Shown here: positions 1 to 64,000 of the stretch, in pieces
Position numbering within the stretch: the first letter of the stretch is position 1
How the letters are laid out: each line of letters begins with the position of its first letter
Position numbers and translations under genes: made by a program
Assembly (NCBI GenBank): GCA_013215295.1
Contig: JABSOZ010000002.1
Location: 558,001 to 622,000, forward strand
Source of the DNA: Colwellia sp.
GTDB lineage: Bacteria; Pseudomonadota; Gammaproteobacteria; Enterobacterales; Alteromonadaceae
Reading direction: 5' to 3'
DNA length: 64,000 nucleotides
The notes under the pieces: model-generated
Told to the model about the DNA's origin: nothing
Database searches by the model: none
Seen by the model: only the letters and a program-made list of their open reading frames with translations

Positions 1-56
1 CCTTTTTTGTGGCTGCTGAAATTGCAAAAGGCGGATTTGATCCGCACGGCCACTAG
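1..56 (+). CDS. RND efflux periplasmic adaptor, 3' end only
   Basis: Only the last 17 codons are inside the window. The frame that begins at base 3 reads FFVAAEIAKGGFDPHGH and stops at TAG 54-56. Ends of the form AEIAKGGFDPHGH are, from general knowledge, common in CzcB/CusB-like membrane fusion proteins of marine gammaproteobacteria. The pump gene starts 15 bases later on the same strand, the usual adaptor-pump order. The family call rests mainly on this context. Confidence 0.6.
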   Translation, partial: FFVAAEIAKGGFDPHGH

Positions 57-71
57 GTAAGGAGTCAGACT

Positions 72-3000
72 ATGCTTAATAAAATGATTGATTGGTCCAT
101 CAATAATCGACTATTGGTGATTATCGCTCTGATCATCACAATGGCGGGATCAATAATAATGATCCCAAAACTAAATTTGGACGCATTTCCTGATGTAACC
201 AACGTTCAGGTAGCAGTGAATACAGAAGCTCCCGGCTTGGCGGCTGAAGAAGTTGAACAACTAATAACCTACCCAATTGAAGCAGTAATGTATGCTTTGC
301 CTGATGTAGAACAAGTCAGGTCAATTTCAAAAACAGGACTTTCAGGGGTTACCGTTGTATTTAAAGAAGGTACCGATATATATTTTGCTCGCCAATTAGT
401 CTTTGAGCGACTGCAAAAGGCTAAAGCGTTAATTCCTCAGGGTGTTGGTACTCCTTCAATGGGACCTAATACATCAGGTTTAGGTCAGATTTTTCAGTAT
501 TTACTCATTGCCGATAAAGATTCAGGTTATGACTCAATGACCTTAAGGAGTTTAAACGACTGGATTGTTAAGTTATTGGTGATGCCTGTTGACGGTGTAA
601 CCGACGTATTATCTTTTGGTGGTCATGTTAGGCAGTACCAAGTCAATATTGACCCAAGTAAATTACTTTCTTACCAGTTAACCCAAGATGACATTGTTAC
701 CGCACTCGATAAAAATAACGCCAATGTCGGCGGCTGGTATATGAATAGAGGACAAGAGCAGCTTGTTATTCGTGGTACGGGTTGGTTCAATAGTGGTGAG
801 GCTGGTTTAACTGACATTGAGCAAGTTCCCGTTAAAACGGTGTCGGGCACTGTAGTCACTATTGAAGATATTGCAACGGTCTCCTTGGGTAATGAAATTC
901 GTCAAGGCGCTGTTACCATGACCCGCCGAAATAAAGAAGGAAACATTGAAAGCTTAGGTGAAGTTGTTTCGGGCATCGTATTAAAGCGTATGGGCGCAAA
1001 TACCAAAGCGACAATTGACGGTATCAATGCGCGAATTCCGATGATTAATCAGGCCCTACCAACGGGTGTACGTTTTGAACCTTTCTATGATCAAGCCGAT
1101 TTAATAACCAAAGCCGTTAGCACTGTTGTTGAAGCACTTGCATTAGCCTTTATCTTCATCGCTGTTGTATTAGCATTATTTCTGATGAATTTGAGAGCAA
1201 CATTTCTGGTATTAATTTCGATTCCAATTTCAGTCGCTATCGCTTTAATGGTGATGTCTTGGTTGGGGTTATCAGCAAATTTAATGTCTTTAGGTGGAAT
1301 TGCTGTTGCGATCGGTATGTTAGTTGATGGTTCTGTTGTCATGGTGGAAAACATGTTTAAACATTTGCAGCTTGCGGATCAAGATAAACTGAATCAACCC
1401 CAAGATATCCCTCTTCTGTTAAAAGCAGCAGGTAAAGAGGTTGCTCGCCCCGTATTTTTCGCAGCAGCCATTATTTTGGTTGTATTCACACCATTGTTTA
1501 GCTTCGAAGGGGTTGAGGCTAAGCTTTTTCAACCCATGGCAATTAGTATTATTTTAGCCGTTATTTCTGCCATTTTAGTCGCGCTATTTGTCGTTCCAGC
1601 CCTTGCAACTTTCGTCTTTAGAAAAGGCGTTAAAATAAAAGAAAGTTTTGTTTTAAAACCTTTAGATAGATGGTATCGAAAAGGCCTAAAAGCAGCAATG
1701 AAACAAACCAAAACTGTGATTGCAGCTTCAATAGTTCTACTTATTGGAGCGGTATCTTTAGTGCCTCAAATAGGGACAGAATTTGTACCTGAACTTGAAG
1801 AAGGTACCATTAATCTCAGAGCAACATTAGCGCCTTCATCAAGTTTAGCAACAGCACTATCTGTTTCCCCCATTCTTGAAGAAATGCTCATGACGTTTCC
1901 TGAGGTTGAATATACGCTAAGCCGTATTGGTCGAGCCGAAATAGGTGGTGATCCGGAGCCGGTTAATAACATTGAGATTTATATTGGTTTAAAGCCAGTA
2001 TCACAATGGACGAGTGCAAAAAATCGTTTCGAACTCCAAAGTTTAATGGCAGAGAAACTTGCACAATTTCCCGGATTATTGCTTAACTTTTCACAACCCA
2101 TAGCAACACGTGTTGACGAATTGCTCTCTGGGGTAAAAGCTCAACTTGCCATAAAGTTATTTGGCCCAGAATTAGACGTACTTGCTAAAAAAGGGCAAGA
2201 AATCGAAACGGCTGTCAAACAAATTAACGGTGCAAAAGATGTCGCATTAGAGCAAATTGCAGGCGAGGCTCAATTGGTGATAAAACCGAAAAGGCAGCAA
2301 CTTTCTCGTTTTGGCTTGTCAGTGAGTGACGTAATGAATGTCGTTAAAAATGGCATTGGTGGTGTTAGTGCTGGGCAGATCATTAATGGTAATGAGCGGT
2401 ATGATATTTATGTACGACTGGAAGAAAAATATAGAAGCACTCCGGAAGTTATTGCAGATCTTCGCATTCTGTCACCCACTGGAGCTTGGGTACGTTTAGG
2501 TGATATCGCTACTATTGCATTTGAATCAGGTCCTCCACAGATCCGCAGAGATGATGTTCAACGCCGTGTCGTTATTCAAGCCAATGTTCAAGGCCGAGAT
2601 ATGGGTAACGTTGTCGCTGATATTAGAGAAGTAATTGACAGTAAAATAGATTTACCTACCGGATACTCCGTGGTTATTGGTGGTCAATTTGAGAATCAAC
2701 AACGCGCACAAAAAAGGCTATTGATTGTCGTGCCATTATCTTTAACGCTAATTGCTTTGTTATTATATTTTGCTTTTGGTTCTGTTGGTCAAGCGATGCT
2801 TATTTTGGTGAATGTACCATTAGCGATCATCGGGGGTATTTTCTCACTTTACATAACAGAGCAATATTTATCTGTTCCTAGTTCAGTAGGTTTCATTACC
2901 TTATTTGGTGTTGCTGTACTCAACGGGGTCGTTATGGTGGACAGTATAAACCAGCGGGTTAAAGAAGGACTTTCACCCGTTAATGCAGTTTTTGATGGTG

Positions 3001-3221
3001 CGACATCTCGCTTGCGTCCTGTTCTAATGACCGCAATAACTTCTGCTTTAGGTTTAATACCCATGATGATGTCTGATGGCGTTGGCGCAGAAATACAACG
3101 CCCGCTTGCGAGTGTTATTGTCGGCGGACTGGTAACGGCGACTTTTTTAACGTTGTTTGTTTTACCTGTGCTATACCAGTTGTTTTCCAAGACAAAAATA
3201 AAACAACTAACAGGAAGTTGA
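72..3221 (+). CDS. CzcA/CusA-type heavy-metal RND efflux pump, inner-membrane subunit
   Basis: A 1049-residue protein, normal length for the HME-RND family. These proton-driven trimeric pumps expel metal cations through an adaptor and an outer-membrane channel. The N-terminus has a first membrane helix, then the family sequence AFPDVTNVQV and a periplasmic porter domain. The TM4 motif DGSVVMVEN lies near residue 418 and carries the proton-relay Asp. A second porter and membrane half follows and ends at FVLPVLYQLF. The ATG is preceded by AAGGAG at 59-64, so translation is probably efficient. The metal (Cu/Ag, Zn/Co/Cd) cannot be read from sequence alone. A strong terminator follows, so this closes an operon that begins outside the window. 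Confidence 0.9.
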   Translation: MLNKMIDWSINNRLLVIIALIITMAGSIIMIPKLNLDAFPDVTNVQVAVNTEAPGLAAEEVEQLITYPIEAVMYALPDVEQVRSISKTGLSGVTVVFKEGTDIYFARQLVFERLQKAKALIPQGVGTPSMGPNTSGLGQIFQYLLIADKDSGYDSMTLRSLNDWIVKLLVMPVDGVTDVLSFGGHVRQYQVNIDPSKLLSYQLTQDDIVTALDKNNANVGGWYMNRGQEQLVIRGTGWFNSGEAGLTDIEQVPVKTVSGTVVTIEDIATVSLGNEIRQGAVTMTRRNKEGNIESLGEVVSGIVLKRMGANTKATIDGINARIPMINQALPTGVRFEPFYDQADLITKAVSTVVEALALAFIFIAVVLALFLMNLRATFLVLISIPISVAIALMVMSWLGLSANLMSLGGIAVAIGMLVDGSVVMVENMFKHLQLADQDKLNQPQDIPLLLKAAGKEVARPVFFAAAIILVVFTPLFSFEGVEAKLFQPMAISIILAVISAILVALFVVPALATFVFRKGVKIKESFVLKPLDRWYRKGLKAAMKQTKTVIAASIVLLIGAVSLVPQIGTEFVPELEEGTINLRATLAPSSSLATALSVSPILEEMLMTFPEVEYTLSRIGRAEIGGDPEPVNNIEIYIGLKPVSQWTSAKNRFELQSLMAEKLAQFPGLLLNFSQPIATRVDELLSGVKAQLAIKLFGPELDVLAKKGQEIETAVKQINGAKDVALEQIAGEAQLVIKPKRQQLSRFGLSVSDVMNVVKNGIGGVSAGQIINGNERYDIYVRLEEKYRSTPEVIADLRILSPTGAWVRLGDIATIAFESGPPQIRRDDVQRRVVIQANVQGRDMGNVVADIREVIDSKIDLPTGYSVVIGGQFENQQRAQKRLLIVVPLSLTLIALLLYFAFGSVGQAMLILVNVPLAIIGGIFSLYITEQYLSVPSSVGFITLFGVAVLNGVVMVDSINQRVKEGLSPVNAVFDGATSRLRPVLMTAITSALGLIPMMMSDGVGAEIQRPLASVIVGGLVTATFLTLFVLPVLYQLFSKTKIKQLTGS

Positions 3222-3236
3222 TAACATAAAACAGAC

Positions 3237-3268
3237 AAAGCCTGAATAACGCCTTATTCAGGCTTTTT
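3237..3268 (+). terminator. Rho-independent terminator after the RND pump gene
   Basis: A 13-bp stem (AAAGCCTGAATAA / TTATTCAGGCTTT) with loop CGCC is followed by T residues. The core GCCTGAATAA is also the stem of the rplS terminator at 14929-14966. Confidence 0.85.
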
Positions 3269-3288
3269 ATGTTCAGGAGGAACGGTAT

Positions 3289-3318
3289 GTCACGATCACA
3301 TGGATGTGAAAGAGTGAC
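3289..3318. repeat. Nested palindromic element
   Basis: Two nested inverted repeats, GTCAC...GTGAC (3289-3293/3314-3318) and CACAT...ATGTG (3297-3301/3304-3308), form one hairpin just after the terminator. It resembles intergenic palindromes of the REP type. A 31-codon frame with a good AGGAGG site (3287-3382) overlaps it but has no recognisable product. Confidence 0.45.
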
Positions 3319-3704
3319 GATGGGTGGTCTATGGCCTACAGCGCTGACTAAAACAAAAATTTGTACGACAGCTATGAGCTGAACTTGGACAGATTAAAAT
3401 CAGAAAAGATATTTGGCTGTTCCTGTAGCATACGAGGGACAATGAGAGTTAACTGAATTCGACGTAACTGGTCGATATCTTTAAAGTAGAATAACGATTC
3501 AAGTTAAGCCTCTGAATTAATGTAAAAAAAATACATTGCCATCTATTTTTTTCCAAGTTAAAACTAAAAAGGTAACAATAAAAATAGCGATAACTATGAC
3601 GATATAAAGGCATGATTTTAATTAACTTGGGTATCGTTACAATTGTTGTTATATTGTCGGAATGATAAACACTTAAAGTAATACTCTTTTGCTTAGGAAA
3701 CGCT
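3319..3704. other. Intergenic region without a recognised gene
   Basis: 386 bases between the palindromic element and the GGDEF/EAL gene. I see no open frame with a convincing start, no tRNA and no strong terminator. The promoter of the downstream gene must lie in the AT-rich right half. AGGA at 3695-3698 is its ribosome-binding site. Confidence 0.5.
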
Positions 3705-6200
3705 TTGTCGCTACAAAAAAAACAACTGTTATTACTCAATACTAATGAGCAAAGACTCGCAATATTAGAAAAAGTATTAGTATCAGGAACTCAATTTAAC
3801 ATTTTGACTGCTTCATCTACTCGAGATGCAATTTATATATTAAAAACCGAAGCAATTGATTTTGTTGTAAGTAATATTAACCTAGACAATTTTGATGGTT
3901 GGCGTTTAGCCCGTATGGTACGTTCTGGTGTATTAAAATGCGCCGCAGACACGCCTTTTGTAGTGGTTGCCAATACCTGGTGTGAACATCTTGCAAGTGC
4001 TACGGCACGTGAATTTGGTATCAACCGTCTTATTACCTTTTCTGAGCATGAAAAGTTATTAACCATCATAAATGATAATCAACTTACACCACTTGAGGAT
4101 ATGGAAAAAGCCTCGTTGTTAGTCATTGAAGATAATGCTGATACTCGTCATTTAGTCAGTAGAATTTTAGCCAATCGTTTCACTATTGATTGTGCCGAAG
4201 ATGGCGAATCGGGATTGGATTTATGGCGAAAAAATAATTACTCCTTAGTTTTACTCGATGTTATGTTACCGGGCATATCAGGCAATGAAGTGCTTGAAGC
4301 TATGATGCAAGAAAAATCGTCGCAATCTGTAGTGATAATGACGGCTAATCATACGATGGAACTGGCTGAAGAGTTGATGCTAAATGGTGCCGCAGACTTT
4401 GTTACCAAACCTTTTCGAGCTGAGCAACTTCGCCGTGTGTGTGAAACTGCATCAAGACGTGAAGATTATATTATTAGTAACTTACAGTTTGCTGAAAAAG
4501 TAGAATCTTTAAATAAGAGTCGTGCCCAATATAAAGAAATATCAGAGCAACACCAAAGTTTATTAGATCAACTGGGTTCTATTATTATTGAACTTGATGA
4601 TAACGGTAAGATTTGTTTTTTGAATAAAGCATGGGAAAAATTTACCGGTTATTCTATCAATGAATCACATCAGCGTTCATTACTCGACTTTATGGAAAAA
4701 CCCCAAGCAGCTGGAAGTTATATTTCAAACGAATTAAAAACGATTCTTTCTGGCAATGTAAAATCACATAATTTTGAATTTAAGTTGAAAAATAAATTTA
4801 GTGAAGAATTATGGGTAGAAGCACGTTTTGAAATAACCATGGCAAAAGATCATAAAAGTCGCAGTATCTCAGGCACTATTGATAATGTAACGTCTCGAAA
4901 AAAAGCGCAAAGTGATCTTGAATATCTTGCTATGCACGACGGCTTAACTGGTCTTTATAATCGACTGTACTTTGAAGCAGAACTAAAACAATTCTCAGCA
5001 ACCGCATCTCGTGGCAATGGTCCGCACGCTTTACTTTATTTAGACCTTGATAGGTTTAAAGTGATTAATGATACGTTAGGGCACCATCATGGTGATGTTG
5101 TTTTGCGCAATATATCAGAGCTAATCCGCTCTCGTTTAAGAGAAAGCGACTTTATTGCCCGCATCGGTGGAGATGAGTTTGCATTGTTATTTCCCAATAC
5201 GGATCAAGCAACAGCACTTACTTTATCAACAAATATCTGTAAGTTACTAGATGATTACCAATGTAGAATTGAAGGACAGGTTTTTAAAGTTAACTGTTCT
5301 ATCGGTATTGCAGAAATTAATGGTGAAGAATTTTCTGGTGAAGAGTTAGGTGCCGAAGAGTATATGAAACGAGCAGATATCGCGCTCTATGCAGCAAAAA
5401 AACAAGGACGAAATTTAGCCCATATTTATAGTAAAAATGACGCGTTAAGTAAAGACTTACAGGCGAGCCTTGAATGGACAAGAACACTGCACCAAGCGGT
5501 AGCTGATGATAATTTAGTATTACACTTTCAGCCCATTATAAATATTAAGACCAAAGAAATTGCCTATTATGAAGCGTTAGTCAGGCTAGAGCTTGATGGT
5601 AAAATAATACCTCCGGGTGACTTTATTCCTGCATTAGAACGTGAAGGTGATATGAGCTTGCTCGACAGGCAAGTGATCAGTAAAGCTATTTATTACTTAG
5701 CCCATCACAGCAAATTAAAGAAAATAGCGATCAATTTATCGGCTCAGGGCTTCAGTGATGAGCGACTATTACCGCTTATTGAAGAGAAACTTGAACAGTA
5801 TCAAGTTAATGCCAATCGTATAATTTTTGAGTTAACTGAAAGTGCCAGTTTAAGTAACATTATCGCTACACAAAGTATGATTGAAAAACTTAGCGTATTA
5901 GGTTGTGCTTTCTCTATTGATGATTTTGGGACAGGTTTTAGTACCTTTAATTACTTAAAACAGTTACCTGCAGAATCAGTGAAAATAGATGGTTCATTTA
6001 TTGTTGATTTAGCCATTAATCCTGTCGATTTAGCACTCGTTAGAGCGATTTATGAAGTAGCGACGGCTTTAGGCAAAAAGACGGTGGCAGAGTTTGTAGA
6101 AAATGAAGAGACCCTGACCATATTAGCTGATATCGGTGTTACTTATGCACAAGGGTATCATTTGGGTAAACCCAAACCAGTGAATGAAATATTCAATTAG
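3705..6200 (+). CDS. REC-REC-PAS-GGDEF-EAL signalling protein (c-di-GMP turnover)
   Basis: 831 residues. The TTG start is chosen because AGGA lies six bases upstream and the frame opens directly into a receiver domain. The order is REC1 (~6-125), REC2 (~137-255), PAS (~285-400), GGDEF (~405-570) and EAL (~590-830). REC1 has Asn57 where the phospho-acceptor Asp is expected (SNINLDNFDGW), so it is probably not phosphorylated. REC2 keeps Asp185 (LLDVMLPG) and the late Thr and Lys. GGDEF is intact at 488-492, with an RESD inhibitory site five residues before it. The EAL domain keeps EALVR, ELTES, DDFGTG and KIDGSF, so both synthesis and hydrolysis of c-di-GMP look possible. No cognate kinase gene is adjacent. 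Confidence 0.92.
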   Translation: MSLQKKQLLLLNTNEQRLAILEKVLVSGTQFNILTASSTRDAIYILKTEAIDFVVSNINLDNFDGWRLARMVRSGVLKCAADTPFVVVANTWCEHLASATAREFGINRLITFSEHEKLLTIINDNQLTPLEDMEKASLLVIEDNADTRHLVSRILANRFTIDCAEDGESGLDLWRKNNYSLVLLDVMLPGISGNEVLEAMMQEKSSQSVVIMTANHTMELAEELMLNGAADFVTKPFRAEQLRRVCETASRREDYIISNLQFAEKVESLNKSRAQYKEISEQHQSLLDQLGSIIIELDDNGKICFLNKAWEKFTGYSINESHQRSLLDFMEKPQAAGSYISNELKTILSGNVKSHNFEFKLKNKFSEELWVEARFEITMAKDHKSRSISGTIDNVTSRKKAQSDLEYLAMHDGLTGLYNRLYFEAELKQFSATASRGNGPHALLYLDLDRFKVINDTLGHHHGDVVLRNISELIRSRLRESDFIARIGGDEFALLFPNTDQATALTLSTNICKLLDDYQCRIEGQVFKVNCSIGIAEINGEEFSGEELGAEEYMKRADIALYAAKKQGRNLAHIYSKNDALSKDLQASLEWTRTLHQAVADDNLVLHFQPIINIKTKEIAYYEALVRLELDGKIIPPGDFIPALEREGDMSLLDRQVISKAIYYLAHHSKLKKIAINLSAQGFSDERLLPLIEEKLEQYQVNANRIIFELTESASLSNIIATQSMIEKLSVLGCAFSIDDFGTGFSTFNYLKQLPAESVKIDGSFIVDLAINPVDLALVRAIYEVATALGKKTVAEFVENEETLTILADIGVTYAQGYHLGKPKPVNEIFN

Positions 6201-6254
6201 GGTTATTTAATAAAAAACAATAATACACATAATAATAATAATTAGAGGCTTTAA

Positions 6255-8066
6255 ATGAAGATCTCAGTATTGGCTAAAGAGAATTTACAAAAGGAGGTTA
6301 AATTAGACAAGGATTGGGATAACGCAGATTTAATTATAGAGTATTTAAGGTTACTCGAAGTAGAATTTGTATTTGGTGTACCCGGTGGCGCTATTGAGCC
6401 ACTCTTTAATGCCTTAGCAAGAAGAGAAAAAGACGGAGGGCCTAAAATAATTGTTGCGCGACACGAAGCTGGTGCTGCTTTTATGGCGGAAGGTTATGCA
6501 CGAGAAACCGGCAAGCTTGGCGTTTGTTGTGCAACCACAGGACCCGGCTCTACTAATCTGTTAACAGGTGTTGCTTCTGCCTTTGCCGATAATGTCCCTC
6601 TATTAGTCATTACTGCACAAACTCCTTTACCTAAGTTCGGTCGTAACGCTTTACAAGACTCTTCTTGTACCGCCGTAGATACCGTCTCTATTTTCAAACA
6701 TTGCACTCGCTACAGCACACTCATTTCGCATACTGAGCAAATTAACACCAAGTTAATCGCTGCAATTATGGCAGCAAACAGAACACCCAATGGGCCTGCG
6801 CACATTAGTATTCCTTCAGATATATTGCGTCAAAAGCCAACTAAAGGCTCTGAAATTAAGATTGCCCGATTAGTTCAGGAATTCACGTTAACTGACAATG
6901 ATGCAGTAGATAAATTAACCTTAATGCTTTGTAATTCATGGCGTGTAGCGTTGTTTTTAGGAAAAGGCTGTGGTCCTGCAATTGATGAAATCATGCGATT
7001 TTCCGATTTAACACATGCACCTATTGTCGCGGGGCCCGCGGGTAAACGTTGGGTAGATGGGTATCATTCGCGCTTTAGAGGCGTATATGGCTTTGCTGGT
7101 CACCAGAGTGCTCATGACACCATGGAAGATGACGGCATAGATCTTTTGATCGCCGTAGGTACACCTATTACTGAAATAGGGACTGGGGGCTGGCATTCCC
7201 ATTTATTAAATGACCGCTTAGTTCATATCGACTCTACCGTAGAACATTTTTCTCGTACCCCAATGGCGAAACATCACGTCTGCGGTGACTTAAACCTGAT
7301 ATTCATGCAGCTCAATGAGAATATTAGACAGGGAATGAAATGGGGCCGTTCATGGGGCGCTGTAGATGCTATACAACAAAAATTTCACAATGAAAAATCT
7401 GAAAAAGCCCCGCATGGTTATCAAATTACATTAAATGACCCCGAGTCATGTTATTCAGATGCTATTCCTTTAAAACCTCAACGAGTTGTCTCAGAGTTTG
7501 CTCGCCACATTCCGTTGAATTTCCGACTGCATTTAGATGCCGGAAATACTTGGGCTTGGTTCACCCATTATTATCATCGTAAATCTACGCGTGGTTATTA
7601 CCATATAGCCATGGGATTTGGTTCAATGGGCTGGGCAATAGGCGCTTCAATTGGTACTTGTTTTGGCAGTAAAGAACCTTCTATTTGTATTACTGGAGAT
7701 GGCAGTTATTTAATGTCTGGTCAGGAAATTACCGTTGCATCTCAACACCAAATACCGGTTATTTACGTTATTTTAAATGACAGTGAGTTAGGCATGGTTA
7801 AACATGGCCAAAAACTCGGTGGTGCTGAAGAAGTTGGCTTTGAATTGCCAATAATCAGTTATGCAAAAATGGCCGAAGCAATGAATATCGAAGGGATCAC
7901 GATAAGAACGCCAGAAGATTTAGTCGCTATTGATTGGCAACGTCTTGGTGAGAAAAAAGGCCCAACCATGATCGATATTATAATCGATGCTGACGAAGTC
8001 CCTCCAATGGGACAAAGGGTCAAAGGCTTAGCTGATGGTTCTGAATCAGCTACGCCAGGAGGTTAA
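6255..8066 (+). CDS. ThDP-dependent enzyme of the acetolactate synthase/benzoylformate decarboxylase superfamily
   Basis: 603 residues in the usual three-domain ThDP fold. The Pyr domain has the catalytic glutamate Glu71 in RHEAGAAF and the run TTGPGSTNLLTG. The middle domain is Rossmann-like. The PP domain has the ThDP/Mg motif GDGS (481-484) ending at Asn508-Asp509. AGAGG sits shortly before the ATG. No acetolactate synthase small subunit is adjacent and the protein is not part of an ilv operon, so a biosynthetic ALS role is unlikely and the true substrate is unknown. It converges with a citrate-synthase-like gene pair 260 bases away; a metabolic link is inference only. Confidence 0.85.
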   Translation: MKISVLAKENLQKEVKLDKDWDNADLIIEYLRLLEVEFVFGVPGGAIEPLFNALARREKDGGPKIIVARHEAGAAFMAEGYARETGKLGVCCATTGPGSTNLLTGVASAFADNVPLLVITAQTPLPKFGRNALQDSSCTAVDTVSIFKHCTRYSTLISHTEQINTKLIAAIMAANRTPNGPAHISIPSDILRQKPTKGSEIKIARLVQEFTLTDNDAVDKLTLMLCNSWRVALFLGKGCGPAIDEIMRFSDLTHAPIVAGPAGKRWVDGYHSRFRGVYGFAGHQSAHDTMEDDGIDLLIAVGTPITEIGTGGWHSHLLNDRLVHIDSTVEHFSRTPMAKHHVCGDLNLIFMQLNENIRQGMKWGRSWGAVDAIQQKFHNEKSEKAPHGYQITLNDPESCYSDAIPLKPQRVVSEFARHIPLNFRLHLDAGNTWAWFTHYYHRKSTRGYYHIAMGFGSMGWAIGASIGTCFGSKEPSICITGDGSYLMSGQEITVASQHQIPVIYVILNDSELGMVKHGQKLGGAEEVGFELPIISYAKMAEAMNIEGITIRTPEDLVAIDWQRLGEKKGPTMIDIIIDADEVPPMGQRVKGLADGSESATPGG

Positions 8067-8072
8067 TAAGTT

Positions 8073-8100
8073 TAGCGCTGAGGGAGCTCTCTTGGCGCTA
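8073..8100. terminator. Imperfect hairpin after the ThDP gene, possible terminator
   Basis: TAGCGC (8073-8078) pairs with GCGCTA (8095-8100), and the inside is nearly self-complementary around GAGCTC. No T-run follows, so this would be an atypical terminator. Confidence 0.35.
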
Positions 8101-8326
8101 TTCCTGTGTATTCTATATCATCACAAGGTTCCTCTAGCTTTATATGTTACGTCTAAAAGAGCAATAGACACCCTTTATAAAGATTTACCTGTCGAATGAG
8201 GCAAACGATATCCCAGCCATCCAGTAGTTAAGGATTTCAGAAAACCAGATACATATCACAACTCGAAGAAAATTATCCAACTAGAGCGATTTAATCGTAG
8301 GTCAAGGTGTGAACGCGATATATAAT

Positions 8327-9133
8327 CTAGATTGACCTTAAAGGAGTGCCTTTATAAACAACATCAGTCGTCTTTAAAGGAGCAAAACTTCCTTCCAATC
8401 TATCAGCTGTATCTGCATAACAAGCCGTAACACCACTGAGAACAACAGCTGAGAACATTCTATAGACTTCTACAGCACTAAAGCCCTGATCAGCGAGAAA
8501 AGCAGATACATAACCGTTAATATTCATGCTTTCATCAAATTCAGTATTTAATATCGCTTCTATTTTATAAGCTAAGGATAAATGTTCACCAATAGGAAAA
8601 CCTAATTTTTCAGTCACAACTTCCATAGCTGAAATCCGCTCATCACCTTTTGCTATTGGCCTTGCATATCCCATTAGATAAGGTTTACCACCATGCTTTT
8701 TAATTTCTTCAGTGATAAAGTTTTCAACTGTAATGCCTTTATTTATTTGAGCATAAGCATGTTCAATAAACTCAACGCCGCTTATTAACGGTTTAATACC
8801 ATAAGAAGAAGACTCTGCAGCTAATACGCCTAAACAATTTGCCGCAACACCTGAAGTTCTGCTACTGCCAGCAAGCGCACCGATACGATTACACCATATA
8901 CGCGGATCTGGCCAACTTAAACATATGTGTATTGCTTCAATCCAGTCGGCTATGGCTTTGCTTGGCAAGCGCCCTGTTGCATTTAACACGACAACTTGCA
9001 TGTAGCTGGTTTTGCCGACAAGGTCGTTCATCATGTCATAACCACAATTTTGCACACCGCTACCTATTTTCCATCCGCCGCGGCTACTTACAATGCGGCC
9101 ATGATACTTTTCCCAAGGTTGATAATTATTCAT
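8327..9133 (-). CDS. Citrate-synthase-fold protein, apparently lacking catalytic His (second of pair)
   Basis: About 268 residues from the ATG at 9133 (MNNYQPW). A longer frame from a TTG at 9172 exists, but the 9133 ATG gives an 8-base overlap with the upstream stop, typical of coupled genes. Similarity to short citrate synthase/citryl-CoA lyase proteins is seen in SWPDPRIWCNRIGALAGSSR and in the C-terminal KGTPLRSI. Where active members have GFGHP(I/V)xK, this protein reads GYARPIAK, so the second catalytic His appears to be Arg. The region of the first catalytic His (LHGGA in active enzymes) is also changed. Likely a pseudo-enzyme or a subunit of a complex with the next gene. The family call is by eye. 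Confidence 0.6.
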   Translation of the reverse strand: MNNYQPWEKYHGRIVSSRGGWKIGSGVQNCGYDMMNDLVGKTSYMQVVVLNATGRLPSKAIADWIEAIHICLSWPDPRIWCNRIGALAGSSRTSGVAANCLGVLAAESSSYGIKPLISGVEFIEHAYAQINKGITVENFITEEIKKHGGKPYLMGYARPIAKGDERISAMEVVTEKLGFPIGEHLSLAYKIEAILNTEFDESMNINGYVSAFLADQGFSAVEVYRMFSAVVLSGVTACYADTADRLEGSFAPLKTTDVVYKGTPLRSI

Positions 9134-9938
9134 TGTTTGTTGTCTCGATATGGTAAGTTTCATCAGGCTCAAATAACATAGCGGTTACTGGTTTATTACT
9201 AAACTCTAGGCCGTGAGCTAATAACCCAGGAGCTGCAAGTAATTGCATTAACGCTCCGCCTTGTCGAGGTTGAAAACCTAAGTCTGCAAATACGGCAGCG
9301 GCAATACTTGTTTTAGTCACTCCAATATTTTTAGAATAGATAAGTGTTTGTAATTGACATAACCAAGAAAAAACATTGCCTTCAATAGCATAAGGTTTTA
9401 ATTTTTCGAGTAATATATTTGCATAAGTATCAGCATCACCATAATGTTGGGTAATACTAGGGATTTTTTTATTTAACGCATCTTCTTCAAATTCAACAAC
9501 CAGTTTCTTAGCCGCTTTGCGTAAAAAACGCATAGTTAATTCAATATTTCCCGCACCATCAAATGTACCTCCATAAACACCTAAAGCAATAGGCAAAATA
9601 TTTACAGTATCTGACTTACCTACACCTGCCGTAATACTCGCTTGAGCTGCGGGGTGCCTAGGGCCGGGGTTTATTAACGCTAACGCTAATTTATTAAAAA
9701 GAAGGCTATCTTTTTCAGATGGCAAATTACCTCTTAATAATAAATAAATAACATCGGCAAAATTACAATTTTCGAGTAAGTCTAAATGATCGTAACCATG
9801 AATAAGCTGTTTATTAACATGATATGGATTATGATCAGGCGACTGCTCATCAGTTATTTTAGTTTCAATTTTATTCGCAAAGACATCGCCCCGTGACTTT
9901 ACTGAACTTGATGCTGAGTTTATAGTTGAAGACGTCAT
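9126..9938 (-). CDS. Citrate-synthase/citryl-CoA lyase-like protein, apparently lacking catalytic His (first of pair)
   Basis: 270 residues. HGYDHLDLLENCNFADVIYL and LLLRGNLPSE match the N-terminal half of short citryl-CoA lyase-type proteins, and ALGVYGG the core helix. The usual catalytic LHGGA appears as FDGAG (Asp for His). No GFGHP motif is visible in the expected place, where IPSITQHYGDAD is found. The start ATG shares one base with the TAA of the TonB receptor gene (TAATG), so translation is coupled. Together with the following gene it would give two degenerate copies of the same fold, perhaps a heterodimer. Function unknown. Confidence 0.6.
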   Translation of the reverse strand: MTSSTINSASSSVKSRGDVFANKIETKITDEQSPDHNPYHVNKQLIHGYDHLDLLENCNFADVIYLLLRGNLPSEKDSLLFNKLALALINPGPRHPAAQASITAGVGKSDTVNILPIALGVYGGTFDGAGNIELTMRFLRKAAKKLVVEFEEDALNKKIPSITQHYGDADTYANILLEKLKPYAIEGNVFSWLCQLQTLIYSKNIGVTKTSIAAAVFADLGFQPRQGGALMQLLAAPGLLAHGLEFSNKPVTAMLFEPDETYHIETTNNE

Positions 9939-12046
9939 TAGTAATTAACCTTTGCTGTTAACCAATACCCACGTTCTTCTAACGGATAATCTTCAGATAT
10001 AACTCCATTAGAGGCTTCTCTAGCATTACTATCAAATAAATTTTTTGCTGCTAAAGTAATCGTGATATTATCGAGCCCAGTATAATTTAGCGTTAAGTTA
10101 GTCAAATTATAATCCTCTATTTCAGGCCGTAAATCTGTGGCAGCCCTATCTCTATTATTTATCCAAAAACTATTGGCATATACACTCAAATCAGGAGAAA
10201 TCTGCCATTGAATATTCATATCAAAGGTATCTTTTGGTGCATCAGCTATAGCGTTATCATCGCTATCTTCCGCATCTACCCTAGCGTAACCAAGTTTAAT
10301 TTTGAACCGATCATTTAATTGCCAATGTACTTCAAGTTCGCTACCTATGCCGTCTTGTTCAAGAGCATTTTCCTTCTTTCCAGCAACAACAGTTATTAAA
10401 TCAGATGCTTTGTATTTATAGATATTAAAGAGTATCTTCCAATCAAAATTAGGTCGGTAATCAAAAGCAAGGTCCCAGGTATCTATTTCTTCTGGTTTTA
10501 AATCTGGATTGCCAAGTAATACAGGGTTATTGCTGGAGAATAACTCACCAAAGGATGGTGCCCGAAAGGCGCTACCATAAAGCAATTTAGTGGTTAAGTT
10601 GTGCTGAGTTTGCCAAACCAGAGCTAACCGAGGGTTAACTGTAGAGCCAAAGTCAGAATAATCATCATAACGAATGCCGGCGGTAAACTCCCAATCACTA
10701 GCAAAAGCCCATTCATCTTGCAATGAGATATAGGAAAGTTGACGTTCACTATCGCCAAGGAAAATATAGGGTGTGCCTTTTACACTCGTTAAAGTACCGT
10801 CTTGAGTGGTTTGGCCATCTTGAATAATTCCTGGCCCGAAATTTTTTGCTTCATCTGTTATCTCTTCAGTATCCTTATAACCTAATTCGACCCGAAGATT
10901 ATGTTGGCTTATACCTGAATAAGTTGAAGTAAATTTAAATCCGTAGTTGGTGTCTTCTCCTTCAGGCGCACCGATAAACCCATCAGTATATTCAACCCCA
11001 TCAGCATGTATATAACCGGCGGGGAAAATTTTGAAATAAGTATAATCTTCAAATTGTTGATGAAACAAATTAATGTCAATATTCAGATTGTCTGTAACCT
11101 TTGTTTTATAGCCAAATTCTATATTAGTTTGTTTGCCAGTAACTTTATCACTATTTGATAATGCCTGCGCAGCTCCTGCTCCTGTGCCACCTTCTATATT
11201 CAGGTGCCATAAATTCGCATAAACGCCTTTATAATCAAGTTGAGCATGTAAATCGACGTAACGATGGCGTGTATCTAACGCCCCTGGTGCATTAGAAAGT
11301 CCTGACAATCCAAAAAGGTGCAGTAAATCTGTTTGCACTACCCGACTAGAATCGCCGCTGGTATCTTGCCACTGCCCATTAAAACTGAGCTTAAGATCAT
11401 CCTGTTGAAAACCATAATTAAACCAAGCACTTTTTGTGTCAAAAGATCCTGTTTTTATCCCTGCATCATTCTTAAAATCATTTTCAGTGCCTTTAGTAAT
11501 AACATTGATAACTCCCGAGTAGGCATCTGCACCATAAACAGCAGAGCCAGGGCCGCGTATTACTTCAATACGATCAATTAAATTAACCCCTAAGTCAAAA
11601 ATATTCCACTTTGCACCGTTAAAAGCAAAAGTAGTTCGCACCCCATTAACTAATACTAATACCTGAGAATTTTCGGCCGTGTGAATACCTCGAATAGAGT
11701 AGGAAGGATTCATTCGATTAAAATTAGAGGGATAGGTATGAATTCCCGTAACGGTTTCAATCACTTGATGAAGGGTGTTTGCACCCATTGCTTGAATTTC
11801 GTCAGCGGTTATCACTGTGGCAACTGAAGGCGCTTTATGAATAGACTTTTTGGTGCCTGTCGCGATACTAACAAATTCCTCATCGCCATAAAAATCTTCT
11901 AATGAATCATCAAAATCATCTTCGAATTCATCATTTTCACTATTAATGGGATTATCATTAAAGGCATCGTTGGCTGACAATAAAGGTGAATGAATGGCAA
12001 ATGCTGCCATTAAAGATAATGTTAAAATACTTCTAGTAAAAGACAT
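9938..12046 (-). CDS. TonB-dependent outer-membrane receptor
   Basis: 702 residues. A Sec signal peptide (to about residue 25) is followed by an unusually acidic stretch (residues ~30-55). The plug domain then runs through APSVATVITADEIQAMG, VNGVR and IDRIEVIRGPGSAVYGADAYSGVINVIT. A 22-strand-type barrel follows, with WQTQHNLTTKLLYGSAFRAPSFGELF, NPDLKPEE and a terminal aromatic strand. It imports a scarce ligand across the outer membrane using TonB energy. The RBS is AAGGA upstream of the ATG. It lies between a kinase gene and the citrate-synthase-like pair. The ligand is unknown. Confidence 0.93.
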   Translation of the reverse strand: MSFTRSILTLSLMAAFAIHSPLLSANDAFNDNPINSENDEFEDDFDDSLEDFYGDEEFVSIATGTKKSIHKAPSVATVITADEIQAMGANTLHQVIETVTGIHTYPSNFNRMNPSYSIRGIHTAENSQVLVLVNGVRTTFAFNGAKWNIFDLGVNLIDRIEVIRGPGSAVYGADAYSGVINVITKGTENDFKNDAGIKTGSFDTKSAWFNYGFQQDDLKLSFNGQWQDTSGDSSRVVQTDLLHLFGLSGLSNAPGALDTRHRYVDLHAQLDYKGVYANLWHLNIEGGTGAGAAQALSNSDKVTGKQTNIEFGYKTKVTDNLNIDINLFHQQFEDYTYFKIFPAGYIHADGVEYTDGFIGAPEGEDTNYGFKFTSTYSGISQHNLRVELGYKDTEEITDEAKNFGPGIIQDGQTTQDGTLTSVKGTPYIFLGDSERQLSYISLQDEWAFASDWEFTAGIRYDDYSDFGSTVNPRLALVWQTQHNLTTKLLYGSAFRAPSFGELFSSNNPVLLGNPDLKPEEIDTWDLAFDYRPNFDWKILFNIYKYKASDLITVVAGKKENALEQDGIGSELEVHWQLNDRFKIKLGYARVDAEDSDDNAIADAPKDTFDMNIQWQISPDLSVYANSFWINNRDRAATDLRPEIEDYNLTNLTLNYTGLDNITITLAAKNLFDSNAREASNGVISEDYPLEERGYWLTAKVNY

Positions 12047-12087
12047 AAGGAGTTCCTTAGTAATACATTATTATTCAGTGATTTTAG

Positions 12088-12121
12088 TTTTTGTTATTTT
12101 TATATTTTTGTTATTTTTATA
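12088..12121. repeat. 17-bp direct repeat in the receptor leader
   Basis: Two exact head-to-tail copies of a T-rich 17-mer (12088-12104 and 12105-12121), followed by a shorter variant, lie in the 93-base gap between the kinase and receptor genes. On the minus strand this is an A-rich stretch upstream of the receptor, where an UP element or slippage-prone promoter could sit. Confidence 0.6.
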
Positions 12122-12139
12122 TTTTATATTTTTATATAG

Positions 12140-13705
12140 TCAATTATCAGCAGGTAGCGACTGTTTTACTGTAAACACTGAACCTATGCCCAGTTCGCTT
12201 TTAACGCTTATTGTTGCGCCCATTAATTGGCAAAAATTTTGAGTAATTGCCATACCTAAACCAGTCCCTTCAAAACGCCTAGTTTGGCTGCCATCAACTT
12301 GAGTAAACTGTTCAAAGATAAAATCTAGTTTATCCTTGGCTATTCCGACACCGGTATCGGAGACTGAAAAGTGTAAAAAGCTTTTATCATTAAAAATATC
12401 AAAGGTTATTATGCCATTTCTTGTAAATTTACAGGCATTGCTGAGAATATTAAGAAATACTTGCATAAGCTTTTGTCGATCAATCATTAATGTTGATGTT
12501 AATGCGCCAATGTTAACGATGAGTTCGTTGTTGTTAGCAATCGCCATCGGGCGTATTGTGTCTAGAGTTTCGTGAACTAAATTATTAATATTGACTGCTT
12601 TTAAGTGTAAGTCCATCCGGCCTGCTTCAATTTTAGCCAAGTCTAGAATATTATTAATTAAGGCGAGTAAGTTATGAGCGCTGCGAATACTTTTGTCTAA
12701 ATCTTCCACTTGCGCGTCCATACATTCTAGTTCTAAGTCTTCTCTTACTAAGTCAGTGTAACCAATAATGGCTTGCAAAGGCGTACGTAATTCATGGCTA
12801 ATATTAGCTAAAAATTCAGATTTATGTCGACTAGCGGTCAAGGCACCGTCTCTGGCAACGATTAATTCTTGTGTTCTAATTTCAATTTCTGATTCTAAGG
12901 TATCTTGGTTTTTTTCTAAGGTCTTATTTTGCTGCTCTAGCGTTGACATCATTTGATTGTAGATCTGTGCAATCTGTCTGATTTCTAGTGTGCCATTGAT
13001 GGGGGCTTTAGAATATAACCCTGAGTCACGCGCGTTTTCCATTGTTTGAGATAATATTAATAACGGCTCAATCATGCGATTAATAATTAGACTGATTAAA
13101 AAGACTAAAATAATGGCGATGAATGTTCCGGTAGTTAAATTGTTAATAAAAATAGTTCGCTGAATTTCATGTAAGGTCGTTTTATTATATTTAATGACTA
13201 CGTGACCTATAACTTTACTTTCTGTTGCTTCTTCATCGGGGTCAATCAAATCATTATCATAAAGGTCTTCTGAATAATTAACAGGCGCACTAAAAATCCA
13301 AAATGAATCATTTTCTTCTAACAATTGACTTTTTTCTAATAAATGTTGAGTGGGGATATTAATTTGGGAAGTTAACTGTTCTGCTGACGATATGAGTTGC
13401 TCTCCATCATCTTTATATATAGCGACACTGATAACAGCAGCGAAGCCTAGTGTTTGTTTTATCGCTTCTTGAGCATTCTCTTCGCTACCTGTTAGGAGTG
13501 CAAGTACTGCTTGGTCGGCAAAATTATGGGTAATTTGAACATTATTATCTATGGTTGTTTTTCGTAATGTTTGGCTTGATTGCCAAGCTGTGAGGATAGA
13601 GGTTATTAAGGTTAACAAAATAATGCTAACAACAACGATCGTTAATAGTTGTCGTTTAAAACTAACTTGTGGCTTAACAGTGTGTTGTTTTAATGGCATT
13701 AACAT
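12140..13705 (-). CDS. Membrane sensor histidine kinase
   Basis: 521 residues. The order is TM1 (~20-42), a periplasmic sensor region of ~140 residues, TM2 (~182-205), HAMP, coiled coil, HisKA with His304 in NISHELRTPL, and HATPase with NILSNACKF, DTGVGIAKDKL and GTGLGMAI. It ends with the ATPase domain and has no attached receiver. No response regulator gene is adjacent, so the partner is elsewhere. It begins 11 bases after the periplasmic substrate-binding gene and precedes the receptor gene, so it may report periplasmic ligand status to that transport cluster (inference). Confidence 0.93.
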   Translation of the reverse strand: MLMPLKQHTVKPQVSFKRQLLTIVVVSIILLTLITSILTAWQSSQTLRKTTIDNNVQITHNFADQAVLALLTGSEENAQEAIKQTLGFAAVISVAIYKDDGEQLISSAEQLTSQINIPTQHLLEKSQLLEENDSFWIFSAPVNYSEDLYDNDLIDPDEEATESKVIGHVVIKYNKTTLHEIQRTIFINNLTTGTFIAIILVFLISLIINRMIEPLLILSQTMENARDSGLYSKAPINGTLEIRQIAQIYNQMMSTLEQQNKTLEKNQDTLESEIEIRTQELIVARDGALTASRHKSEFLANISHELRTPLQAIIGYTDLVREDLELECMDAQVEDLDKSIRSAHNLLALINNILDLAKIEAGRMDLHLKAVNINNLVHETLDTIRPMAIANNNELIVNIGALTSTLMIDRQKLMQVFLNILSNACKFTRNGIITFDIFNDKSFLHFSVSDTGVGIAKDKLDFIFEQFTQVDGSQTRRFEGTGLGMAITQNFCQLMGATISVKSELGIGSVFTVKQSLPADN

Positions 13706-13716
13706 TGTTCCAAATA

Positions 13717-14706
13717 CTATCGTGGAAACGTTAATTTAAATAACTGTTGTTGCTCAGAGCTATATTTTAGCCCTAAGTGTGCAGCAGTACGTAAATTTAC
13801 GGCTAATAAAGTTGATTTCAATGCAGCAAAGTTCTTTTGTTCAGGTTGCTGCTCTAGTTCATGTACCATAGTGAATAAATGTTTACCTAAGGCAAAGTTA
13901 TCTGGATAGGTAGAGAAAAGTGCCCCTCGTTTTGCATGTGACGGTTTACTAGAGAACACCACAACTTCTTTGGCCCAAGCTTTTTCTAAAATTAGGGGTA
14001 AGGTAATTTTGTCATGTGATGATATACGATCGAATGGCAGCCATATTGCGTCTTTATTGGATACGCCGGAAGAAAAAATTTGCTGATAAAAGGTGATCGC
14101 TTGTGCCGTATCGCTGACTTCTTGCAAGTGTAAGGTTAACCCTTTTTCTAAGGCTGCACTTTTAGCTAATTCAATTAACCATGCACTTTTCTTACTGTAA
14201 GCCACATGAATATTTTTAACATTAGGAGCGACTTGTTCAAGGTAATTAAATAAGTAAGCGGGATCCGTAATTAAGCTTATGCCTGACACGCCATTAGGGC
14301 TAATAGGTAAAGCCCCTGAAACGACTTGGAATTTTTTTGTCTGATCATCTAAAGTAAATTTGGACAATTGTTTGGCTAACCTCCAACCTGGACGTCCTAA
14401 TACAATCACTTTATTTATGTGATTTTGTTCAAGGTTTAGCGCTATTTTTTCAGCATTAAATTTTTTTTCTATAATAAATTTTTCAATTGTTATGTTTTTA
14501 CTGCTTTTATTAGCCGCTTCTATGGTACCTGCGATAATATTTTGATAAATAGAATTATAAGGTTCTCTAGCTTGAGGATAGAAAATGGCAATCTTGTTTA
14601 TGTACTTATTGTTAGTATTTTCGGCATAGGAATAGCCCACTAATAAAAGGTTAGACATCAAAAATATGGTTAAAAAAAACTTATTTGCTAAACAATAACG
14701 CAACAA
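13717..14706 (-). CDS. Periplasmic ABC-type substrate-binding protein
   Basis: 329 residues from a TTG start with AAGG six bases upstream; the signal peptide runs to about SYA-EN at residue 28. The mature part resembles the ABC_sub_bind (PF04392-type) fold: IAIFYPQAREPYNSIYQNII at the start, IWLPFDRISSH in the second lobe and NLRTAAHLGL near the end. No ABC permease or ATPase accompanies it. With the kinase 11 bases downstream, it may serve as the periplasmic sensor for that kinase rather than for transport (inference). Confidence 0.8.
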   Translation of the reverse strand: MLRYCLANKFFLTIFLMSNLLLVGYSYAENTNNKYINKIAIFYPQAREPYNSIYQNIIAGTIEAANKSSKNITIEKFIIEKKFNAEKIALNLEQNHINKVIVLGRPGWRLAKQLSKFTLDDQTKKFQVVSGALPISPNGVSGISLITDPAYLFNYLEQVAPNVKNIHVAYSKKSAWLIELAKSAALEKGLTLHLQEVSDTAQAITFYQQIFSSGVSNKDAIWLPFDRISSHDKITLPLILEKAWAKEVVVFSSKPSHAKRGALFSTYPDNFALGKHLFTMVHELEQQPEQKNFAALKSTLLAVNLRTAAHLGLKYSSEQQQLFKLTFPR

Positions 14707-14928
14707 ACAGTACCTTAAATAGTAACTGGATGTTAAGTATACCTTTATTTTAATAAAAGACGAGGATAAAAGGTCGCATCAGCCTAAAGTAGAATGACAC
14801 TGTAGCAGCATAGGTTCCAGAGCATTCAACGTCTGCAATTATGCCGTTAATATTATTGGGGGGTTGGTTTAGTGCGTTGAACAATCAAAGGGGCAGAACG
14901 AGTAATTTAAAGTACTCTATAAAAAATC

Positions 14929-14966
14929 AAAAAAGCCTGAATAACGAATTATTCAGGCTTTTTTTA
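14929..14966 (-). terminator. Terminator of rplS
   Basis: Stem AAAAGCCTGAATAA / TTATTCAGGCTTTT with loop CGAA and flanking A and T runs, so it can act in both directions. It lies 37 bases past the rplS stop. Confidence 0.85.
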
Positions 14967-15002
14967 TGCGTATTGCTAAAGCAAAACTTGGTTAAAAAGA
15001 AC

Positions 15003-15356
15003 TTATCTTTTTGCCAATTTCTCTTTAATACGTGCTTTACGGCCAGATAGCTCGCGCAAGTAGTAAAGTTTAGCTTGACGAACATCACCGCGACGTTTCA
15101 CTTCAATTGAGTCAACAATTGGGCTATGTGTCTGGAATACACGTTCTACACCAACACCGTTCGAGATTTTACGAACAGTGAATGCAGAATTGATGCCACG
15201 GTTTTTAACAGCAATAATTACACCTTCAAACGCTTGAAGACGTGATTTATCACCTTCTGTAACTTTTACTTGTACAACAACAGTGTCGCCTGGTGCGAAT
15301 GCTGGTAAATCTGTTTTCATCTGCTCTTTTTCGAGCATATCAATAATCTTACTCAT
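15003..15356 (-). CDS. rplS: Ribosomal protein L19
   Basis: 117 residues, the usual length. It contains [30 protein letters not shown] and [27 protein letters not shown], all hallmark L19 sequences. L19 sits at the 30S-50S interface of the large subunit. It is the last gene of the conserved rpsP-rimM-trmD-rplS operon, 37 bases after trmD. Confidence 0.98.
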
Positions 15357-15393
15357 AATACCTTCTTCCTAGAGTTCACAGGCATCAACATTT

Positions 15394-16215
15394 TCATTTG
15401 TTATCATCTTTAATAGAAGCTAACATTTTCTTTTGTTCCGCTGTCAGAGCTAGGTTAGTTAATAATTCTGGTCTTCTAGTCCACGTTCTTTCTAGTGACT
15501 TAAACATGCGCCATTGCTTTATGTGTTCGTGATTACCACTGAGTAACACTTTAGGTACCGACATAGCTTCTATTGAAGTGTCGAGTACTTCTGGCCTTGT
15601 GTAATGTGGACAATCTAACAAACCATCTGAGAAAGAATCTTGCTCAGCTGATTGATTATGTCCTAAAACACCCGGCACAAAACGTGCTATTGCATCGATC
15701 ATATTCATTGCGGGGAGTTCTCCACCGCTCAGTACATAATCACCGACTGACCATTCTTCGTCGATTTCCGACTCAATTAATCGTTCGTCTATGCCTTCAT
15801 AACGCCCTGCTATAAATAGCAATTTATTATGTTGTGCTAATTCGCGTACACCTGCTTGGTCGAGTTTACGTCCCTGCGGTGACAAATATATAACCTTAAC
15901 TTGTTCTTTATCAGAACTACTATTATCACCTGATGCAGAGTCTGCTGCGATATTCGCGGCAGCTTTTGCGGCTTTAATAGCATCACGTAGCGGTTGCACC
16001 ATCATTAACATGCCCGGACCACCACCATAAGGACGGTCGTCAACGGTTCTATGTTTGTCGTGCGTAAAGTCTCTTGGATTCCACTTATGAAATTCAATTA
16101 ACCCGTTACGGATCGCTCGGCCTGTCACCCCATACTCTGTAATGGCGTCAAACATTTCAGGAAAAAGGCTTATCACCCCGTACCATCGTTTGTTTGTTGA
16201 AACGCTATTACTCAA
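15394..16215 (-). CDS. trmD: tRNA (guanine-N1-)-methyltransferase
   Basis: About 273 residues from a TTG at 16215, one base after the rimM stop. A longer ATG frame reaches 16263 but would lie inside rimM. TrmD methylates G37 of tRNAs with a following G and prevents frameshifting. Visible motifs are [66 protein letters not shown] and [11 protein letters not shown]. Compared with the E. coli protein there is a Ser/Asp-rich insertion of about a dozen residues before [10 protein letters not shown]. Confidence 0.95.
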
Positions 16216-16216
16216 G

Positions 16217-16747
16217 TTAGAAACCTGGGTCCCAGTCAACACAAATTTGTTTATTTTCAGCACTAACCGATTTTATAACTTGTTCAAAAAGATACGGAAT
16301 TAAACGCTCTTTTTGACCGAAGCCATCATTACGATTAGCTTTTACAACCAGTACATCGTTAGCGCCAGTTTCCAAAATTTCAGAAACTTGACCAAGGTCG
16401 TAACCTTTGTCAGTAACAACAGTCATGCCGATTAGATCGCGCCAGTAAAACTCCCCTTCAGGTAATTCTGCTAGTACGCTTTCATTTACAAATATTTCTG
16501 AGCCAACAAGCTTTTGGGCTATATCGCGATCATCAATACCTGCTACATGAACAACAATTCCGTTATTATGTTTGCGCCAATCAGATATTTCGACTGATTG
16601 TATTTTATTCCCTAATTTTAGAGACCAAGGAAAATAGTCTAAAATAGCTTCGGTTTCATCAGTGAATGAATGAATTTTCAACCAACCTTTGATACCGTAA
16701 ACTGCGCCTACTTTACCGAGGATGACTTCTTTATTTATTTCTTCCAC
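16217..16747 (-). CDS. rimM: 16S rRNA processing/30S maturation protein RimM
   Basis: 176 residues from a GTG with AGGAG five bases upstream. The RimM N-terminal domain ([20 protein letters not shown]) and PRC-barrel domain ([34 protein letters not shown]) are both complete. It binds S19 and helps mature the 30S head. It is the second gene of the rpsP operon and its stop is one base from the trmD start. Confidence 0.97.
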
Positions 16748-16773
16748 AACGACTCCTAAACCTACTAAATTAA

Positions 16774-17022
16774 TTAAGCTGCTACTTGAGCATCTTTCAC
16801 TAACTTAGCCACACGATCAGATAAACCAGCACCTTGACCAATCCAATGGTTGATACGGTCTAGGTCTAAGCGTAATTTCTCAGCTTGACCTTCTGCTGTT
16901 GGGTTAAAAAAGCCAACTTTCTCGATGAAACGACCATCGCGAGAGTTACGGCTATCTGCAACAACAACCTGATAGAATGGACGCTTTTTGGCGCCGCCAC
17001 GAGCTAAACGAATGGTTACCAT
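16774..17022 (-). CDS. rpsP: Ribosomal protein S16
   Basis: 82 residues, normal length. It starts [20 protein letters not shown] and contains [20 protein letters not shown], diagnostic of S16. First gene of the rpsP-rimM-trmD-rplS operon; the promoter should lie in 17023-17227. Confidence 0.98.
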
Positions 17023-17227
17023 ATCGCCCTCTATTATTTAAAGTGTTAAAACGAATTTTCCAGACAATTTCTGACACCCTAGGTGACAGAAAAGCTCGCG
17101 TATTTTACGCTTCCTAGAATAAATAGCAAGTATAATAATCACTCGCGGTGATTGCTTGATAAGCTTTTCGTCTAATAACGATTAAAAGACATTAACTTAA
17201 TCGCTGTATTTACGTCTTTAAAAAGCA

Positions 17228-17251
17228 AAAAGATAGCAAACGCTACCTTTT
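17228..17251 (-). terminator. Terminator downstream of ffh
   Basis: AAAAGATAGC and GCTACCTTTT form a 10-bp stem with one mismatch, loop AAAC and flanking A/T runs. It lies beyond the duplicated ffh tail, so the duplication separated ffh from its terminator. Confidence 0.7.
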
Positions 17252-17274
17252 AAAAGTGTAAATACTAGTAATAC

Positions 17275-17360
17275 TTAACGGCCAAACATTCCGCCGCCCA
17301 TACCACCTGCTCCAACTGGGGGCATCATGCCTTTCAATAGGATGTGCTCGCATCATTTTT
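17275..17360 (-). pseudogene. Duplicated 3' tail of ffh
   Basis: About 60 bases nearly identical to the end of ffh (17381-17440) reappear 106 bases downstream. Read in the ffh frame this gives GMMPPVGAGGMGGGMFGR and a stop, differing from ffh by one residue (V for G). Similarity continues weakly to CGCATCATTTTT at 17349-17360. There is no start codon, so it is a non-coding remnant of a tandem duplication. Confidence 0.85.
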
Positions 17361-17380
17361 ATTTTTAAATGATGTGTAGC

Positions 17381-18769
17381 TTAACGGCCAAACATTCCGC
17401 CGCCCATACCACCTGCTCCACCTGGGGGCATCATGCCCTTCATTGAACGCATCATTTTTTGCATACCTCCTTTGCCTGACATTTTCTTCATCATTTTTTG
17501 CATTTGCATAAATTGTTTCAATAAACGATTCACGTCTTGAATTTGTGTACCTGAACCTGCAGCAATTCTGCGTTTGCGAGAGCCTTTAATAATGTCTGGT
17601 CGTTCACGCTCACCTTTAGTCATCGAACTAATAATCGCTTCCATACGCAAGGTAACCTTATCATCCATTTGATCTTTGATTTTATCTGACATATTGCCCA
17701 TACCTGGCAATTTGTCCATCATGCTTGTCATGCCACCCATGTTTTTCATTTGCACAAGTTGCTCACGAAAGTCTTCTAAATCAAAACCTTTACCGCTCTT
17801 GAATTTTTTCGCTAATTTTTCAGCTTTCTTTTTATCAACCTTTTGTTCAACTTCCTCGATTAAAGAAAGTACGTCACCCATGCCAAGAATACGAGAGGCA
17901 ATACGGTCGGGATGAAAAGGCTCTAACGCTTCAATTTTTTCACCTACACCCATAAATTTAATAGGTTTGCCGGTAATATGACGAATAGAAAGTGCAGCAC
18001 CACCTCTAGCGTCACCATCAGTTTTCGTTAAAATGATACCGGTTAATGGTAATGCTTCGCCAAATGCTTTAGCGCTATTGGCGGCATCTTGACCCGTCAT
18101 TGCATCAACAGTAAATAATGTTTCTACTGGATTAATTGCAGCATGTAAGTCTTGAATTTCAGTCATCATGTCTTTATCAACATGTAAACGACCGGCAGTA
18201 TCAACAATCAGTACATCGAATAAAAACTTTTTAGCATGTTCAATCGCGGCATTAGCAATATCAATTGGCTTTTGCGAAATGTCACTTGGGAAAAATTCAA
18301 TACTAATTTCATTCGCTAAAGTTTCTAGTTGTTTAATTGCTGCTGGACGATATACATCAACACTTACGACTAATACTTTTTTCTTTTCACGTTCCGTTAA
18401 GTATTTTGATAGTTTTGCAACAGAGGTCGTTTTACCTGCCCCTTGCAAACCTGCCATTAATACAACAGCAGGTGGAGCTGCTTTTAAATTAAGCGTCTCG
18501 TTCACTTCACCCATAGCATGTACAAGTTCTTTTTGAACAATTTTTACGAAGACTTGCCCCGGGCTTAAGCTTTTAGAAACATCTTGACCAACCGCACTTT
18601 CTTTTACTTTAGCGATAAACTCACGAATAACAGGTAAGGCGACATCGGCTTCGAGAAGTGCCATACGCACTTCACGTAACGTTTCTTTAATGTTGTCTTC
18701 AGTTAATCGGCCTCGGCCACTGATATTTTTTAACGTTTTCGTTAAACGATCGGAAAGATTCTCAAACAT
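17381..18769 (-). CDS. ffh: Signal recognition particle protein Ffh
   Basis: 462 residues from the ATG at 18769 (MFENLSDRL). The frame extends 29 codons further upstream, but that part does not look like Ffh. The N domain is followed by the G domain with GLQGAGKTT, DTAGR and TKTDGDARGG, and by a Met-rich M domain ending GGMGGGMFGR. Ffh binds 4.5S RNA and signal sequences for cotranslational membrane targeting. It is transcribed toward rpsP, and its last ~60 bases are repeated downstream. Confidence 0.97.
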   Translation of the reverse strand: MFENLSDRLTKTLKNISGRGRLTEDNIKETLREVRMALLEADVALPVIREFIAKVKESAVGQDVSKSLSPGQVFVKIVQKELVHAMGEVNETLNLKAAPPAVVLMAGLQGAGKTTSVAKLSKYLTEREKKKVLVVSVDVYRPAAIKQLETLANEISIEFFPSDISQKPIDIANAAIEHAKKFLFDVLIVDTAGRLHVDKDMMTEIQDLHAAINPVETLFTVDAMTGQDAANSAKAFGEALPLTGIILTKTDGDARGGAALSIRHITGKPIKFMGVGEKIEALEPFHPDRIASRILGMGDVLSLIEEVEQKVDKKKAEKLAKKFKSGKGFDLEDFREQLVQMKNMGGMTSMMDKLPGMGNMSDKIKDQMDDKVTLRMEAIISSMTKGERERPDIIKGSRKRRIAAGSGTQIQDVNRLLKQFMQMQKMMKKMSGKGGMQKMMRSMKGMMPPGGAGGMGGGMFGR

Positions 18770-19018
18770 GTTCGACTCTATATTGTGCTGAATATAAAAA
18801 TTATTGCATATTATACGCACCAATAAAATAAGCGAAAGGATTAATACCAAATCCAATAAATTTCTTTACGCTCAGTGGGGCTTAACGTAATGAATTTTCT
18901 GTAACATTAAATAACCATACATAAAATAAATAAATCATCGTTATTTGATGTAGGGCAATGCACCTTATGGTAAATATGATAAGCTGGGTCTTGGTTTAAA
19001 TTTTAAATAATTAACATA

Positions 19019-20119
19019 GTGAATGTCTTGGAATATTTATCTGCCTTACTGACAAATTTTTTAGCCTTAAGTGCTGAAGCAAGTCCTTGGTTATTATTAG
19101 GTTTACTCATCGCAGGTTTAATGAAATCTTGGGTGCCAACTCAGATTTTAAGTCAACATCTGGGTGAAGGTAAACTGGCTATTGTTAAAGCCGCTTTTAT
19201 TGGCGCGCCATTACCTTTATGTTCTTGTGGCGTCATTCCAGTAGCTACTGAGCTACGCAGAAGTGGCGCATCAGCTTCAGCAACCTCTTCATTTTTAGTG
19301 GCAACGCCAGAAACAGGCGTTGACTCCGTTTCCGTTTCTTACGCATTATTAGGCCCAGTGTTTGCTATTTATCGACCGGTAACAGCGATTATGTCTGCCA
19401 TTATCACCGGCCTTCTCGTTTCAACGACTAAAAAAGAAGATATATCTTTACCGAAGGATTCAAGTGATGAAGTGAAATCTTGTTGTTCGAGTAAGCATAA
19501 ACCTGAACCGACTCCAGAACCTGCAGCAGTAAAAACGTCATGTTGTGACAGTAAAAAACCAGCGAATAAATCAGAGAACTTTCTCAGTAAAACCCTTTCA
19601 GGTATTCATTACGCGGCCACCAAACTTATTGACGATATAATTATTTGGCTATTAGTGGGACTAATATTTGCCACACTCATAAAAACATTTCTCCCCGAAT
19701 CTTTTTTACTAAGTTACGGCAGTGGTTTAGGCGCAATGTTAGTGATGATCGCTATTTCAATCCCTATGTATATTTGTGCAACCGCTTCGACGCCTGTAGC
19801 TGCGGGCTTCATTTTAGCCGGAATATCACCCGGTACTGCATTAGTGTTTATGATGGCAGGGCCTGCAACTAATATTTCAACTTTAGGTGTCATTAAAAAT
19901 GAAATGGGTAGCGGTGTTCTAATTAGGTATTTATTAGGTATTTCATTAAGTGCTATTGGTTTTGGTTTATTACTAGATTCAGGCTTAGCGTTCTTCAATG
20001 TAAATATTGTACAACAAATGCAGCATAGTCATGAATTGTTGCCTTTTTGGTTTGGACTATCCTGTGCAGGTTTAATTGCTGTATTATCAATTAAACCATT
20101 GAGAAAATTAGTTTTATAA
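19019..20119 (+). CDS. SO_0444-family Cu/Zn efflux permease
   Basis: 366 residues from a GTG. The protein has two permease halves of the ArsP_1/DUF318 type: GAPLPLCSCGVIPVATELRRSG in the first and SIPMYICATASTPVAAGFILAG in the second, each with the conserved Cys-containing helix. The central soluble loop (~140-185) has two CC pairs (KSCCSSK and TSCCDSK), likely metal-binding. The family is described as exporting Cu/Zn; here this is by similarity only. It is divergent from ffh. No clear RBS is visible. Confidence 0.85.
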   Translation: MNVLEYLSALLTNFLALSAEASPWLLLGLLIAGLMKSWVPTQILSQHLGEGKLAIVKAAFIGAPLPLCSCGVIPVATELRRSGASASATSSFLVATPETGVDSVSVSYALLGPVFAIYRPVTAIMSAIITGLLVSTTKKEDISLPKDSSDEVKSCCSSKHKPEPTPEPAAVKTSCCDSKKPANKSENFLSKTLSGIHYAATKLIDDIIIWLLVGLIFATLIKTFLPESFLLSYGSGLGAMLVMIAISIPMYICATASTPVAAGFILAGISPGTALVFMMAGPATNISTLGVIKNEMGSGVLIRYLLGISLSAIGFGLLLDSGLAFFNVNIVQQMQHSHELLPFWFGLSCAGLIAVLSIKPLRKLVL

Positions 20120-20207
20120 CTTTTGTATCTGGCGTATTACATGCATTCTGATAGAATCGTTTTCCGATATATTACTTAACTTTTAAATTCTAGTGTGGGA
20201 GCACGTT

Positions 20208-21008
20208 GTGAGTTTTACCGATATTTTTTCTTTGATTGCTTTTTTGGCTTATAGCGTTGCGACTTTTGCAATGTTACTACGCTTATTCCACCCTAAAGGG
20301 CCAAATTTAGTTTTCGTTTTATTTTTTGGTTGTTTAGCCATGGTGTTGCATACGTTAAGTAATGCACAATTCTTAGTCGCACAGGCTGATATCAACTTTG
20401 CTTTGCCTAATGTTATCTCTTTAGTCAGTTTAATTATTTGTTTATCTATTTCAGCATTTGCTCTGCGTTTTAAGGTAAATTTACTCTTACCCGTTATTTA
20501 TGGTTTTGCAGGTATTTGGCAACTACTTATGGTGTTCATACCCAACGTAGAGCAAGCGCCATTAATAAATCACGAGTTTAGTGTGATAAGTCATGTAACA
20601 CTTGCTTTATTATCTTATTGTATTTTGATCATTGCTACGCTTTATGCCTTTCAAGTCGCTTATATCAATTTAAAATTAAAAACAAAAAACTTAACGGCAG
20701 TAAGTCATTTACCCCCGTTAATGCAAGTTGAAGGTCAGTTGTTTTTAATTTTAGGCCTTGGCACTAGCTTTCTATTACTTAGCCAAGTGATTGGCTTTTT
20801 ATTTTTAGATGGCATGATCTCAAAAGAAAATTTACATAAAACGACATTATCAATTTTAGCTTTTCTGGTATATTCAGCTACACTCTGGGGCCATTATAAG
20901 AAAGGTTGGCGTGGTCACCGTGTATTAATTTTAACGATATCAGGCAGCTCGCTTTTAACATTGGCTTACTTTGGTAGCCGTTTTGTTAAAGAATTTATTT
21001 TACTTTAA
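20208..21008 (+). CDS. CcsA/YpjD-like inner-membrane protein
   Basis: 266 residues if the GTG at 20208 is used; GGAG at 20198-20201 lies at correct spacing for it. A GTG at 20193 would give five more residues. It has about eight hydrophobic helices and belongs to the cytochrome c assembly (CcsA/CcmC) superfamily, with HEFSVISHVTLALLSYCILI and GHYKKGWRGHRVL. YpjD-type genes are often next to ffh and corB in gammaproteobacteria, as here. The molecular function is not established. Confidence 0.85.
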   Translation: MSFTDIFSLIAFLAYSVATFAMLLRLFHPKGPNLVFVLFFGCLAMVLHTLSNAQFLVAQADINFALPNVISLVSLIICLSISAFALRFKVNLLLPVIYGFAGIWQLLMVFIPNVEQAPLINHEFSVISHVTLALLSYCILIIATLYAFQVAYINLKLKTKNLTAVSHLPPLMQVEGQLFLILGLGTSFLLLSQVIGFLFLDGMISKENLHKTTLSILAFLVYSATLWGHYKKGWRGHRVLILTISGSSLLTLAYFGSRFVKEFILL

Positions 21009-21090
21009 ATTTAAAATTGTGATCGTTGAGAAAAATAACGCATTAATATTTGCTTAGCGATTCAGTTAACAACAACATAAGGTTCCTTTT

Positions 21091-22374
21091 TTGGACAGCA
21101 TATCAACGGAAATTCTTTTTGCCACACTTGGCATTCTTATTATTTTATCAGCCTATTTTTCAGGGTCTGAAACCGGCATAATGTCGCTTAATCGTTATAG
21201 ATTACGCCATTTAGAAAAACAAAATCATCGAGGTGCGAAGCGTGTTAGTAAACTGCTTGATCGCCCAGACCGCTTAATTGGTTTAATTCTTATCGGCAAT
21301 AATCTTGTCAACATTGCGGCTTCGGCTATTGCGACGATAATCGGTATACGATTATTTGGCGATATGGGCATCTTGATTGCAACCATTACATTAACCTTAG
21401 TCATCTTAATTTTTGCTGAAGTTACGCCAAAAACATTAGCGGCTTTGTATCCTGAAAAAATAGCCTTCCCAAGTTCAATTATTCTCTCTTTATTATTAAA
21501 ATTGTTATTTCCACTTGTTGTTACCGTCAATTGGATCACTAATGGTTTATTAATGTTAATTGGGATCAGTCCAGAGCAAAGACAGGAACACAGTTTAAGT
21601 TCTGAAGAGCTGAGAACAGTGGTAAATGAGTCGGGCGCAATGTTAGCAAAGCGCGATCAAAATATGTTGGTGGGTATTCTTGATCTAGATAAAGTCACGG
21701 TTGAAGATATTATGATCCCACGTAACGAATTGGTGGGTATTGATATTAATGATGACTGGAAAAAAATTCAGAAACAATTAGCCCAATCAAACCACACGCG
21801 AGTATTACTTTACCGAGACAATATGGATGATGTCGTCGGTTATATTCATCTGCGTGACGCATTAAAATTATTATTTAAAAATCAATTCACGAAAACCACA
21901 TTGATCCGTGCTGTAAAAGAACTCTATTTCATTCCAGAAGGTACAACCCTTAATGTTCAATTATTAAAATTTCAACATGCTAAGGAACGGTTAGGCTTAG
22001 TTGTTGATGAATATGGTGATATTCAAGGTTTAGTGACATTAGAGGATATTTTAGAAGAAGTTGTTGGAGATTTCACTACAACGATGGAACGAACCACCAG
22101 AGAAGAAGTACATATACAACCCGACGGAAGTTACTTAGTTGACGGTAGCGTAACAGTACGTGATATTAATAAAGAAATGACATGGCTTTTTCCAACAGAT
22201 GGTCCTAAAACGTTAAATGGTTTAATCATCGAATATTTAGAAGATATTCCTGAAGCTAATTTAAGTGTTCGTATTGCTGGTTATCCGTTAGAAATTGTTG
22301 AAGTATCAGATAATATGATCAAAACCGTTCGCATTCTTCCAGACCTATATATTGGTACGGAGAAAGACCACTAA
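21091..22374 (+). CDS. CorB-like HlyC/CorC-family transporter (DUF21-CBS-CorC_HlyC)
   Basis: 427 residues from a TTG with AAGG eight bases upstream. A DUF21 membrane domain (SAYFSGSETGIMSLNRYRLR, GNNLVNIAASAIAT, EVTPKTLAALYPE) is followed by a pair of CBS domains (IMIPRNELVGID; VVDEYGDIQGLVTLEDILEE) and a C-terminal CorC_HlyC domain. Matches YfjD/CorB, linked to Mg/Co handling. A strong terminator follows. Confidence 0.92.
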   Translation: MDSISTEILFATLGILIILSAYFSGSETGIMSLNRYRLRHLEKQNHRGAKRVSKLLDRPDRLIGLILIGNNLVNIAASAIATIIGIRLFGDMGILIATITLTLVILIFAEVTPKTLAALYPEKIAFPSSIILSLLLKLLFPLVVTVNWITNGLLMLIGISPEQRQEHSLSSEELRTVVNESGAMLAKRDQNMLVGILDLDKVTVEDIMIPRNELVGIDINDDWKKIQKQLAQSNHTRVLLYRDNMDDVVGYIHLRDALKLLFKNQFTKTTLIRAVKELYFIPEGTTLNVQLLKFQHAKERLGLVVDEYGDIQGLVTLEDILEEVVGDFTTTMERTTREEVHIQPDGSYLVDGSVTVRDINKEMTWLFPTDGPKTLNGLIIEYLEDIPEANLSVRIAGYPLEIVEVSDNMIKTVRILPDLYIGTEKDH

Positions 22375-22404
22375 CATTAATTCGCCCCATTACTTACTAT
22401 AATA

Positions 22405-22440
22405 TAAAGGCCTTAAATCATCATTTAAAGGCCTTTTTTT
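22405..22440 (+). terminator. Terminator after the CorB-like gene
   Basis: AAGGCCTTAAAT / ATTTAAAGGCCTT stem with one bulged A, loop CATC, then seven T residues. Confidence 0.9.
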
Positions 22441-22493
22441 ATGTTTTTCTTATCACGGTAGCGATTAATTTTTGATACGCTTATTTCCTCTTT

Positions 22494-22584
22494 TGTGGAT
22501 AATACCATCAACTAACAAAGTTATTCACAAAGTTATTCACACCATATGATCTATTAGGGATCTTTCCACAATTTCTGTGGATAA
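22494..22584. promoter_or_regulatory. Cluster of four DnaA boxes
   Basis: Four exact matches to TTATNCACA lie within 91 bases: 22494-22502 (minus, TTATCCACA), 22521-22529 (plus, TTATTCACA), 22533-22541 (plus, TTATTCACA) and 22576-22584 (minus, TTATCCACA). Two GATC sites (22548, 22559) lie 11 bases apart between boxes 3 and 4, in GATCTATT/GATCTTTC contexts that recall oriC 13-mers. A T/A-rich stretch follows at 22628-22675. No dnaA, dnaN, gidA or mioC is nearby, so this may be a DnaA-titrating or reactivating site rather than the main origin. Confidence 0.7.
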
Positions 22585-22782
22585 CAAAACGCAGCCCAAT
22601 AATAGCCAGCCCTCACATAATGCAATGGATTTTTTTAAAGTTTTCGAAGTTTTTTTTGCAATAATTTTTATTGGTTAAAACGCAGGCGTTTACAAGCATT
22701 ATTACAATTAGATAAATATTTTAGTCAGATTTATACAATTTATGATATAGACGTTTACTGATGTAGATTTAGCCCTAAAGAT

Positions 22783-22816
22783 TAAAAAGCATGCTATTTT
22801 TAGAAAAGAGCATGCT
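22783..22816 (-). terminator. Terminator of the SLT lipoprotein gene
   Basis: Two copies of the self-complementary AGCATGCT (22788-22795, 22809-22816) form an 8-bp stem. On the minus strand the stem is followed by TTTTTAAT. Confidence 0.75.
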
Positions 22817-22846
22817 AATTATTAATAAGTTTCGTTCATAGGCCGA

Positions 22847-23467
22847 TTAATCAAAAAACAATCGCCACAACCAGCCGTGGTTTAAATCAGCCTCACAGCT
22901 CTTTAACTGACTGCTGTAACGCCTTGCTCGGTTATCGACCTTTCGGGCAACTTTTACTAGCCAAGGTTTCTTTTTATAAGATTTCTTTTTAAATCCCCCC
23001 CAACCTTCGTGATAATTTAAGTATTGATTGTATGCATCCCATTTAGATACTTTATTAATTTTTTGCGTTTTAAAAATAAACCACCCCATGAAATCAATGG
23101 CATCTTCAAAGTCATCACGGTCGGCTCCTGAATTATCTGTTTCTCGAACGTAATCAGCCCAGGTCATGGTTTTGGCTTGTGAATAACCATAGGCTGTACT
23201 TACTCGCCCCCAAGGAATAAAGCCGAACAAATAGTCTCTAGGTGGTAGGGCATCGGCTCTAAATGAACTCTCTTGGAACATCATACTCATGGGCACATGA
23301 ATGGGCACCCCCCAGCGATCTCGGACTTCTTTGGCTGCAAAATACCAATCCCGGTGTTCTCGAAAAATTTCACAAATATTTTCAGGGTTTTTCGGAGGTG
23401 GCGTTGCACAACTTGAAAGTAATATAATGCTGAACATTGAAATAAAAAAAGGTTTAATAAAGGGCAT
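22847..23467 (-). CDS. Lipoprotein with lytic-transglycosylase-like (SLT) domain
   Basis: 206 residues. The signal peptide ends in the lipobox LLSSC (Cys20). The next part (VPMSMMFQESSFRADA) carries the SLT-type catalytic Glu66. STAYGYSQAKTMTWADY and NYHEGWGGF follow, matching the GYSQ and nutrient motifs of single-domain SLT lipoproteins. It probably acts on peptidoglycan from a membrane anchor. There is no clear SD before the ATG. It has its own terminator and appears monocistronic. Confidence 0.85.
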   Translation of the reverse strand: MPFIKPFFISMFSIILLSSCATPPPKNPENICEIFREHRDWYFAAKEVRDRWGVPIHVPMSMMFQESSFRADALPPRDYLFGFIPWGRVSTAYGYSQAKTMTWADYVRETDNSGADRDDFEDAIDFMGWFIFKTQKINKVSKWDAYNQYLNYHEGWGGFKKKSYKKKPWLVKVARKVDNRARRYSSQLKSCEADLNHGWLWRLFFD

Positions 23468-23720
23468 AACATCAATACGTTATTGAATTAGATATAGGTA
23501 TCATGCCAGAAAGATTGAGTGATACCAAGTGCAGTAACTAATAGATCACTTAGTTACATTTTATGGCTGCTAGACAATGCATTAATTGCAGATAGTGGGA
23601 TGAAAGGATATATAAAAAATATTTTTCAATTTAAAATAAACTTTATTGAACTAAACTGAATATTGTTGTTCTTACTTTATAAGTGTTTTATGTTTCCCTT
23701 AGTAATTATGTTTTTATAAC
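23468..23720. other. Intergenic region, possible small RNA on the plus strand
   Basis: No protein gene is seen. A perfect 8-bp inverted repeat (GTAACTAA 23534-23541 / TTAGTTAC 23550-23557) lies here. A plus-strand terminator at 23721 has no plus-strand gene before it, which suggests a short non-coding transcript starting somewhere in this interval. Confidence 0.35.
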
Positions 23721-23748
23721 GCATCCCTTTTTAAGAGATGCTTTTTTT
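23721..23748 (+). terminator. Orphan plus-strand terminator
   Basis: GCATCCCTT and AAGAGATGC form a stem with one mismatch and loop TTT, followed by eight T residues. The T-run is only on the plus strand, and no annotated plus-strand gene ends upstream. Confidence 0.7.
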
Positions 23749-23882
23749 TGCTTGAAATTTGACGTTAAAAAAGAAGTGTAATTTATTAAAAAAGGATGTT
23801 TTTTTGATAAGGGATAAACATCAGAAAAGTATGTCTACTATTGTTGAATAGCAAAACCTTGCAACCCTGCTTATTGAGATGA

Positions 23883-23912
23883 AAAAAGCGCGTAATCTAT
23901 ACGCGCTTTTTG
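23883..23912 (-). terminator. Terminator of gshA
   Basis: AAAAAGCGCGTA / TACGCGCTTTTT stem, 31 bases after the gshA stop, with A and T runs on both sides. Confidence 0.85.
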
Positions 23913-23943
23913 GTTTTCATATATTGACTAGTGCTAAATAAGG

Positions 23944-25515
23944 TTAACTAGCAAAGTAATCCGATAAAAATGTATCAAAATCTAGCTGATCAGCATCTTC
24001 AATAGCTTTTTGTTCTTCAAGCGACTTTACTGCGGCTTCGGCAAAGTACGCTTCACTATATATTTGATAATCACTATCGAGCGACTTCTGACGATATTCT
24101 TGCGCTTGTTGCAAAGCTATTTTTGTTAAGCTTTGATCTTGATTAACAACACAGTCGAGCAGTTTAGCTGAAGGCGTCAAACTCGGATCAGTCAATTTTT
24201 CATGTTCATTTAATAACGCTTGAGTATATTTGTCACCGCCATGTGCGTTATCCAATAATTTTGCGACTTTCCCCATTTCTGAGAAAATCTCGATTCCCCA
24301 ATCTTTAACAGATTTATCACAACCATTATCATTGAGTAGTAACTGTGGGTCTCTTCCTCGTACAACAACTTCATCCATATTAGCATCACAGTTTTGTTGC
24401 TGTTCACAATTAAATAACGGGCTATCTGCTAAGGCACAATAGGTAATAAAAATATCCAGAAAGTAAACTTGTTCAATGCTTATACCCGTATCAGAAAATG
24501 GATTAACATCAAGCGCTCGAACTTCAATATATTCCACCCCTCTATTTCTCAATGCCTCAGAAGGTTTCTCACCAGTTTTAGCAACTTGTTTGGGACGAAT
24601 AGGCGCATAAAGCTCATTTTCAATCTGCAGAATATTACTGTTAAGCTGTTGATATTTACCATCAACTTTTACGCCTAACGCTGCAAACTTTTCTGAAGGA
24701 AGATTGATCGCATTTTGTACACCATCTAAATAACCATCTAAGTCGTTATAACAAATTTGCAATGATGACTGTTCGCTGTTTGTGTAACCTAAATCACTCA
24801 TTCTTAATGAAGTGGCATATTCAAGATACATATAGCCACTCGTTGATTTTTTAAAAGGTAGTGAAGTGGTTTTATTTTTTAGAAATGAACTACAAATTGC
24901 CGGTGAGCTACCGTAAAGGTAGGGTATCAACCAGCAATAGCGTTTGTAATTACGCAATAATGAAAAATATTTTTCCGAAATAAAGTCGTTAATTGGCGCA
25001 TTACTTGATGAAATCTGTTGCATGCTTTGCCAAAAATTTTGCGAAAATGAGAAATTAAAATGAATACCAGAAATCACCTGCATCATACTGCCATAGCGAT
25101 TTTTTAAGCCCTGACGATATGCAGTTTTCATCAAACCTACATTCGATGAACCATAGTCAGCCAGTAGAATGGCATCTTCATCATCAACAAAACAAGGCAT
25201 ACTCATGGGCCACAGTAATTCACCATCAATTTGGCTTAACGTGTACTTTTGAATATCTTGTAATTGTGCAATGGTTGTTTCAGCATCAAAACTTACTGGA
25301 GTGATAAACTCTAATAACGTTTCTGAATAGTCCGTAGTAATATAAGGATGTGTTAACGCAGAGCCTAAACTTTTATAATGGGGTTTTAATGACAAGCGTC
25401 CTTCTGGCAAAACGCGTAATCCTTCACGTTCTATTCCTCGTCCAATACCCGTTAAGGAAGATAGATGTTCGTCTTGGCTAAAGGCCATTACATAGTCGTT
25501 AAAAGATAGTTTCAA
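23944..25515 (-). CDS. gshA: Glutamate-cysteine ligase (gamma-glutamylcysteine synthetase)
   Basis: 523 residues, normal for the proteobacterial GshA type. It catalyses ATP-dependent joining of Glu and Cys, the first step of glutathione synthesis. Recognisable blocks are GIGRGIEREGLRV at the start, HPYITTDYSETLLEFITPV, SGIHFNFSF, RNRGVEYIEVRALDVNPF and the C-terminal region. It is a single gene flanked by a terminator and by the divergent NhaC gene. Confidence 0.96.
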   Translation of the reverse strand: MKLSFNDYVMAFSQDEHLSSLTGIGRGIEREGLRVLPEGRLSLKPHYKSLGSALTHPYITTDYSETLLEFITPVSFDAETTIAQLQDIQKYTLSQIDGELLWPMSMPCFVDDEDAILLADYGSSNVGLMKTAYRQGLKNRYGSMMQVISGIHFNFSFSQNFWQSMQQISSSNAPINDFISEKYFSLLRNYKRYCWLIPYLYGSSPAICSSFLKNKTTSLPFKKSTSGYMYLEYATSLRMSDLGYTNSEQSSLQICYNDLDGYLDGVQNAINLPSEKFAALGVKVDGKYQQLNSNILQIENELYAPIRPKQVAKTGEKPSEALRNRGVEYIEVRALDVNPFSDTGISIEQVYFLDIFITYCALADSPLFNCEQQQNCDANMDEVVVRGRDPQLLLNDNGCDKSVKDWGIEIFSEMGKVAKLLDNAHGGDKYTQALLNEHEKLTDPSLTPSAKLLDCVVNQDQSLTKIALQQAQEYRQKSLDSDYQIYSEAYFAEAAVKSLEEQKAIEDADQLDFDTFLSDYFAS

Positions 25516-25810
25516 AATAATCCCTAATACATTAAGCGTAAGCTACTATTCACTATTTGAGGGTAATAATTAACTTTTCAATACTTTATAGTATTAAAAA
25601 ACAATCTAAAGCGAGATCCTCAAAATAAATATACCAATAGGACTAATTTATCGTCCTTTTTAGCATGAGTTCTTTTCCTCAAAACAACAGACCGTAATAC
25701 TCGAGATTTATTTTCAAAATAAAACACAATCGGTTGCCAAAGCAGTTTCTAAACATTTGCGCTTACGGTAAAGTGTTGAACAAAATAATAATAAGGAAAT
25801 AAATAAAATC

Positions 25811-27172
25811 ATGCAAGATAGTCCTTTATCATTACTTCCTCCCCTAGTCGCAATTATCATTGCTGTTTGGCGAAAAAACGCCTTGTTAGCTTTATTTTCC
25901 GGTTTAATATTAGCGACAATAATGTCTACAAACTGGCAATTAATAAGCGGTTTAACGGATGGGTTTTTAGCAATTAGCGGTGTATTTACCTCTACCAGTA
26001 ACCTTTACATTATTTGTTTCAGCTTATTAATTGGCTCTTTAGTAACGTTGATGAATAAATCAGGTGCGGTGAATGGATTTATCCAAAAGCTGTCATCATT
26101 AAATTTAGTAAAAAATTCTCGTCAAGCCAGTATGCTGCCAACCATTATTGGTACCAGTATATTTACTGACACGAATTTAAGTATGTTTACTGCGGGTATG
26201 GCAAGCCAGAAATTATTTGATAAATATAAAATGAGTCGCGCAAAACTAGCGTACCTTATCGATTCAACTTGTGCACCAGTGAGCATCTTATTATTAGTAA
26301 ATGGTTGGGGCGCCTATGTTTTAGGATTGCTAGATGATTATCAACTTTCTGATTCTGTTGGTGTTTTAATTGGCACGGTTAGTTATAACTTTTATGCGAT
26401 AATTGCTATTTTATTGGCTTTTTATACCGCTTACAGCGGCAAACTTTATGGCCCTATGAGAAAAGCAGAGTCGTTGGTAAAAGAGCAACAACAAGACTTA
26501 GTCAACAAAACGGCTCCCGCTTATATTATGTGGCTACCCTTACTGTCGCTTCTTGTACTTACTTTAGTTTTATTGTGGATAACAGGTGATGGTGATATTC
26601 GACGTGGCTCAGGCTCATTTTCGGTTTTTTGGTCAATCACCAGTTCCTTCCTTTTACTCGTTCTATTGATTATTTTTCACAAGCTGCTTAACTTTAAAGA
26701 AATCACCACAAGTTCAGCAAAAGGCATTAAGGACATGTTCCCTGTTGTGGCGATATTAGTATTATCATTTGCTTTTGGAGCTGCGATAAAGGACTTAGGT
26801 ACAGGTATTTATGTCAGTGAACTGTTTAATGTTGAGCTACCCCTATATTTAATGGCTCCGGTTATCTTTATTGCCGCTGCGTTAATGGCTTTTGCCACAG
26901 GAACATCTTGGGGGACTTTTGCAGTATTGGTACCTATTGCTGTTCCGATTGCCCAGCAAAGTGGCTTGCCCATAGAGTTTTTAGTCGCGGCTGTTTTAGG
27001 TGGTGGCATATTTGGTGACCACGCCTCGCCCATTTCAGATACAACCATTGTGGCATCAATTGCCAGCGGCTGTGACCATTTCGAACACGTTAAAACGCAA
27101 CTACCTTACGCCTTATTTGGCGCAGTAATTACTATAATTCTTTATATATTTGTCGGTTTAGGACTTTCATAA
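25811..27172 (+). CDS. NhaC-family Na+/H+ antiporter
   Basis: 453 residues with 11-12 hydrophobic helices. Features include FTDTNLSMFTAGM, DSTCAPVSILLLVNGWGAY, FATGTSWGTFAVLVPIAVPIA and GGGIFGDHASPISDTTIVASI, the last a signature of NhaC-type antiporters. It would exchange Na+ for H+ across the inner membrane. AAGGA lies about 13 bases before the ATG. Its stop codon abuts the ATG of the pseudouridine synthase, so the two are co-transcribed. Confidence 0.9.
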   Translation: MQDSPLSLLPPLVAIIIAVWRKNALLALFSGLILATIMSTNWQLISGLTDGFLAISGVFTSTSNLYIICFSLLIGSLVTLMNKSGAVNGFIQKLSSLNLVKNSRQASMLPTIIGTSIFTDTNLSMFTAGMASQKLFDKYKMSRAKLAYLIDSTCAPVSILLLVNGWGAYVLGLLDDYQLSDSVGVLIGTVSYNFYAIIAILLAFYTAYSGKLYGPMRKAESLVKEQQQDLVNKTAPAYIMWLPLLSLLVLTLVLLWITGDGDIRRGSGSFSVFWSITSSFLLLVLLIIFHKLLNFKEITTSSAKGIKDMFPVVAILVLSFAFGAAIKDLGTGIYVSELFNVELPLYLMAPVIFIAAALMAFATGTSWGTFAVLVPIAVPIAQQSGLPIEFLVAAVLGGGIFGDHASPISDTTIVASIASGCDHFEHVKTQLPYALFGAVITIILYIFVGLGLS

Positions 27173-27868
27173 ATGCAACCAATTAACATTGTTTCTGACC
27201 ATGATGATTTTATCATTGTCGAAAAACCAGCTGACATTAACTTTCATGATGAAGGTGATATAGATAATGGCTTTTTTAATCAAGTAAAAAAACAGGGTAA
27301 TTTTGATGACTTATTTCCCATTCACCGCCTTGATAAAATGACATCTGGTTTAATTATTTTCGCTAAAAATTTATCTGCAGCTCAAACGTTTCAACAATTA
27401 TTTGAACAACATAAAGTTGAAAAATATTACCTTGCGATAAGTGATAAAAAACCGAAGAAGAAGCAAGGTCTCATAAAAGGTGATATGGAGAAAAGTCGTC
27501 GTGGCATGTGGAAGTTAGTTCGTAGCCAAGAAAAGCCCGCGATAACACAATTTTTCTCTTACCCGTTAACCGCAGGAAAGCGGCTATATTTACTAAAACC
27601 CCATAGTGGTAAAACACATCAAATACGGGTAGCGTTAACAAGTATTGGTTCACCAATATCAGGTGACCCTATCTATTCAACTCATGATTCGTATAAAGAA
27701 AAACGAGGGTATTTACACGCATATGCGCTGAACTTTACTTTTAATGGACAAACATATCAGTATGTTCTTGCTCCTTCTTTTGGTGAAGCGTTTTTAAGTG
27801 AATCTTGTCAACAACAATTAACCCAGCTCACAGAGCCTTGGTCTTTTCCTTGGCCAAATGTGAAATAA
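27173..27868 (+). CDS. RluA-family pseudouridine synthase
   Basis: 231 residues, short for the family and without an S4 domain. It contains the catalytic block FPIHRLDKMTSGLIIFAKN with the active-site Asp, LLKPHSGKTHQIRVAL and GDPIYS. It probably converts a uridine in rRNA or tRNA to pseudouridine; the target is not known. The ATG follows directly after the TAA of the antiporter gene. Confidence 0.9.
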   Translation: MQPINIVSDHDDFIIVEKPADINFHDEGDIDNGFFNQVKKQGNFDDLFPIHRLDKMTSGLIIFAKNLSAAQTFQQLFEQHKVEKYYLAISDKKPKKKQGLIKGDMEKSRRGMWKLVRSQEKPAITQFFSYPLTAGKRLYLLKPHSGKTHQIRVALTSIGSPISGDPIYSTHDSYKEKRGYLHAYALNFTFNGQTYQYVLAPSFGEAFLSESCQQQLTQLTEPWSFPWPNVK

Positions 27869-27874
27869 TACCCG

Positions 27875-28750
27875 TTAAAAACAACCAAGATTACTTTGAA
27901 AAAAATCAAGAAAAACGCGTGTTTTCTTAGGGATACTTCGACTCTGATAAAGTATTGATAATTGTTGAGCAATCGGAGCACTGGTTAAACTTACCGGTTT
28001 AACTAAATCACTTTGGTTATCACCTTGAACCAAATATTCAGGTAATTTTGCCAAGCCTAAATTTCGCTTTACTGCAGCGAGTCGCATTTCAGGGCTTGAA
28101 AGTACCATAAAAGCTTTAGGCTCAATTGCGGTAGTATTACTATCACCTCGAAAAAGCCATAATTGATTTTCTTGTGACAAAATACATTTACTTTTAACGA
28201 GCTCTTCTGGTGTGATTTTTTCAGACTGAAAACTTGTAGTCGCACCGTAAATAGCTTGTGGAAAACTTAATAACGTTTTAGCAATCCAATTTGACGCAGG
28301 CAATGTTTGCTCATGTAATACAAAAATCAAATCATAGCTTAAATCTTGTTCAGGGATTTCTTGAGAATAATGCTGACAGTTTATAGAGACATCAGGATAA
28401 AGCATGGCAAACTCTGAAATAAGTTCAGCCATTACTTGATTAAAAAACTCTAACGGTAGCAAGATCTTGAGCTTTCCTTTAGGAAGAGAAACAAAGTCAC
28501 TAATACTCGCTTCAGCACTCTTTAAAGCTTCTACGTGCGGCTTACAGGCTATAAATAACTGCTCCCCTGTTTCAGTTAATTGTTGTGACCGTGTTGTTCT
28601 AACCAACAATTGACTGCCCAATTCCGTTTCAAGTAGCGCCAAACGCCGGCTTAATTTAGATTTAGGAAGCCCAAGTCTACGGGCAGCAGATGTTAACGAG
28701 CCAGATTCTACAATCGTTAAAAATAGTGATAAATTATCTAAATTTTGCAC
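27875..28750 (-). CDS. LysR-family transcriptional regulator
   Basis: About 291 residues from a GTG at 28750 with AAAGG close upstream; an upstream TTG would add 11 residues unlike LysR. The N-terminal helix-turn-helix reads LDNLSLFLTIVESGSLTSAARRLGLPKSKLSRRLALLE. The effector domain follows (SPEMRLAAVKRNLGLAKLPEYLV). It is divergent from a thioredoxin gene 120 bases away, its likely target along with itself. Confidence 0.92.
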   Translation of the reverse strand: MQNLDNLSLFLTIVESGSLTSAARRLGLPKSKLSRRLALLETELGSQLLVRTTRSQQLTETGEQLFIACKPHVEALKSAEASISDFVSLPKGKLKILLPLEFFNQVMAELISEFAMLYPDVSINCQHYSQEIPEQDLSYDLIFVLHEQTLPASNWIAKTLLSFPQAIYGATTSFQSEKITPEELVKSKCILSQENQLWLFRGDSNTTAIEPKAFMVLSSPEMRLAAVKRNLGLAKLPEYLVQGDNQSDLVKPVSLTSAPIAQQLSILYQSRSIPKKTRVFLDFFQSNLGCF

Positions 28751-28870
28751 ACCCACACCTTTATTGTTCCAAAAATAGAACAATCAATTCTATTAAATCA
28801 GGCTAATCAAGTAAAGTTAAGTCAGATAAACTCCTTCTCGTTGAAGCAATTAAACCCAATAGGAGCAAAA

Positions 28871-29182
28871 ATGAGTAACGTAATAGAAGTAAATAGCGAA
28901 CAGTTCGCGACTGAAGTTGAACAGCATACCGGTAAAGTTTTAGTAGATTTTTATGCACCATGGTGTGGACCATGTAAAATGATTTCACCTATTGTTGATC
29001 AAATTTCAACAGAGTTTGATACCTTAAAAGTGGTAAAGGTTAATGCTGACAATGCTCAAGAATTAATGGCTAAATTTGGCATTAGAGGCATTCCAACTTT
29101 ATTATTAATAGAAAATGGCGAGCTAATTAATACCAAAGTAGGTGCGGCATCATTATCTCAAGTGAAAGAATTTGTGAGTTAG
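28871..29182 (+). CDS. Thioredoxin
   Basis: 103 residues from the ATG at 28871, preceded by AGGAG at 28861-28865. The active site WCGPC is at 31-35, with the cis-proline in RGIPTLL. It reduces protein disulfides in the cytoplasm. It is probably a secondary thioredoxin, regulated by the divergent LysR protein. A hexamer repeat and a terminator follow directly. Confidence 0.95.
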   Translation: MSNVIEVNSEQFATEVEQHTGKVLVDFYAPWCGPCKMISPIVDQISTEFDTLKVVKVNADNAQELMAKFGIRGIPTLLLIENGELINTKVGAASLSQVKEFVS

Positions 29183-29218
29183 AGTTTTAGTTTTAGTTTT
29201 AGTTTTAGTTTTAGTTTT
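29183..29218. repeat. Six exact tandem copies of AGTTTT
   Basis: 36 bases of a perfect hexanucleotide repeat start at the base after the thioredoxin stop codon and end just before the terminator. Being outside the reading frame, changes in copy number would alter only the 3' untranslated region. Confidence 0.95.
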
Positions 29219-29222
29219 GAAC

Positions 29223-29272
29223 ATCGTCGTTCTCCGTCAATCATGACAAGGAACGACGATATTACAATTTTT
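29223..29272 (+). terminator. Terminator of the thioredoxin gene
   Basis: Perfect 10-bp arms ATCGTCGTTC (29223-29232) and GAACGACGAT (29251-29260) enclose an 18-base loop. ATTACAATTTTTT follows. Confidence 0.75.
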
Positions 29273-30627
29273 TAAAAAAGATTCAGTGAATGAATAAATA
29301 CTATGCCAATTGCTGTCGGGCAAACAAACTTAGTATACCAAGGCCAAATTTTCCAAAATACACTATGTTCTGCGTTATCATTGCCTTCTTTTAATTCCAT
29401 TAACACATCATTTCTGTACCAAATCCAGCCGACGAAGACACAACATAACATTGCAATAATGGGTTGTCCGTATTCTGTTGCAATCGTAGCAACTAAGCCC
29501 AACATCACATCAACATTACTGATTATGCCAATACTGATCAAGAAAATGATTGAACCAATAATCTTAGTCGCTTTTTTTCGAGCCATACCATGTCGTTCAA
29601 CAACATAAGACACTGGACCTTCAAGCATAGATATTGACGAAGTTAATGCCGCCACCGACATCAGTACAAAAAAGGCAAAAGCAACAAATAATCCAATATA
29701 ACCCATAGAAGAAAATAAGCTTGGTAACACGGCAAAAACGAGTCCAGGTCCTGACACTAAACTACCATCATCAGCAAAAATTGTTACGCCTTGTGCTTGC
29801 GCTACGTACATTGCAGGAATAATTAATAAACCCGCTAAAAAAGCAATCGATACATCAATGAGTGTAACTTGCGCACCCAGTGTGACTAAGTTTTCTTTCT
29901 TAGAAATATATGACCCGTAGATAATCATGACACTTGTACCAAGCGATAAAGAGAAAAACGCTTGTCCTAGAGCACTTATTAATAAATCAGGTTCAAATAT
30001 TCGGGAAAAATCAGGATTTAAATAAGCATTTAATCCTTCACTAGCGCCATCAAGCGTTAAAACGTAACCAATTAAAATGATCAATAAAACAATTAATAAT
30101 GGCATTAGCCGCTTAGACCACTTTTCAATACCGTCTTCAACACCTTTTTGGATAATGAAGATGGTTAAGAACATAAAGATTGCAGTGAAAAGAGCATTAC
30201 GGATAAAGGATTGACTAATCACCCAATCAGCAACGTTAGTGACGCCTACAATTCTCGCTATGGGCTCAACAGCATACGACATCATCCATCCAGCCAAAAC
30301 ACCATAAAAACTGAGTATTAACGCAGCACAAACAACACCACCAAAACCTACCACAAAAGCGAACCGTTTATGAAAGAGGGTACGAGACATTTTTTGTAAT
30401 GATGTAACAGCGTTTGCTTGTCCGTATCGGCCAATAAGCAGTTCAGCCATAAAAGCGGGATAAGCTAAGCAAAATGCTAAGACGAGATAAACCAAAACAA
30501 ATGCAGCACCACCGTTGCTTGCTGTTTGTGTTGGGAAGCCCCAAATATTTCCTAAACCAACAGCCGATCCGGCCGCTGCCATGATAAAACCAATGCGAGA
30601 ACTAAACTCACCTCTTGATGCACTCAT
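29272..30627 (-). CDS. Sodium-dependent transporter of the NSS/SNF family
   Basis: 451 residues with about 11-12 membrane helices. The N-terminus SSRIGFIMAAAGSAVGLGNIWGFPT is the conserved NSS sodium-site region, and SFYGVLAGWMMSYAVEP and FSLSLGTSVMIIYGSYI follow. It would import an amino acid or related amine with Na+; the substrate is not predictable. The start follows AAAGA at some distance. Confidence 0.93.
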   Translation of the reverse strand: MSASRGEFSSRIGFIMAAAGSAVGLGNIWGFPTQTASNGGAAFVLVYLVLAFCLAYPAFMAELLIGRYGQANAVTSLQKMSRTLFHKRFAFVVGFGGVVCAALILSFYGVLAGWMMSYAVEPIARIVGVTNVADWVISQSFIRNALFTAIFMFLTIFIIQKGVEDGIEKWSKRLMPLLIVLLIILIGYVLTLDGASEGLNAYLNPDFSRIFEPDLLISALGQAFFSLSLGTSVMIIYGSYISKKENLVTLGAQVTLIDVSIAFLAGLLIIPAMYVAQAQGVTIFADDGSLVSGPGLVFAVLPSLFSSMGYIGLFVAFAFFVLMSVAALTSSISMLEGPVSYVVERHGMARKKATKIIGSIIFLISIGIISNVDVMLGLVATIATEYGQPIIAMLCCVFVGWIWYRNDVLMELKEGNDNAEHSVFWKIWPWYTKFVCPTAIGIVFIHSLNLF

Positions 30628-30786
30628 TAACGTAATCTTTATTATTTTTAGAATGCGGTTAATCTACTTAATGTACTAACAAATAAACAGTGTTAATTAC
30701 GTAAATTTTAGCAATTTATCACTATAATCGTGTATTGCATGTAAAGATAAGGTTACTCAAAGAGTAAACTTAAGCGTTTACGCATA

Positions 30787-30815
30787 AAAAAACAGCACAA
30801 AATGTGCTGTTTTTT
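30787..30815 (-). terminator. Terminator of yajQ
   Basis: CAGCACA / TGTGCTG stem, AAA loop, with A- and T-runs on both sides. It lies between yajQ and the NSS gene. Confidence 0.85.
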
Positions 30816-30872
30816 ATGAGTTTAAAAAAGTTCAGTGCCTAAAGTAAGGTGCTAAAACATATTTAAGAAATA

Positions 30873-31355
30873 TTAGTCTCGAAAGTTATTAAACTGAAAC
30901 GATTGTTCAAGATCACCTTCACGAATTAATTGCATCACAGCTTGTAAGTCATCACGTTTTTTACCCGTAACACGTACTTGGTCACCTTGAATAGATACTT
31001 GTACTTTTAATTTACTGTCTTTAATGAGCTTAACCACTTTTTTAGCGACTGGTTGCTCAATACCTTCTTTAAATGAAAGATTTTGGGTAAACGTTTTACC
31101 CGTATGTTCAGTATTAGAAAGGGTTAACGCTTTAGCATCTATATTACGTTTTGCTAGCTGTCCGCGCACCATATCAACTAATTGTTTTACTTGAAAGTCA
31201 CCCTCAGCTTTTAATACTACGTTTGGCTTTTTCCACTCGATACTTGCTTCAACACCGCGAAAATCAAAACGAGTTTCTAATTCTCTCTTACAATTATCCG
31301 TTGCATTTCTTACTTCTTCCAAATTAATTTCGGAAACGATATCCATTGATGGCAT
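30873..31355 (-). CDS. yajQ: YajQ-family nucleotide-binding protein
   Basis: 160 residues from the ATG at 31355 ([15 protein letters not shown]), with AAAGG upstream; the longer frame adds eight atypical residues. Typical YajQ blocks are [40 protein letters not shown] and the end [15 protein letters not shown]. Members bind nucleotides, and some have been reported as c-di-GMP effectors. It lies near panE and thiI, as in E. coli. Confidence 0.95.
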
Positions 31356-31498
31356 GATTTTGGCCTTTCGGTAATTCAATAATATAAGTGGTGTAATCTT
31401 AACAAAGCACTACTAGCGGGTAAAGGACATCGCAACGGCTATTTTCACATGTTATGATGAATTATTATAAACTTATAACTTCATAAATTTACGTTCTC

Positions 31499-31861
31499 AT
31501 GAAAAGTTACATTAAATTATTAATAATATTAATTGCGTTGCTCATTTTTGTACCACTGTTTTTAATCCCTAGTGAGTTAAAAATGGCAGTACTCAATAAA
31601 ATACAAATAGACACGGTTGGCCATATTATTGGTTTTTTTGGACTCACGTGGATATTAGTGCGTTTATTCAAATTACCTTTGCTCAACACCGTTATTTGCC
31701 TATTTTTTTACAGTGCCCTGACTGAATTAAGCCAATATTATTTAGGCTTTCGCAGCGGTGAATTTTTTGATTTTGTGGCAGATGTCGTGGGGATTTCTCT
31801 CTTTGCTATTTTCCAGTGGTTACTCGTCATTTATGGCAAACCTCAACATTTGAAAAATTAA
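31499..31861 (+). CDS. VanZ-family membrane protein
   Basis: 120 residues with four hydrophobic helices. IDTVGHIIGFFGLTWILVRLF and ALTELSQYYLGFRSGEFFDFVADVVG match the VanZ-like domain. Its function is poorly known. It ends one base before panE, so the two form an operon. Confidence 0.85.
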   Translation: MKSYIKLLIILIALLIFVPLFLIPSELKMAVLNKIQIDTVGHIIGFFGLTWILVRLFKLPLLNTVICLFFYSALTELSQYYLGFRSGEFFDFVADVVGISLFAIFQWLLVIYGKPQHLKN

Positions 31862-31862
31862 T

Positions 31863-32792
31863 ATGAATACGGTTATTGTTGGTCAAGGTGCCATAGGTTT
31901 ACTTTGTTATCACCGACTTTCTCAGCTTAAAAAGCATAATAAGGCTAATGGATTAATTTCACTACTGCCTTCAACAAAAACGTCACTTACACAATACTCC
32001 TTTAGTGAAATTAATGGCGAGGCTAAAAACTTCCCATTAACACTTGCAAATAATCAAACATTAACCTGTGCACAACTTATTGTTGTTTGCGTAAAATCTT
32101 ACCAAGTTGCAGACGCTTTGAAAGCCATTCATCACTTAATAGCGGACGACGCTATTATTATTGTTACTCACAATGGTTTAGGCACACTGGAAGAAATATC
32201 TTATTTATTTAAACCGTCTCAGTGTTTATTTGCTTTATTACTAACACAAGGCGCTAAAAAAACAGCTGATTATCATATTGAACATACCGGAGAAGGCGAA
32301 AGTAATTTAGGTATTATTTGGGGGGAACCCGTAGCTGAGAAAAAAAGACATCTACTAGAGCTTATGACACAAAGCCTTCAGCCGGTAAACTTTCAAGAAA
32401 ACATAAAACAAGCTCAGTGGGAAAAAATAGCGATTAATTGCGTTATAAATCCACTTTCTGCACTGGAAAATATTGATAATGGTAAAATAAATCAACGGAT
32501 TTACCAAGACACCGTTAGAGATATTATCAAAGAAGTCGTTAACGTAGGCGCAAGAGAAGGTGTGGAATTAGCAGAAAATGTATTATTGAGTCTGGTTACG
32601 AAAGTTGCTGAGCGTACTAAAAAAAACATCTCATCGATGCGTGCAGATATTATGAACAAGCGTCGCACCGAAATAGATTACATTAACGGTTATATTCACC
32701 GTTTGGGTGAAAAACACCAGCTAGCCACACCGATGAATACAAAGTTATGGCTAGCCGTTAAAGTACTTGAAAAACAGTACTTACCTCAGTAA
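31863..32792 (+). CDS. panE: 2-dehydropantoate 2-reductase
   Basis: 309 residues. The N-terminal NADPH-binding loop VGQGAIGLL is followed by VVCVKSYQV, the catalytic Lys region QAQWEKIAINCVINPLSALENI, and SSMRADIMNKRRTEIDYINGYI. It reduces ketopantoate to pantoate in pantothenate/CoA synthesis. It is convergent with thiI, with 11 bases between them. Confidence 0.94.
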   Translation: MNTVIVGQGAIGLLCYHRLSQLKKHNKANGLISLLPSTKTSLTQYSFSEINGEAKNFPLTLANNQTLTCAQLIVVCVKSYQVADALKAIHHLIADDAIIIVTHNGLGTLEEISYLFKPSQCLFALLLTQGAKKTADYHIEHTGEGESNLGIIWGEPVAEKKRHLLELMTQSLQPVNFQENIKQAQWEKIAINCVINPLSALENIDNGKINQRIYQDTVRDIIKEVVNVGAREGVELAENVLLSLVTKVAERTKKNISSMRADIMNKRRTEIDYINGYIHRLGEKHQLATPMNTKLWLAVKVLEKQYLPQ

Positions 32793-32803
32793 ATACGGTA
32801 ATA

Positions 32804-34258
32804 TTAAGGACGATAAACTTTAACGTTCTTATTGCCTTCACCAATCAAATAAAGTGCTTGAAGCTTACTCATTACACCCTGATCACAATACAGTAAATAT
32901 TCTTTGCCTTGATCTAGTTCACTAAACTTATTTGATAATTTATAAAAAGGAATATGAATAACGCTCACGTTATCAAATGACAATGGATTGTCTTCTTCTT
33001 CTTCAGGGCTGCGAATATCAATAACAATATCATCGCTAGAAAGATTCTCTACAGTATCAACCGCATGAATTTCTTCTTCACTTTCTTTACCAATATCACG
33101 TATATCGTACATACGCGTTTCTTGAACGACTTTATCTAAAACATCAAAATTAAAGTTTTCTTCTTCTGCTTCGATTTTAGATAAAATAGCTTTTATGGTT
33201 GGACGCTTTGAAATAACGCCACAATACTCAGGAATGGTTTTAGCAAAATCTTCAGTACCAATTTTACGCGCAATATCAATAATATCTTGTTTATCATAAG
33301 CCACTAATGGACGAAGGATTAACGTCTCAGTAACTCTGTCTATCACGTTTAAATTAGTTAATGTTTGACTGGATACCTGACCTAATGCTTCACCGGTAAC
33401 TAATGACGCTATATTCGCTCTTTTAGCTATTTGTGCTGCAGCACGCATCATCATACGTTTAAGAATTACGCCCATCTGACCGTTTTCTACATTTTCTAAA
33501 ATTTCAGCAACAACGGGCTCAAAATCAACGGAAAAGAACTTAACTTTATGTGATGCACCAAATTTGTTCCACAAGTAATAACTCACTTGTTTTACGCCGA
33601 CTTCGTGCGCAGCACCACCTAAGTTAAAGAAACAGTAATGGGTACGAGCACCTTTTTTGATCATCTGAAAACTAGAAACACCCGAATCAAAACCACCAGA
33701 CATTAATGATAATACATCTTCTTGGCTGGCAATGGGAAAACCACCTAATCCTTCATGACGCTCTGCTACGATAAATAAATTTTCGTCTTTAATTTCTAAT
33801 CGAATAGTTACATCAGGCTTTTTCAATTTAACTTTTGCCGATTCAACATGCTGATTTAAACCACCGCCAACATATTGTTCAACTTTTAATGAATTAAAAT
33901 CGTGTGTCCCAACCCGCTTAACTCTAACGCAGAAGGTTTTATTTTCAATCGTCTTCTCATGTGCTTCTAGGGTTTTCTCAAAAATGTTGTGAACATCGGT
34001 AAATGATGTTTGCTGAACCTCAAGAAAATGAGCCACACCAGGTACACATTTTAAAGTATCAATGAGTGCCAAACGATTTTTAGGACAATCGTTTTTAGTA
34101 TTGATTTCAATATTATCCCAGTTTGCGTGAGTGGTAACTTGCTCATCAACACGACGTAAAACATTTTTAATGCTAGATTCTAAAATTTTAGTAAAGCGCT
34201 TACGAACTGGGCGACTTTTTACGGCAATTTCAGCCTGGAGTTTTACGATGAATTTCAT
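32804..34258 (-). CDS. thiI: tRNA 4-thiouridine synthase with rhodanese domain
   Basis: 484 residues from the ATG at 34258; a TTG two codons earlier is less likely. The order is a THUMP domain, the PP-loop ATPase motif [23 protein letters not shown] with the first catalytic Cys, and a C-terminal rhodanese domain with the persulfide Cys in [17 protein letters not shown]. It transfers sulfur to U8 of tRNA and takes part in thiazole synthesis. The long form with rhodanese is typical of gammaproteobacteria. Confidence 0.97.
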
Positions 34259-34285
34259 GAACAAACGATCCTAAATATAAACAAT

Positions 34286-34315
34286 AATAAAGGCCATGAT
34301 CGGCCTGTAAAAATA
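34286..34315 (-). terminator. Short hairpin after pomB
   Basis: AGGCC (34291-34295) pairs with GGCCT (34302-34306). On the minus strand TTATTATTG follows. A weak terminator between pomB and thiI. Confidence 0.45.
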
Positions 34316-34432
34316 ATGGCGCGAATTATACACGAAATTGAAATGAAGGTTAAGTTGAAAAAATCGCCATTAAGAAATAAACAGAACGTTTATCACTCAA
34401 TGACTCTTTGAAATTAAAAATTTATCGACTTT

Positions 34433-35374
34433 TTACTTTTTAAGAATCGACACCGGCTCGGTTTCTTTGGCTTTACCTTGATTAATTGAAATTTCAACAC
34501 GACGGTTTCGACGGCGATTCAGCGCATTGGTATTCGGTACCAAAGGTCTACTATCTGCATGGCCAACCGCAAGTAAACGAGAATGATCAAGCCCAGGCAC
34601 TTTGAGTAACTCATGAATGATAGCAACCGCTCGTGTGCTAGACAGTTCCCAATTTGAAGAAAATAATTCCGAGTTAATACCACGATTATCGGTATGTGCA
34701 GAAACCATTATTTCACCAGGTACTGTATTAAGTAGTTCGCCAATATCTCTAATAATAGATCGGAATTGTGGTTGTAGAAATGCAGAACCAGAAGGAAAAG
34801 AACCGTTTTCACGAATACGAATAGTCACTTGCTGTCCTAAAGACTCAAGTTCTATTGCACCATCTTGGATTTGTTGCTCTAACTGATCTGCAATTTTTTT
34901 AACTAATTCATTCACTTGTTCTTGTGAAGATTGTTCAAGTTCATCTTTTGCTTTTTGCATTGCTTGTGCTGACATTTCATCAGCTGTACTTTGTGATTGT
35001 CCGCCACGTTCTGTGCCGCGCTGCTCTTGTCGACCACCCGCAGACGTTTCATCACCCGCTTGGAACTCCAACATCTGTTGTGTCATTTCCATTGTTTGCT
35101 GTTGAATAACTTCAATGGGGGTTGGCTCTGGTTTACCTGGGCGGAACTCTTGCGCAATAATACTGGTTCCTTTGGGAATATCTTTCACTTCAATCTTATT
35201 TTGCACACCAAAAGCAAACTTCATTGAACCCGCGATTTGCTTAAATTTCAAAACATCCATTTCAGAAAATGATAAAAGCAAAACGAAAAAGCACATTAAA
35301 AGTGACATTAAGTCGGCAAAAGTACCCATCCAAGCTGGGAGCCCAGGAGGTGGACATTTACATTCTTCAGCCAT
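34433..35374 (-). CDS. pomB: Sodium-type flagellar stator protein PomB
   Basis: 313 residues with AGGAG before the ATG. One N-terminal membrane helix carries the ion-binding Asp21 in GTFADLMSLLMCFFVLLLSF. A Gln/Glu-rich linker and an OmpA-like peptidoglycan-binding domain follow (SAHTDNRGINSELFSSNWELSSTRA; RRRNRRVEI). With PomA it forms the stator that drives flagellar rotation by Na+ influx. The pomA stop is 12 bases upstream. Confidence 0.94.
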   Translation of the reverse strand: MAEECKCPPPGLPAWMGTFADLMSLLMCFFVLLLSFSEMDVLKFKQIAGSMKFAFGVQNKIEVKDIPKGTSIIAQEFRPGKPEPTPIEVIQQQTMEMTQQMLEFQAGDETSAGGRQEQRGTERGGQSQSTADEMSAQAMQKAKDELEQSSQEQVNELVKKIADQLEQQIQDGAIELESLGQQVTIRIRENGSFPSGSAFLQPQFRSIIRDIGELLNTVPGEIMVSAHTDNRGINSELFSSNWELSSTRAVAIIHELLKVPGLDHSRLLAVGHADSRPLVPNTNALNRRRNRRVEISINQGKAKETEPVSILKK

Positions 35375-35386
35375 AAATTACTCCTG

Positions 35387-36154
35387 TTAGTCTTCTTCCG
35401 TTGTATTTATAGCTCGCTTACCTTCAGCAAGATAATTTTTCAGTAATCCTTCTATAACTCTTGGGTTTTGGCCGTCTTGAATACCTAAAATAGCATCAAG
35501 AATGAGCTCTTGATTCATTTTTTCTTCTGCGAGTCTAAGTTTTAATTTTGCAGCAATTGGTATGGCAATAACGTTAGCGAGAAATGCACCATAAAGTGTT
35601 GTTAAAAGTGCAACAGCCATGGCTGGACCAATGGATTTAGGATCATCCATATTTGATAGCATCGCTACCAAACCAATTAATGTGCCAATCATTCCCATTG
35701 CAGGTGCTACATCGGCAAGCGCCATCATCATGCCTACGCCAGTTTCATGTCGTTCAGAGGTAAGCTGGATATCTTTTTGTAACGTACCACGTACTACATC
35801 AGCATCGTGGCCATCAACAAGCATATCAACGCCTTTTTGCATAAAAGCATTTGTGATTTCAGCTTCTTCTAATGCTAAAAATCCACCTTTACGTGCTGCA
35901 TCAGCCATTTCAACTGATTTTTCGATTAGATCATCAGGCTGTTCAATTTTGAACATAAAAGCCTTGCCAATAATTTTTCCGATACCAAAGAACTGGCCGA
36001 GATTATAATTAGATAACACAACAAATGTTGAACCACCAAAAACAATAATCATTGACTGAGTATCAAGAAACATACTGATATCACCAGACAACATCATTGC
36101 CATAACGAGTAAACCAACGGCGCCTACTACACCTAATATTGTTGCTATATCCAC
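35387..36154 (-). CDS. pomA: Sodium-type flagellar stator protein PomA
   Basis: 255 residues from a GTG with GGAGG six bases upstream. It has four membrane helices with the MotA/ExbB blocks DVAPAMGMIGTLIGLVAML and GPAMAVALLTTLYGAFLANVIAIPIA. It starts MDIATILGVVGAVGLL, as in Vibrio-type PomA. First gene of the pomAB operon, which here lies apart from any other flagellar gene. Confidence 0.95.
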   Translation of the reverse strand: MDIATILGVVGAVGLLVMAMMLSGDISMFLDTQSMIIVFGGSTFVVLSNYNLGQFFGIGKIIGKAFMFKIEQPDDLIEKSVEMADAARKGGFLALEEAEITNAFMQKGVDMLVDGHDADVVRGTLQKDIQLTSERHETGVGMMMALADVAPAMGMIGTLIGLVAMLSNMDDPKSIGPAMAVALLTTLYGAFLANVIAIPIAAKLKLRLAEEKMNQELILDAILGIQDGQNPRVIEGLLKNYLAEGKRAINTTEED

Positions 36155-36469
36155 AAAAAGCCTCCATAAAGAAATAAAACGTATAGTCGCATTATTTGAT
36201 AATACATTAAGGTATTACGATACGCGAATACTAATACTTTTATATATTCACTCGATATAAGTTTATTATCGTCCATATTGTCAAGAACTTAAGGAATTAG
36301 TTTCTATTATTAATTGTAAATTTATTGCGCTAAATGATCGCGCCAAATATTTAACAACAGATATTCAAAACGCTATTAAATATAGGTACAAAATTTAATT
36401 AAATAAATGCCCGATAATTCCCCATTTACAATCCAGGTAGTTTCTCATTCTCTACATCGCCTGTTATAA
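36155..36469. other. Divergent pomA/xseB intergenic region
   Basis: AT-rich, no gene seen. It must hold the pomAB promoter. I looked for a FliA-type promoter on the minus strand and found no convincing match. Confidence 0.5.
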
Positions 36470-36510
36470 GTGCAGTAATACAAACGAACGAATCGTTTAT
36501 ATTACTGCAC
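36470..36510. repeat. Long inverted repeat upstream of xseB
   Basis: 18-base arms 36470-36487 and 36493-36510 (outer part GTGCAGTAATA / TATTACTGCAC) pair with a single mismatch around a five-base loop. No T-run follows on either side. It could be an operator, a cruciform or a mobile palindrome. It lies about 100 bases before the xseB start. Confidence 0.85.
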
Positions 36511-36611
36511 GACTTAATAATTAAGAATTGAAAGCACTTGAAGTTGATTGATTAATTATTGGGTTTGGTATAAATTTGCGCCTAGATATTTAATCACTGT
36601 GATCCTCGCGA

Positions 36612-36875
36612 ATGGCTAAGAAAAAAATAGAAAATTTAAGCTTTGAAGAATCACTTTCAGAACTCGAAACAATTGTTCAAAATTTGGAACAAGGAGAACT
36701 GAGTTTAGAGGATTCTATGACGCTTTTCGAGCGTGGCTTGAATCTGAGTCAAGTCAGTCAAGAAAAGTTAAAAAATGCTGAACAAAAAATTCAGATACTA
36801 CTCACTAAAAATGGTAACACTCAACTTGAAGCTTTTGAAAATGAAGCTGAATCAAACAATACGAGTGGCAATTAG
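36612..36875 (+). CDS. xseB: Exodeoxyribonuclease VII small subunit
   Basis: 87 residues. It contains LSFEESLSELETIVQNLEQGELSLEDSMTLFERGLNL, the diagnostic XseB helix pair. It partners XseA (not in window) in single-strand DNA degradation. Its TAG overlaps the GTG of ispA by one base, the usual xseB-ispA-dxs order. Confidence 0.96.
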   Translation: MAKKKIENLSFEESLSELETIVQNLEQGELSLEDSMTLFERGLNLSQVSQEKLKNAEQKIQILLTKNGNTQLEAFENEAESNNTSGN

Positions 36876-37765
36876 TGACCCAATTAAAACAACTCGATTT
36901 ATATCAAACTCGCATCAACCAATATCTTGCAGACAAGTTAGCCGCATATGAAATAAATGATAAAAGGTTGCTGTCAGCAATGCAGTATGGCTTATTGATA
37001 GGTGGCAAACGTATGCGCCCTTATTTAAGTTATATAACGGGCGATGCTCTTGGACTTGAATTATCTGATGTCGACGGCATTGCCGCAGCATTGGAATGTA
37101 TTCATGCATTTTCATTAATACACGATGACTTACCTTCAATGGATGATGACGATTTACGTCGTGGCCAACCAACTTGTCATAAAGCCTTTGATGAAGCTAC
37201 GGCTATTTTAGCCGGCGATAGTCTACAGACACTTGCCTTCGATATTTTGGTTAACCACAATTTCAGTGATAAAGTTGAATCAAAACGCGTCAGCTTAATA
37301 CGTCAATTAGTTCACGCTTCAGGTTACCAAGGTATGTGCGGCGGACAAGCTCTTGATATCTCTGCAACGAATAAAAAAATATCATTAATCGAGTTAGAAA
37401 AACTGCATTCGCTAAAAACAGGGGCTTTATTAAAAGCATCAGTCACTATGGTTGCAGAAATAAGCAACGATATTACAGATAATGAAAAACACCAATTAGC
37501 GATTTATGCAGAACATGTCGGTTTAGCCTATCAAGTACGAGATGATATAATTGATATTATTTCGAGTGACGAAGAGCTAGGAAAACCAGCGGGTTCAGAC
37601 GTTTCAGCTAATAAAAGTACCTATCCAGCGCTTTTAGGTTTAGCAGGCGCTCAACAAAAAGCTGACAACTTATATCAACAAGCACTTCAAGCTTTAGCGA
37701 CTTTACCCTACAATACAGATAACTTAGCTGAATTTGCGACGTTTATTATAAAACGCGCTCATTAG
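36875..37765 (+). CDS. ispA: Farnesyl diphosphate synthase
   Basis: 296 residues from a GTG overlapping the xseB stop. It has GGKRMRP, the first Asp-rich motif in LIHDDLPSMDDDDLRRG, the second in YQVRDDIIDI, and GQALDIS. It condenses IPP with DMAPP/GPP to farnesyl-PP for quinones and lipid carriers. It is co-transcribed with dxs, 36 bases downstream. Confidence 0.96.
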   Translation: MTQLKQLDLYQTRINQYLADKLAAYEINDKRLLSAMQYGLLIGGKRMRPYLSYITGDALGLELSDVDGIAAALECIHAFSLIHDDLPSMDDDDLRRGQPTCHKAFDEATAILAGDSLQTLAFDILVNHNFSDKVESKRVSLIRQLVHASGYQGMCGGQALDISATNKKISLIELEKLHSLKTGALLKASVTMVAEISNDITDNEKHQLAIYAEHVGLAYQVRDDIIDIISSDEELGKPAGSDVSANKSTYPALLGLAGAQQKADNLYQQALQALATLPYNTDNLAEFATFIIKRAH

Positions 37766-37801
37766 TCTTGCTCTAGCAATTTAAAGAATAAATAAAATAA
37801 T

Positions 37802-39685
37802 ATGACTATAAACCTTGCCGACTACCCTTTATTGGCCAATATAAACTCTCCTGACGATCTACGTATGTTAGATCAAAAACAGTTAACTCAAGCCAGTCAA
37901 GAACTGCGTAGTTACTTATTGAGTTCAGTAAGCAAAAGTAGTGGGCATTTTGCTTCAGGTCTAGGCACAATCGAATTAACTGTGGCATTGCATTATGTTT
38001 ATAAAACGCCATTCGATCACCTTATTTGGGATGTTGGACATCAAGCTTACCCGCATAAAATATTAACGGGTCGACGCGATCAGCTACATACTATCCGTCA
38101 AAAAGATGGTTTACACCCTTTCCCATGGCGTGAAGAAAGTGAGTATGACGTATTAAGCGTTGGGCATTCAAGTACGTCAATTTCAGCAGCATTAGGCATG
38201 GCTGTTGCTGCAGAGAAAGAAGAAAGAAATCGCAAGGTTGTTGCAGTTATTGGTGACGGTGCGATGACTGCAGGCATGGCTTTTGAAGCATTAAATCATG
38301 CAGGCGATATTAAAAGTGACATGTTAGTTATTTTAAATGACAACGAAATGTCAATTTCAGAAAATGTTGGCGCATTAAATAATCACTTCGCGAAACTGTT
38401 ATCTGGAAGCTTCTATACCGGAATTCGTGAAGGTAGTAAGCGTATACTTAAAAATATTCCTCCTATTAAAGAATTAGCAAGTCGTGCTGAAGAACATTTA
38501 AAAGGCATGGTTGTACCCAGTACCTTTTTTGAAGAGTTAGGTTTTAACTATATTGGCCCTATTGATGGTCACGATGTTAATGGTTTAGTTGATACCATTA
38601 CCAATATGCGTAATTTAAAAGGGCCTCAAATCCTTCATATTGCCACTAAAAAAGGCAAAGGCTATCACGCAGCAGAACAAGACCCTATAAAGTATCATGC
38701 GGTACCTAAATTTGACCCAACACAAACGAGCTTGCCAAAAAGCAAACCCAGCATACCGACCTATTCCAAAATATTTGGTGATTGGTTATGTAAAACAGCA
38801 GAAAAAAATAGCTCACTTGTCGCAATTACACCAGCAATGCGTGAAGGCTCTGGCATGGTTGAATTTAGTCAACGTTTCCCTAAGCAGTATTATGATGTTG
38901 CGATTGCCGAGCAACACGCAGTAACTTTCGCTGCAGGTCTAGCTATTGGTGGTAATAAACCTGTTGTTGCCATTTATTCGAGCTTTTTACAGCGCGGGTA
39001 CGACCAATTAATTCATGATGTTGCTATTCAAAACTTACCGGTGTTATTCGCTATCGATCGCGCTGGTATTGTCGGTGCAGACGGGCCTACACATCAAGGT
39101 TCATTTGATTTAAGCTTTATGCGTTGTGTGCCAAACATGGTTATTATGGCCCCCTCGGATGAACGAGAATGTCAGCTAATGCTCACCACAGGCTTTCAAC
39201 ATAACGGTCCAGCGGCTGTTCGTTATCCTAGAGGTTCAGGCAATGGTGCTCATTCACCTGATATAGATGAAACGATTGAAATAGGTAAAGCAAAGACGAT
39301 TTTCCAAGCTAACGAAAACAGTTCAGAGCCTAGTGTTGCAATTTTAAATTTTGGTAGCACACTTGATGAAGCAAAAATTGCGGCGAGACAACTCAACACT
39401 ACATTGGTTGATATGCGTTTTGTTAAACCGCTTGATTTATCACTCATCGACGACTTAGTTAAAAGTCATGATGTTATCGTTACCGTTGAAGACAATGCAA
39501 TTGCAGGTGGTGCAGGCTCTGGAGTGAATGAATATATTCTTAGTCAGGGTGTCGCGATTAAAATATTGAATATTGGCTTACCTGATAGTTTTATCAAACA
39601 TGGTACCCAACAAGAAATTCATCAAGAACTAGGATTAGACAGTAAAGGGATTATTGATAAAATCAATGCCTTTATTGAATTATAG
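37802..39685 (+). CDS. dxs: 1-deoxy-D-xylulose-5-phosphate synthase
   Basis: 627 residues, full length. Motifs are [35 protein letters not shown], the ThDP-binding [18 protein letters not shown] with NDNEMSIS, and [21 protein letters not shown]. It makes DXP from pyruvate and glyceraldehyde-3-phosphate, the entry to the MEP isoprenoid pathway. Its last 33 codons are repeated at 45872-45973 with the ending TKR instead of IEL. Confidence 0.97.
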
Positions 39686-39738
39686 AGATTATAAGTAATC
39701 TCTATAATAGTTACTAACAATAACCATTGTTAGTAACT
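39684..39738 (+). terminator. Two consecutive hairpins after dxs
   Basis: Hairpin 1 is AGAGATTA / TAATCTCT (39684-39691/39696-39703) and includes part of the stop codon. Hairpin 2 is AGTTACTAACAA / TTGTTAGTAACT (39709-39720/39727-39738), perfect 12-bp arms. T-runs are weak. Confidence 0.5.
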
Positions 39739-39815
39739 AATTTCAATCATCCTTTCAGCACACTTTTAATATAATAAAATTTGCTCTATATCCTAATCAA
39801 TAATGGACATTCTAG

Positions 39816-40775
39816 TTAGTGTCTGAAATTAATACCCAAAAAATATTGTACACTTTGATAACTAATGTCAGGTAAAGTTTCTGAAGTACCATCATCAAAT
39901 GTATTCTTAATTTGCTTACGTGATTTGTATAAACCTCGCATACCTAAATCAACAGATAATTTATTTGTTAGCATCCAACGTACTCCACCATAAAGTTGTG
40001 CACCAATACCATCACCTAAACCACCTGAATGTTCAGAATCAGGCCTAAAAGTATTTAATACACGGTAATATAAGGGGAATGATATTTCAGCGCCAGCATA
40101 CCATTGAAATTTATCTTTACTGAAGAAATGTGTATCATAGAGGTATCCCAATGAAAGATCCAAGTTATCGCTAGATTCACTTATATCACCAGCAACAACG
40201 TCAAATCCTGACTCATCTCTAAAATTGTCAATTTCTTCTTGGCTGAAGCCTGCTTCTCTTGCTATTTCTTCACCAGCATCCTTCAGGATTATATTTAATT
40301 TCTCTCCATCTTGTGCGTATTCGAATGCTGAACGTGTAAAATCAAAAGTATTCAAAGTGAAACCAACTAATAATTGTCCACCAGAATGAATATTATAAGC
40401 TGACTTAATTTCAACCTCAGTAGTACGTATTTTAAATTTATCATTTTGTATATGACCAATACCACTAAGATGCCATTCTTCATCTGCGAAGTTTTGAGAT
40501 ATTGTCGATGTGCCATTAATATAGACGCCCCACTCATCATTAATAACAGTATATGATTGAGAGCGTTGTATAACATTATCCACTGAAGTTTTTGTATGTA
40601 GATTGTGGCCAGCAGATATACCCTGTAAAAAATCGGAAATATCCTCTTTATAAGTAATACTTTCTGAGCCTATTGAAAAAAAGCTAAAGTTCAATAAATT
40701 AGGGTTTACATTGGCGAACGATGAAAAGCTTATTGCTGACAATACAATTAATAGTGGTATAGATAGTGTTTTCAT
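39816..40775 (-). CDS. Hypothetical secreted or outer-membrane beta-barrel protein
   Basis: 319 residues. The signal peptide is cleaved near SFA-NV (residue ~22). The mature protein is rich in alternating aromatic/polar strands and closes with YQSVQYFLGINFRH, a typical terminal barrel strand. An internal acidic segment (~165-215) interrupts the strand pattern. I do not recognise the family. It is opposite in strand to dxs and to the lipoprotein gene and has no copy beside the second lipoprotein, so it was either inserted after the duplication or lost from one copy. Confidence 0.6.
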   Translation of the reverse strand: MKTLSIPLLIVLSAISFSSFANVNPNLLNFSFFSIGSESITYKEDISDFLQGISAGHNLHTKTSVDNVIQRSQSYTVINDEWGVYINGTSTISQNFADEEWHLSGIGHIQNDKFKIRTTEVEIKSAYNIHSGGQLLVGFTLNTFDFTRSAFEYAQDGEKLNIILKDAGEEIAREAGFSQEEIDNFRDESGFDVVAGDISESSDNLDLSLGYLYDTHFFSKDKFQWYAGAEISFPLYYRVLNTFRPDSEHSGGLGDGIGAQLYGGVRWMLTNKLSVDLGMRGLYKSRKQIKNTFDDGTSETLPDISYQSVQYFLGINFRH

Positions 40776-41008
40776 TCATGACTTCCTTTCGTGAGCGACA
40801 AGTTTCATTGTTACTGTATCAGGTGAAAATATCAACTATGGCTAACAAAAAACCTTGAATTTACCAATAAAAGAGATTAATTAGTTTTTGATATAAGGCA
40901 ACAATAAAGCTAAATAATGCTTAAAATTTGAACTTTAACCTTTCACTAATTTTCTTTGTATGCTTAAATTACTGGCGCATTTTATTATATTATAACAAGG
41001 ATTTTTTA

Positions 41009-44000
41009 ATGATATTTCGTAAAAGCATTGTACCTCTTGCTCTCATTTCAGCCCTCGCCGCTTGTGGTGGATCCGATGATCCAAAACCTGTCGTAGAACC
41101 ACCAGTTCCGGTCCCTGTTAAAACAATTATTACGGGTAAAGCATTAAAAGGCACGTTCGCTAATGCTGCAATCACCGTATATAAATTTGTTGACGGTTTG
41201 CCTGTCGCACTTACTGCGGATGAATTAGACACTGCAGATGTTATTACTGGCGCTGACGGTAGTTACAGCGTAACAGTTGTAGATTACAACGGCCCTATTA
41301 AAGTTGAGCTCTCAGTTGGTGAAAATACCACCATGCTTTGTGACGCTCCTGACGGCTGTGGCAGTATAGCATTTGGTGAAATAATTGAACTTTCCACTGT
41401 AGACCCTGACTTTGTTTTATCTGCTGTGTCAACTGTTTCTGCCGATAGCGGCGATACGGTTACCGTTAATGTTTCAGGTTTAACACATTTAGCAACCGGA
41501 CTCATTGAAGCTGATGCAGGTGGTGTCTCCGCTGAAACTATCCAAACACAATCATCAGTAATTGCCAACGCCTTTAATATTATGGGCAGTATCACCGAAT
41601 TAGAGCCAACAAGCATAGATGACGCTACAGCAGTTGCAAACGAAGATAATGATAATGAATTACGTTATGGCTTAATCAACGCTGGTATTATGGCGGCGCT
41701 ATTTTCAGGAGAAGAAGATGCGAGCGCAGTATTATCAGAAAAACTTGCTGAAGCTATAGAAGACTTAGTGGAACACGACGGCGCATTCCTCGTGAATCAA
41801 GATAATGAAGCTGAAGGGTTTGAACTTTCTTTAGTTGAAGTGCTTGACGGTGCTGGCGAAGCAGCCAATGCTGCTGCAGAAGCAATTGCCGCAGATCCTG
41901 ACCTTGCAGGTAACACTGAAATTATAGAATCGCTTGAACAACACGAAACAAATTTAGAGAATCAATCTGAATACGAGGAAGTTAACGAAGGCGATGATGG
42001 CCGTAGTGAGCCTACCGTTGAAGTACCAACCGAAGGTGATGCTGTTGCTAAAGCCAAAGCTATGGTTGCAGATGTTCGTTTATTTAGTCACTTATTTGAA
42101 GTAGGGACAGATTCAAATACAGCCATAACCACTGAAGGTGATACGTACCTCGAACTTATTGATAGTGCTGGTGTAATGATTGAAGCAGAAGCGGCTAGCT
42201 TTTTATTACTTGCTGACGTAACTGATGCCCTATCGACAATCAGTATGATGTATGAAGCAGGTACCATTGCCGAAGGAACTTTCCCCATAGACACTTACTT
42301 AAGTATTGAAGGTGCCGTTGGTTCTATAACCCTTGATGAAGAAACCGCAGATGGTGGTATATTATTTACAATTAGCGCCACTTCAGGAAGTGAAAGAATA
42401 GCATTAAATGCATCAGTAGTTTTTGCAGAAGACGGTTTAAGCATTATGTTAAATCTTGATGGCTCAATTGAATCAGCAGGTGCAATGTTATCTTTAACGG
42501 AAGGTAGCTTTGCCAAAGTCTATCTTGATAGTGCAATAAGCCGAGCAGCGATTGAAGATGATAGTTATGACGGTGAAGTGACTTCGGGTGAGCTTTCTCT
42601 TGAAGTGATACTTGAACAAAAAGCAAGTGACACAGTTACCAACCCTGTTGCTTTTACTGGCATGATTAACACCAAACTACTACCGGTTACTGTTCACACA
42701 TTAGACGAAAGAGAAGACTATGTTAGAGATGAAAATGGTCAAGTGGTGTATGAGAATGATGTAGCACTACGTAGAACTATTTACATTAAAAGTGTAGAGA
42801 CTCAAATATTACCTGAAATGTTATCGTTAAGTGGTGGCTTTAGCTCATTAGAAGGAAACTTAATCAAAGCAACCTTAACCGTTAATATTCAAGACTTAGA
42901 AAGTTATGAAGCACCTGAATTTGAATACATTGGTGCTTCTGTTGAAGATGTTGCCACGGTTACTGTTTCAGAAGACAAAAACACCGTCGTTATTGATACC
43001 CATGACATTATGTTGAAAAGCAGTACAGAGACGCGTGTATTTACCCCAGGAGACGTTGCAGGACATTGGAGTATGACATCTACCACTGTGTTTGATAATA
43101 GTGAAACACCAGGTTTTTCCTCTACTTTTGAACGAGAAACTACTACAACCGACGGAATGACTGGATATATTTTTACTGTTGTCCAATTAGATTCTTATGC
43201 TTATTTAGAGCATGTAGTTCCTACAGATTCTGACGGTGATGGTGTAGTTGATTATTATACTTACAATGGTTGGTTCGGAAGTTATTTGGATGAGCAAGGA
43301 AACTTGATTGATTGGAATGATAATATTGTTGAGTTGAACGATGAAAATTCTTGGGGAACAGCGGTTTATGATGACCTTGATGAATTATTTCAAATCCATG
43401 CACTGCAAGGAGATGATATTTCAAATGGCGCAGAAGAATTTGCTTACATGGCTCAATGGATATATAGAGGGTATCAAAGAAGCGTTTTGGCATCTGGCGT
43501 AGAAGCAGAAATTCTCTTTAGTGAAAATGAAGATAACTTTGCAGCCATTGCTGAAGGCAATACAGCATCACTTTCTGCTAACGTTACTTCAGGTGCTAAA
43601 ATTGAAGATGCGCTTTCAGTAACCATAAGTGCAGATGGTAATGAAATATCAACCATTGTTAATAATATCCCTATTAGCACAATAACGTTCACTAAAGAGT
43701 CTGCGGGTAACTTTAGTTATGTGCGCCATTGGACTGATGATCTGGATGAAAATTATCGTCAGACGATAACCGCAAAAACGGTAGAAACAACACTAGATGC
43801 CGATGAAGTACTGATTAACTGGGAGCATTCATTTGAAAATGGAGAGTGGTTTTCTTCAAGTCAAGTCAAAATAACACCTATCGATGATGACAATGACGGT
43901 ATTGCTGATAGATTTATGCAATTAGTGCTTTGGGGTGATCACTTTACTGATGAAGGTGTATTAGTTGATTATGATGGTAATGTACTAAGTTATGACAATG

Positions 44001-44629
44001 CTTACTCCGACTTTGAATTTATCAACTATGAAGATGTTAACTGGACTAATAACTGGAATATACCTTTCAATCCGCTGACGGTTAATAGCGCTTTAACTAT
44101 TTATAAAACCCATCAAGCCGTATATTACCTAGATGGTATAGGTCTATTAGCGCTTAAAGATAATGACGAAGAATATGCAGCGCTAACTATGGGAAGCACA
44201 ACGTTTCTCGATTTATACAACATTTACCCTGATAGTAATGAATCGCTAGAAAACGAAGATGTATTCTTAGATGCTAGTGCAGCCCTAACATTAGAAGCAA
44301 TTTTAGGTGAATACCAAGTGAAGTTAATGCTTTCAGGTAATCGCACGGCGTTAAATGATGGTGAATTTGATCTTGAAATGAGCTACAAACTTCCTGACGA
44401 TGAAAATATGCGCAAGTTTATTGTTCATATGAAAACTGACGAAGCAGATAGGTTCAGTGTCAATAATAGTGAAGGCGTCTTATTGATAATCAATGGCAGC
44501 GATGACTCATCAACTGATGTTATTGGTAGTATAGTTGTCGGTTCTTCAGCGACTAAAGTTGCAGATATTGAAGATCGAGACGGTGTTATTTGGATCGTAT
44601 ATAGCGATGAAACAACCGAAACCTTGTAA
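41009..44629 (+). CDS. Large acidic lipoprotein of a duplicated module, copy 1
   Basis: 1206 residues from the ATG at 41009, with AAGGA upstream. The signal peptide ends in LAAC (Cys19), and the next residues GGS carry no inner-membrane retention Asp, so an outer-membrane location is likely. A Pro/Val-rich spacer leads to a carboxypeptidase-regulatory-like domain (KALKGTFANAAITVYKF...ADGSYSV). A long acidic helical and strand region follows. Two repeats of ~220 residues start near Gly642 and Gly862; each holds a calcium-type Asp motif (DSDGDGVVD near 740; DDDNDGIAD near 959). The last 128 residues are almost identical to copy 2. Family not recognised. A barrel protein follows after a terminator. 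Confidence 0.8.
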   Translation: MIFRKSIVPLALISALAACGGSDDPKPVVEPPVPVPVKTIITGKALKGTFANAAITVYKFVDGLPVALTADELDTADVITGADGSYSVTVVDYNGPIKVELSVGENTTMLCDAPDGCGSIAFGEIIELSTVDPDFVLSAVSTVSADSGDTVTVNVSGLTHLATGLIEADAGGVSAETIQTQSSVIANAFNIMGSITELEPTSIDDATAVANEDNDNELRYGLINAGIMAALFSGEEDASAVLSEKLAEAIEDLVEHDGAFLVNQDNEAEGFELSLVEVLDGAGEAANAAAEAIAADPDLAGNTEIIESLEQHETNLENQSEYEEVNEGDDGRSEPTVEVPTEGDAVAKAKAMVADVRLFSHLFEVGTDSNTAITTEGDTYLELIDSAGVMIEAEAASFLLLADVTDALSTISMMYEAGTIAEGTFPIDTYLSIEGAVGSITLDEETADGGILFTISATSGSERIALNASVVFAEDGLSIMLNLDGSIESAGAMLSLTEGSFAKVYLDSAISRAAIEDDSYDGEVTSGELSLEVILEQKASDTVTNPVAFTGMINTKLLPVTVHTLDEREDYVRDENGQVVYENDVALRRTIYIKSVETQILPEMLSLSGGFSSLEGNLIKATLTVNIQDLESYEAPEFEYIGASVEDVATVTVSEDKNTVVIDTHDIMLKSSTETRVFTPGDVAGHWSMTSTTVFDNSETPGFSSTFERETTTTDGMTGYIFTVVQLDSYAYLEHVVPTDSDGDGVVDYYTYNGWFGSYLDEQGNLIDWNDNIVELNDENSWGTAVYDDLDELFQIHALQGDDISNGAEEFAYMAQWIYRGYQRSVLASGVEAEILFSENEDNFAAIAEGNTASLSANVTSGAKIEDALSVTISADGNEISTIVNNIPISTITFTKESAGNFSYVRHWTDDLDENYRQTITAKTVETTLDADEVLINWEHSFENGEWFSSSQVKITPIDDDNDGIADRFMQLVLWGDHFTDEGVLVDYDGNVLSYDNAYSDFEFINYEDVNWTNNWNIPFNPLTVNSALTIYKTHQAVYYLDGIGLLALKDNDEEYAALTMGSTTFLDLYNIYPDSNESLENEDVFLDASAALTLEAILGEYQVKLMLSGNRTALNDGEFDLEMSYKLPDDENMRKFIVHMKTDEADRFSVNNSEGVLLIINGSDDSSTDVIGSIVVGSSATKVADIEDRDGVIWIVYSDETTETL

Positions 44630-44662
44630 CTTTTCTCATTAGCTAAACAAAGAGTAAAGATA

Positions 44663-44696
44663 AAATACCAGTCATGTGTGTGACTGGTATTTTTTT
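44663..44696 (+). terminator. Terminator between lipoprotein 1 and barrel 1
   Basis: AATACCAGTCA / TGACTGGTATT stem followed by seven T residues. The same element occurs in copy 2, so the partner gene is expressed separately or by read-through. Confidence 0.85.
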
Positions 44697-44718
44697 ACTT
44701 ATGCATTCAGTTATCTTA

Positions 44719-44746
44719 TTAAACTTCAACTTCATTCTCATACAAT
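44719..44746 (+). promoter_or_regulatory. Possible promoter of barrel gene 1
   Basis: TTAAAC (44719-44724), a 16-base spacer and TACAAT (44741-44746) resemble a sigma-70 promoter just after the terminator. The layout is conserved in copy 2. Confidence 0.4.
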
Positions 44747-44784
44747 AAATACAATGGAAGCACTTCTCAAACTTAAGGAAATTA

Positions 44785-45864
44785 ATGAACGTTAATTATA
44801 TATTTTTATTACTCTTGGTCTTTTTATCTACATTCTCTCATGCTTCAGCAAAGGTTGAGTTTTTTACTTTAAGTCAATCATTTAGTAATATTTTGCCGGT
44901 AAAACAGTTGATTGAAGACGATTGGCAGCAGTCTCCAGGAAATAAAGCCAGTGACGGTTTTACCCAAAATGAAGTGGGTATTAGAAGTTACTGGCAAAAC
45001 TTTTCATTCAGTCTTGCACATCGCTACGATTACTTTGTTTTTTCTAATCCTGACACCGCAAAAGCATTTTATTTAGACAGAAGTGATTTGGCACTAGATA
45101 CGCAAGAGAAATATAATATTGACCTTAAGTTATTCCATCAACGTAGCAATGGTGTACGTGTTGGATATAAATTTGAATTTAAAAATTTTAATAGCGAAAT
45201 ACGCATTGGTTACTGGAATTTACATGCCACCCGAGAGTCAAATTTAACGGGGACACTCACCAGTGATCTTCAAGGAAACATATCGGCGGTTGCTGAATTA
45301 GACGAATTTTACTCTGCTGATAACTTTTTACATCGCCGAAATACCAATGATTGGAAGACAAGCGGTTCGGGTATTACCGTTGATATTCATTTAGATTGGC
45401 AACCAACAAATAACATCAGTATTTACGCTGACTTGAAAGATATCTATTCTAACTTCTCCCTCGATGAATCTGGTTTTAGTGAAGGAAAAATAGATACTGA
45501 AGGTACTTTTATCAACAGTGTAGGTGGCACAGCCTATTTACCTGTTTATCGTGGCAGGGAAACAACAGACAAACATCAGTTTGATTTACCTGTGCAATTA
45601 AGTTTTGTTGGTCTTTTTCATCATACGAAACAATTGAGCTACTTAGCTCGGTATAAACGCCAAGGCGAACAAAATTTTTATTATTTGGGCGCTGAAATAG
45701 CACACGAAAACTCTTCAACACGGTTGTCATTTGATCTTAAAAATAAGGCTCCTGAGATTCAATATAAACGAGATTGGTTCTCATTGTTTATTTCAATTGA
45801 CAATATAAAAATTGAACAAACGATGTTATTTAACTTAGGTTTCAATATCCATTATAGTTTCTAA
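44785..45864 (+). CDS. Predicted outer-membrane barrel protein of the duplicated module, copy 1
   Basis: 359 residues. A signal peptide (to about Ala22, SHASA-K) is followed by many alternating amphipathic strands (GIRSYWQNFSFSLAHRYDYF; LFHQRSNGVRVGYKFEF). The C-terminus FNLGFNIHYSF ends in Phe, the signature of BAM-inserted barrels. The length would suit 12-16 strands. I do not recognise a family. AAGGA precedes the ATG. It follows the large lipoprotein gene and is duplicated with it, so the two products probably act together at the outer membrane (inference). Confidence 0.65.
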   Translation: MNVNYIFLLLLVFLSTFSHASAKVEFFTLSQSFSNILPVKQLIEDDWQQSPGNKASDGFTQNEVGIRSYWQNFSFSLAHRYDYFVFSNPDTAKAFYLDRSDLALDTQEKYNIDLKLFHQRSNGVRVGYKFEFKNFNSEIRIGYWNLHATRESNLTGTLTSDLQGNISAVAELDEFYSADNFLHRRNTNDWKTSGSGITVDIHLDWQPTNNISIYADLKDIYSNFSLDESGFSEGKIDTEGTFINSVGGTAYLPVYRGRETTDKHQFDLPVQLSFVGLFHHTKQLSYLARYKRQGEQNFYYLGAEIAHENSSTRLSFDLKNKAPEIQYKRDWFSLFISIDNIKIEQTMLFNLGFNIHYSF

Positions 45865-45871
45865 AGAATAT

Positions 45872-45973
45872 GATAGTTTTATCAAACATGGTACTCAACA
45901 AGAAATTCATCAAGAACTTGGTTTAGACAGTAAAGGGATTATTGATAAAATCAATGCCTTTACTAAACGCTAA
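45872..45973 (+). pseudogene. Duplicated 3' end of dxs
   Basis: 34 codons in frame ([20 protein letters not shown], then [13 protein letters not shown], stop) match the end of dxs at 39584-39685, apart from the last residues. It begins eight bases after the barrel-1 stop and has no start codon. It marks the left edge of the second module copy. Confidence 0.92.
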
Positions 45974-45991
45974 ACGTTATAAATATGACCT

Positions 45992-46032
45992 GATTAAGTG
46001 ACTAAAAATACAGTTTTATTAGTCACTTAATC
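45992..46032. terminator. Perfect 14-bp hairpin after the dxs remnant
   Basis: GATTAAGTGACTAA (45992-46005) pairs exactly with TTAGTCACTTAATC (46019-46032). No T-run follows, so it may be a terminator of barrel 1 or of an ancestral dxs copy. Confidence 0.5.
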
Positions 46033-46195
46033 TAATGTTTCATTTCATTGTATTCCTCTTTTTTTTCCGTTACATATTTGTTACTAACTTGTTGTTCGTA
46101 TGTGACTTAATTATTATATTTTTCTTTAAAAAATATTATTTATCTGCTTAAATGCGCCAGTGATATTTTTCTCAATTATGAATAAGGATTATTTA

Positions 46196-49100
46196 ATGAA
46201 ATTTACCAAAAGTATTATTTCAATTGCTCTCATTTCAGCGCTAGCCGCATGTGGTGGGTCCTCCAGTAGCAAACCCCCTATTGTTGAGCCAGAACCAGCT
46301 CCAGAGCCAGTCAAAACAGTTATTCAAGGTAGAGCAATAAAAGGCACAATTGCGAATGCTGTTGTTACCGTTTATAAATACGTTGATGGCCAAGCCGTTA
46401 AATTTACAAGCGATGAATTAGAAACGATTGAAATCATGACAGAACTTGATGGCAGTTATGCCATTAGCATATTAGATTACATAGGGCCTGTTAAAATAGA
46501 ATTATCTGTCGATGAAAATACCACTATGATGTGTGATGCTCCGGCAGGTTGTGGCGAAGTGACCTATGGTGAGCCCATTGCACTTGCAACGGTTGACCCA
46601 ACCTTAGTCTTATCAGCCATCTCAACGGTGGGGAGTGATAACGGTGAAGCTCCTAGTCTTATGCTTGACCATCACACTATCGTGAATTTGAATGGTGCTG
46701 CATTAGCAAACATTAATGTTTCAGCATTAACCCATCTAGCTGCTGCATTGATAGAAGCTGATGAGAGCGGTGTAAGTGCCGAATCAATACAAACACAATC
46801 GTCACTCATAGCAAATGCTTTTAATATTATGGGCAGCTTAACTCAGCTTGAGCCAACTGCCATTGAAGATGCAGGAAGAGTTGCAGGCGAAGACAATGCC
46901 AATGAATTACGTTACGGTCTTATCAATGCAGGCATAATGGCTGCTTTGTTTTCAGGCGAACAAAATGCAAACGGTATTTTATCAAGTAAATTAGCCGAAG
47001 TGGTTGAAGATTTAATCGCACATGATGGTGCATTACTGGTAAACCAAGATGAAGCAGACGAAGGATTTGAGCTTTCTTTGGTTGAAGTACTTGATGGCGC
47101 AGGCGAAGCTGCGGCTGCAGTTGCTGAAGCAATTGCAGCTGACTCAGAATTAGCCAGCCAAGATAACAGTGAAATACTCGGTGAACTTGAACAACAAGAA
47201 ACCAATTTAGAGAATCAATCTGAATACGAAGAAGCTAACGAAGGCGAAGATGGCCGTAGTGAACTTGAAGTTGAAGTACCTACAGAAGGTGGTGCTATTG
47301 CTAAAGCGAAAGCTATGGTTGACGACGTTCGCTTATTCAGTCACTTATTTGAAGTAGGCACAGATTCAAATACAGGCTTAGCCAACGAAGGTGATAAATA
47401 CATCACACTTATTAACAGTGCTGGTGCAATGATTGAGGCAGAAGCGGCAAGCTTTTTATTACTTGCAGATGTCACTGATGCTTTGTCTGAAATAAGCATG
47501 ATGTTTGAGGCTGGTACCATTGCAGAGGGAACTTTTCCTATCGATTCTTTCTTAAGTATCGAAGGTGCGGTTGGCTCTATAACGCTTGACACAGAAACTG
47601 ATGATGGCGGCATGCTATTTACAATTAGCGCTAATTCAGCTTCAGAAAAAGTAGCATTAAATGCTGCAGTTGTATTTGCAGAGGACGGCTTAAGTATTAA
47701 TTTAAATCTTGATGGTTCAATTGAATCAGCAGGTGCAATGTTATCTCTAACTGAAGGCAGCTTTGCTAAAGTAAACCTTGATAGTGCTATCAGTCGAGCA
47801 ACACTTGAAGATGATAGTTTTGACGGTGAAGTGACTTCTGGTGAATTATCTTTGGAAGTAGTTTTAGAACAAAAAGCAACTGACTCTGTTACAAACCCTG
47901 TTGCGTTTACGGGAGTGCTTAAAACTAAGTTAATGCCTGTAACGGTTAATACTCTATATGAAATAACTGATTTTACTACAAAAGACGGTACATACATTAG
48001 AGATGAAGATGGCAATATCATCATGCAATTTAATCGATATGGAAAAAGCACTGATACAAAAATTCTTCCTGAAATGCTCACGTTAAGTGGTGGTTTTAGC
48101 TCTTTATCTGGCGATTTGATTAAAGCAACTTTGACCGTAAATATTCAAGATTTAGAAAACTATGAAGCTCCGGAGTTTAAAAATATTGGTGCACCGATTA
48201 AAGATGCATTAACCGTTGTAATCTCTGAAGATAAAAATACGGTAAATATTTCAACAGCAGATATTATTACCAATGGCTTCACTCAAACGTATACTTTTAC
48301 ACCAGGTGACACGGCTGATGAATGGTCATCAACAAATCGTATAGTTCATAACGAGAACAGTCCTGGAAATGATTCTTTACATTGGGATGCAGATTTAACA
48401 AAATCACTAAGCCTATCGAATGGTATGACAAGTTATACTTATACAACGGTTACGTCCGCATTCGGTGCTTATATAGAAACTGTTGTTCCTACCGATGAAG
48501 ATAATGATGGTAATATTGATTTATATACTTATAGTTTTTGGTCTGGCATTGATATAAATGATAATGGTGAATTAGTTGATTATTATGGTCAGATCAACCC
48601 GCTTGATAGTACGAATGCTTTTATACAAACATATGAAGATCTCGATGAATTACTTGAGGATAGAAGAATACACTCAAACACAGTGGACGATGCTGCTAAA
48701 GCCTATGCATGGGAAGTTGAACATTGGGCAAGAGAATACGAATTCGAACTAACCTCTGGTACAAAAGCTTCTATATTTCTTCATGATAACGAAGAAGAGG
48801 TTGCCGAAATTTTTAATGGTACTTCAACATCAGTCAATGCTTATATTACTTCTGACGCCCCACTTGAAGATGCTTTATCCATTGAAGTGAGTGCCGATTC
48901 AAATACAATTACAACTACCTTCGGTAATATGGTAAGTACAACAACCTACGCTGGAACAAGTGCAGCTAACTTTACCTACTCAGCACAAACTATCTACAAC
49001 GGTGACTATATCTGGACAGATACTCGAGTAGTAAGTACCTCTGAAACCAATTTCACTTCTGATGAAGTACTGGTTAGCAGAAACCGAATGAATAATGAAG

Positions 49101-49918
49101 GCTGGACTTATTACGAGCGTATGGTAATAACACCTATTGATGAAGATCAAAATGGTCAAGAAGATACATTTATTGTGCGACGCATGGGAAGTGATCATAT
49201 TAATGATAATGGCGATTTAGTTGATGAAGAAGGAACTGTTCTTACCTTTGAAAATAATGGCTGGGAGGCTGGTCGATTCACTTCTTACGATGATATTGAA
49301 TGGTCTGAACTACCGTTTAAATATATGCTCCCTCTTAACCCGTTTACCACTGAAAATGCATTAATGGCATTCACAGCTAATGTTAATAATCGTATGGATA
49401 ACCTATTTTACAGTTATGCTGATGAGGTAGGTGATTTAGAAAGCGAAATTAGCAGTGATGACTTGTCGACACTTACCGCCGATAGCACCAGTATGTTTGA
49501 TGCTTATGTTACACATCCTGACTCAACAAAGTCACTAGAAAACGAAGACGTATTTTTAGATGCCAGCGCAGCCCTATCATTAGAAGCAATACTTGGTGAC
49601 TACCAAGTGAAGTTAATGTTGTCGGGTAATCGTACGGCGTTGAATGATGGCGAATTTGATCTTGAAATGAGCTACAAACTTCCTGACGATGAAAATATGC
49701 GTAAGTTTATTGCTCGTATGAAAACCGACGAAGCAGGTAGTTTCAGTGTCCATAATAGTGAAGGTGTCTTACTGATAATCAATGACAGCGATGACTCAAC
49801 AACTGATGTTATTGGTAGTATAGTTGTAGGTTCTTCAGCGACTAAAGTTGCAGATATTGAAGATCGAGACGGTGTTATTTGGATTGTTTATAGCGATGAA
49901 ACAACCGAAACCTTGTAA
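46196..49918 (+). CDS. Large acidic lipoprotein of a duplicated module, copy 2
   Basis: 1240 residues from the ATG at 46196, with AAGGA upstream. The plan is the same as copy 1: lipobox LAAC (Cys19), Ser/Pro/Glu linker, regulatory-like domain (RAIKGTIANAVVTVYKYVDG), acidic middle, two repeats with Asp motifs (DEDNDGNID; DEDQNGQED) and the shared 128-residue end with nine substitutions by eye. The N-terminal half is strongly conserved with copy 1 but carries an extra ~20 residues (HHTIVNLNGAALANI) before the ALTHLA block. The repeat region is much more diverged. A 246-codon antisense frame inside it is a shadow. Confidence 0.8.
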   Translation: MKFTKSIISIALISALAACGGSSSSKPPIVEPEPAPEPVKTVIQGRAIKGTIANAVVTVYKYVDGQAVKFTSDELETIEIMTELDGSYAISILDYIGPVKIELSVDENTTMMCDAPAGCGEVTYGEPIALATVDPTLVLSAISTVGSDNGEAPSLMLDHHTIVNLNGAALANINVSALTHLAAALIEADESGVSAESIQTQSSLIANAFNIMGSLTQLEPTAIEDAGRVAGEDNANELRYGLINAGIMAALFSGEQNANGILSSKLAEVVEDLIAHDGALLVNQDEADEGFELSLVEVLDGAGEAAAAVAEAIAADSELASQDNSEILGELEQQETNLENQSEYEEANEGEDGRSELEVEVPTEGGAIAKAKAMVDDVRLFSHLFEVGTDSNTGLANEGDKYITLINSAGAMIEAEAASFLLLADVTDALSEISMMFEAGTIAEGTFPIDSFLSIEGAVGSITLDTETDDGGMLFTISANSASEKVALNAAVVFAEDGLSINLNLDGSIESAGAMLSLTEGSFAKVNLDSAISRATLEDDSFDGEVTSGELSLEVVLEQKATDSVTNPVAFTGVLKTKLMPVTVNTLYEITDFTTKDGTYIRDEDGNIIMQFNRYGKSTDTKILPEMLTLSGGFSSLSGDLIKATLTVNIQDLENYEAPEFKNIGAPIKDALTVVISEDKNTVNISTADIITNGFTQTYTFTPGDTADEWSSTNRIVHNENSPGNDSLHWDADLTKSLSLSNGMTSYTYTTVTSAFGAYIETVVPTDEDNDGNIDLYTYSFWSGIDINDNGELVDYYGQINPLDSTNAFIQTYEDLDELLEDRRIHSNTVDDAAKAYAWEVEHWAREYEFELTSGTKASIFLHDNEEEVAEIFNGTSTSVNAYITSDAPLEDALSIEVSADSNTITTTFGNMVSTTTYAGTSAANFTYSAQTIYNGDYIWTDTRVVSTSETNFTSDEVLVSRNRMNNEGWTYYERMVITPIDEDQNGQEDTFIVRRMGSDHINDNGDLVDEEGTVLTFENNGWEAGRFTSYDDIEWSELPFKYMLPLNPFTTENALMAFTANVNNRMDNLFYSYADEVGDLESEISSDDLSTLTADSTSMFDAYVTHPDSTKSLENEDVFLDASAALSLEAILGDYQVKLMLSGNRTALNDGEFDLEMSYKLPDDENMRKFIARMKTDEAGSFSVHNSEGVLLIINDSDDSTTDVIGSIVVGSSATKVADIEDRDGVIWIVYSDETTETL

Positions 49919-49950
49919 CTTCTCTCATTAGCTAAACAAAGAGTAAAGAT

Positions 49951-49985
49951 AAAATACCAGTCATATGTGTGACTGGTATTTTTTT
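49951..49985 (+). terminator. Terminator between lipoprotein 2 and barrel 2
   Basis: Same stem as at 44663-44696 (AATACCAGTCA / TGACTGGTATT) with a one-base loop difference, then T residues. Confidence 0.85.
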
Positions 49986-50007
49986 ACTTATACATTCAGT
50001 TATCTTA

Positions 50008-50035
50008 TTAAACTTCAACTTTATTCTCATACAAT
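50008..50035 (+). promoter_or_regulatory. Possible promoter of barrel gene 2
   Basis: TTAAAC (50008-50013), 16-base spacer, TACAAT (50030-50035), conserved with copy 1. Confidence 0.4.
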
Positions 50036-50073
50036 AAATACAATGGAAGCACTTTTAAAACCTAAGGAAATTA

Positions 50074-51153
50074 ATGAACGTTAATTATATATTTTTATTA
50101 CTCTTGGTCTTTTTATCTACATTCTCTCATGCTTCAGCAAAGGTTAAATTTTTTACTTTAAGTCAATCATTTAGCAATATTTTGCCGGTAAAACAGTTGA
50201 TTGAAGACGATTGGCAACAATCTCCAGGAAATGAAGCCAGTGACGGTTTCACCCAAAATGAAGTGGGTATTAGAAGTTACTGGCAAAACTTTTCATTCAG
50301 TCTTTCACATCGCTACGATTACTTTGTTTACTCTAATCCTGACACTGCAAAAGCATTTTATTTAGACAGAAGTGATTTGGCACTAGATACGCAAGAGAAA
50401 TATAATATTGACCTTAAGTTATTCCATCAACGTAGCAATGGTATTCGTGTTGGATATAAATTTGAATTTAAAAATTTTAATAGCGAAATACGCATTGGCT
50501 ATTGGAATTTACATGCCTCCAGAGAGTCAAATTTAACAGGGACACTCACCAGTGATCTTCAAGGAAACATATCGGCGGTTGCTGAATTAGACGAATTTTA
50601 TTCTGCTGATAACTTTTTACACCGCCGAAATACCGATGATTGGGATACGGGAGGTTCAGGTATTACTCTTGATGTTCATTTGAATTGGCAACCAACAGAT
50701 AACATCGATATTTTCGCTGATTTAAAAGATATTTATTCTAACTTTTCACTCGACGATTCGGGTTTTAGTGAAGGAAAAATAGATACTGAAGGGACATTTA
50801 TTAACAGTGTCGGAGGCGTTGCTTATTTACCCGTATATCGTGGAAGAGAAACAACGAAAAAACATAAATTTAAGTTACCCGAAAATTTAAGTCTCGTTGG
50901 CCTATATCATTACACTAAACAATTAAGTTACCTAGCCCGATATAAACGCCAAGGTGAACAAAATTTCTATTATGTAGGTGTTGAAATAGCACACGAAAAG
51001 TCATCAACACAACTTTCGTTTGATATTGAAAATAAAGCGCCTGAAATTCGATATAAGCGGGATTGGCTTTCACTCGTCTTATCAATTGACGATATAAAGA
51101 TTGAACAAGCTATGTTGCTAAATGTAGGCTTTAATATTCATTACCGATTCTAG
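50074..51153 (+). CDS. Predicted outer-membrane barrel protein of the duplicated module, copy 2
   Basis: 359 residues, the same length as copy 1. The first ~190 residues, including the signal peptide, are almost identical. The last third differs at many positions (VGLYHYTKQLSYLARY against VGLFHHTKQLSYLARY; end LNVGFNIHYRF). The C-terminal Phe and strand pattern are kept. It follows lipoprotein 2 with the same 155-base spacer. Function unknown; a dedicated partner or surface-display factor for the lipoprotein is a hypothesis only. Confidence 0.65.
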   Translation: MNVNYIFLLLLVFLSTFSHASAKVKFFTLSQSFSNILPVKQLIEDDWQQSPGNEASDGFTQNEVGIRSYWQNFSFSLSHRYDYFVYSNPDTAKAFYLDRSDLALDTQEKYNIDLKLFHQRSNGIRVGYKFEFKNFNSEIRIGYWNLHASRESNLTGTLTSDLQGNISAVAELDEFYSADNFLHRRNTDDWDTGGSGITLDVHLNWQPTDNIDIFADLKDIYSNFSLDDSGFSEGKIDTEGTFINSVGGVAYLPVYRGRETTKKHKFKLPENLSLVGLYHYTKQLSYLARYKRQGEQNFYYVGVEIAHEKSSTQLSFDIENKAPEIRYKRDWLSLVLSIDDIKIEQAMLLNVGFNIHYRF

Positions 51154-51212
51154 ACAGTATATGTAATGGATATTTTTTTATAAGCTATCGAGCAAAACAA
51201 TTTAAAACATAA

Positions 51213-51245
51213 TACTCATCTATAAAACACTATTATAGATGAGTA
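51213..51245 (-). terminator. 13-bp inverted repeat after ribBA
   Basis: TACTCATCTATAA (51213-51225) pairs exactly with TTATAGATGAGTA (51233-51245). It lies between two convergent genes, 20 bases after the ribBA stop. T-runs are weak; a bidirectional terminator is likely. Confidence 0.6.
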
Positions 51246-51264
51246 CAATATCAATTAAATTCAG

Positions 51265-52374
51265 TTATTCTGCAATATATTCAACTACTTCAAGCCCAAA
51301 ACCAGATAATGAGTGATACTTGGTTTGTGAACTCAATAAGCGCATTTTACTTACACCTAAGTTCGAAAGAATTTGTGAGCCAACACCTACGTTACGCGAA
51401 CCTACATGGCGTTGGACCTCATTAACAACTTCACCCGCATCAATTTTTGCATACTTTTCAACTTGAGCAATAAGTTCGCCTGTCGATTCATGCTTACCCA
51501 ATAAGACTAATACCCCACCTTCTTTAGCAATTCTTTCTAAAGCATGAGCCATTGGCCATTTAGCAACGCTTTCACGTTGACTAAATAATAAATCTCTAAA
51601 AGTATTTTCTAAATGGACGCGGACTAACGTTGGCTCTTCCGCTTTAATTTCACCTTTAGTTAAAGCAAAGTGTGCTTGACCATCAATAGTGTCTTTAAAT
51701 ACGGTTAAATCGAACTCGCCATAAGCCGTTGGTAGTTTACATTGAGAAACGCGCTCAATAGTCGTTTCATTCGCATTACGGTATTCAATTAAATCGGCGA
51801 TTGTTCCCATTTTTAAATCATGCTTTTCTGCGATGACTTCTAAGTCAGGTCGGCGCGCCATAGTGCCGTCTTCATTCAATATTTCAACAATAACAGCAGC
51901 AGGCTCTAAACCCGCTAAACGTGCTAAATCGGTGCCAGCTTCAGTATGCCCTGCACGATTCAATACGCCGCCATCTTTAGCAATTAAAGGGAATATATGG
52001 CCTGGTTGTACAATGCTCAAATGATTTGCATCTTTGGCTACAGCAGCTAAAACAGTCGTCGCGCGATCACCCGCAGAAATTCCCGTAGTCACCCCTTGCG
52101 CAGCTTCTATAGAAACAGTGAAGTTTGTACTAAACTGAGCGTCATTTTTTTCTACCATTAAGGGTAATTTTAGCTCTTGGCACTTTTTAACGGTCATCGG
52201 CATACAAATTAAACCACGACCGTGAGTCGCCATAAAATTAATCGCTTCCGGCGTAACTTTTTCAGCAGCCATAATGAAGTCACCTTCATTTTCACGATCT
52301 TCGTCATCCATCAGAATGACCATTTTACCTTGAGCAATATCTTCAATAATTTCTTGTGGGGTATTTAAATTCAT
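51265..52374 (-). CDS. ribBA: 3,4-dihydroxy-2-butanone-4-phosphate synthase fused to a degenerate GTP cyclohydrolase II-like domain
   Basis: 369 residues from the ATG at 52374 (AAAGAG upstream); another ATG lies two codons earlier. The RibB half is complete: [60 protein letters not shown]. The C-terminal half aligns with RibA but lacks the zinc-binding Cys cluster and catalytic block. [12 protein letters not shown] stands where HSECLTGDVFGS is usual. This RibBX-type architecture, known from Shewanella, makes DHBP but probably not the GTP cyclohydrolase product, so a separate ribA must exist elsewhere. Last gene of nrdR-ribD-ribE-ribBA. Confidence 0.93.
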
Positions 52375-52386
52375 GATCATCTCTTT

Positions 52387-53052
52387 TTATTTAATAAAGC
52401 CACTACGAGCTAATAAGTCATGGGTTACACCTGAACTTTTACTTTCAGCTGCACTAGGATCTTGTCGAGTTAATAAACGTTCAATGTAACGTGCTATCAA
52501 ATCAACTTCTAAATTTACTTGGCTACCGACCTGATAATGAGAAATTATCGTTTGTTCGGTTGTGTGTGGCACAATCGTTATGCGAAATTTATCGGCGGTT
52601 ATACTATTTACCGTTAAACTCGTACCATCTACTGTAATTGATCCCTTTTCGGCGATATAAGGCGCTAAATCACTCGGCATATCTAGCCAGTATTCGATAC
52701 TATTACCATTATGTTCAATAGCACTAATTGCGACGACGGCATCAACATGTCCGGACACCATATGCCCACCAAAGCGCGTGGTAGGTAACATAGCTTTCTC
52801 TAAGTTAATATTTTGACCGGTTTTATAATTAGCAAAACCTGTGCGTGTTAACGTTTCATTAGAAACATCAGCACTAAAACTTGACGAGTCAAAGGCAACA
52901 ACGGTTAAACAAATACCATTATTGGCAATCGAGTCACCCAATTTAACGTCACTCATATCGAGTGTTCCGGTTGAAATAACAAGTCTTGCGCCCTGCCCGG
53001 TAATATTTATGGCTTGAATTGTGCCAATTGCTTCAATTATTCCTGTGAACAT
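52387..53052 (-). CDS. ribE: Riboflavin synthase alpha chain
   Basis: 221 residues from the ATG at 53052 (MFTGIIEAIGTI), with AAAGAG at good spacing. Two lumazine-binding repeats are visible: GICLTVVAFDSSSFSADVSNETL, then GHMVSGHVDAV and GTSLTVNSI. It converts 6,7-dimethyl-8-ribityllumazine to riboflavin. The ribH gene for its substrate-forming partner is not in the window. Confidence 0.96.
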   Translation of the reverse strand: MFTGIIEAIGTIQAINITGQGARLVISTGTLDMSDVKLGDSIANNGICLTVVAFDSSSFSADVSNETLTRTGFANYKTGQNINLEKAMLPTTRFGGHMVSGHVDAVVAISAIEHNGNSIEYWLDMPSDLAPYIAEKGSITVDGTSLTVNSITADKFRITIVPHTTEQTIISHYQVGSQVNLEVDLIARYIERLLTRQDPSAAESKSSGVTHDLLARSGFIK

Positions 53053-53107
53053 AATCACTCTTTAAATCATTTGTGGGTCGAGTGAATCTCGACACAATAC
53101 TAAGTTT

Positions 53108-54259
53108 TTAATGTAAAAGTTTAGCAATAATACGAATATCTGTACCGACCATACGCAAATCGCTTATATTTAGTGCTTTGGCTTGGCTCAAGTGTTGAAT
53201 GCTTGTCATATTTACCAAACTTTTACTCTCAGCCCCCATTAATTTTGGGGCTTGGTATAATATCAATTCATCAACTAAATTTTGTTCAATAAAAGCGCCC
53301 GCTAAACGAGAGCCTGATTCAATCAACACGTCATTTAAGCTTAGTTTAGCTAAATATTCCAATAAGACGCGTAAATCAATATGCTGACCATATTTTGATT
53401 TTTGATAAAAAGGTAAACACACTTGCTCTACAAAATGAGGCCATTGATGAATGTTTTCAATGGTGTTTCTAATTAATATTATTCGCCCACTCTCTTTGAA
53501 TAAAGCTAGACCAGGCGTCAAACGGTTTTTAGAATCTATTATTACTCTAACCGGTTGCCTAACTAATTCTTTTTGATAACTATTCTGTAGCTCTCCGAGT
53601 TCAGACCAACGCACAGTCATCTTCGCATCATCGAATAGTATGCTATCGGCACCACTGATAATTGCACAACTTTGCGCGCGTAAACGCTGAACATCTTGTC
53701 GAGCTTGAGGTGACGTTATCCATTTACTTTCACCACTTTTCATGGCGGTTTTACCATCTAAACTCGCCGCTAACTTACAACGAACATAGGGTAAACCTGT
53801 GGTCATTTGCTTGATAAAGCCGATGTTCAAACTTTCTGTCGCTTGAGTTAACAACCCATGCTGTGTAGAAATCCCTGCTTTTTCAAGCATTTTCAAACCA
53901 TTACCCGCCACTTTAGGGTTTGGATCAACCATCGCAGCGATCACATGCTTAACACCTGCTTTAATTAACCCTTCGGCACAAGGCGGGGTTCTCCCATAAT
54001 GACTACAAGGCTCTAGGGTTACATAAGCAGTTGCACCACGTGCATTATTGCCAGCCATTTTTAATGCGTTAACTTCTGCGTGGCCTTCACCTGCTTTTTG
54101 GTGGAAACCTTCACCAATAATTTCACCATTTTTTACCAGTACACAACCCACACGAGGGTTAGGCGATGTTGTGTAATGACCTCGCTTAGCAAGTGTAATT
54201 GCGCGCTGCATAAAACGGTAATCATCAGGTGAGAATGTATCCATTTTATTTATCATCAT
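53108..54259 (-). CDS. ribD: Bifunctional pyrimidine deaminase/reductase RibD
   Basis: 383 residues. The deaminase domain has the zinc site HAEVNAL and [11 protein letters not shown]. The reductase domain follows ([38 protein letters not shown]). It catalyses the second and third steps of riboflavin synthesis. The ATG at 54259 overlaps nrdR by 14 bases; an ATG at 54244 ([12 protein letters not shown]) is an equally plausible start. Confidence 0.95.
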
Positions 54260-54701
54260 CTAGTCGAGCAATTTCTTCACCAAATTCTCTAATATCTTCA
54301 AAAGAGCGATATACAGAAGCAAATCGAACATAAGCCACTTTGTCTAATTCTTTTAATTGTTCCATGATTATATTACCAAGGAGTGCGCTCGGTACTTCTC
54401 GTTCGCCTGTGGCGCGTAATTCTGATTTTACTTTATTGATAGACAACTCAACTTGCTCAACACTTACTGGGCGTTTTTCTAACGCCCGCACTAAACCATT
54501 ACGCATCTTGTCTTCGTTAAAAGGCTCACGTGAACCATCATTTTTAATGATACGCGGCATAACTAATTCTGCACTTTCAAAGGTAGTATAACGCTCATGG
54601 CAGGCTAAACATTCGCGGCGACGGCGAACTTGGTGGCCGTCAGAGACCAAACGGGAATCAATAACTTTGGTGTCTACAGCTCGACAAAAAGGACAATACA
54701 T
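54246..54701 (-). CDS. nrdR: Transcriptional repressor NrdR
   Basis: 151 residues from the ATG at 54701 (MYCPFC), with GGAG five bases upstream. The N-terminal zinc ribbon has CPFC and CLAC, followed by an ATP-cone ([20 protein letters not shown]). It senses (d)ATP and represses ribonucleotide reductase genes. First gene of the riboflavin operon, overlapping ribD. Confidence 0.97.
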
Positions 54702-54760
54702 AAGAAGCTCCAATAATAATATTTATCGGCACACATGTCTGTTTAAACGTCAGAAACAAT

Positions 54761-54785
54761 AATGGCCGCTAATGCGGCCATTTTA
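54761..54785 (-). terminator. Terminator of glyA
   Basis: ATGGCCGC / GCGGCCAT stem with loop TAAT, flanked by A/T-rich bases, between glyA and nrdR. Confidence 0.65.
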
Positions 54786-54851
54786 ATATAAATAAGCAGT
54801 TGTTACATCAACTTATTTGTCTGCAGTCTTTATGCTCAACATAAACTTAAT

Positions 54852-56108
54852 TTATGCGTAAACAGGGAAACGTGCACAAAGCTCTTTAACGCTTGCTTGT
54901 ACTTTAACAATAGTATCTTCATTGTTAATATCATCTAAAATATCGCAAATCCAACCTGTTAATGCGTTAGTTTCTTCAACACCAAAACCACGACGGGTAA
55001 TTGCTGGTGTACCAAGGCGCAAACCAGACGTTACAAACGGAGAACGTGGATCGTTTGGTACTGAATTTTTGTTAACAGTAATGTGTGCTTTACCTAAAGC
55101 GGCATCAGCATCTTTACCTGTGATATCTTTATCGATTAAATCAAGTAATAACAAGTGGTTTTCAGTACCGTTTGAAACCACTTTATAACCACGCTCTTGA
55201 AGAACAGCAACCATCGCTTTAGCGTTGTCTAAAACATTTTGTTGATAAACTTTAAATTCTGGCTCTAATGCTTCTTTAAATGCTACCGCTTTAGCCGCAA
55301 TAATATGCATTAATGGGCCGCCTTGACCTCCAGGGAAAACTGCGCTGTTAAGCTTTTTATAAATAGCTTCATCATCACAAGCAGAAACGATTAAACCGCC
55401 ACGTGGGCCAGCTAATGTTTTATGCGTAGTTGTAGTAACTACATGTGCGTGAGGTAATGGGCTAGGGTAAAGACCTGCAGCAATTAAACCAGCGACATGA
55501 GCCATATCAACGAAAAAGATAGCATCAACTTTATCAGCAATAGTACGCATACGTGCCCAGTCAACAACCCCTGAGAATGCAGAGAAACCACCAATAATCA
55601 TTTCTGGTCTGTGCTCTAAAGCTAAACGCTCTAATTCTTCATAATCAATATCACCTGTTTCTGGGTGAAGACCATATTGGAATGCTTCGTAAGATTTTCC
55701 TGAAAAGCTGACATGTGAACCATGCGTTAAATGACCACCATGCGCTAAGCTCATACCTAACACTTTTCCACCTGGAGTAACTAAAGCTTGGAAAACCGCA
55801 GCGTTGGCTTGAGAGCCCGCATGTGGTTGTACATTGGCGTATGTTGCACCAAATAATTCTTTGGCACGGTCTATTGCTAACTGCTCAGCAACATCAACGT
55901 ACTCACAACCGCCGTAATAACGTTTGCCTGGGTAACCTTCAGCATATTTATTAGTTAATTGAGAACCTTGTGCTTCAAGAACACGAGGGCTACAGTAATT
56001 TTCAGAAGCAATAAGTTCGATGTGTTCTTCTTGACGAACTTTTTCATTGCTCATCGCTTGATAAAGTTCTGGATCAAAATCAGCAATATTCATATCACGT
56101 GAAAACAT
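54852..56108 (-). CDS. glyA: Serine hydroxymethyltransferase
   Basis: 418 residues, usual length. The ATG is preceded by GAGGA. It contains [37 protein letters not shown], the PLP-lysine block [15 protein letters not shown] and [17 protein letters not shown]. It interconverts serine and glycine and charges tetrahydrofolate with one-carbon units. The glyA-nrdR-rib order is conserved in this group. Confidence 0.98.
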
Positions 56109-56379
56109 GGTTTTTCCTCAATAATTCAGCCTTGGGCTGTTAAAGACAATTGTCTAATGGATAGCAAAATTTATGCGGCGTATATTGCCTGAAATCAGCT
56201 TAGTTGTACACGGTAAAAGCGACAAGTTTTAGCTCATTTAGTAATCTATTATGCCGTAAACAAATTTGTTGTTATTGGTAGAAGTTTTTAAAACGACCAC
56301 CAGCACACTTGTAAAATAGAATATAACGGAGAAAAAAAAGAATATCAAGAAATTTTAAACAGAAAACAAGTCAATTATC
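56109..56379. other. glyA upstream region
   Basis: No gene seen. It must contain the glyA promoter. I looked for a glycine riboswitch fold and found none. Confidence 0.5.
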
Positions 56380-56422
56380 AAAATAAAATATAGCTTTAAA
56401 CAGTATTTCTATATTTTATTTT
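56380..56422 (-). terminator. A/T-only terminator after the sigma/anti-sigma pair
   Basis: Exact 14-bp arms AAAATAAAATATAG (56380-56393) and CTATATTTTATTTT (56409-56422) abut the stop codon of the membrane protein gene. The minus-strand product ends in U-rich sequence. Confidence 0.65.
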
Positions 56423-57105
56423 CACAAAGAACTTTTGAGACGTTTTAATTCTTCGACTCTTTTTTTGTAGAACTTATGCGTTATAAACCACACAGTTACA
56501 AACATTGCATTCGTTAAAACTAACCCTAGGACAGCTGGTTTTTCTGTCTGTTGAGCCATAGTAAAAACATACCAATTTGCGAATGGGCATATAACAAAAC
56601 AAGAAAGCTTTAGTAACTTAATATAACTAAGAGAAGATTGACCTGCTGCTATGGCATGCTTAATCGCTTTATCTGGGCTTCCACAATTAACTTTCCAGGC
56701 AGATAAACGAATTTTAATCACGTAAAAAACAAAAACAACAGAAAGAACCCCGCTTATACCTAAATATATTATCGTTAACTTATCTTGTGAGCCGCTCATC
56801 CACATAAAGATAGCCACACCAAGAATAGCCAATGTCGCTATAATATCTACAGCTAATGAAAGTTTTGCCCAAACAGTTCTTTGTTTTGTTTGTTTAAGTA
56901 ATTTAGCAATATCAGTTTTAGTCGTCGGTTGGCTTTGCCAGTCTTGCGTCATTTCAGCCCACTGTTCGTCGAGCACCGATGTATCACGAGGTTCAATATT
57001 ACTGTTTTTCGGTAAAGTTGTGACATCCAACAAAGATTCAGCTTGACTTTGCGTTTGTAAAGTAACTTTGCCTTTTTCATTTAACGGGGATTCGTCTTTA
57101 TTCAT
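56422..57105 (-). CDS. Membrane protein co-transcribed with an ECF sigma factor, possible anti-sigma factor
   Basis: 227 residues. A charged cytoplasmic N-terminus of ~75 residues (DEQWAEMTQDWQSQPTTKTD) leads to four predicted membrane helices (~80-100, 112-132, 160-178, 188-208) and a Lys/Arg-rich tail. Its ATG overlaps the sigma factor stop by four bases (ATGA), a strong sign of a functional pair. No zinc anti-sigma HxxxCxxC motif is seen, so the anti-sigma role rests on context. Confidence 0.6.
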   Translation of the reverse strand: MNKDESPLNEKGKVTLQTQSQAESLLDVTTLPKNSNIEPRDTSVLDEQWAEMTQDWQSQPTTKTDIAKLLKQTKQRTVWAKLSLAVDIIATLAILGVAIFMWMSGSQDKLTIIYLGISGVLSVVFVFYVIKIRLSAWKVNCGSPDKAIKHAIAAGQSSLSYIKLLKLSCFVICPFANWYVFTMAQQTEKPAVLGLVLTNAMFVTVWFITHKFYKKRVEELKRLKSSL

Positions 57106-57626
57106 ACCGCCTCCATTAATTTCATTAAAGCGGCTTTTGCACGCTGTAAACGAACACCTACAAGGTTTGTGGTTATCACTAAAACATCCGCAATTTCTTG
57201 GTAACTCATACCTTCAAGCGCTAAGGTGATCACTTGTTGTTGTTCAAGTTTAAGCTGCCTGATAGATTTGGCTAAACGTGTTTGTCTTTGCTGTTTATCC
57301 AAACTCTGGTAAGGGGTTGGTTGTGATTGATCCAGCTCTGCATCTTGGCTGATCTCATCAATATCTTGATCGGCCTTAACACTTTTAACCGCTTTAGCAA
57401 CATGGGTAGCTAAAATGTTATGTGCAATACGAGCGACAAAAGTTTTCACTGCAGAGTCTTGTCGAAAGCTTGGTAGTGCTCGCCAAATATTGAGTGCTAT
57501 TTCTTGAAAAAGTTCATCTTGAATCGCGGGCTTTGCTTCAAAGCCCGTAATGATATGACGGAGTAATCTTTCATACTCTGTCATCCATTCGGTGAAAATT
57601 TTCTGATAGTTTGAAGATGGATTCAA
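57102..57626 (-). CDS. ECF-type RNA polymerase sigma factor
   Basis: 174 residues. Region 2 contains IQDELFQEIALNIWRALPSFR and AVKTFVARIAHNILATHVAK. Region 4 contains LEQQQVITLALEGMSYQEIADVLVIT followed by a recognition helix with LVGVRLQRAKAALMKLM. It would redirect RNA polymerase to stress or envelope promoters; the target set is unknown. First gene of a two-gene operon with the membrane protein. Confidence 0.92.
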   Translation of the reverse strand: MNPSSNYQKIFTEWMTEYERLLRHIITGFEAKPAIQDELFQEIALNIWRALPSFRQDSAVKTFVARIAHNILATHVAKAVKSVKADQDIDEISQDAELDQSQPTPYQSLDKQQRQTRLAKSIRQLKLEQQQVITLALEGMSYQEIADVLVITTNLVGVRLQRAKAALMKLMEAV

Positions 57627-57748
57627 ATAATAACTCGATAAATTACAATGCGCCGTTTAATAACGGTCTTGTTGTTGTTTGTTAATTCTATCGAGTTATT
57701 CATCTCAATACCAATTCAACTTAATATATTGAACTCTAGCTTTAAAAA

Positions 57749-58912
57749 CTAGCTTAGTGACATAACAACTTTTTCTGATTTCAGTTTTTTCGATGTCATA
57801 ATCACTAATGCGACAGTCATTACAATGGTCATCATTGTAGTACTCGCCAAAACGGTCCAATCAACAGGTAAGCCTTTAAAGACATCTTCCATTAACATTG
57901 ACTGCCCAGAAATCGGTAACCAATTTACCCAAGCAGGCTTATCATCAATCATCATGATAGCCATAGGTACCATAGCAGGTAGCATAATTAACATAGAAAC
58001 CGTTGATTGTGCTTCTTTAAAACTTTTTGCTTGGAAAGAGAAAAATAATTGTAACGCCGTTGCAAAGAAACATAATGGTATAAGTAATATTAATAGAGCC
58101 GCGATGCTAAAGGCGTTTAGACTGAAGGTTGCTCCTATTTTTGATAAATCAATGAACCCAACTGAAATGGTCGTTAATACCAACATGATGATAATAGATA
58201 ATACGGAAACGGCACTGGCACAAGTCATCTTCGCAAGCACAATTTTAAGTGTGCTAACCGGTTGACATAATAACATTTCTAAAACGTTACGCTCACGCTC
58301 ACCAGCACTTGAATCAATCGCGATTGAAAGCCCTGAAACAAAAGCTCCCATTAATAAGTACATGCCTAAAAACATCGATACCATTACTGCATTACTCGTT
58401 GGCAGCGCCGTATCTTGCTCTTGTAAGATGATAGGTCGTAATAACTTAACGTCGACTCCGCGTACCAATAAACGTTTATAACCAATAGCTTGTGAATAGC
58501 TTCTAACGGTTTCTCTTACTCGACGTATCGGTGAACTTGATGATTTCTTGCCAAAATCAGCACGTAAAACAACGTCTATAGCCTGACCTTCTGCCATTTT
58601 TTCAGCAAAGTCTTCAGGAATATCAACTTCAATACCACGCTCTTGCCATGCGTATTTATCATCTTCAGGCACGTTAGCAAATTGTAGGATATTATTTTCT
58701 TCAAATTTCTCGATCAATTTCGGGGCATATTCAGCGCCGGTAAATTGCACATAAATAGGTGGGTTACCCACACTCTCGGTGATCATCACTTTCGATATAA
58801 CCATGATCATTACAGGTGCGAGCAAGCCCATACTCAAGGCAACCATCAATGCACGTTTATCACGAAATGCTTCTTTTAATTCTTTTATTAATAACGCTTT
58901 AAACTGGATCAT
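57749..58912 (-). CDS. ABC-2 type exporter permease (NatB-like)
   Basis: 387 residues. A first helix near 22-42 is followed by a large extracytoplasmic domain (~45-170), then five helices with SGLSIAIDSSAGERERNVLEMLLCQPVS, a hallmark of NatB/YhaP-type permeases. Its ATG overlaps the stop of the ATPase gene by four bases. The substrate is unknown; NatAB pumps Na+ in Bacillus, but that role cannot be assumed here. Confidence 0.9.
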   Translation of the reverse strand: MIQFKALLIKELKEAFRDKRALMVALSMGLLAPVMIMVISKVMITESVGNPPIYVQFTGAEYAPKLIEKFEENNILQFANVPEDDKYAWQERGIEVDIPEDFAEKMAEGQAIDVVLRADFGKKSSSSPIRRVRETVRSYSQAIGYKRLLVRGVDVKLLRPIILQEQDTALPTSNAVMVSMFLGMYLLMGAFVSGLSIAIDSSAGERERNVLEMLLCQPVSTLKIVLAKMTCASAVSVLSIIIMLVLTTISVGFIDLSKIGATFSLNAFSIAALLILLIPLCFFATALQLFFSFQAKSFKEAQSTVSMLIMLPAMVPMAIMMIDDKPAWVNWLPISGQSMLMEDVFKGLPVDWTVLASTTMMTIVMTVALVIMTSKKLKSEKVVMSLS

Positions 58913-59655
58913 GCGGCTACTCCTTCATCTGAACCAATTAATTTAACAAAGGCATCTTCTAATAGTTTTTCTCCCGCTAAATCACATAACTCTTGCGGAG
59001 TACCTTGTGCGGCTAATTTGCCATTAGATACTATAATCACTCGATCACACAAAGCAGCAACTTCTTGCATTACGTGGGATGAAAATAATATACAGTGACC
59101 TTTTGCCTTAAACTTTGCTAAGTGGTTACGTAAAACACGGGTGCTCATAACATCAAGACCACGAGTAGGTTCATCTAGTACAAAGTTTTTTGGTTGATGT
59201 ACTAAGGCTTGCGCTAAAGTCACTTTCATACGTTGCCCTTGTGAAAAACCTACCATTTTACGATGTGCTAATTCTTCCATTTCTAAATCTTTAAAAACTT
59301 GCTCTATTGCCGCTTTTTTCTTTGTGCCTCTCATGCCGTGAAGACTAGCGAAATAGTCAACTTGTTCGTAAGCCGTTAAGCGTTCATACAAGCCAAATTT
59401 GTCTGGGAAAATCCCTAATTGCTTGCGAACAGCTAGTGGGTCTTCCAATACATTGATACCATCAACCATTACCGAACCTTCGTCTGCTTTAAGTAAGCCA
59501 TAAAGCGTACGTAAACAGGTGGTTTTACCCGCACCATTCGGCCCCAAAATGCCAGTGATCTCGCCATCTTTCGCGGTAAATGACAGACCATCGAGGGCTT
59601 TCACTGTATTCTTTTTATCAATAAAACTTTTATGTAAGTTATTAACTTCTATCAT
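58909..59655 (-). CDS. ABC transporter ATP-binding protein (NatA-like)
   Basis: 248 residues with Walker A GPNGAGKTT (38-46), signature FSQGQ in place of LSGGQ, Walker B FVLDEPTRGLDV and the switch His in FSSHVMQEV. It powers the adjacent permease. It starts 10 bases after the hydrolase gene, so the three genes form one operon. Confidence 0.94.
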   Translation of the reverse strand: MIEVNNLHKSFIDKKNTVKALDGLSFTAKDGEITGILGPNGAGKTTCLRTLYGLLKADEGSVMVDGINVLEDPLAVRKQLGIFPDKFGLYERLTAYEQVDYFASLHGMRGTKKKAAIEQVFKDLEMEELAHRKMVGFSQGQRMKVTLAQALVHQPKNFVLDEPTRGLDVMSTRVLRNHLAKFKAKGHCILFSSHVMQEVAALCDRVIIVSNGKLAAQGTPQELCDLAGEKLLEDAFVKLIGSDEGVAA

Positions 59656-59665
59656 GGTGATACCC

Positions 59666-61132
59666 TTATAGGTTGCCGTTCAAATGTGTCATAAATGTTT
59701 CGCTTTTTAACTCTGCTAAACACGATTCATCTAACCCCTTAGGGTCAAGCGTTTCTAGAAACTCATTAACAATATCAACGACACAAGGCGTTGAAGCCAC
59801 AATATGTGCGCTATTTTTAGAGACTATATGATGACTATTAGGCAAGGTTGCCGCAGATTTATCGCCATTACTTGGTGGTGTTACTGGGTCTAAATTACCT
59901 GATAAAATAAGCGTTGGAATATTTACAGTTATACTCTGATAGAACGATTCATCAACTGAATATTTTGGCCATAAAGGACAAGCTTGCAACCAAGGATTAT
60001 GGCTATCATTGCCGCCAAAATCATTATCTGCGTCTGCAGTAAACATATCTGTGGTAATTTTAGGAATATCTTCATTACAAACAATATTCAAGGTCAACCC
60101 AACATACATTCCTACTCCACCTTCTGACATAGCAATTAAGCCAATCATAGGCTTATAGTTACCAAGAAATGCTTGATGAATAATCAGCGGTACTAAAGTA
60201 CGTGTTTGCATCGAGTATAATTGCATGCGTAAATTACTAATAAATTTACTACGACTTAGCACGAAATCAGTTTTTGTGCCTAAACGTGGGTGAGCAATTT
60301 CAATTTTAACGGGTCCTTGCTCTAACCGAGCAACAACCGCTTTAAATTCGTTAGCTAAATCTGGGTAAGCAGCTTTACAGCTATCATCTTGCATGCAGTT
60401 TTCTAACAATAAATTAAATGAACGTGCAGAACTCTGTCCAAAAGTTCCTATAGGTACTTCTATTGGTCCAACGCTATCTAACACAACACTTTTTAATGAG
60501 TCAGGAAACATGCGCATATATACTAAACCTGCACGAGTGCCATATGAACCACCGTAAATATTAATCTTTTCATGACCTAGCGCACTTCTCACAGCATCAA
60601 AATCACGAATAGCATTTTCTGAATTATATTGGCTTAAATCCCCTTTGAACTGTGCAATACAATCTTTAATTTCTTGTGCTGAAAAATCTTCAGGAATAAT
60701 GTCGTAAACATTATTAACTGAATTTTCTTCACACTCTAAAGGGTGAGACTTTCCAGTGCCTCGTTGATCAACTAAAATAATGTCATGAGACTTCTTTATT
60801 TCAGAAAATGTTGTAAATATATGTGCTGCTAATTCTACTGCTGCTTGTCCAGGACCTCCGGCTAAGAACATAAGTGGTGTCTTATTTTGGCTACTATCAA
60901 TAGCTGGTAATACTGCAAAGTTAAGCGTGATTTTTTCGCCATTGGGTAAGCTATAATTTTCAGGAACTCGTAATGTGCCACATTGAACTTGTGACTTAAT
61001 GCCTTTCAAGTGACAATTTTTCAAAGTGAGGACTTCATCTTTATTTTTGTGTTCATCTGCATTATCAGCCAATAGCATCGAGCTAAGACTAAGTAGGCTT
61101 ATAGCTAAAAGGCTTTGCCATTTTGTTATCAT
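59666..61132 (-). CDS. Secreted alpha/beta hydrolase, tripeptidyl aminopeptidase (S33/TAP) type
   Basis: 488 residues. A signal peptide (MITKWQSLLAISLLSLSSML, cut near LA-DN) precedes an alpha/beta hydrolase with oxyanion AGGPG (91-95), VDQRGTGKSHPLEC and nucleophile Ser196 in GGSYGTR. A C-terminal TAP-like part supplies Asp in LSGNLDPVTPP and His in NSAHIVAS. It probably cleaves N-terminal residues from peptides in the periplasm. It heads an operon with an ABC exporter; similar hydrolase-NatAB arrangements occur in related marine bacteria as I recall. Confidence 0.88.
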   Translation of the reverse strand: MITKWQSLLAISLLSLSSMLLADNADEHKNKDEVLTLKNCHLKGIKSQVQCGTLRVPENYSLPNGEKITLNFAVLPAIDSSQNKTPLMFLAGGPGQAAVELAAHIFTTFSEIKKSHDIILVDQRGTGKSHPLECEENSVNNVYDIIPEDFSAQEIKDCIAQFKGDLSQYNSENAIRDFDAVRSALGHEKINIYGGSYGTRAGLVYMRMFPDSLKSVVLDSVGPIEVPIGTFGQSSARSFNLLLENCMQDDSCKAAYPDLANEFKAVVARLEQGPVKIEIAHPRLGTKTDFVLSRSKFISNLRMQLYSMQTRTLVPLIIHQAFLGNYKPMIGLIAMSEGGVGMYVGLTLNIVCNEDIPKITTDMFTADADNDFGGNDSHNPWLQACPLWPKYSVDESFYQSITVNIPTLILSGNLDPVTPPSNGDKSAATLPNSHHIVSKNSAHIVASTPCVVDIVNEFLETLDPKGLDESCLAELKSETFMTHLNGNL

Positions 61133-61336
61133 TATTTTCTTCCTTTTGAAGTATCGAACACATAGTCGCAGGAATAACCGCTTTATTACAATTTATTTTA
61201 AATAATGCAAAATTAATTTTAATTAACTGATAATAAATAGATTTAAAGAAGGGACTTATGCCTGAAGAACAAGAAGAAAGTAAAATTAAATTAAATTAAA
61301 TTAAAAAAGAATCCTCCTCCTAAAGTTAAATAATTT
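61133..61336. other. Upstream region of the hydrolase operon
   Basis: AT-rich and without a gene. It contains four exact tandem AAATT units at 61283-61302. The promoter of the hydrolase/ABC operon should lie here. Confidence 0.5.
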
Positions 61337-61607
61337 CCGTACACCCTGTACATTCGTCGTTCATTGCAATCCATGGCACCACGACATTGCCTACATGGAT
61401 GTAGGTACTTATGATTTGTCGGGAACAAAAATCATGACCGTACATCCTGTACATTCGTCGTTCATTGCAATCCATGGCACCACGACATTGCCTACACGGA
61501 TGTAGGTACTTAATTTTTGTCGGGAACATAAAAACTGACCGTACATCCTGTACATTCGTCGTTCATTGCCATCCATGGCACCACGACATACCGTACATCC
61601 TGTACAT
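61337..61607. repeat. 101-bp tandem repeat made of nested palindromes
   Basis: Units start CCGTACA at 61337, 61438 and 61539 (exact period 101), and a fourth start at 61591 is only 17 bases long. Each full unit holds three palindromes: GTACA-TCC-TGTAC; GTCGT...ACGAC around CCATGG; and CCTACA-cgga-TGTAGG. The units differ at only a few positions. Small frames across it are not genes. Confidence 0.9.
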
Positions 61608-61646
61608 AAAAAAGCCGAGCAACACTCAGTGCTATTCGGCTTTTTA
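61608..61646 (-). terminator. Terminator of aceA
   Basis: AAAAAGCCGA / TCGGCTTTTT stem with an inner ACACT...AGTG hairpin, 25 bases after the aceA stop. Confidence 0.85.
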
Positions 61647-61670
61647 TTCTAGAGAAAACTGTTTTATAAA

Positions 61671-63257
61671 TTATGAGAACTGATTAGACGTATTGTTTGC
61701 TCCGCCTGCTTTAAGCGCATTCTCACCTGCAAAATATTCTTTGTGATCATCACCCATATCAGAACCTGACATGTTTTGATGTTTAACACAGGCGATGCCT
61801 TGACGGATCTCTTTACGTTGTACACCTTCAACATAACCCAACATACCTTGGTCACCAAAGTATTCTTTAGCAAGATTATCAGTAGATAATGCAGCGGTAT
61901 GGTAAGTAGGAAGTGTAATTAAGTGATGGAAAATACCTGCTTCACGGGCAGTATCAGATTGGAAACTACGGATTTTGTCATCTGCTGCTGCAGCTAACTC
62001 AGTAGTATCGTAATCAACATTCATTAAGTCAGCACGAACATAGCTAGATACATCTTTTCCTGCAGCAACCATAGTATCGAATGCTTGTTGACGGAAGTTT
62101 AGTGTCCAGTTAAATGATGGGCTGTTGTTGTAAACAAGCTTAGCGTTCGGGATCTCTTTACGAACTTCGTTCATCATTGCCGTGATATCAGCAACGTTTG
62201 GTGTCGCTGTTTCTATCCACAGCAAATCAGCGCCTGCTTTAATTGCTTCGATGCTGTCAAATACACAACGTTCTTCACCGGTACCTTGACGAAATTGGTA
62301 TAAACCTGAAGGTAAACGCTTCGGACGAACTAGCTTGCCATCACGATTGAAACATACATCGCCTTCTGCCATCTGGCTTACGTCAATTTCTTCAACGTCT
62401 AGGAAAGAGTTATAAATATCACCTTGATCGCCGGGCTCTTTTACAACCGCGATTTCTTTAGTCAGGCCAGCACCTTCAGAATCTGTACGTGAAACGATAA
62501 TACCGTTGTCGATACCAAGTTCTAAGAAAGCATGGCGTAATGCGCGAATTTTAGAGTGAAAATCAGCATGAGGAACCGTTACTTTACCGTCTTGATGGCC
62601 ACATTGCTTTTCATCAGCAACTTGGTTTTCAATTTGAAGTGCACAAGCACCGGCTTCAATCATTTGCTTAGCCATTAAATAAGTCGCTTCAGCGTTACCG
62701 AAACCGGCATCAATATCAGCAATAATGGGTACAACATGAGTAACATGGTTATCAATTTTGAATTGGATAGCGGCTTTGTCGCTATCGTTTGCAGCGTCAA
62801 GTTCGCGGAAAAGACCGCCTAGCTCACGTGCATCGGCTTGACGTAGGAAAGTATAAAGTTCTGCAACCAAAGAAGCCACTGAGGTTTTTTCATGCATAGA
62901 TTGATCAGGAAGCGGACCAAATTCGCTACGAAGTGCGGCCACCATCCAACCTGAAAGGTACAAATAACGACGGTCTGTGCTGCCATCAAAATGTTTCTTG
63001 ATAGAAATCATTTTTTGTTGACCAATAAAACCGTGCCAACAACCTAGAGACTGAGTGTATTTAGAACTATCAGCATCGTATGCGGCCATATCGCTGCGCA
63101 TTATATCTGCAGTATATTGTGCAATTTCTAAACCTGTTTTAAATCTGTTCTGCGTTCGCATACGCGCTATTGACTCTGGGTTTATAGTATCCCAAGCGCT
63201 ACCTGCATTTGCTTTAATTGCTTGAACCGCTTCTATTGCACTTTGATAATTAGACAT
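61671..63257 (-). CDS. aceA: Isocitrate lyase, long proteobacterial form
   Basis: 528 residues. It splits isocitrate to glyoxylate and succinate in the glyoxylate bypass. Visible are QSLGCWHGFIGQQKM, YLSGWMVAALRSEFGPLPDQS, VPIIADIDAGFGNAEATYLM, the active-site loop EKQCGHQDGKVTVPHADF (KQCGH instead of KKCGH, as in the Pseudomonas-type enzymes) and VYNNSPSFNWTLNFR. It stands alone, without aceB, and is divergent from a LysR gene that may control it. Confidence 0.96.
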   Translation of the reverse strand: MSNYQSAIEAVQAIKANAGSAWDTINPESIARMRTQNRFKTGLEIAQYTADIMRSDMAAYDADSSKYTQSLGCWHGFIGQQKMISIKKHFDGSTDRRYLYLSGWMVAALRSEFGPLPDQSMHEKTSVASLVAELYTFLRQADARELGGLFRELDAANDSDKAAIQFKIDNHVTHVVPIIADIDAGFGNAEATYLMAKQMIEAGACALQIENQVADEKQCGHQDGKVTVPHADFHSKIRALRHAFLELGIDNGIIVSRTDSEGAGLTKEIAVVKEPGDQGDIYNSFLDVEEIDVSQMAEGDVCFNRDGKLVRPKRLPSGLYQFRQGTGEERCVFDSIEAIKAGADLLWIETATPNVADITAMMNEVRKEIPNAKLVYNNSPSFNWTLNFRQQAFDTMVAAGKDVSSYVRADLMNVDYDTTELAAAADDKIRSFQSDTAREAGIFHHLITLPTYHTAALSTDNLAKEYFGDQGMLGYVEGVQRKEIRQGIACVKHQNMSGSDMGDDHKEYFAGENALKAGGANNTSNQFS

Positions 63258-63462
63258 ATCACTCTCTCCAAAAGTCTATAATATTTTAAATGGTTTAGTT
63301 AGCTTTAACACTTGTTATAAAAGTAAACATGAAAGCAAACATACCGAACAACACAAAGTCTAGATCATATTAGAGATATTCTTAAAATATATAATATCTA
63401 TCACTATCATTCACAAAATAAATGGGTAATTACAAAAATAAAATAAATCATATTTTTCATAC

Positions 63463-63570
63463 ACTAAAGTATATAAAAATACACTTCAGTCTGAATAATA
63501 ATGTTTAATGGCGTTATTTTTCACTTGAAAATTCTTGACCTTTTATTGTGGTCGTGACATATACTTTAGT
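63463..63570. promoter_or_regulatory. Paired inverted 12-mers between aceA and the LysR gene
   Basis: ACTAAAGTATAT (63463-63474) and its exact reverse complement ATATACTTTAGT (63559-63570) lie 96 bases apart in the divergent region. The second is 29 bases before the LysR ATG. They could be regulator half-sites that allow looping. Confidence 0.45.
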
Positions 63571-63598
63571 TATATTATTTCTATTGACCATTAAAACT

Positions 63599-64000
63599 AT
63601 GAATATTGCTAAAATTGATCTTAATCTGCTAATTTATCTTGATGTTTTACTTCGAGAAAAAAACGTAACACGCTCAGCAAGCCAACTGAATATTACTCAG
63701 CCCGCAATGAGTAATGGTTTAAAAAGGCTCAGAAATTTATTTAATGATCCCATATTAGTAAGAACATCTGATGGTATGGTGCCAACAGAACGTGCAAGAG
63801 CTTTAGCGCCAGTGATCAGAAAAATTTTGTTAGAACTTGAAGAAGCATTGCAAGGTGAAGAAGAATTTAATGAAAAACACAGCCAACGTGTTTTCCGAAT
63901 TATGGCCAGTGATTATGCCGCTTCTACCTTATTACCTAAGCTACTTAGAAAGATAAATGAAATTGCCCCTAATGTTACCATTGATATTATGACGCCAAGT
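63599..64000 (+). CDS. LysR-family regulator, 5' part only
   Basis: 134 codons are inside the window and the frame stays open at the edge. It starts MNIAKIDLNLLIYLDVLLRE and has the helix-turn-helix VTRSASQLNITQPAMSNGLKRLRNLF, then DPILVRTSDGMVPTERA. The effector domain begins at about residue 95. The DLNLL start is typical of NodD/SyrM-like members. It is divergent from aceA and is a candidate regulator of it. Confidence 0.93.
   Translation, partial: MNIAKIDLNLLIYLDVLLREKNVTRSASQLNITQPAMSNGLKRLRNLFNDPILVRTSDGMVPTERARALAPVIRKILLELEEALQGEEEFNEKHSQRVFRIMASDYAASTLLPKLLRKINEIAPNVTIDIMTPS

Follow-up and report, generated by a model that had tools for sequence, protein, structure and literature searches.

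What would a giant lipoprotein and a smaller membrane protein encoded side by side do together, and can such a pair be assigned to a known system? This is the question raised by the locus between dxs and ribBA in the window, that is, the whole stretch of 64,000 nucleotides that was analysed. On its plus strand the ORF list and a repeat search gave two tandem units, each with a gene for a lipoprotein, then a hairpin, then one for a predicted barrel. The original prediction had described a tandem two-gene unit of a lipoprotein and a 359-aa barrel protein, and all four genes are present:

39583..39697, plus strand: 3' end of dxs, source of the duplication-junction relic (direct repeat, 90% identical to 45871-45985)
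41009..44629, plus strand: lipoprotein copy A, 1206 aa, ATG start (ORF, start, lipobox and composition; without Pfam or NCBIfam match)
42926..44233, plus strand: middle of copy A, variable and made up of two diverged ~200-aa repeats (hhalign, identity profile, loops)
43226-43252 and 43883-43909, plus strand: DxDxDGxxD loops of copy A, one per middle repeat
44246..44626, plus strand: C-terminal domain of lipoprotein A, with the shared tail at its end (alignments, tail count)
44294..45293, plus strand: near-identity tract with respect to copy B, covering C-terminal domain, hairpin and the first ~170 barrel codons (sliding identity, dS)
44662..44693, plus strand: terminator-like hairpin in the gap between lipoprotein A and barrel A
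44785..45864, plus strand: predicted barrel A, 359 aa, signal-peptide-like start, C-terminal Phe (ORF, alternation peaks, homologues)
45871..45985, plus strand: relic dxs 3' end, marking where the tandem copies join (direct repeat)
46196..49918, plus strand: lipoprotein copy B, 1240 aa, ATG start (ORF, start, lipobox and composition)
48494-48520 and 49139-49165, plus strand: DxDx[DN]GxxD loops of copy B
49535..49915, plus strand: C-terminal domain of lipoprotein B, tail as in copy A (alignments)
49951..49982, plus strand: terminator-like hairpin in the gap between lipoprotein B and barrel B
50074..51153, plus strand: predicted barrel B, 359 aa, 89% identical to barrel A (ORF, alignment)

Regarding the origin of the two copies, the relic ahead of copy B is 115 nt long and 90% identical to the genuine end of dxs. 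Because this relic precedes copy B, the tandem duplication would have started inside dxs, and we infer a duplicated block that runs from within this gene through the barrel gene. Order, terminator and spacing are conserved, as had been noticed before: hairpins occur in both copies and both lipoprotein-barrel gaps measure 155 nt. A 319-aa gene on the minus strand ahead of copy A has no second copy, and it was not seen at the dxs-adjacent loci of G001, G004, G012 and the contigs L070 (Cognaticolwellia aestuarii) and L071, where a single copy of the pair adjoins dxs.

For the two lipoproteins the best-supported starts are ATG 41009 and ATG 46196, each with an AAGGA ribosome-binding site in front. 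These replace TTG 40928 and GTG 46160, the starts of the original prediction, whose description of lipoproteins of ~1,200 aa with calcium-type Asp motifs stands. Both copies carry the signature of an outer-membrane lipoprotein, namely a signal peptide II lipobox, followed here by Gly (...AAC-GGS), and no Asp at +2 (the sequence at the Cys is C-G-G-S). The mature lipoproteins have a pI of 4.05, with 222 Asp+Glu in copy A and 219 in copy B against 47 and 56 Lys+Arg. Across the family the lipobox was recognised by pattern in 41 of the 45 lipoproteins, one of these with Asp at +2, and L095 was added by eye; one upstream partner (L101) has no lipobox Cys and two other partners are cut by contig ends. 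Ig- or cadherin-type domains were seen in single divergent lipoproteins of the family.

The second protein is 359 aa long in both copies, begins with a signal-peptide-like stretch, in line with the signal peptide foreseen for it, and ends with the foreseen Phe. An alternation score averaged over 38 barrels counted 14 amphipathic peaks, and 300 shuffled sets gave 5.4 +/- 1.9 and never more than 12. This is a rough strand count only, since the same score yields 10 peaks for Slam barrel domains. F, W or Y is the last residue in 30 of the 38. With amphipathic strands and a C-terminal aromatic residue, the 359-aa protein is a predicted outer-membrane beta-barrel.

That the two proteins work together had been proposed from the locus itself, together with a search for the pair in other genomes, where it does recur. 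A large lipoprotein-type gene lies directly upstream of the barrel in 35 of 39 barrel-family loci, i.e. 18/18 full-length places in the set of relatives, 13/17 in the class sample and 4/4 further named contigs; the gene neighbourhoods were read by eye, and the pairs are kin to each other, so that these counts are not independent. The count leaves out a 43-residue match in G001, and the fifth named contig (L072) is G008 again. A second barrel copy had been considered for that short match, and the DNA shows repeats of the barrel tail instead. Because the lipoprotein-type gene directly precedes the barrel in these 35 loci, we consider joint action of the two proteins well supported by the sequences. 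Barrels that lack a lipoprotein gene next to them were found in one genus (G174, G300 and G402), where the preceding gene is one that by eye we took for mpl, and as a 79-residue fragment in G149. Nor is it supported that the barrel is a known porin widespread without the lipoprotein, an outcome which the original prediction had named as contrary to it: none of 30 distinct barrels has a Pfam porin match.

Relatives of the 359-aa barrel occur in 15 of 98 related genomes by single query and in 16 by profile, the window genome included. The class sample contains them in at least 17 of 369 genomes, again with the window genome, the best five candidates per genome having been scored, so that misses are possible. 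Among the best five candidates scored in each of the 398 genomes of the phylum sample there were at least 5 positives: G073, which had been found before, the window genome itself, and three matches in frames of 750-800 residues that are weak and partial. As to plasmid carriage, the barrel of one homologue, L094, has no match in 72,556 plasmid records.

The partners vary more than the arrangement does. Complete upstream partners range from 487 to 1332 aa, and 7 of the 15 partners in the relatives have no phmmer match to the window lipoproteins at E 1e-3. The pairing thus persists where the partner is no longer recognisably similar. Two genomes (G329, G336) have two tail-bearing lipoproteins upstream of a single barrel. 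Three such lipoproteins were found in G293, two of them on contigs other than that of the barrel, one without a barrel in the stretch read and the other at a contig end. The locus is a triad in G002, G005, G025 and G027, with a lipoprotein of 624-666 aa after the barrel.

What most of these lipoproteins share is a C-terminal tail. In the alignment it consists of a strand with Y or F, a D-G-like turn and then E-[ST]-[LFI] at most two residues from the C-terminus. This alignment holds 33 of 39 references, six non-conforming or variant ones from G002, G005 and G025 having been left out, and the C-terminal profile has 32 rows after one near-duplicate was dropped. A permissive tail pattern is present in 37 of the 45 lipoproteins (30/35 upstream partners and 7/10 others), a figure that is descriptive only, the pattern and the profile having been fitted on these lipoproteins and four of the ten non-upstream ones (two in G293, two in G033) having themselves been found by the C-terminal profile. 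As background, 552 other stop-to-stop frames (150 codons or longer) from the same loci and the window contain the pattern in no case. A chance origin of the tail was rejected on this count, with the reservation just given about the fitting. As for the eight misses, one has a longer loop (L073), three have a variant ending (L054b, L057b, L161b), two have a similar strand followed by an extension (L053, L054) and two have no tail (L057, L161). In the four triad genomes the large upstream lipoprotein is without the standard tail, and the one of ~620-670 aa after the barrel has the tail or a variant of it.

With a profile built on the last 110 residues, 13 of the 98 relatives were positive, 12 of them with a barrel. 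In the class sample the profile was positive in 16 of 369 genomes, 13 strongly, all with a barrel, and three weakly (E above 2e-4) without one. Since the profile includes rows from these genomes, the absence of strong matches without a barrel is the informative part. Regarding the exceptions, G033 (81% complete) has two tail-bearing lipoproteins and no barrel was found in it, and the four triad genomes have the barrel without a match to the C-terminal profile, partly because their lipoproteins are not in it.

When at least 130 nt after the lipoprotein stop were scanned, 33 of 35 pairs showed a terminator-like hairpin with a T tract, the two pairs without it being those of G178 and G135. Gaps between co-directional neighbouring frames in these loci served as control, and 17 of 63 have such a hairpin (Fisher 3e-11, a value that treats related pairs as independent and uses uncurated control frames). 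The stem sequences are unrelated between lineages. We read the hairpin as a sign of selection for unequal expression, with the lipoprotein above the barrel. A separate promoter for the barrel would be the alternative to this reading; neither of the 155-nt gaps of the window has a promoter-like site on the plus strand, and such sites are no commoner there than in shuffles (36 against 39.0 +/- 7.3).

The part of the lipoprotein that changes most is the middle, which is an internal repeat: hhalign of its two halves gave a probability of 99.4 (E 6e-22). Each unit has one DxDx[DN]GxxD loop, which makes two per lipoprotein in both copies, and this variable acidic middle is probably calcium-binding. 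In ten rows of the lipoprotein alignment the mean identity is 30-33% at residues 701-1000 against 49-62% at residues 1-700, and 10 of 12 pairwise identities at residues 709-958 lie at 29-41%. Between copies A and B the identity per 100 nt is 42-62% at 42940-44193, in the lipoprotein middle, 90-98% from 44294 to 45293, and then 77-87%. For dS between A and B the C-terminal segment gave 0.36 and the barrel as a whole 0.48, with 0.76-2.9 for the remaining lipoprotein segments, values above about 1 being rough. We read the near-identity stretch (44294..45293) as a putative gene-conversion tract.

The orthologues of G001 and G004 repeat this picture, with 84-97% identity at residues 1-589 and 1073-1197, 59-76% at 590-833 and 40-41% at 834-1072. 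At these last residues copy B is 55-70% identical to G004 against 34-38% to G001. Because copy B is closer to G004 than to G001 there, and because the copies have diverged in the middle, this part appears to be swapped or fast-diversifying, in contrast to the C-terminal domain and the barrel front, which stay alike. Correlation of distances with the barrel was also tried as a sign of co-evolution and proved uninformative, the C-terminal domain (r 0.953) not being singled out from two other blocks (0.951 and 0.969).

Neither family had been recognised in the original prediction, and in agreement with this the window lipoproteins and barrels have no Pfam or NCBIfam family above cut-off. Profile searches of the PDB gave best E values of 0.1 for the barrel, 0.24 for the lipoprotein and 0.79 for the C-terminal domain, which also has no Pfam match to a domain of the Slam-cargo type; single-sequence searches of the PDB gave one match at E 0.51 and otherwise none. 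MelC1, Shiga B-subunit, BRINP and most other Pfam lines were sub-threshold and were taken as chance. Kinship of the barrel with the neighbouring 319-aa protein is unsupported (hhalign probability 6.7); that protein has a sub-threshold PF03349 line (E 0.023).

Membership in two known barrel families was rejected. For Slam (PF04575) there is no Pfam match in the 30 distinct barrels and no SlipAM match in the window genome (G000), and profile comparison by hhalign gave probabilities of 1.3 with five strong SlipAM domains and 1.4 with three weak ones, against 97.8 for the positive control. For PorP/SprF there is no PF11751 match in the 30 distinct barrels or in G000, a rejection at sequence level by a weak test, since 0 of 14 control genomes rang and 2 of 20 relatives (G059, G006) had other proteins just over the cut-off. 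The original prediction had set the pair apart from Slam and type IX components by length. Slam also has an N-terminal repeat domain, and a protein of 359 aa would hardly accommodate one.

Another result came from DUF5723 (PF18990), a family that gave a match in the Bacteroides control. The distant homologue L094 reached 36.6 bits against a cut-off of 26.8; it was the one above cut-off among ten barrels, with three below, and in a set of 21 barrels two matched (best E 4.5e-5). Among the matches listed, five further homologues had weaker ones. The window barrels have no DUF5723 match. Because L094 passes the cut-off, the barrel family may be a remote cousin of this uncharacterised group. In the open-access papers DUF5723 is unnamed, and the open-access literature gave nothing relevant on Colwellia surface lipoproteins; in the portions of it available no description of the lipoprotein-barrel pair was found.

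Taking the evidence together, we lean towards a dedicated two-partner module for surface display, in which the barrel would recognise the C-terminal domain and put the variable lipoprotein on the surface. Surface display as such is plausible, and we infer the fold and function of the pair from sequence. The lipoprotein would be exported by Sec and lipidated, and Lol would then carry it to the outer membrane; the address recognised by the barrel would be its C-terminal domain. The barrel would bring the lipoprotein to the cell surface, or at least hold it there, with the variable, acidic, probably calcium-binding middle exposed. The hairpin would keep the barrel below the level of its client, as for a reusable handler and not for a 1:1 receptor. 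SusD-SusC and TbpB-TbpA are receptor arrangements of a lipoprotein and a barrel, and the pair might serve uptake in the same way, with the lipoprotein as ligand-capturing co-receptor, the barrel as channel and the C-terminal domain as docking face only. Such a receptor would suit the strict pairing and order, and the ligand could be bound by the acidic, variable middle with its calcium-type loops; nevertheless, we regard it as unlikely, as the barrels have no Pfam match to plug or TonB-receptor domains. A fixed 1:1 complex would also agree poorly with the hairpin in 33 of 35 pairs and with single barrels that have two or more lipoproteins. A periplasm-facing pair, in which the lipoprotein would remain inside as a folding aid or plug of the barrel, as LptE does with LptD, seems to us very improbable. 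Lipoprotein-barrel pairing alone gives no topology and leaves room for this, but a ~1200-aa lipoprotein with a hypervariable middle would be unusual for an assembly factor, and the hairpin points to more lipoprotein than barrel.

A narrower form of the display module, in which another machine exports and the barrel only holds the C-terminal domain, as PorP/SprF do, has in our judgement a small chance of being right. The gene order, the 14-strand barrel, the C-terminal recognition domain and the shared barrel would be as in the available parts of PMC9143113 and PMC12618676, the low endogenous SprF and the undetected Fjoh_3951 (PMC12618676) fit the hairpin, and one distant homologue is over the cut-off of DUF5723. 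Nevertheless, this form requires a further translocon, the T9SS is described as Bacteroidetes-specific in the part of PMC7463736 available, and PF11751 has no match in G000 or the 30 distinct barrels. The display module could also be taken further, to a gammaproteobacterial system independent of T9SS and Slam, where a ~360-aa barrel would read the tail and itself export giant lipoproteins, a swappable middle would serve recognition (of kin, phage or prey) and a built-in terminator would set the levels; this bolder version is speculative and we hold it rather doubtful.

The delivery of lipoproteins to the Gram-negative surface is explained in few systems only. The pair described here is compact, recurrent and without a named family, has a defined C-terminal address and a putative device for unequal expression, and comes from marine bacteria that are not pathogens. 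A barrel able to export by itself would amount to a minimal translocon and could serve as a tool for display, whereas one that only anchors would be the lipoprotein counterpart of SprF outside Bacteroidota. The shared tail, the hairpin inside the pair and the near-identity tract beside a diverged middle are new here. These points, with the hairpin in most lineages and the middle both variable and repeated, go beyond the original prediction.

Regarding the known systems, Slam, or type 11 secretion (DUF560), resembles the pair in having an outer-membrane barrel gene near lipoproteins, and in its cargo a C-terminal eight-stranded beta domain directs lipoprotein export (both from the available part of PMC12282271). 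PorV and PorP-like proteins are 14-stranded barrels of the FadL family according to the part of PMC9143113 available, and the 14 alternation peaks found here, a rough count, are in line with that number, although the 359-aa barrels have no match to FadL/OMPP1 (PF03349). The type B CTD proteins of the T9SS are large, have conserved motifs in their last ~100 residues and commonly have a barrel gene directly downstream; the SprF-like barrel is 14-stranded, three orphan type B CTD clients share one barrel (PMC9143113 and PMC12618676, as far as their text was available), and endogenous SprF is barely visible and Fjoh_3951 undetected (PMC12618676, likewise). A barrel gene directly downstream was found here in 35 of 39 loci, with the tail in 30 of 35. 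The likeness to the T9SS type B CTD and PorP/SprF arrangement, known on our side from sequence, extends to gene order, a proposed C-terminal recognition domain, clients sharing a barrel and, as predicted from the hairpin, low barrel level, whereas the clients here are lipoproteins and the barrels are without PF11751. By the tests made the pair is a member of neither the T9SS type B CTD nor the Slam system, and by its anatomy it would work like both.

Between the two lipoprotein-barrel units we located a remnant of the 3'-end of dxs, which is the mark of the tandem duplication. The gene of another predicted barrel, of 319 aa, lies with dxs on one side and copy A on the other.

Window 45871-45985: relic of the dxs 3'-end.
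Window 39816-40775, (-) strand: 319-aa predicted barrel.

The latter was matched in 5 of the 98 related genomes, its own genome counted, and its match to the FadL-type family (PF03349) was below threshold (E 0.023). In G054 (locus L060) its homologue is convergent with a lipoprotein-barrel pair and immediately adjoins it, and because of this arrangement the 319-aa protein may be a third associate of the pair.

Regarding the single-copy loci of G001 (L066) and G004 (L067), the following features were found:

L066 2860-4863, (-) strand: gene of a 663-667-aa protein, between the barrel and ribBA.
L066 5030-5205, (-) strand: repeats of the barrel gene's final codons, situated downstream of its intact copy.
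L067 2310-4301, (-) strand: gene of a 663-667-aa protein, between the barrel and ribBA.

The start of this protein resembles a signal peptide, and its gene is absent from the window.

Same-family barrels without an adjoining lipoprotein occurred at three loci (L102, L104 and L105), all belonging to one genus, where the preceding gene was taken by eye for mpl. The C-terminal domain of the lipoproteins weakly matched (E 2.3e-4) a portion of an 18,106-residue open frame (L164, G203:C1:262000-268000). Finally, two proteins from relatives, L182 (G059) and L183 (G006), which are not members of the 359-aa barrel family, narrowly exceeded the cut-off of PorP_SprF (PF11751), the barrel family of T9SS type B CTD clients.
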